Below are positions 1 to 28,462 of a stretch of 28,462 nt of DNA, one piece after another. A program made the position numbers and the translations under genes. Each line of letters opens with the position of its first letter. Position 1 is the stretch's first letter. Location: assembly GCF_000003605.2 (NCBI RefSeq), contig NW_003155737.1, positions 1,004,027 to 1,032,488 on the forward strand. Reading direction: 5' to 3'. A model generated the notes under the pieces. That model was not told the DNA's origin. It did not search any database and saw nothing but the letters and a program-made list of their open reading frames with translations. The stretch comes from Saccoglossus kowalevskii (lineage: Eukaryota; Hemichordata; Enteropneusta; Harrimaniidae).

Positions 1-256
1 ATCATTACTAGGAATGTTTAACCAATCAAGAACGTTGTTGATTTGAGACAAAATCATTACTAGGAGTATTTAACCAATCAGAACATTGTTGATTTGAGAC
101 AAAATCATTACTAGGAGTGTTTAGCCAATCAAAAGATTGTTGATTTGAGACAAAATCATTACTAGGAGTGTTTAACCAATCAGAGTGTTGTTGATTTGAG
201 ACACAATCATTACTAGGAGTGTTTAGCCAATCAAAACATTGTTGATTTGAGTCACA
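1..256. repeat. 51-bp tandem repeat, five units, continuing past the left edge
   Basis: Units start at 1, 53, 104, 155 and 206. Four are 51 bp long. The leftmost is 52 bp because of one extra base. On the minus strand each complete unit reads as 17 residues of the type NDFVSNQQxxDWLNTPS. The array reaches the window edge, so its full length is unknown. Confidence 0.92.
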
Positions 257-334
257 TTCATTGCTAGAAGTGATTTGAAAGTGGCATCTGTTAAATTGAT
301 GATAATTTTTTTGTTTGTACTTTTCTAATATCAA
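26..334 (-). other. Open frame of about 100 codons across the 51-bp repeat (coding status uncertain)
   Basis: The minus frame stays open through five units because 51 is a multiple of three, then hits TGA where the leftmost unit gains a base. Some differences between units are silent (CTA/TTA Leu, AAC/AAT Asn), while the residues after QQ vary freely. There is no ATG at its start and no matching family is known to me. It may be part of a low-complexity exon broken by a frameshift, or a minisatellite that is open by chance. Confidence 0.2.
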
Positions 335-2233
335 TAATCTCTCTGTGTATAAAAGTACATGTTTCAGTGCCTGAATTATGTCGTTGTTGTCAGTTATTTC
401 TTGGAGTAGTACTGGTATATGTAATTACTGTGCATTCCCCACTACTTTTAATACACATGTAGTTTCATCCAGCGTGCCTGACTCACTCATTAAGTACCTC
501 TTCAGAGATTATCAGGAATCCAATACATTATCTAATATATTTATTATAGATTATTTGTAAATTAACTGAGTAATTATACACGTATGTATTGCTGATTAGA
601 CACAATAGACTCATCATCTTATCATTTATCTTTATGTCCTTCAATCACCCCTCCATGCCAGACATGAACTGTCATAGCGATTTTAATCTTTCTGCAAGAC
701 TTCATTCAAATCTAAATCATCCACTACATAACTACTCTCTTGATAGTCAATTTATACCTCCTTTCAAAACACAGTGATATATGTAAAGCTGATATTAAAC
801 CTTTCAGGACTAATTACTTGAATCTGAACTAAGTTATATAAGCTGCTGGCTGTGTTTGAACAAATCCCAGTGAAGTCAATCATTGCATGTACTCTGTGTT
901 ATGTTGTACACTATACTGCCTATGGTCATTTTAAACAACTACAATCCTTTGATCTTTTCTTACAGGCCAGATGGAGCCTCATCAATTTAGGATTACTGCT
1001 TTCAGAGAAAATAGTGGACCAAAATAACAAGCCTACAGGGAAGACTTCGGGCTTCACTTTTCGAGGGATTTTTTTTCTAAGGAACCTGAATTTGTCTTGA
1101 GATTTAGTATTAAATCTATGCCCCGTGAGAATGTCACATGTAGATGTGTGGGTGTTTTTTTTTTTAGTTTTTTGATCACTGTGATTGCAATATATGTATA
1201 TTATAAATATTGGATATAACTCTTATCATGTACAGCTACAGATATTTGTGCGATTGCTTGTAATTTACTGAAGGTGGCAGAGTGGATATCGCTTTCTACT
1301 TTGCATGGATGCACTAAAGACTACTTATTGCTATTCAATGATATTTTATTTATTATACTAGTATATTAAGAACATTTGTTGAGTAGATTGTCATAATCTT
1401 CTTATGACAACGCTGACAATTTAGCTAGATGTGATATTCAATCAATCATACAGGTGCGTTTTAATACTATTCTCATTGTATGCAGGTATATTTTTTTTTC
1501 GCAGACATTTTTTAGGGGTTTTCATTTTATCTGTATTTGCTGTTCCGAAAATGATTTCATTTAAACTATTTCCAGCATGCATTTCACTCTAAAGTATAAG
1601 AATGCCTTTGATTTTGTTGAAAAAATCAAAAATTATTAATACATATTGTAATATACAACATAGCAAGACACTGTTGGGTAAAGGTGAAGAGCAGATATAG
1701 ACAGCTGCATCTGTGTTAAACTATCGTGTTTTTATAAGTATGCAAACCATATTTTTATTTTGATGCCTTGCAAGTTGTATATGGTAAATTTTGAATTATT
1801 TATTCGAGGAAACATTCAATATCTTTGTGATGGGGAGGGCTACCCCACGACAAACATGAACTACTTTGAGGGGGAGGGGGATACAACTACTTGTGGTGCT
1901 CAAGAACCTGCAACCATTTTTCTGTTTACAATTCTGAACATTAGGTAAAGAGGGTAGCTTTAAATTTTTAAAATACATTGTCACAGTGTGATAAATGTGA
2001 CCACATGGTGCCGTTCGTATAATACATGGTATGAATAAATTTTGTCACATTAAAGGTGGCCTTTTATCAATGGGTTTTTTTTTTTGTAGCTTCCCAATTC
2101 ATTTTCGTTATGTACTTTGCATTGACAAAATATAGAATTGACATCGTTAAATGCTTAATGTAATTTTTTCAACACCTAAACTAACTTTATAATATTCAGC
2201 ATCATGATTGGGAACCAAACTTATGTTATTATT
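335..2233. other. AT-rich stretch, nothing supported
   Basis: It contains only short scattered open frames. A frame at 852-1100 follows an acceptor-like TTTTCTTACAG but has no recognisable domain and no partner exon. A G-rich patch lies at 1831-1880. Confidence 0.5.
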
Positions 2234-2395
2234 TTAAAGCGAGAGAGTCACCTGCGCATGCGTCAGATTACCATAGCGTGTCATTGTTTACAAACAAGCA
2301 TCTACCTATGAGCCTTTGCGTTTTTAGCATATGTTGTTATCGTTGGTTGAGACTCAATTTTCGTGCGTGCCCAGGTGACGACCCTCCCGCTTTAA
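2234..2395. mobile_element. MITE family 1, copy 1 (TTAA-bounded, about 162 bp)
   Basis: The element is bounded by TTAA on both sides. The left end TTAAAGCGAGAGAGTC..ACCTGCGCA and the reverse complement of the right end TTAAAGCGGGAGGGTC..ACCTGGGCA match as imperfect terminal inverted repeats of about 30 bp. It is too short to encode a transposase. A TTAA target would suit a piggyBac-like helper, but the ends do not start with the usual CCC, so this assignment is tentative. A relative lies at 8322-8451 in the opposite orientation. Confidence 0.8.
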
Positions 2396-3100
2396 CAGAC
2401 ATTAAAAAATCCTTCCACATCACAATTTCAGTATTCTTTCATTCCATTAACTGCCACCCTCCCCTACCCACCATTTTTAGTATGCAAGTAAAAAAAACAT
2501 TACAGATAATGTTAATATTAGTATAGATTATTTGCATCCATTTTTCAAAAGTCCAAATTTAATGATTTACTAAGTATTCTGTATTATTAGATAGTGTTTA
2601 GTTGGAAACAAGTTTTGGTGATTTGAGTTCACTTGTGTACTAGTGTTTTTATTTAATGTAAATACAATTGTTTTATAGTATTAAGGAAAATACTTAAATA
2701 TCCAGCAAATATTCAACTACTATGATTTTATTTTTGACAAGGTGACGAGATTTATATAAATTCTTTCTACTCATTAAGTACTGGTTCTCAAGATTATAGC
2801 TTCAAATGGAATTTACTTTCAAATTATTATTTAAAGTGTATGTACTTTAACGCTGTTTTCTGGTGTGATCCATTTAATAGGGTGGTGACAAGGCCAGCTG
2901 AGAGGAGCAACATGGCTGACAATCTTTCAGTCAGTCTCCGTCAGAAAATGGTTTGACTCGATATTTGTAAAATGATAGCTGCTAACCACCTAGCTTATTG
3001 TTAATTTTTAAACAAGTCTTTGACACTAACATCAAATTTTGTCACATTAATCATATGTCCATATTTTTAGTCCGGGGGTCTGAAAATTGGATGAATTAGC
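2396..3100. other. AT-rich stretch, nothing supported
   Basis: A short ATG frame at 2911 with a good start context (AACATGGCT) ends after 14 codons. No splice donor of quality follows it, so I do not call a gene. Confidence 0.4.
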
Positions 3101-3620
3101 CTGTGTATTTGTCCATCCATTTCACTGACACATAACAGGCTATCTTTCTCACACTTCACACAAAAACATAATGCAAGCAATAACAGAAAGCCGGCAGCCA
3201 TTTTGAACTCCCAATTTTCTGTATCTGGATACTGAAATATGTTTGGAGCAGCTTCTCTGAAATGACTAGAATGATTTCAATCAAACTTACTTATTGGGTT
3301 ACAAAGGCATGTGATAGGTTATTTGGAATTGTGGCAAAAAAAATAGACAACTGGTGGCCAGTTTGTCGATGCCAATACTAGTACTTCACTAATACACTGC
3401 CTGATTCACAAGTTCCATACTTGTGGTACAATGTAACACTGTTTGGTAGTTTTGTGATTGTCAAATTGACAGCTGTTTCCCAGAGGTGGATAGTTGAATA
3501 ACTTTCTATTATGATCAATGCATACTGGGTTACAGATGTGCATTTGTTTTCAAGATTTGGATGAAAATATTGGTGGTCATTTGGATTTTGCTAGTTTTGT
3601 CTGAAATACAATTACTGTTT
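3100..3620. repeat. Degenerate tandem-like repeat of roughly 160-230 bp
   Basis: Related segments recur. TTGGGTTACAAAGGCATGTG near 3295 resembles CTGGGTTACAGATGTGCAT near 3526. GGCAGCCATTTTGAA near 3194, CTGGTGGCCAGTTTG near 3351 and TTGGTGGTCATTTGGA near 3570 share a core. Divergence is high. Confidence 0.5.
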
Positions 3621-5160
3621 CTGTTTAATGTTGGCAAACAGATTATGTATCAATTTCTTTGGTCGACATGTATTATATACATGTGACTTGTTCTGTCTGT
3701 ACATTGAGATCAGATACTGCTAGAACCAAATGGGGACTACATTGTCAGGATCTGTAGAAAATTGGAAATTATATTCTGAAACATATACAAAACGATGCAG
3801 CCTCATTTTAACAAGAATATTATGCCGTTTTTGAGGTTGAAAGTTTGTAATACCGATACAATCCTCTGTTAACTGTTATTGCATTTGCCAAGTATTTAAA
3901 CTTTCATAGACACTTCCTATTGCACATGTAGATATTTCAACTTTTTTTTGTTTTAATTAATTTATAAAACGAATTTGGATTTTGAATTGTGTATTTTAAT
4001 TGCTGTTTATTTTGTAAAAGGCAGAGAATAAATGTATGCAAAGGTGACAAGTCAGTTACAATAAACATTTGTTGTTTTGGTGAAATAGATTAGTAGAATG
4101 TTGTGCCGTATATCAGTACACTAATTTCCGGAGACAATCCCCTTGTATAGAAATACATTCAAAACCCCTGTTAGTTACCACCTGTCCATAGTACTTTTAG
4201 GCAGTCCCAAAGCATAAAATAGTACGAGCAACCTGTGAAATAAAAACAAGATATTGACTTCAGTTTGTTACCACAAATACTACCACCAGATGAAAATTCC
4301 TTGATTTGTATGTATCCCAGGGGAAATTAATCTTCTATTTTAGTTGATGTAAATTTAACTTGGAAAGTTTTCCAGGAAATTATATTTTGTTATGGAACAT
4401 TTCCCTTTTTAATAAGACTGTGCAAGTATTACACATTCATTGTTAAGAGCCGACTTATCCTTGGGGGCGGACATCCGGGTATGTTCACCACCTGGCAACC
4501 ATCACGGTGAAAACAAAGGCCGATGTGCTTTGGAATAGTTATTGAGACGCCCCTGAACAGATTACCCCCACACGTGCAACATAAATAAATGTTGTCATCT
4601 ATTTCAGATGCATGCGTATAGTGCCCAGAGTTTTTTGTAAAGAAATGTACAAATTAAATGTATTTCCATGCATGTAGGATGCAGGGAAAATTTACAACTG
4701 CAGTAAATAGCAGACGATCATTTCCTGGGGTTCAAACTTCAAACATCATTTTTGTCACGGTTTTCGCGCTGGTGAGTGCTTCAATAAACATACTATCGAT
4801 TGATGATAGTTTATGTTGCCTGCTGTATGAAAGTGGTGTACTTTTATCGACCGTGTTACGCCGCAAGTCTGTGAGTAGAATAATAATTAGCTCTTCTGTG
4901 TCAATAGAATCCTAATATCTGAAAATAACAAATTTAATGACACAAAATATATCAAAATATTACTAAAATGCCATCACAGTGGTAGAAGACTGATACAAGA
5001 AGAGCTATACTAGTATATGGACCCACGGCTAACCGACATATTGTTTTTAGGCAGAAATAAATGGACAAAGTGCGATGTGAAAATTAAGGGTCGAGTAGTC
5101 GACATTACGTGAAGGGAACCGTAGAAAATTATGACGCACGACTGTGGCGGCGGCACGGGA
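3621..5160. other. Non-coding stretch with one weak exon candidate
   Basis: It is AT-rich sequence without recognisable genes. A plus-strand ATG frame at 4658-4915 (85 codons) has an acceptor-like TGCATGTAG inside it and two donor-like sites, GCGCTG|GTGAGT and AAGTCT|GTGAGT. The product has one hydrophobic stretch around IIFVTVFALVSASINIL and matches nothing I know. Confidence 0.35.
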
Positions 5161-5199
5161 GGGGGGCGATCGCCACTGGAAAAAATAGCGTCGCCCCCC
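5161..5199. repeat. GC-rich hairpin
   Basis: GGGGGGCGA at 5161-5169 pairs exactly with TCGCCCCCC at 5191-5199 across a 21-base loop, inside a GC-rich patch (about 5140-5200) that contrasts with the AT-rich surroundings. This may be the core of a short repeat element. Confidence 0.7.
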
Positions 5200-5419
5200 T
5201 AAAGTCAAGCTGAAACCCTTTGTGTCAACAAAATTATCCACTCAAAATACAGGAAATTATATTAGTAAGGGGGAGCGTGCCCCGGGACTCCTAGACTAGA
5301 TGTCCACATTTTGGCGATAGTCATTATAAATTAACGCTAATGACACAGAAAATATTTTATTGAAAGTAAAACCACCGGAAAAAAAATACCGATAGTCTGA
5401 GATATTGTCGCTCTAAAAT

Positions 5420-5660
5420 ATTAACTTTGGTGGTCATACACACGGTCACAACAAACATCTTAATTAATGCTGAGAACATGGTGCAAATGTCTTAATTGGG
5501 GTCACATATCTACATTGATGACTAGTACATGATTATATCATTTTAATTGGTAGTCAAACATTGTCACAACATGCATCCTAATTGATTGTAAGTACATGGT
5601 CAAAACATCTTAATTGGCCAACAAACATATAGTCGTAACATCTTAATTGGTGGTAATAAC
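5420..5660. repeat. Degenerate short tandem repeat (about 35-50 bp units)
   Basis: The phrase CATCTTAATTGG followed by GGTCA and ACATGGTCACAA-like text recurs five to six times with drift (near 5456, 5488, 5541, 5576, 5608 and 5639). Confidence 0.7.
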
Positions 5661-8321
5661 GGGCAGACTTGTTTATTATAACCTGCATATTAATGTTCAA
5701 CAGTTCTTTATTCATATACCGTAGTTGTTCTATAAGTGTCGCATACGTAAATTACAGAAGAATATTTTAATGTTTCAATTTACAACAAATTGGAGTTTAT
5801 GTTTTTACACGCTTTTAATAGAGATACGCTTCTAAAAAAGCCAAAATAAAAGTTTTTGTAAATGACTCAAACATTGTAAGTCACGTCGGATACACTATAT
5901 TTTGATATACTAAATGTATTGTGTTGAAACTTAGACTTTTTAAAAACATATGTTTAAAAATCTCAAGATAAATTAGTATGAATTGTATGATGTGTTAGAA
6001 ATGGTTTCTATTTCTTGTTTGTCTGTTCACAATTCTCACATTTACTAATACGTGAAATGTTGGTTTATGGATGTACTATTACGTAAAAAGCATGTATGCT
6101 TATTCACACCAGACATGCTTAATGTTATCATAGAGTGTAACATAGATCTGTCAATGAATGTTTATATCACCATAAGATTGGCACCAATATGTCCAGAAAT
6201 ACATGTACGAGACTTCAAACTGCACCGGAATTATACATTGATTGGAAGATTGGAAAGATTGAAGAAAAATTACTTAAAATATCCAGAACACAAGGAATTG
6301 TTTACGATGACGGACGCCAGACAACGTACGACGCCGACGGATTATGTTAATCACTCACTATACCTTGCCTATTCATTTCATTACTGACATAGCAGTGTAC
6401 CCTGTGCTGTGGATGAACTGTGTTAGTCAGACGTAGTCTGAATATAGATTTAGTTTGAGTGACGCCCGTCTATACGTTCGTCATTTTTTCTCGGACATGC
6501 ACAGACTGATTTTGTTCAAAGTTGGCACAAAGGCCAGTCAAATGAGAGATGTATGCATGGCGATTTGATTTTTGTCAGACATTTAAAAAAAAACATGCTT
6601 CTAGAACGATTTATTTTGACTTTGGCGTTGATGGTGTTGCTACGCTGAGCCATACTTACCTTACCATATCAATAGTAAGGTGTCGATTGAAATTCTTGCC
6701 ATAATTTCGATCTTCTCTTTAATTTGGATTCAAATGGCCGACTGGGAGTCATTGTTATATATCCATATATATATATCCATATTACTAGTATTTCTTCTCA
6801 CTTTTGACGTGCTGAGAATTCTACTTCGATACTTAATCTAGATTATAAATGCTCAAGGTTGTAATAATTACGCATATTTCATATTTGCTACGAACATAAA
6901 TGGTGGATTGCTGATGCACATCTGATATTTTTGTGATTTTATTCAAAATGGACTACTGGCGGCCATGTTGATTTTATTTGTATTTCTTGGACATATTTTG
7001 ACCGATTTGAAAGTAGGTGGCTATTTTCGTTCCAAAAAATGCCTGGGTCAATTTTATTCAAGCCCAGTATGGATCATACCGGGGTATAAACATCACGTAT
7101 TATTGTTTTGTGATTTGATTCAACATGCCTAACTGGCGTATGTGTGGATTATGTACGACACTGACAAGATTAATCTCATTGCTACGAGATGCCACTTTGA
7201 ATGAATATAACCTGGATATGGTGCCATTTAAAGTAAAATTGTTTGCAGTTAACGTGATAAATATCCTCCGACAATCTACATCGACAGTCAATGGACACTG
7301 GTCGGGAACTACGTCATTGACAGTGACTTGTTTCATTTTGACATTATTAAATATGTAATTTGACGTTGTATTATCACTTTGCGGTTTTCCACAGATCGTA
7401 CAATGCGAGAATGCAATGTTGATGCACACTATTTGTGTTTCACAGATCGATTTATTGTCCTGCCAACCAGGATATATAATATAGGTTAATATATGTTGCG
7501 GTTGGATTCGGTTGGCCACATTCCAGCTTGAGTTAGGATTTCAGCGGAACAACTTGAACTTGAACTCTCACGAATCACTTGTTAACATAAACTGCATTTA
7601 TTAGTGATCGAAACACTTCAAACTAAAGTGTAAACTTCTGATAATTACATAGATTTGTATAATGCCATAAAACATGAACATTGCATAGTAAACAGATGAA
7701 CTGACCCACAGTTGAGCATGGACTAAACTAGAACAGAACTACCGTTTAATTTAAAGGGGAAATGGAACATTTCCACCCAGACGGGGGTCAACCAATCAGT
7801 GACTGCGTACTAAATTAATAATGGAATATCAGTCAGAAAGGAAGGATAGAATGTTTTCGATTGATTTATATACAAACTGGAGCGAAATAATCGGAATTAC
7901 TCATTAAATTGGAACAAATAATATAGATCAATAAATATATAGAAATTATCAACATCAAAAACACACCTATGGCTTATTATGGTTTCAATGATATATGTGT
8001 AACTTGAAGAACAGTTCCGAAACTAGGTTAAGCCTAGATCACTTTATGAATATAAGGATAACACAGGAGAAAAGAACCAAACTCCTAGTACTTTCTAATA
8101 CTGAATAGGTAATAGGTTTGATTTATTTATTCATAATGTACATTTGCAGACTAGCCTGAGATTAAGAGCGCATAATATAAACGTGTGGAAGTCTTTCAAG
8201 AGTAACAAATAACATGACAATTTTAGGCCTTGGAGGCTTTCCGGGACAGTATTGATAATTGTGACTTTGCTTCGTATGAAATTGGACGCCATTCCATAAA
8301 CGTGGGCAGCTACAAAAACGC
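5661..8321. other. Long stretch with no supported gene; contains a three-copy motif
   Basis: A degenerate motif of the type ATTCAAAATGGCCxACTGGCGGCCAT occurs near 6728, 6941 and 7118, suggesting an old repeat. The longest open frames are 6052-6387 (+) and 7100-7519 (-, about 139 codons). Both begin without ATG and show no recognisable domain, so I regard them as probably chance. Confidence 0.45.
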
Positions 8322-8451
8322 TTAAAGCGGGAGGGTCGTCATCTGCGCACGCGCGGGAATTGAGTCCCAACACACGCTAAAAACGCAAAGGCTCGTGGGT
8401 AGACGCTTGTTTGTAAACAATGACACGCTATGGCCACTCTCTTGTATTTAA
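8322..8451. mobile_element. MITE family 1, copy 2 (inverted, internally shortened)
   Basis: The reverse complement matches 2234-2395: TTTGTAAACAATGACACGCTATGG, GCTAAAAACGCAAAGGCTC and the end TTAAAGCGGGAGGGTCGTC are all shared. TTAA bounds both ends. About 20 bases of the second terminal repeat are missing (GGCCACTCTCTTGTATTTAA replaces a longer end), so this copy is about 130 bp. Confidence 0.8.
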
Positions 8452-9513
8452 AATGAAACACAGATGCTCATAGCGGTTGTACAAACACTCCATTACCAAA
8501 CGCGTGTATCTATTGTTACAGTATATGCACGTAAATCTAAATACTTGTCTATAGATAAATTTTAAATTCTATATGTCATCTACACATACGTCATCTATTC
8601 CTTTTAGTTATGTAGATCTTATTGTCCTCATTCATCTACAAGTTTATCTACGTTGATTGACAGAAAAAGCCAGGCCAAATACTAGTATTGCATTGTATTT
8701 GAACTATCGATGCAGACACCAACTCGCCTTTCTCAGAAATCCAATCGACCATTCCGACAATTCTAAAAATGAATGTCAGTTTATCTTTGCTCTATACATG
8801 CTAATTAAAGATGATGATAAAACGATATTCCGTGATCACCGCAGCAGGAACATTTTAACATATTTACAAAATAAATTAAGACAGTTTAAGCCACACTGAC
8901 TAATTATTACATATATTGTTCCCATATATACTCACCTTGTCAGGATAGGAAAACGACACGCCCGAATATGTCGAGTTTCCGTTGTCCAGTCGAATCATCA
9001 AAACAATATTTACAATGTACTTATAGGGACATACTTTCATTTGTTACTTCTAACCTTTCTATCTGCTTATATGAGTCAGCGTATCTTTTTTTTCGCAGCC
9101 TCAGTGTAATATAGATCTTATCAGGAGTAAAGAGGGTAAGCAAGTTTGTGATCAGTTCTTTCTGTAAACTGAGACGTACCCTTGTATCATTTTTCTTCCT
9201 GTGATTAACTTTTGAGTAAAACATACCGAACTAACTGTGACAAACACACCACATTGTGTTTTTCTTATTCTATAAATACTCGCTATTAAACAACTTATTT
9301 CTCTGTTGTAGATTCGGGATTTTATTAAGCATATTATATTAATTATAATTATTAAACGGTCAAATGCAGTAAGAACACTTGTGTTTGTGATATTGCATAG
9401 TCGACTGGGTAACTTGGCGTCGACCATCTTTGATTTTTACCGCGGTCCATTTTTTGAGCTGTAGTTCGAATGTCCAACGTAAAATCGACAATAATCTTCA
9501 CGCCATTATATTA
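8452..9513. other. AT-rich stretch, nothing supported
   Basis: It contains short overlapping open frames on both strands with no domain, motif or splice pattern that I can defend. Confidence 0.5.
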
Positions 9514-9804
9514 CAGGGTGGTACTCGTTGCGCATGCGCGAACTATGGGTCTCATAAGCATATGGCGATTTTGTCTGTTGCGCATACCAACGAGTACACA
9601 CTAAAGGATACCAAGCATCAATTAGCTACTTATTTTTAGGTGTTTAGAAGATATCGAAGAAGTAGTTAGCGGTCATTAGTGCAAGTGGCGCCCAGAGCAA
9701 AACTCGTACCCCTGATTTAACTAAAAGAATGCATTGGATTATGGGGAAATCAATGTTTATCAACACAAATGTCGCACATGCGCGGCGCGACGACTACCGC
9801 CCTT
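9514..9804. mobile_element. MITE family 2, copy 1 (about 290 bp)
   Basis: The left end CAGGGTGGTACTCGTTGCGC and the reverse complement of the right end AAAGGGCGGTAGTCGTCGCGC form imperfect terminal inverted repeats. The interior shares CCAACGAGTACA, GATATCGAAG, TTAGTGCA and AACACAAATGTCG with the copy at 18850-19103. No coding capacity is evident. A clean target-site duplication is not visible. Confidence 0.78.
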
Positions 9805-10285
9805 TAGACATCCAAACAACGGTACATTTCCATTGATATTGCGCGCTACAGATACTAGTGTGTTGACGCATGTGTTTTTTGTTTGCTTATAAGGCGTTAT
9901 GGGAACGCAGAGATTATTGTGTAATAATAACAGATCTAAACAGATATATAAAAAAACAGTCAAGACAATTTTATTTGTACCAAAATATCGCTAACCACTA
10001 ATAATGCAGAGAGAACACAGATCTGATTTGCCTTCCTTAACGAACTAAAGTTACATTCCAACTTTGTATTATAAGCAGAACACCTCTCACACGTGATAAC
10101 TGTGAAAAATGATGAAATCATTTGGTTTTCAAACAAATCCGGAAATATTGTTGCAGTGTAGCACCAAATCAAATATAATTATCATTGGTAGTAATCACTA
10201 AGGCCCACTTTACTTATGGAAGTATTACAGAATTGGACTGACCATACAAAGTACTAACGCTATTATGAACTATCTTTAACGCAAT
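9805..10285. other. Non-coding stretch, nothing supported
   Basis: It lies between the MITE and the duplicated block and holds only short chance frames. Confidence 0.5.
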
Positions 10286-10396
10286 AATGACATTCTTAAT
10301 TCGGATACATGAATATATACCATTTGCAGAGTTTTGGTGTGCATGAGTTCAAGGGCTCCGTCGTTCGATATTCACTGAAGACATTTCCTTCCTGGC
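10286..10396 (+). repeat. Partial third unit of the duplicated block
   Basis: GACATTCTTAAT and ATACCATTTGCAGAGTTTTG here match GACATTCTGAAT and ACACCATTTGCGAGTTTCTG inside the two larger copies downstream, so a truncated earlier unit seems to precede them. Confidence 0.5.
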
Positions 10397-10692
10397 TTGT
10401 GACTCGAGAAGTTTCTGGCCTGTGACTCGAGACATGTTCGACTAGTTCATGCAAATAACTGCGTTACGTGACTACAACTTTTATACAATATTTTCCAACC
10501 ATACAGTTTCAAGTAAGATTTGTACTATCTTAGTGATTATTACACAGCAATGAATAAGACTGTCTATAAGATTATCTGTCATATACTCCCACCTACAAAA
10601 GTTGTTGTCACGAAGCTGTATTTTTGGCGGGCTTATGCAAAATAACCTTTTGATTCTAATTTTTAAAAATAAAACATTTCACCTATTAAGCA

Positions 10693-10730
<38 letters not shown>

Positions 10731-11183
10731 TTTATAGAATTTTTAGACTTGGACATTCTGAATCCATTTCTTTACTACTATCCATCTATACCGATGTAAT
10801 ATAATACACCATTTGCGAGTTTCTGGTGCACGTGATATCCTGTCCGATTATATAGGCTTGATCAAAGTCGATTCATGACACACACGATCGCAGTTTTGCG
10901 CATACAGACAATTAAGACAAATAAATGCAACTTTTCAGGATTTCAAGGTGTTTAGAATCAAACCTTGCCGTGATAGGGATATTTTTATGACAATTTTAAT
11001 AACAATTGTACGAATCAGCAGGTTGTATGACGTATTTTAACATAAATGTCAAGTGGTACTGAAACCCGCAAATAGTCTATTCAACTCGACGTATGTGATT
11101 CCAGACATAAAAGATTAATCTCCGAAAAACGTATAACATTTGCATATTTACAGAGATAATAAACATCAATTGCTAATTACATA
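10397..11183 (+). repeat. Direct duplication, copy A (about 0.79 kb)
   Basis: It runs from TTGTGACTCGAGAAG to TTGCTAATTACAT and is matched along its length by copy B at 11216-12113. Shared landmarks include TTGTACTATCTTAGTGATTA, GTTGTTGTCACGAAGC, TTGTACGAATCAGCAGGTT, and long near-identical blocks ending in CATCAATTGCTAATTACAT. A (TA)n tract sits where copy B has about 235 bp of other sequence. No coding frame is shared. Confidence 0.88.
10695..10725. repeat. (TA)n microsatellite
   Basis: About 15 uninterrupted AT dinucleotides lie inside copy A, at the point where copies A and B differ in length. Confidence 0.95.
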
Positions 11184-11215
11184 TGCTGTGAGTAGCAATG
11201 ACTCGAGATGTGTCC

Positions 11216-12113
11216 AGTTTGTGACTCGAGAAGTGTCTGGCTTGTGACTCGGGAAGTGTCCAATAACTGCGTCACGTGACTACAACTTGTTGGGATGTTG
11301 TTTCAAATTCAATATTTTGAATATGATTTGTACTATCTTAGTGATTATTATCCCGCCTACAACAGTTGTTGTCACGAAGCAGTATTATTTGGCGGACTTA
11401 GACAAAATCAACTTTTTGATTCTAGTTCTTTAAAATAAAACATTCTCACCTATTAAACATGATGGAAACGGTGGGAAAGGATACAGTATTTAAAAATAAA
11501 TATGTACATACGAAGGACAAGTATGTCATTGGAAATTATGTGACAATGACTTTCATGCCACGTTGTCATGTACCATGTCTTCAGCATTTTCGTATTTCAC
11601 AAACACTCTAAATGAATGGAATATTGTGAGGTTTATAATGGATATATACACTCATAATCGGATAAAAGGATGAGACAGAGTATTCAGTTATGACAATACA
11701 TATATATATACAAAATCTATAGAATTATTAGACTTCGACATTCTGAATCCATTTCGTTACTATTATCCATCAATAGACCGATGTAATACAATATACCATT
11801 TGTGAGTTTCTTGTGCACGTGATATCATGTCCGATTACGTAGGCTCGTTCAAGGTTTATTCATGACACACATGGTTCGCAGTTTGAACAATTAAGTCAAG
11901 TGAATCAAACTGCCTTACCGTGATAGGGATATTTTTATAACTATTTTATTAAGAATTGTACGAATCAGCAGGTTATATGTCACGTGGTTCTGAAACCCGC
12001 AAGTAGTCTATTCAACTCGACGTATGTGATTCCAGACATAAAACATTAATTTTTGAGAAACGTATTACATTTGCATATTTACAGAGATAATAAACATCAA
12101 TTGCTAATTACAT
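11216..12113 (+). repeat. Direct duplication, copy B (about 0.9 kb)
   Basis: It is homologous to copy A in the same orientation, beginning about 32 bp after copy A ends. The segment 11463-11697 has no counterpart in copy A. The last 40 or so bases, from TTTGCATATTTACAGAGATA to CTAATTACAT, are identical in both copies. Confidence 0.88.
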
Positions 12114-13208
12114 GTTTTATCGATTATATATAAAGTTTTTTTTTCTATCACACTTAATTTTATGGGTTACTTGGCCAAGTTACAGATTATTCTTCAACAA
12201 TAAACATCAACATATTGTAATCAATGTTGGATGAGTTCAAAACCCCTGTGCTGTGAATAACTAAAAACTGTTAATATTAACTTAGAGAATCTCACTCTTG
12301 TGTTGCATGTTACTTGTATGTAACCTGTTACAGTGTACACAACAAACTCTATCTAATTACATTGTCTTGCTCCATTTGTTTTTACACTACAAAAAGACCT
12401 TTCGTTTTCGACATTGTGGGGGGGGGGGTCAACTGATTATGACAAGAAAATTTAGAAATATATCATAAAGAAATGTATTCCTTATGCAAGCTACTGATAA
12501 TTTTCATAATTTCCGATTACACACGAATATTACAGAGATATTTTTTTCCTTGTATTATGACTGAAAGAGGCTGAATTAAATTAAAAACTTTGTAGTATGT
12601 TTAACAACTCTTTTATGAACAAACATGATTTTACTTGTTAAAAATGTTTGTTTCGCGAACAAAAAAAATCACAATGTCGAAAACGGAAAAATCTTCAATA
12701 TAGTGTTATGGGATGACTGGACTAATATATTAGTTATTCTGCACAGTACGTCATTTAAGCTTTCCTCATTAAGTAACTCACTGATGTCAGCTTCGTTTGT
12801 GTTTACTGTAATCGCGATCCTTATCACACACCTAACATTGAAAATATAATCAAATGTCTATCAAAAAAGTGTTATCGTCGTGTTCTGGCACAGTTTCTCA
12901 ATAGCTTTGGCGTATACTGGATTCATATATCGGAAATATAAATCTGAAGAATGCAAGTGTATATTCATGATAATCACAGTTCAAATGCCATATTGGCATT
13001 GCTCCGGAAAGTGGTATATTTAACTCTGTACCAAGCCATTTAGGTGTGCATATCCATTGAGTTTCTTGGTTTCCACATTTTCACCTTCACTATTCCAATT
13101 AAAATGACGATGTCAATAGGATTGTCCACTGCTCTTCGATCAACCGAGATTCCGATACAGATCTTGCAGTTCAATGACACATTGACTGATCACATCTTGA
13201 GATAACGT
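12114..13208. other. Non-coding stretch downstream of the receptor gene
   Basis: Apart from the inverted repeat at 12403-12685 and a run of about 11 G at 12418-12428, I see nothing. A 74-codon plus frame at 12625-12849 overlaps one arm of that repeat and is probably chance. Confidence 0.45.
12403..12685. repeat. Inverted repeat, possible MITE
   Basis: CGTTTTCGACATTGTG at 12403-12418 is exactly complementary to CACAATGTCGAAAACG at 12670-12685. The span of 283 bp fits a small inverted-repeat element, but the true ends are not clear. Confidence 0.6.
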
Positions 13209-13214
13209 TTTATT
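13209..13214 (-). terminator. Possible polyadenylation signal of the receptor gene
   Basis: AATAAA on the minus strand lies about 115 bases past the receptor stop codon, with a GT-rich stretch further downstream. The position is right for a short 3' UTR, but the hexamer is common in AT-rich DNA. Confidence 0.4.
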
Positions 13215-13328
13215 AAAAAAAGGCACGTCACTGAGTTTACACGATAGTTATGGGAGTCGAATGTTAACCATAAGCTTTTTGTAATTCCATCTTGATATTA
13301 ATTGCATGATGGCACCACGATTAAACAT

Positions 13329-13403
13329 CTACACAGCAGTGACGTCAGAATCACTATTCCGATTCACTCCAAATTGATTGTTGCAAACCGAGTTCATTCT
13401 AAT
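13329..13403 (-). CDS. Receptor exon K: last coding exon and stop
   Basis: The acceptor ATATTTGATTTTTCAG has a good pyrimidine tract. Twenty-four codons and a TAG stop follow in the phase required by exon J. The tail is polar and ends SDSDVTAV, a possible class I PDZ-binding end (T-x-V). The intron before it is 1821 bp, so an alternative terminal exon cannot be excluded. Confidence 0.72.
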   Translation of the reverse strand: MRMNSVCNNQFGVNRNSDSDVTAV

Positions 13404-16400
13404 CTGAAAAATCAAATATACAATAATTAACCAATGTGAAACCAATGCCTGTAAGATGACAGAAACATGTGAACGTCATGTGTATTACCGGTTGATACGG
13501 GCTTGGTACATGGCTCTCTTATATCCGTGTTGTTTTACACCTCATATACTACAACTATGGCAATGTATGAATGTGTGAAGCTGTATCATACATTCATTCC
13601 AATATGATTGATTGAAATAGAAAACACAAAGTTGTGTATAATGTGATATGAAATGTGTACAGCGGTGTAGCCATTATGCATGGAATATTTAAGCGAGAAA
13701 ATAGATTAGAAAGAACTGCCATGGTAACAGCACCAGAGTCGTCAAGTACCTTGTGACACAGAAAGGTAAAATTCAAGCTTATGCTGATTTATATTTTTAA
13801 CGAGTTTGTAAGCACAAATGATCGACAGTCATTCATTTGGTTGTTTTAAAGCACGTAGGTTGCGAGAAAATGTCGAGTGCTCGACTGGAACAGCCAAATC
13901 CAGAATGCGTCGAAGTACTGCGAAACTGTGCACTCGACTCAGTGTCAGCTACGTATAGGAGGGGACATGGCAGAACTAGAGACAGTGATTGACAGCGAGA
14001 GACGAGGTGATATACAAGAAGAAATGAATTAAATCGCCACAGTCGTCGCGACGCATCATGTTCGATGTGGGACCCATGCGTCGTATACAACACAGGTACA
14101 ACATTATTTGTTCACACGAAATTCGAACACGAGCTACACGGCAACTGTAGCGCTTTATACGTGAAATGAATGTGTTAGTTTCAGACTGTGCAGTACACCC
14201 TGTAAAACAGTCTGAGAGTAAAAAGCGAAGCTCTAAGGACGTTGCTAATGCAATATTAACATGCGTTCTGTGTACTTTAAGCGAAGCAAGCAACATTTGC
14301 CCTCTAGCAATGCGTGATGCGTACTATCGTGTGCTTTTCCGTGGTTGTTAAGACTTACGTATTGAAGTTTGTCTTTCCACGAGGGGGAGCGGGTCACTTT
14401 CCGACTCGCCATCCGCTACAAAAAGACAGAAACGCAAGCAATCTAAGAATATAGACAGATGAAGCTGGTCTTCCTAAGTAAATCTATAAAGGCAAACAGC
14501 GATGAGCGGGAAAATATCTAGGAATTACTGAACTGAATGACGCAATGCTGACATGCTCAATGCATTGGAAGAATATAGCCCTTGAATCGAGGTACAAATT
14601 AAAAACGATTCTTTGTTAAAACATTATATGCAGTAAACAACTCCCTAAAAGCTTGCTATTTCAACATGCTGGGTGCGAAGTAGTGATTTGTGTGCAAGTC
14701 ATTCCAGTCTGTATAAAATTGGGTTGTAGCAGTGCTCAGGAAATTTGCAATTTACTATGTGCATATACGACACATGCACTCATACACACCTATTCTGGGA
14801 TATAGACCATTATAAACTGTAGCAACGGCAATTGCATGTGCATATGCAGATATTATTAAAATAAATGGGATGCGTTCATGCGACTTCAGTGTTCTTTACT
14901 GCCATACGCATTTAATTTGTATTTACTATGGGTAATGAATCTAGTGATTAGGATATGTATTGATATGGCTGCTAAATATCAGCCAATATATTCGAGAGAG
15001 AGAGATGATTTGCCATGTGTACGAAGAAGTTTAAAAAACACATTACCCCAAAGATGCTTAATGAGATCCAATCAATTAACATATTCACAAATAGGTGTGA
15101 AGATGATAATTACCAATCCAAATGCTATTCATGCAACGGGATTGGTATAACATGGGGAAATGTACATGGTTTAACATATTGTAAGAATTGACACATCTTT
15201 CGACTAACTGGCGATAATTCTTACCTCTGTCGTGCACGTGTTGTTGGTGGTTCCTCTCCTGCCACTACTCATTGGGTTCCGTGCATCTTGCCACCTCGTC
15301 CATCTTCGTTTAATGGCTTGTTGCACCTATATTGTCAAAAAAATATAAATAATTGTCGTGTGTAACGACAAACACAAAACTTTTCATTTATATCCGGGTA
15401 TGGTGCTCACGAAAAGCTTTTCGTTATTTTGTAGAAAAGTTGCATTATTATTTCAACATCACCCAATTTCAATGTGACACTCACCTCGCCATTACAGAAA
15501 CAGAAAATCATCGCACATACAAATCCTTGAAATGTAACTAATATACTTGTGGCGTAGAAATATAAATATACCACCCAAGCTTCTGCCGTGGCTTTTGGTC
15601 TGTCTGGCAGAAACAATAGGTTGGTAACTCCCAGTAGAGGTACCAGAACCAATGCTGCTTTAACGGCTTTTCTGAAACGATAAACGGATTATTTTCTTAT
15701 ATTCAATTGAACACATACACTACACTGAACCTAATTTAACAAACACACTTCTGTTTAAGCGTACCCTAAGACAAATGTGGAATAACACGTTTATCAGACA
15801 ACTTTGGTCCGTCCCTATTTTCCCGCACATGACCTTGTATAGAAAAATATTTACAAGTATCAGCAACTTTTTTTAAAACTTATTTATTCACTGATCAAAA
15901 CTAAGGGATAATTTGTCAACCCCAAATGTATATTTAACACATTTGTGATGTTTGAATTTGTCTAGAGAATACTTTTACTAAATTGAACGCCTCAATAGTA
16001 TATCTTAATATTGTATACTTATTCTGTACACAAAGTATACTTTTTGAAATTCATACATGCAAGAAAACACCAGCACGTTATTTGTATACATATTTTATAC
16101 ACATTCATTCATGTATATTTGTTGTATACGGGAAATGTGCAGAATGTTTTCAAAGAATTAAAATAATTTATATGTAAATTAGATGTACGAAATCGTGACT
16201 AAGAATCGGAAAGAAACATAAAACATATGTTAAATTTATGTATGATAAATAATTATAAATGATTTGGCAAACAATAGTACTATTTGTATATACCACCTAG
16301 AATGTACAAACAAAATAATTTAGAATCTACGTGAAACAAAATAAACTTAACCACGCACACTAGTAAAATTGATGTATACGTATTTATGTGTACAATATAT

Positions 16401-19368
16401 GGACTGTTTTAAATAATGTTTACTGAATTATTTTAGTCATTATAAAAATAGTATACAAAAGTTGAATATATTAGAAACTTGAACTCCTGACATGAATTAT
16501 TGTCATTTTTTGATCAATGTAAGAAATTAAACTTTCCATTACATATCTAGTGTTGTCATTTTTCAGTTTTATCAAAATACAATGAAAAAATCATTATTCT
16601 GACTACAACCAGTTTGCTGTACAAATCCGAACGACATATAAGCCAAACAAATAAAACAGCGAATATAGATTTATGTAGTCAGTCATATAACCAATTAATG
16701 TATCAAATTACTAAATGTAAGTATAAATAGATGCAATTACAAGTAGTTGGGTAATACGACTATACACTGAGGAAAATGAAACCTACTCGTTAAATTCATG
16801 TTTTTTTTAAATATATGCTATTTATGAAATGCTCTTTGTAAGATTGTTATATACAAATTTGTTCCAAATATAGGTTCCTTCTTGTATACAACAATTTATA
16901 CATAAAATGTTCAGAAGAAAAATCGAAACTCATTAATGAATTCTGGTAATTAAAATATGGCATAACACACAGGCATCGTTCACCGTTGGTAATTACATGA
17001 TATAAAAAATACATTTGACGAAAACTTGTAGCACCAGGCCCGGCACTAAATGAATTATATAAAGGCCTATTGACTTTACATGTGAATTATATAGGGACTA
17101 TTCAAAGGAAGTCTTTATATAATGATGGTCACAAACACGTGTTTAACTACATGTGCTATCGAGTATACGCTAATGTGACTAAAAGGCGATTTATTATAAT
17201 TCAAATATACCAAAATGCCGTAACATGGGACCCATTCAAGGGTACATTCATAACAATTTTCTCTATAGATGATACGCGGTTCAATATACTATTATGAGGT
17301 TATTACGATAATACTGCAAAGTATACATGATGCAGTATATGACCGTGGTATAGACCAAGGCATAGCGGAAGCCAATGCGTCACCGTATTGCCTGAGTGCA
17401 TACTTTGCTGTATTCTCGTGACAACCGTATTATTATCTATCTTTTTCCTGTTTGTAGTAATAATTTCATGAGGGCTAACACTCCGAAATGGCGTTTCTGT
17501 GCCTGGAAAGAAAGGAAAGTGCACAAAAGTGACGTAAAATTGGCGCATTCGAACGTAACACTTTCGAACACGTCCGTACGGCGAATTCTATTGTTTTCGG
17601 TGTCATATATATATAATAATATGTCACACTGTACTCACTTCACTTGCATGGTATCTGTCGTATGACTTTCTCTCATCTTCGTGATAAGAACCCGTACAAT
17701 GTTGATCAGAAAAATCAAATTGATCTGCAAAAAAGACAGATAGAAAAAAACAAATATCATAATATCAATTTGGAAAACAAGATCTGCACCTTGCTCTGAA
17801 ATATTCACGACGAAAACGTAGTTATAAACTACACAGGTGGGGCAGGTTGCAGTAAATTGCCCCGAGTTAATTCCCACATTTCCCGTGTGCCATTTTATTC
17901 GGGAAAACAAAATGCAATATTATCAACTCTCGTTATTGTTATTACTGAAGGGAATCTTCAGGGAATGTGCACTTCCCGATGTAATTGCTTCGAGACTTGA
18001 CAGCGTACTTACAAATAAGATGGCGTTACGTGGTCCTTCGATCAACCAGTAGTAAGGGGAATAATAATAGCCAAACCAACAGCTAAAAGATAAGTAATGA
18101 TCTAAATAAGAACGTGATAGGAAATGAAATGTCTGATGTGAATAGCAGATTATGAGTTCTGAGGTTTAGGATTATATCTTTTAATGAAACTGTCTTGTCA
18201 TTCTCTAGTGATTACATATACGTCTTGTACGATGTAACTCACATATTAGAGAATAATCAAGATCTATTGCAAGTGCCAAGACATTACCAAGATGTGATGT
18301 AAGATTACTTACTTTTGGTTATTGGTATACGACATGGCCACAGCCCATCCTATGACGGGTAGTAGAGGTGCAACTAGAAAAAAAAACACGCCAAGCGTAT
18401 GTTACAATACATCACTTCCATGAACACATTGAATCTACACAGTATGAAAAAGAGACATACTGAGGATCGATTGGGATCACACTTGAGCATTCAAGTCTGA
18501 AAATGCATTTCTAATCAAATAGAAAGTTTTTATAACGCCTTTTAAAAAATATAAACATATAAGGCGTACTGTGAATAAGAGGGAGGTGATGCCCAGTGTG
18601 TCGGCCTAAATTCATCTCAGGTTGCGTATTCATGATGTACCTGAGCATAAATGTAATGTACTATTGTAACTTTATTTAACACATAGATCACTTTCAAGCA
18701 CAGCAGTATATCAATTGTCTCTGACTGTTTAGGACTCCAGGTTTCAATATCTACTTTTCTTCACTTAAAGTGTTGATTACACCCATGTGAAATCAGCTTG
18801 ATTCAACTGACTATTTAAGACAGCACAAACGACGCAGCACAAAATCTTAAAGGGTGGAGGTCGTTACGCCACGTACGGCGACTTTGACTAACGAGTACAA
18901 ACTGAAAACTTTCTAAGCTTTAACTATGTAATTTCTTTGGTGGTGGGAGATATCGAAGGAGTCACCGGTGGTAATTAGTGCACGTCGCGCCCAGATCAAC
19001 ACTCGTAATGGTAATTTCTATTAGGAGAGTGCATGGATTTGTGGGAAATGAATGTTTATTAACACAAATGTCGAACATGCGGGACGCGACGACCATCGCC
19101 CTGGAGTTTTGTGAGTGCTTAACATCTAGACTAATCATACCCATGTAAGAGAAACCCGCTTTGCTGGTTTCTTATTTGGGTTCCATACGTTAACCCACGA
19201 GACCCATAATCAATATAGACTAAACTCAACTGAATATGTCTGTTTTCAGACACTTAAAAATATACCATTGACAAGCTTGGCAGGTTTGTAGGATTTTATA
19301 ACTCGCTTTGATTAGGGTATAATAGTTCAATTACACTCAGATTAACAAGTGACGGTTGAAAGCTTAAT

Positions 19369-19400
<32 letters not shown>

Positions 19401-19402
19401 TG

Positions 19403-19461
<59 letters not shown>

Positions 19462-22400
19462 GGGGGTTCTCCCCGATTCTTAGTCACGATATCCTATGTA
19501 CATGTAAATTATACAATATTTAGGATTTTAATCCTTTGAAAACATTTCCAGTATACGACAAATATACATAATGGATTTGTGTAAAGTATGTATACAAATA
19601 ACGTGCTGTTTCCACATCACGTGACATCAATTGATAGCAATTAATTATTCAAACTCGGAATTGTGTCTCAAATCGTCGTGGAGTTCTTCCAACTAATTTG
19701 AGTCGTGGATGGCGGGGAGAGAGGCACACACGAACTATCCGATTTGATTTGGGATATAGTTTGTTATATGAATATGGAAAGTAATGAAACTTGTCAATAG
19801 AACGATACAATAATTAATTGGTAGACACAAATAGTTTGGAGGACATTGGACAAAATCGCAAAACTTTGTCTTTTGACCACCACGATTGTTGTCGCTTTAG
19901 AATCCGACCGCAAGAATACTTTCTTTTCACTGCCGTTCTATTTCAGTTTATCCTAACCGGACTGCGATTTTTTCACGTCTTTCGTCTTCCATCTATATAA
20001 CAATCAATGATTTTATTTCTTTTTGCATATTTGGTCAACGATAGTGCGATTACGTAATCTGGCGCTTGTTCACATTGTAGTTATTATTCAGTGGCGTTTA
20101 TGTTAGAGATCTCGGTAAGTGCCGAGACTCGGGACCGAGTCGGCGCGTGCCGCAAAAAACTCGATCTCGGTTCCGATAGATGCTCGGGACCGAAAGTCGG
20201 CACGTGCCGAGATTTGCTGCCTAAACGCTGGATACGAAATCACGCCCTCGGTGGTGAATGGAAGAGAATATACTAGTATGCTGATTCATACAAGTATGAC
20301 ATGACAACGGAGAACAGAGCAGCTATATATGATCGGATGCTGTAGTAATGAAATGAATGCAAACCGTCGTTAGCGACGCATATTTATGTGCTGCTGCAAC
20401 CGTTTTTTTTTCTTGCAATGCTACATATAATTGTTTTTCGAATCTTCTCGGCAGTTCATGTGCACAATGACTCGTAATAAATACCATAATAGCAAATTGA
20501 TATAATTTCAATTTAGCAATTATTATTATCATCATATATATATGAATTAATTATATGAATTTCGACACGTACTGTAATCACATAATGTGAACGTAGCAAT
20601 TAGTGTCTGACTTTGCACCCCTTCCCAGGCGTAACTAATTTATTAGGCAGGCCTAAATATTTATGTTCGTGTTCACACAAGAAATGTTGCAACCCTAAAA
20701 TTTGGGTAAGCCTAATGATGCCTTATTTTTTATGCGAATCCACCTACTACCCCCACCACAAGACATTAGTGAACGCCATCCGACCTATCAGGTTCGCCGC
20801 TTTCTCATTAATTTGGAAAATGTAGCTTAATCCGAATTTTTTTTTGAAAAATATAAACGGATGAATATCCGTCATTGTCAGCGAAGAAACTAACATGAAT
20901 AGGAAGATTTCCGGAGGGAGACAAATTGCAGGATAAATGATTTATTTTGGTAAACCGGGAGAGATCGAGGAATAAGTGGAATATATAGAATTGAAACATA
21001 TATGTTCAACTGTTCACAAGGTAGCTGCAGCTTTTCTGATTTTTCAATATATACTGAAATGTTCCGAACTAACAAATCAATATATAAAGTTATTGTCAAT
21101 TAGGTAAAAAAAATGTATATACGAGTTTATTTAATAATAATTATTCCAAAATTTTAAGTTTCGTTTATTATATTTATGCCCACAAATATTATTTCCATTT
21201 CTATGGCTGGCATCATAATGACCACGTACTTCCAACTAGAATCACTTAAACGCCACAGTACATAATGTGATGTCTTTGATTGCTGAGAAGTCAATAAGCA
21301 AATATATCGACCGCCAAATGTGCAAATCTCAATGATGGGGCTACATAGTATAATCGTATTTTGTATTACTTACCCCAGCCTACAAAGTAATACACTTTAA
21401 AATTCGGTTTGTGAAACACCGCTGCCGTTAACAGTCTGTGGAGGTATATACCTTCCACGAAGTTCCACGTAAACACACATACACGGGTATACTCCCTGAC
21501 GAACTCGAATGTCTCACATAGAATTGGCTGTTAACATATAAAACAAACAAATTCCATCAGAAATGTGATGTTATACTGTGGGTACCAAAGCGAGTCGAAA
21601 TTTATAATATATAATACATGTCGTCACAATAATTAGAACATGGTACAACTCATCCACAGTCAGCTAGTGATTAATTTATCAATATTTACTATATTGGGGC
21701 CGCCATCTTGAATACGGAATGAAACTAAATAAAGAAGCAAGTTGACAAACGCGTTTTTCACTTTCCTACAAATCAATAGGAAAATACCAAACTTTCACAG
21801 CCAAACGATTCGTTGGGATAACATGAAACCAACAGCTTACACAATTCAGCCGAATTCGTAATTTTGCGTGGAAAATCCCATGCACACGAATACCTAATTA
21901 CACAAAGAATGTAGAACACTTTCCCGCAGGGATATTGAAACCGTCATCTAACTTTGAGGCCGTCGCTGATTGGATCCTAAGTAGGATGACGATTTCGGTT
22001 TCAAAGAAAACTGGAAGATGTTTGTGTAATTAAGTGTTCGTATGCAAGGGTTTTTCTAGATAAAATCGACGAATTCAGTCGAATTTTGTTAGCGGTTGGC
22101 TTTATTATCCCCAACGGATCATTTGACTGTGAAAGTGTGGTATTTCTTCCCGATTTGCAGGAATCTGACGAACGCGTTTCCCAACTTCTTTCTTATTTAG
22201 TTCTTATGACGTATTCAAGATGGCGGCCCCCTATATAGTAAACATTGGTAAATTCATCGCATTTATTTTATTATCACATGTACGCCAGCTGACTGTGAAC
22301 TCATCGGTAATATTTACGATCAAATTCAACTTAAAAACCAGACACATGCCGTATATACTTGTTATTCTTATTGAGTCACTGCTAGCATTGGATTTTCGAA

Positions 22401-25166
22401 AGAAATATACTCTCACCGTATTTCGTATGGTATTGTGGTGCTGCTCCACGGCCTCACTGCTGTTACAGCCTAGTGTTAACTCCTTTTGCTTCTCTTCCTG
22501 CTGGAAAGCATAGTCGAAGGACAATATGAATTCAATACCAATCCACACAATGTAAGATATAAATAGTTGTTTATGGATCTGAGTCCGAGGACATAGTAGG
22601 CTCCTGTGAAATAAATGAGTGAATCACCTTAATCATATTCTAGTGATGTTAAATAACACATTGCACACAAACCGAGCAATAATTAAAGCACTAATATTAT
22701 CCCTGAGTTGTCCTAAAAACGGAGATAATATTATCTCTGAGTGGTTTCAAGAAAAGAAAAGACAATATTATCCTCAAGGGGTTCCATGAAAAGAAGAGAC
22801 AGTGGTCAAAAAGACAATAGTACCCTTGTGCGACCCAAGATTGACGGGGATATTAATTCTCCTTAGTGAGTGGCCCGATAACAGCGAAAATAATACGTAA
22901 TTATGTAGTAAATTTTTATCAAATTGAGCAGTTTTGATTATTTTTGCATTTTCTGCTGGTAAAATGAATTAGTCATGGGGCATCATAATTCCGTGTTTCT
23001 TGAAAGTATGTACAATGGTTATATAATCGACTTTAGAATACTGAAACAAGAAGTGATACAATGTAATAAATGACGGAAAAAAGTCTCACATACTGTCAGA
23101 GATCACAATTTCACGTGGTGCTTGATTACATCCCCGGATGCTACTGGGCTATATTGATGCACATATATGCATAGAAATCACCCTTACCTGAAGGAATAGA
23201 ATATAAATAAGGCCGCTACTAAACTAGTCAATGATATGGAATACCCAACAGCCTGTAGAATTCTCGAGCCCGACATCGCATTTCCATAAAGCTGTAATAA
23301 TGTAAAACAAGTACAATAAATGTTAAAATAATACTTAGGAGTTCTGTATTCGGTATGTTGGCAGAATAGAGAAAATGTGGTCGAATTAAAAATCATAACA
23401 GGTGAGTTTTTGGTAACTTATTAAAATAAATGTAAAAACGCTTGTTTTCATCAAAACTACCTGTTATAAGTTTTTGTATGTTGTCATGTGTTCATTTGCA
23501 TCAGCTGTTAACCCTTGATATATTCTAAATCCCTGAACCACTCGAATACTATAAGGGCATCGCAGATATTACAGATTGTGGTTCGATTTAATGCAGTGCT
23601 GTCCAGAGACCCGACGTGGTTAATAACTCGAGTGTGTTTGCGGTTCTCTTCAGTCTTGTGGGGATACGTAGATAAAGTGATTTGTTGAAACCGGAAATGT
23701 CCCTGTGTTCGCGATGCATCGTGGATAATGCACAAACTAAAACCAAAATGGCGATATTAGGATATATAAATGCAACTTAATTGAAGTCGTGAAGTCGGTC
23801 ATTTACCTCTATTTGGTCGAATGTAGCTGTATGGTCGTACACTACACCGAGTAACCGTCTGGTCACATCGTCCATGCACAGGGAGAATACATTTCCAGTG
23901 CTTAACGAGGCATTGTCCCATACTCCACCTGCTTGGCAAAATAGTGGAATCTTCCCTAAAAAAGACAATAGCATGCAAGTAACGTTTTATTATTATTGTG
24001 AAACGTTGACATCAATGTTGTTAACGCTTCGCGTATATCTTTCCATTGGATTGGGTCATATGATACACCCGCCAAGACACCGAGTTATGCCGGTACTTCG
24101 ATAGGAGCATACAGTGCAGGAACTCTGACTCGCTTGGCAGATAACTCTTATGTGGACACTAGTACCAGACTCGACCCAAAGGAATAAACATTTGAAGTAA
24201 TCATAGATAGAACACATTATTACTAGTCAACCGAGGTGCCCAAATTACAGCTTCAACTCCCTAACTCCAATTACACTTGCACAATTTCTTACACCTGTAA
24301 CTGCTCTGTTAAATATCTAGGCGTATATGTTATCCATCAATATCTGCAAGACAATGGCGTATGACGTAAGGGTAACTAACCTTGCAAATGTTTACTACAG
24401 TATATCTATGAACTTAATATGTGTTTTTCATTCGGTAGTATATTCATTCATTCGACCAATGAAAATCGATGTACTTTGTTTTGCTGGTAGTTTAGATAAT
24501 CTGTTTACAAACGAACAGCCGAAAAATTGCTTAAAAATGAAATGCTGCTCAAAAGTTAAAAAAACAATAATGCGATTTTGTTATACTGTTATATGTGCTC
24601 TTTAAAATATGTGCACATACACATGGTAATTTCTATAAAAACTGCCAAAACTTGGCGATTTTAACAATGCAATTGTACTGCATCGGCATCTTTGTTTTAT
24701 ATGAGAAGAGTATGCAATGTGCAAATTAGCTAGATATATTATTATCCATATATTATTAAATATTTTGAATAATCCGGATTTGACGCATGTTTGTTATTTT
24801 TTAAATACTCATCCTCTTGAGGTTTTTGAACAGTAACTAGGTATAATACAGCACTGAGACACCATGTAACTGAATTGCACACTTGAGTTTGAACGCCGTT
24901 TACACATTCTGACAGCATGGATCTAATCAATAACAACAGGATGACGATTACTATCTTCCATATGTTGATTATAGCTCTAGGTTAAATATAGTCACATCAT
25001 ATCATCTGCGTAAGAATCTAAATCTGAAAATCAGATGTACCTGTATTTCCCCAGAATGCCGATGGAGGGCAATCGATCACTGCGGTTGTGTTTTCTAGTG
25101 TTGTTGGCCAGCATAAACTGAGACACATATCGTCCAGGGGTTGACAGTATCCCAAACAGTATTGAT
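13329..25166 (-). CDS. Secretin-family (class B1) G-protein-coupled receptor, 11 exons, 5' end missing
   Basis: This gene encodes a seven-transmembrane plasma-membrane receptor for a peptide hormone. Members of the family usually couple to Gs and raise cAMP. The exons on the minus strand, in transcript order, are 25166-25041, 23955-23807, 23291-23188, 22603-22417, 21527-21374, 18373-18313, 18082-18013, 17724-17639, 15671-15485, 15326-15225 and 13403-13329. All ten introns are GT..AG and the reading phase is continuous across every junction, giving 432 residues and a TAG stop. Diagnostic pieces are the CWP motif of the hormone-receptor domain, IHKQLF in TM2, FVEGIYLH in TM3, a TM3 Cys paired with the ECL2 CW, FLINIVRVL in TM5, PLLG in TM6, and FQGF..FCFCNGEV in TM7. 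The signal peptide and first ectodomain residues are not seen, so the model is partial. EGPR in ECL2/TM5 and KAALVLVPLLG recall protostome PDF, calcitonin or CRF-like receptors; the subgroup is an inference only. Confidence 0.93.
13860..14470 (+). other. Less AT-rich block inside receptor intron 10, possible decayed coding fragment
   Basis: One plus frame reads from ATG 14166 through a single TAA at 14349 to TGA near 14463. After the TAA it gives a Ser-rich then basic stretch (SDSPSATKRQKRKQSK). No domain is recognised. It could be a relic of an inserted gene, or chance. Confidence 0.25.
15225..15326 (-). CDS. Receptor exon J: helix 8 and cytoplasmic tail
   Basis: The acceptor is TTGACAATATAG and the donor is ACAGAG|GTAAGA. 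It has exactly 34 codons in phase 0. VQQAIKRRWTRW is the amphipathic, basic helix-8 segment expected right after the TM7 NGEV of class B receptors. The rest is a polar tail. Confidence 0.88.
15485..15671 (-). CDS. Receptor exon I: TM6, ECL3 and TM7
   Basis: The acceptor is TTATCGTTTCAG and the donor is GGCGAG|GTGAGT. One base plus 62 codons gives KAVKAALVLVPLLG (TM6), a short ECL3 around LPDRPKATAEAW, and TM7 with TFQGFVCAMIFCFCNGE. The QG pair of TM7 is conserved. Family-typical Thr in TM6 and Tyr in TM7 are replaced by Ala and Phe. Confidence 0.95.
15672..17638. other. Receptor intron 8, AT-rich
   Basis: This 1967-bp intron is strongly AT-rich from about 15980 to 17000 and holds no exon-like sequence. 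A short inverted repeat lies at 17310-17414. Confidence 0.6.
17310..17414. repeat. Short inverted repeat in intron 8
   Basis: AATACTGCAAAGTATAC at 17310-17326 pairs with GCATACTTTGCTGTATT at 17398-17414, with two mismatches in 17 bases. Confidence 0.65.
17639..17724 (-). CDS. Receptor exon H: rest of TM5 and ICL3
   Basis: The acceptor is TCTTTTTTGCAG and the donor is GTGAA|GTGAGT. It encodes INLIFLINIVRVLITKMRE and then HTTDTMQV, a typical class B TM5 end and ICL3. It ends with two bases completed to Lys in exon I. Confidence 0.93.
18013..18082 (-). CDS. Receptor exon G: ECL2 and start of TM5
   Basis: This is a 70-base exon, too short to show as a long open frame. The acceptor is ACTTATCTTTTAG and the donor is TTATTT|GTAAGT. 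It encodes CWFGYYYSPYYW followed by LIEGPRNAILF. The Cys-Trp is the conserved ECL2 pair, with Cys expected to bond to the TM3 cysteine. Confidence 0.92.
18313..18373 (-). CDS. Receptor exon F: TM4
   Basis: This is a 61-base exon with acceptor TTTTTTTCTAG and donor CAAAA|GTAAGT. Joined to exon E it reads GWVAPLLPVIGWAVAM. The usual class B GWGxP motif therefore appears as GWVAP, with the Val codon split by the intron. The exon ends with AA, completed to Asn by exon G. Confidence 0.9.
18850..19103. mobile_element. MITE family 2, copy 2 (in receptor intron 5)
   Basis: It is related to 9514-9804 in the same orientation. The left end AGGGTGGAGGTCGTTACGCC and the reverse complement of the right end AGGGCGATGGTCGTCGCG form terminal inverted repeats. 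Shared interior landmarks are AACGAGTACA, GATATCGAAG, TTAGTGCA and AACACAAATGTCGAACATGCG. It is shorter than copy 1 and has no coding capacity. Confidence 0.78.
19371..19461. repeat. (AAT)10-TGTC-(ATT)19 microsatellite
   Basis: Two complementary trinucleotide tracts are separated by four bases, so 30 bp of AAT can fold onto ATT as a perfect hairpin. It lies in receptor intron 5. Confidence 0.97.
20089..20230. mobile_element. GC-rich palindromic MITE with hAT-like ends (about 142 bp)
   Basis: The left end CAGTGGCGTTTATG..ATCTCGGTAAGTGCCGA and the reverse complement of the right end CAGCGTTTAGG..ATCTCGGCACGTGCCGA match as terminal inverted repeats of about 45 bp. CTCGGGACCGA also occurs twice as a direct repeat inside. 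The CAGTGGCG start resembles hAT-type ends, but no 8-bp target duplication is visible. It lies in receptor intron 5. Confidence 0.75.
21374..21527 (-). CDS. Receptor exon E: TM3, ICL2 and start of TM4
   Basis: The acceptor is TATGTTAACAG and the donor is TGGG|GTAAGT. The exon starts in phase 0, has 51 codons and ends with one base. PILCETFEF holds the conserved TM3 cysteine. WNFVEGIYLHRLL holds the invariant E3.50 of the class B core. KVYYFVGW is the entrance to TM4. This exon alone identifies the family. Confidence 0.95.
21667..22260. mobile_element. Foldback element with arms of about 280 bp (in receptor intron 4)
   Basis: Almost the whole element is an inverted repeat. The left arm (GGGGCCGCCATCTTGAATACG, ACTTTCACAGCCAAACGAT, CCTAATTACACAAA, GAAACC..GTCATC) is matched by the reverse complement of the right arm (GGGGCCGCCATCTTGAATACG, ACTTTCACAGTCAAATGAT, CTTAATTACACAAA, GAAACCGAAATCGTCATC). 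The arms meet near 21960-21990. The flanking TTTACTATATxGGG is also part of the arms, so exact ends are uncertain. The open frames on both strands at 22220-22550 overlap its right end by chance. Confidence 0.9.
22417..22603 (-). CDS. Receptor exon D: ICL1, TM2 and a long ECL1
   Basis: The acceptor is TTATTTCACAG and the donor is AATACG|GTGAGA. One base completes Arg, then 62 codons follow. PRTQIHKQLFIS carries the conserved R2.46 and H2.50 of class B receptors. TM2 runs to about ILSFD. A hydrophilic ECL1 of roughly 30 residues follows, with GCNSSE as a possible N-glycosylation site. A different frame also stays open here on both strands, but the splice sites and motifs fix this one. Confidence 0.92.
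22692..22880. repeat. Degenerate tandem repeat of about 35 bp in intron 3
   Basis: AATATTATCCCTGAGT, AATATTATCTCTGAGT, AATATTATCCTCAAGG and AATAGTACCCTTGTG recur at about 34-51 bp spacing, often preceded by AAAAGAC. Confidence 0.75.
23188..23291 (-). CDS. Receptor exon C: TM1
   Basis: The acceptor is ACATTATTACAG and the donor is TTCAG|GTAAGG. The exon starts in phase 0 and ends with two bases (AG) of an Arg codon. It encodes a short linker and TM1, with core AVGYSISLTSLVAALFIF. This matches the class B pattern of a small residue-rich TM1 followed by FYSFR at the start of ICL1. Confidence 0.93.
23807..23955 (-). CDS. Receptor exon B: end of the ectodomain
   Basis: The acceptor is TCTTTTTTAG and the donor is ATAGAG|GTAAAT. 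The exon completes a Gly codon, adds 49 codons and ends in phase 0. It contains LFCQAGGVWDNAS, which matches the family pattern C-x(3)-G-x-W, and a last ectodomain cysteine in FSLCM. DNAS is a possible N-glycosylation site. Confidence 0.92.
25041..25166 (-). CDS. Receptor exon A: hormone-receptor domain, first visible part
   Basis: The acceptor TTTTTCAG precedes the exon and the donor ACAG|GTACAT follows. The exon begins with two bases of a split codon and ends with one. It encodes 41 complete codons including DDMCLSLCWP and IDCPP, the conserved CWP and C-P pieces of the ligand-binding ectodomain. ENTT is a possible N-glycosylation site. Five cysteines fall in this short exon. Confidence 0.9.
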
Positions 25167-28100
25167 CTGAAAAATAAACAAAATGAACATAAACGTCTTC
25201 AATTGGAATACTCTACATAAGGCGTAATGGCAAACACTCCTCGTATGGATGATATGTTTGCAGCCACACGTCACGGTCGATTTAGACATCAAACAACGAC
25301 AATATAATCGAAATAATTAGACTTTATAGTACATTGAATTGTGGGTATTTACAGTATAAACACATTGTTGATCGATTGAAATTATGATTTGTTAGACATG
25401 ACGTAACTACACACAAGGAATGACAATTATGTTAATCTTACGATCAATGAAATAATAACCAGAGAAATATTGGAAGCTGTATCTGAATAACTGGGACATA
25501 AACTCATAACTCTAGTCTGACAATGTGTAGGTTTAATAAATTACTCAATCATTATCCCGGATTTCTTTTATTTGATTTGTTGTGACTAGTATAGTTTATA
25601 TTAATAATATAAACCAATATAATTTAAGCCGTGCAGTAGCATTAATATGTCGACGTTAATGGCGATATAAACATTTCAATACAGATGCATACTATATTGG
25701 ATTCATGATCTATTTGACCCATATCACATTTGTATGCAGCTTGTGTGCGTACCAACAACTGAGAACTCACGACTCAATCCAACCCAATGAACGATATCGG
25801 TCGTTTCCACTCAATAAAATAGTTCTATTTCTTGCATACATAATGCAATATTCGTATTATAGGTCAATGTCAGCTAACTCGTGGGAATAGAGATGTCAAG
25901 TAATTGGCCATGCACTGTAACACAATGGCACTCATTTTAAGTAGATTTGTGTGTCGTCACGGAGGCCTTTGTTCTATGTATAAGATATAGATAAGCTGCC
26001 ATATGTTTTCTACATAGCTCTGTGTAGAAAAATTGCGAATGGAACAATTGTGAATTACATTTTAAAATGTCTCTAAGACTATCACACACACCTGACCTTT
26101 TTCACAGTATCACGTTTATTGAACTGAATTATAATATTCATAATATAAATAGTGTAGACTTTGGCGACGAACAGTTGAAAATTGCTACTTTTGATAAATA
26201 TCTGAAACGATGGGTATATTCGAATTTACCGTATTTCTGACAAGGTACGTGATATTGGAACGTGGTGTTATAAAAAATATCACATCGCTTTATCACAAGG
26301 ACTTATATAGAGGAGACAATATTGTAATAGATCGTAAAACAACTTTAGGGATTGAACAATTCTGATGATGATTTTGGGAATTGAATAAGACCATCTCCAA
26401 CATCTTACAAAAGAAATGTGTAGACAGTGTTCGTGTAGTTCTTCGCGTAATCCAGAAAAGTACAAGTCGTACAAAGAAGCCAAACGGGCACATATGAGCA
26501 TATTTGTATACAAGAATCACTATTAAAACACGATATGCGCACACTCGTAATATAATCTACAGGGAAGAGACATTCACGATTTTAAAATAATATACTAACT
26601 AGGACACGTTGTTGACATATTTTCTAACACATATTTTAAAGTAGGGAAACGGTCTTAACATAACTTTGTTTTAATATTGTTGGGTTATACAGCCAATCAA
26701 AAACTGTTATTTCAATCGCATTTTCCAGCGCAGATTTCCATCACCGAATATCGCTATCTACATGTATCAGTAGGTGGCAATTGCACTATAGCTATCCGCT
26801 TATCATACGTGATTATGATTTAAATACACGCAAACAGGTCCCAGTGTCAGTAATGATTGGAAATCGTAAACCTTCTAAAAGGGATATTAGGTCAAGTGGA
26901 AAACAACCCGGCTTTCGTCTTAATTTCAATGCATATTAATTGAGTTTGAATATTTCAAAATCGGATATAATGACGCCGAGTTCTACAGGGAGAAAGATGA
27001 ACCACAAAAAAACCATCAAAGGAATTTTATAATGTGAAGAAGAGCTCCTTGTCGTAATTGAAATTGAAATCGGGCATGGTTAACTTTAATTTATAGTCAT
27101 TGGACTGGTGATTAGACGCCTAAGGGTTTCTATGATCAACGGGCAACGAGTGTCGCGACTTTATGCTTAAAGCACAATACTTAAGTCGTTGACATTTGCA
27201 ACTGATTACTGAACTTTAAAATCACAAATCGAATCTCTTTCAGAAGGGCATGGAATACAGTATCATGGGTTTTCCTGAGCTTGGTTAGTTTGGCATATTA
27301 TGTACAACTACTTTGCAGGTTGAGAGTTTCGGGTCTTCTGATAATGAAATCGGTCGTCAATATTTGAAATGTGCTATGACGTTTTTCATTTACATTGGTC
27401 ATGGAAAAGAACTACCTACTTTTAATTTGTAACTTTGCGTCAGAGTGGCTAGTTAGATGGACATACTAAGTTTACAGAGGAACCAACATAAATTTCACAC
27501 ATTTTTCAACCAATGGAAAATAAAATTATGAAATATTCCATATTGTACATCAGTAAAGGTATATATTTCATATATTTATTTTAAGGACTAGGTGAATGAT
27601 GATGAAATATATTCTACATAATTATATGCATGTTCACGGTTGTGTGTTTTGATTCTGGTTCGAGTGTAGAATATCCAATCAACGCTCGCCAAACTGCCGA
27701 GGCATAGATACCAAAGCAAATATAACAAATTGTGAATTTGTTGCACGTGTTAATCAAATAGGTTTGCATCCGGGCTATTTTGTAACATGAGACAATAAAC
27801 ATATAAAATAATGATTAAATGAACAAGAAATAGGTTATTCTGTCGGTTTGATTCGTAGTTAACAACAAATAACATATTTGACTGAGGTGCCTATTTATCA
27901 GCTTATAAGCAACTGCATTCCTTGTCGTTTCATTTCATATGTTGAAACAACAATATCGAGTGTATACAAATGTGAGATAATCCAAGGTCACAAAAAACAG
28001 AGAGATTCTCACATTTACTGTGATACTGATTGTAATAGCGGCCAGCCCGAAGCAAAAAAAACCATATACAATTTCTAAATGAAAGCATCGCAAATAGGTA

Positions 28101-28462
28101 AGCGTGAGTTAATGAATTACTCGATATAAAAAAAAGAGTGAATGCTCCCACTTTCGAAGCATACAATAAAATGTTCGATTAATGGTGCATGGCAGTGATA
28201 TATCACACAGTTTGGCAGGCAACTAAAATGAGAATGTCATGTCCTTGTCATATTTGAAAACGTTTCATTATAATTCAAGGTATGCTTTTCTTCATAATTC
28301 TAAACGAGCATAATATATATACCGGTATATATACATATGAATATAAGAGTTGACATTTAATTGACTTGACATTTATTTGGGTGATGAAAAACACATTTAT
28401 AATGCTTTTTAGTGCTTTTCCCGTAAATTAGAATGGTGAAGACCGACGATGTGTTGGAAATT
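25167..28462. other. Upstream region of the receptor gene, no exon identified
   Basis: This should be the intron before exon A and possibly the first exon or promoter. I searched the minus strand for a donor leaving one base of a codon and a preceding signal peptide with a cysteine-bearing helix, and found none I could defend. Many short chance frames are present. Confidence 0.5.
28314..28333. repeat. Perfect 20-bp palindrome
   Basis: TATATATACCGGTATATATA is self-complementary over its whole length. It may be only a by-product of TA-rich sequence. Confidence 0.9.

Follow-up and report, generated by a model that had tools for sequence, protein, structure and literature searches.

The eleven exons described here, on the minus strand of the window (the whole stretch of 28,462 nucleotides that was analysed), form a class B1 GPCR gene which is incomplete at its 5' end. 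We consider it probable that most of a functional peptide-hormone GPCR gene of class B1 (the secretin family) is present at this locus, and that it is of the PDF-receptor type, a term which takes in both the PDF receptor (PDFR) and a PDFR-related or PDF-like sister group. Judging from the receptor type, the gene is probably that of an invertebrate.

Joining of the eleven exons via ten introns, from position 25166 down to 13329 on the minus strand, gives a single open frame which encodes a product of 432 residues followed by a stop codon. Splice phases are consistent at all ten junctions, every intron is bounded by GT..AG (lengths ranging from 158 to 3000 bases), and neither a stop nor a frameshift is present across the exons. 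Exon boundaries were first set by visual inspection, at in-phase GT/AG sites. Seven transmembrane segments, helix 8, the ectodomain motifs, the splice sites and the open frame are all present. The features of the locus, in the order of transcription, are as follows.

25167..28462, minus strand: expected place of the missing first exon or exons (signal peptide and first ectodomain cysteine), if within the window; none recognised by a simple filter
25041..25166, minus strand: exon A, ectodomain with the CW and CP motifs and four cysteines ahead of the CP cysteine; HRM match
23807..23955, minus strand: exon B, end of the ectodomain (GxW motif and last two ectodomain cysteines) and stalk; HRM match when joined to exon A
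23188..23291, minus strand: exon C, TM1; 7tm_2 positions 5-29, donor recovered by the splice search
22417..22603, minus strand: exon D, TM2 and a long first extracellular loop; 7tm_2 positions 32-83, both ends recovered
21374..21527, minus strand: exon E, TM3 (EGIYLH) to the start of TM4; 7tm_2 positions 75-125, E = 3.3e-9 alone, also in the splice search
18313..18373, minus strand: exon F, TM4; both ends recovered by the splice search, no 7tm_2 match alone
18013..18082, minus strand: exon G, cysteine of the second extracellular loop (CW), PYYWLIEGPR and start of TM5; both ends recovered, no 7tm_2 match alone
17639..17724, minus strand: exon H, TM5 and third intracellular loop; 7tm_2 positions 171-195, splice search
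15485..15671, minus strand: exon I, TM6 and TM7; 7tm_2 positions 202-249, splice search
15225..15326, minus strand: exon J, helix 8 and start of the cytoplasmic tail; acceptor from the splice search, donor by GT and phase only
13329..13403, minus strand: exon K (probable), encoding the final 24 residues and the stop, with a T-A-V end; GT/AG and phase, without homology support
13209..13214, minus strand: AATAAA poly(A)-type hexamer, about 115 nt past the stop of exon K; seen in the sequence

An earlier note on this DNA had proposed an eleven-exon class B1 GPCR of 432 residues, in which GT/AG exons join in phase into a coherent receptor. Splicing reproduces this product, and both the domain search and the splice search described below agree with it. 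The note was also right to let the receptor run from a CWP ectodomain to a C-terminal stop; the model nevertheless lacks its 5' end, and its last exon is insecure. Exons F, G and K had been described as unseen in views of open reading frames; F and K indeed lie in no listed ORF of at least 80 aa, whereas exon G is contained in an 80-aa stop-to-stop ORF (17923-18165, minus strand).

A Pfam search of the whole product identified the 7tm_2 domain with E = 3.1e-54 and 184.3 bits, covering profile positions 5-249 of 250 (residues 101-363) and therefore all seven helices. For an exon-wise scan, eight pieces were used (A and B joined, C to I singly), in which split junction codons were trimmed except for one valine at exon F. 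Taken singly, five of these eight pieces (C, D, E, H and I) gave 7tm_2 matches, with E ranging from 3.3e-9 to 0.015 and in colinear order, while the tail made of J and K gave no Pfam match. A construct of only C, D, E, H and I scored 127.7 bits in two stretches, as compared to 184.3 for the whole product. Exons A, B, J and K fall beyond the match at residues 101-363 or only just touch it, so this gap in score is mainly due to exons F and G, the two that account for profile positions 126-170.

The support for the HRM domain of the ectodomain is partial. The whole product scored 24.2 bits, which is under the cut-off of 26.2, whereas exons A and B alone reached 27.1 bits. The match starts at profile position 10-11, leaving the first 9-10 positions unmatched. 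The C-W, C-P and G-x-W motifs of the ectodomain are present at product positions 18, 32 and 52, and seven ectodomain cysteines were counted, a count which leaves out the missing upstream exon, as compared to the class B1 norm of six. In the excerpted text of PMC12638048, only the 7TM domain is predicted for the PDFRs of sea cucumber, and a weak HRM is therefore no oddity here.

The exon structure was also recovered by a search that was blind to it. A receptor profile, from which the product of the window had been excluded, was aligned to the DNA in a splice-aware manner and without supplying the exon list, using five other receptors for the profile in the first run and four, taken from PDB letters only, in the second. 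With both profiles, all seven junctions within reach (TM1 to helix 8) were placed at identical bases. The five-reference run scored 347.8, as compared to 32.0 for the plus strand, 28.0-33.8 for four triplet shuffles and 36.2 for the reversed sequence, and the four-reference run scored 334.1, as compared to 38.0 for the plus strand and 36.25 for the reversed sequence. Junctions A-B, B-C and J-K lie beyond the reach of this search and are based on GT/AG and phase, and for A-B also on the HRM match. Both runs added a 63-nt in-frame GT..AG intron within exon D (22460-22522), which would leave out a portion of the first extracellular loop. We judged it to be an artefact of the shorter loop in the profile, since its donor reads GTCCTT and since the first extracellular loop is also long in a provisional version of the Drosophila PDFR sequence.

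The entry of exon A in phase 1 implies one or more missing upstream exons, and the eleven-exon product contains neither a start codon nor a signal peptide. In the 3.3 kb upstream, a simple filter found four hydrophobic ORFs starting with ATG, and none of them is followed by a phase 1 donor. Only these 3.3 kb of upstream DNA belong to the window, and the missing exon may be located further out. At the other end, exon K is the weakest exon of the model. If the in-frame acceptor at 13448 were used instead, the exon would gain 15 residues. Eight further acceptors satisfy a simple pyrimidine filter, which the acceptor of exon K itself fails, and the frames that they open are 6-56 residues long. An ATTAAA is present at 14916, inside the J-K intron. 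The T-A-V terminus which exon K provides is presumably a PDZ-binding type of ending.

The missing 5' end, together with an HRM score below the cut-off in the whole product, might be taken as signs of a decayed copy (pseudogene) of a class B1 receptor. We regard decay as very improbable, given eleven exons free of stops and frameshifts with all introns GT/AG, and given a window border close enough that the absent exon may simply fall beyond it.

The earlier note had called the receptor the main gene of the window, and this is fair as far as we have looked: ten other ORFs, out of 210 stop-to-stop ORFs of at least 45 aa, were scanned with Pfam and gave no match at the curated cut-off, one of them showing a sub-threshold match to potato_inhibit (E = 0.02). 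Rfam at the gathering threshold and ARAGORN returned nothing in the window. Pattern searches for relatives of the receptor protein gave 38 matches in genome contigs and five in viral contigs, none of which was confirmed, as is expected for an animal gene. Several other features of the window were observed. Positions 1-289 hold about five copies of a 51-nt unit (tandem array 1-272), which a minus-strand ORF at 26-424 reads as a 17-residue repeat. A 44-residue ORF from ATG with a signal-peptide-like start (3070-3201, minus strand), perhaps the first exon of another gene, matched nothing in PDB with E up to 1. Two side-by-side inverted-repeat pairs at 2271-2395 and 8322-8433 (84% and 92% complementary) probably represent a single dispersed repeat that is present twice, in opposite orientations. 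A degenerate direct duplication occupies 10582-12113, with copies spaced 764-985 bases from one another (families D2, D3, D5 and D6). Within the introns of the receptor gene, the D-E intron carries an 88-nt inverted repeat (21696-21783 and 22143-22230, 75% complementary), and another pair, 73% complementary, is formed by 16161-16215 in the H-I intron and 19467-19521 in the E-F intron, the latter arm adjoining a (TAA)n/(ATT)n palindrome at 19370-19461.

As far as sequence comparison can tell, the subfamily appears best placed with the PDF receptors. The sole PDFR reference was a provisional version of the Drosophila sequence (CG13758) and not a deposited record. When it was compared with the excerpted text of PMC9166358, V505, S512 (in SLATQLS) and the number of S/T/Y residues in the tail (28) agreed, whereas SRTRGS falls at 630 and not 629, and the tail of this version is of 165 residues as compared to the 189-215 stated there for 17 species. 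A search of a set of papers for one PDFR peptide gave no match. In blastp, the product aligned to this provisional PDFR with 222 bits and 146 identities in 409 alignment columns, over a region that takes in the ectodomain, and to the human calcitonin receptor (CTR), supplied as the TM region only, with 190 bits. Stretches in common with the provisional PDFR are NTPxLCE before TM3, PYYWxxEGPR before TM5 and LLG[IV]TNLL in TM6.

Identities over 248 gap-free columns number 109 for PDFR, 107 for CTR, 105 for CLR, 93 for CRFR1 and 91 for PTH1R, so raw identity hardly separates PDFR from the calcitonin receptors. Columns which the window shares exclusively with one reference, out of the same 248, number 23 for PDFR, 11 for CRFR1 and 6 for PTH1R, while 15 are shared exclusively with both CTR and CLR and 27 with either. 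A tree of six sequences grouped the window and the provisional PDFR at 99/98; the branch of CRFR1 was flagged as long. In AU tests, the p values of which are weakened because the groups were named after the tree had been seen, placing the window with CTR/CLR (p 0.009) or with PTH1R (p 0.001) was rejected, whereas placing the window with CRFR1 (p 0.052) or PDFR with CRFR1 (p 0.056) was not rejected at 5%.

Among the best 60 of 89 matches to solved structures, the calcitonin receptor leads with 175.5 bits, followed by CLR (169.9), the CRF receptors (up to 167.9) and PTH1R (139.5 at best), and no PDF receptor is present among these 60. This ranking, in which the human calcitonin and CGRP receptors are the best matches, together with an identity nearly equal to that of PDFR and with the columns shared exclusively with CTR and CLR, speaks for a receptor of the calcitonin type (CALCR/DH31R or the protostome Cluster A group). 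According to the excerpted text of PMC3961327, however, most CALCR/DH31R carry W-S/T-N-Y-T and H-P between C5 and C6, and both motifs as described there are absent from the window. In view of this and of the rejected grouping with CTR/CLR (from the tree of six sequences, with CTR and CLR as its calcitonin-type members), a calcitonin-type receptor appears unlikely.

A CRF/DH44-type receptor, which we regard as quite improbable, has the next rank among these solved structures and the placement with CRFR1 that the AU test leaves standing on its side. The window also has CWFG before TM5 and RWxRWQD in helix 8 in common with human CRFR1, and both proteins end in T-A-V. The two differ in TM2 and from the first extracellular loop to TM3, and the exclusive columns as well as the identities are fewer than those for PDFR. 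Moreover, the excerpted text of PMC3961327 places the CRHR/DH44R motifs G-I/V-x-Y-D/N and N-A-T-R between C4 and C5, where the window has neither as so described; a single GVVYD occurs after the last cysteine.

Protostome PDF receptors are described in the excerpted text of PMC3961327 as having a G-W-T motif near the last ectodomain cysteine, and this motif, as it is given there, is absent from the ectodomain of the window; the gene was therefore filed as a PDFR or PDFR-related type and not as PDFR proper. The likeness to the Drosophila PDFR lies in the tree and in the stretches from the first extracellular loop to TM3, from the second extracellular loop to TM5 and in TM6, whereas the window lacks G-W-T, has a shorter cytoplasmic tail as modelled and would carry two cysteines above the expected number in its ectodomain.

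The gene may belong to the poorly known PDFR-related group. SEB-3 of C. elegans is also without G-W-T in the excerpted text of PMC3961327, the results and discussion of which place SEB-3 in the PDFR-related group, while one sentence of its introduction names SEB-2 instead. According to the excerpted text of PMC7200681, octopus, brachiopod and annelid have members of the PDFR-related group, whereas none is reported for bivalves, and a 'PDF-like (unc4)' group is described in lophotrochozoans (excerpted text of PMC8557429); we infer that these are one group under two names. The likeness of the window to receptors such as SEB-3, compared by description, is the missing G-W-T. A fuller version of this reading, in which the gene is a PDFR-related member, an extra disulphide from two additional cysteines of exon A stabilises the ectodomain and the ligand is not PDF, is put forward tentatively, as a possibility that we would not favour.

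PDF is a neuropeptide that tunes daily rhythms in insects. Judging from the family, a receptor of the PDF type would bind an amidated neuropeptide, either PDF/cerebrin or a related ligand. Its ectodomain would capture the C-terminal part of this peptide, while the N-terminal part would enter the transmembrane bundle. TM6 would then open and Gs would be engaged, with a rise in cAMP. PDFRs are described as raising cAMP in cell assays in the excerpted text of PMC7235175.

The analysis has provided a spliced and mostly complete model of a class B1 receptor where views of the longest ORFs give fragments. Peptides named NLP-49 are reportedly linked to nematode SEB-3 in the titles of papers. If the gene is PDFR-related, it would be a candidate for finding the ligand of this group outside nematodes; otherwise it would be an ordinary neuropeptide receptor.
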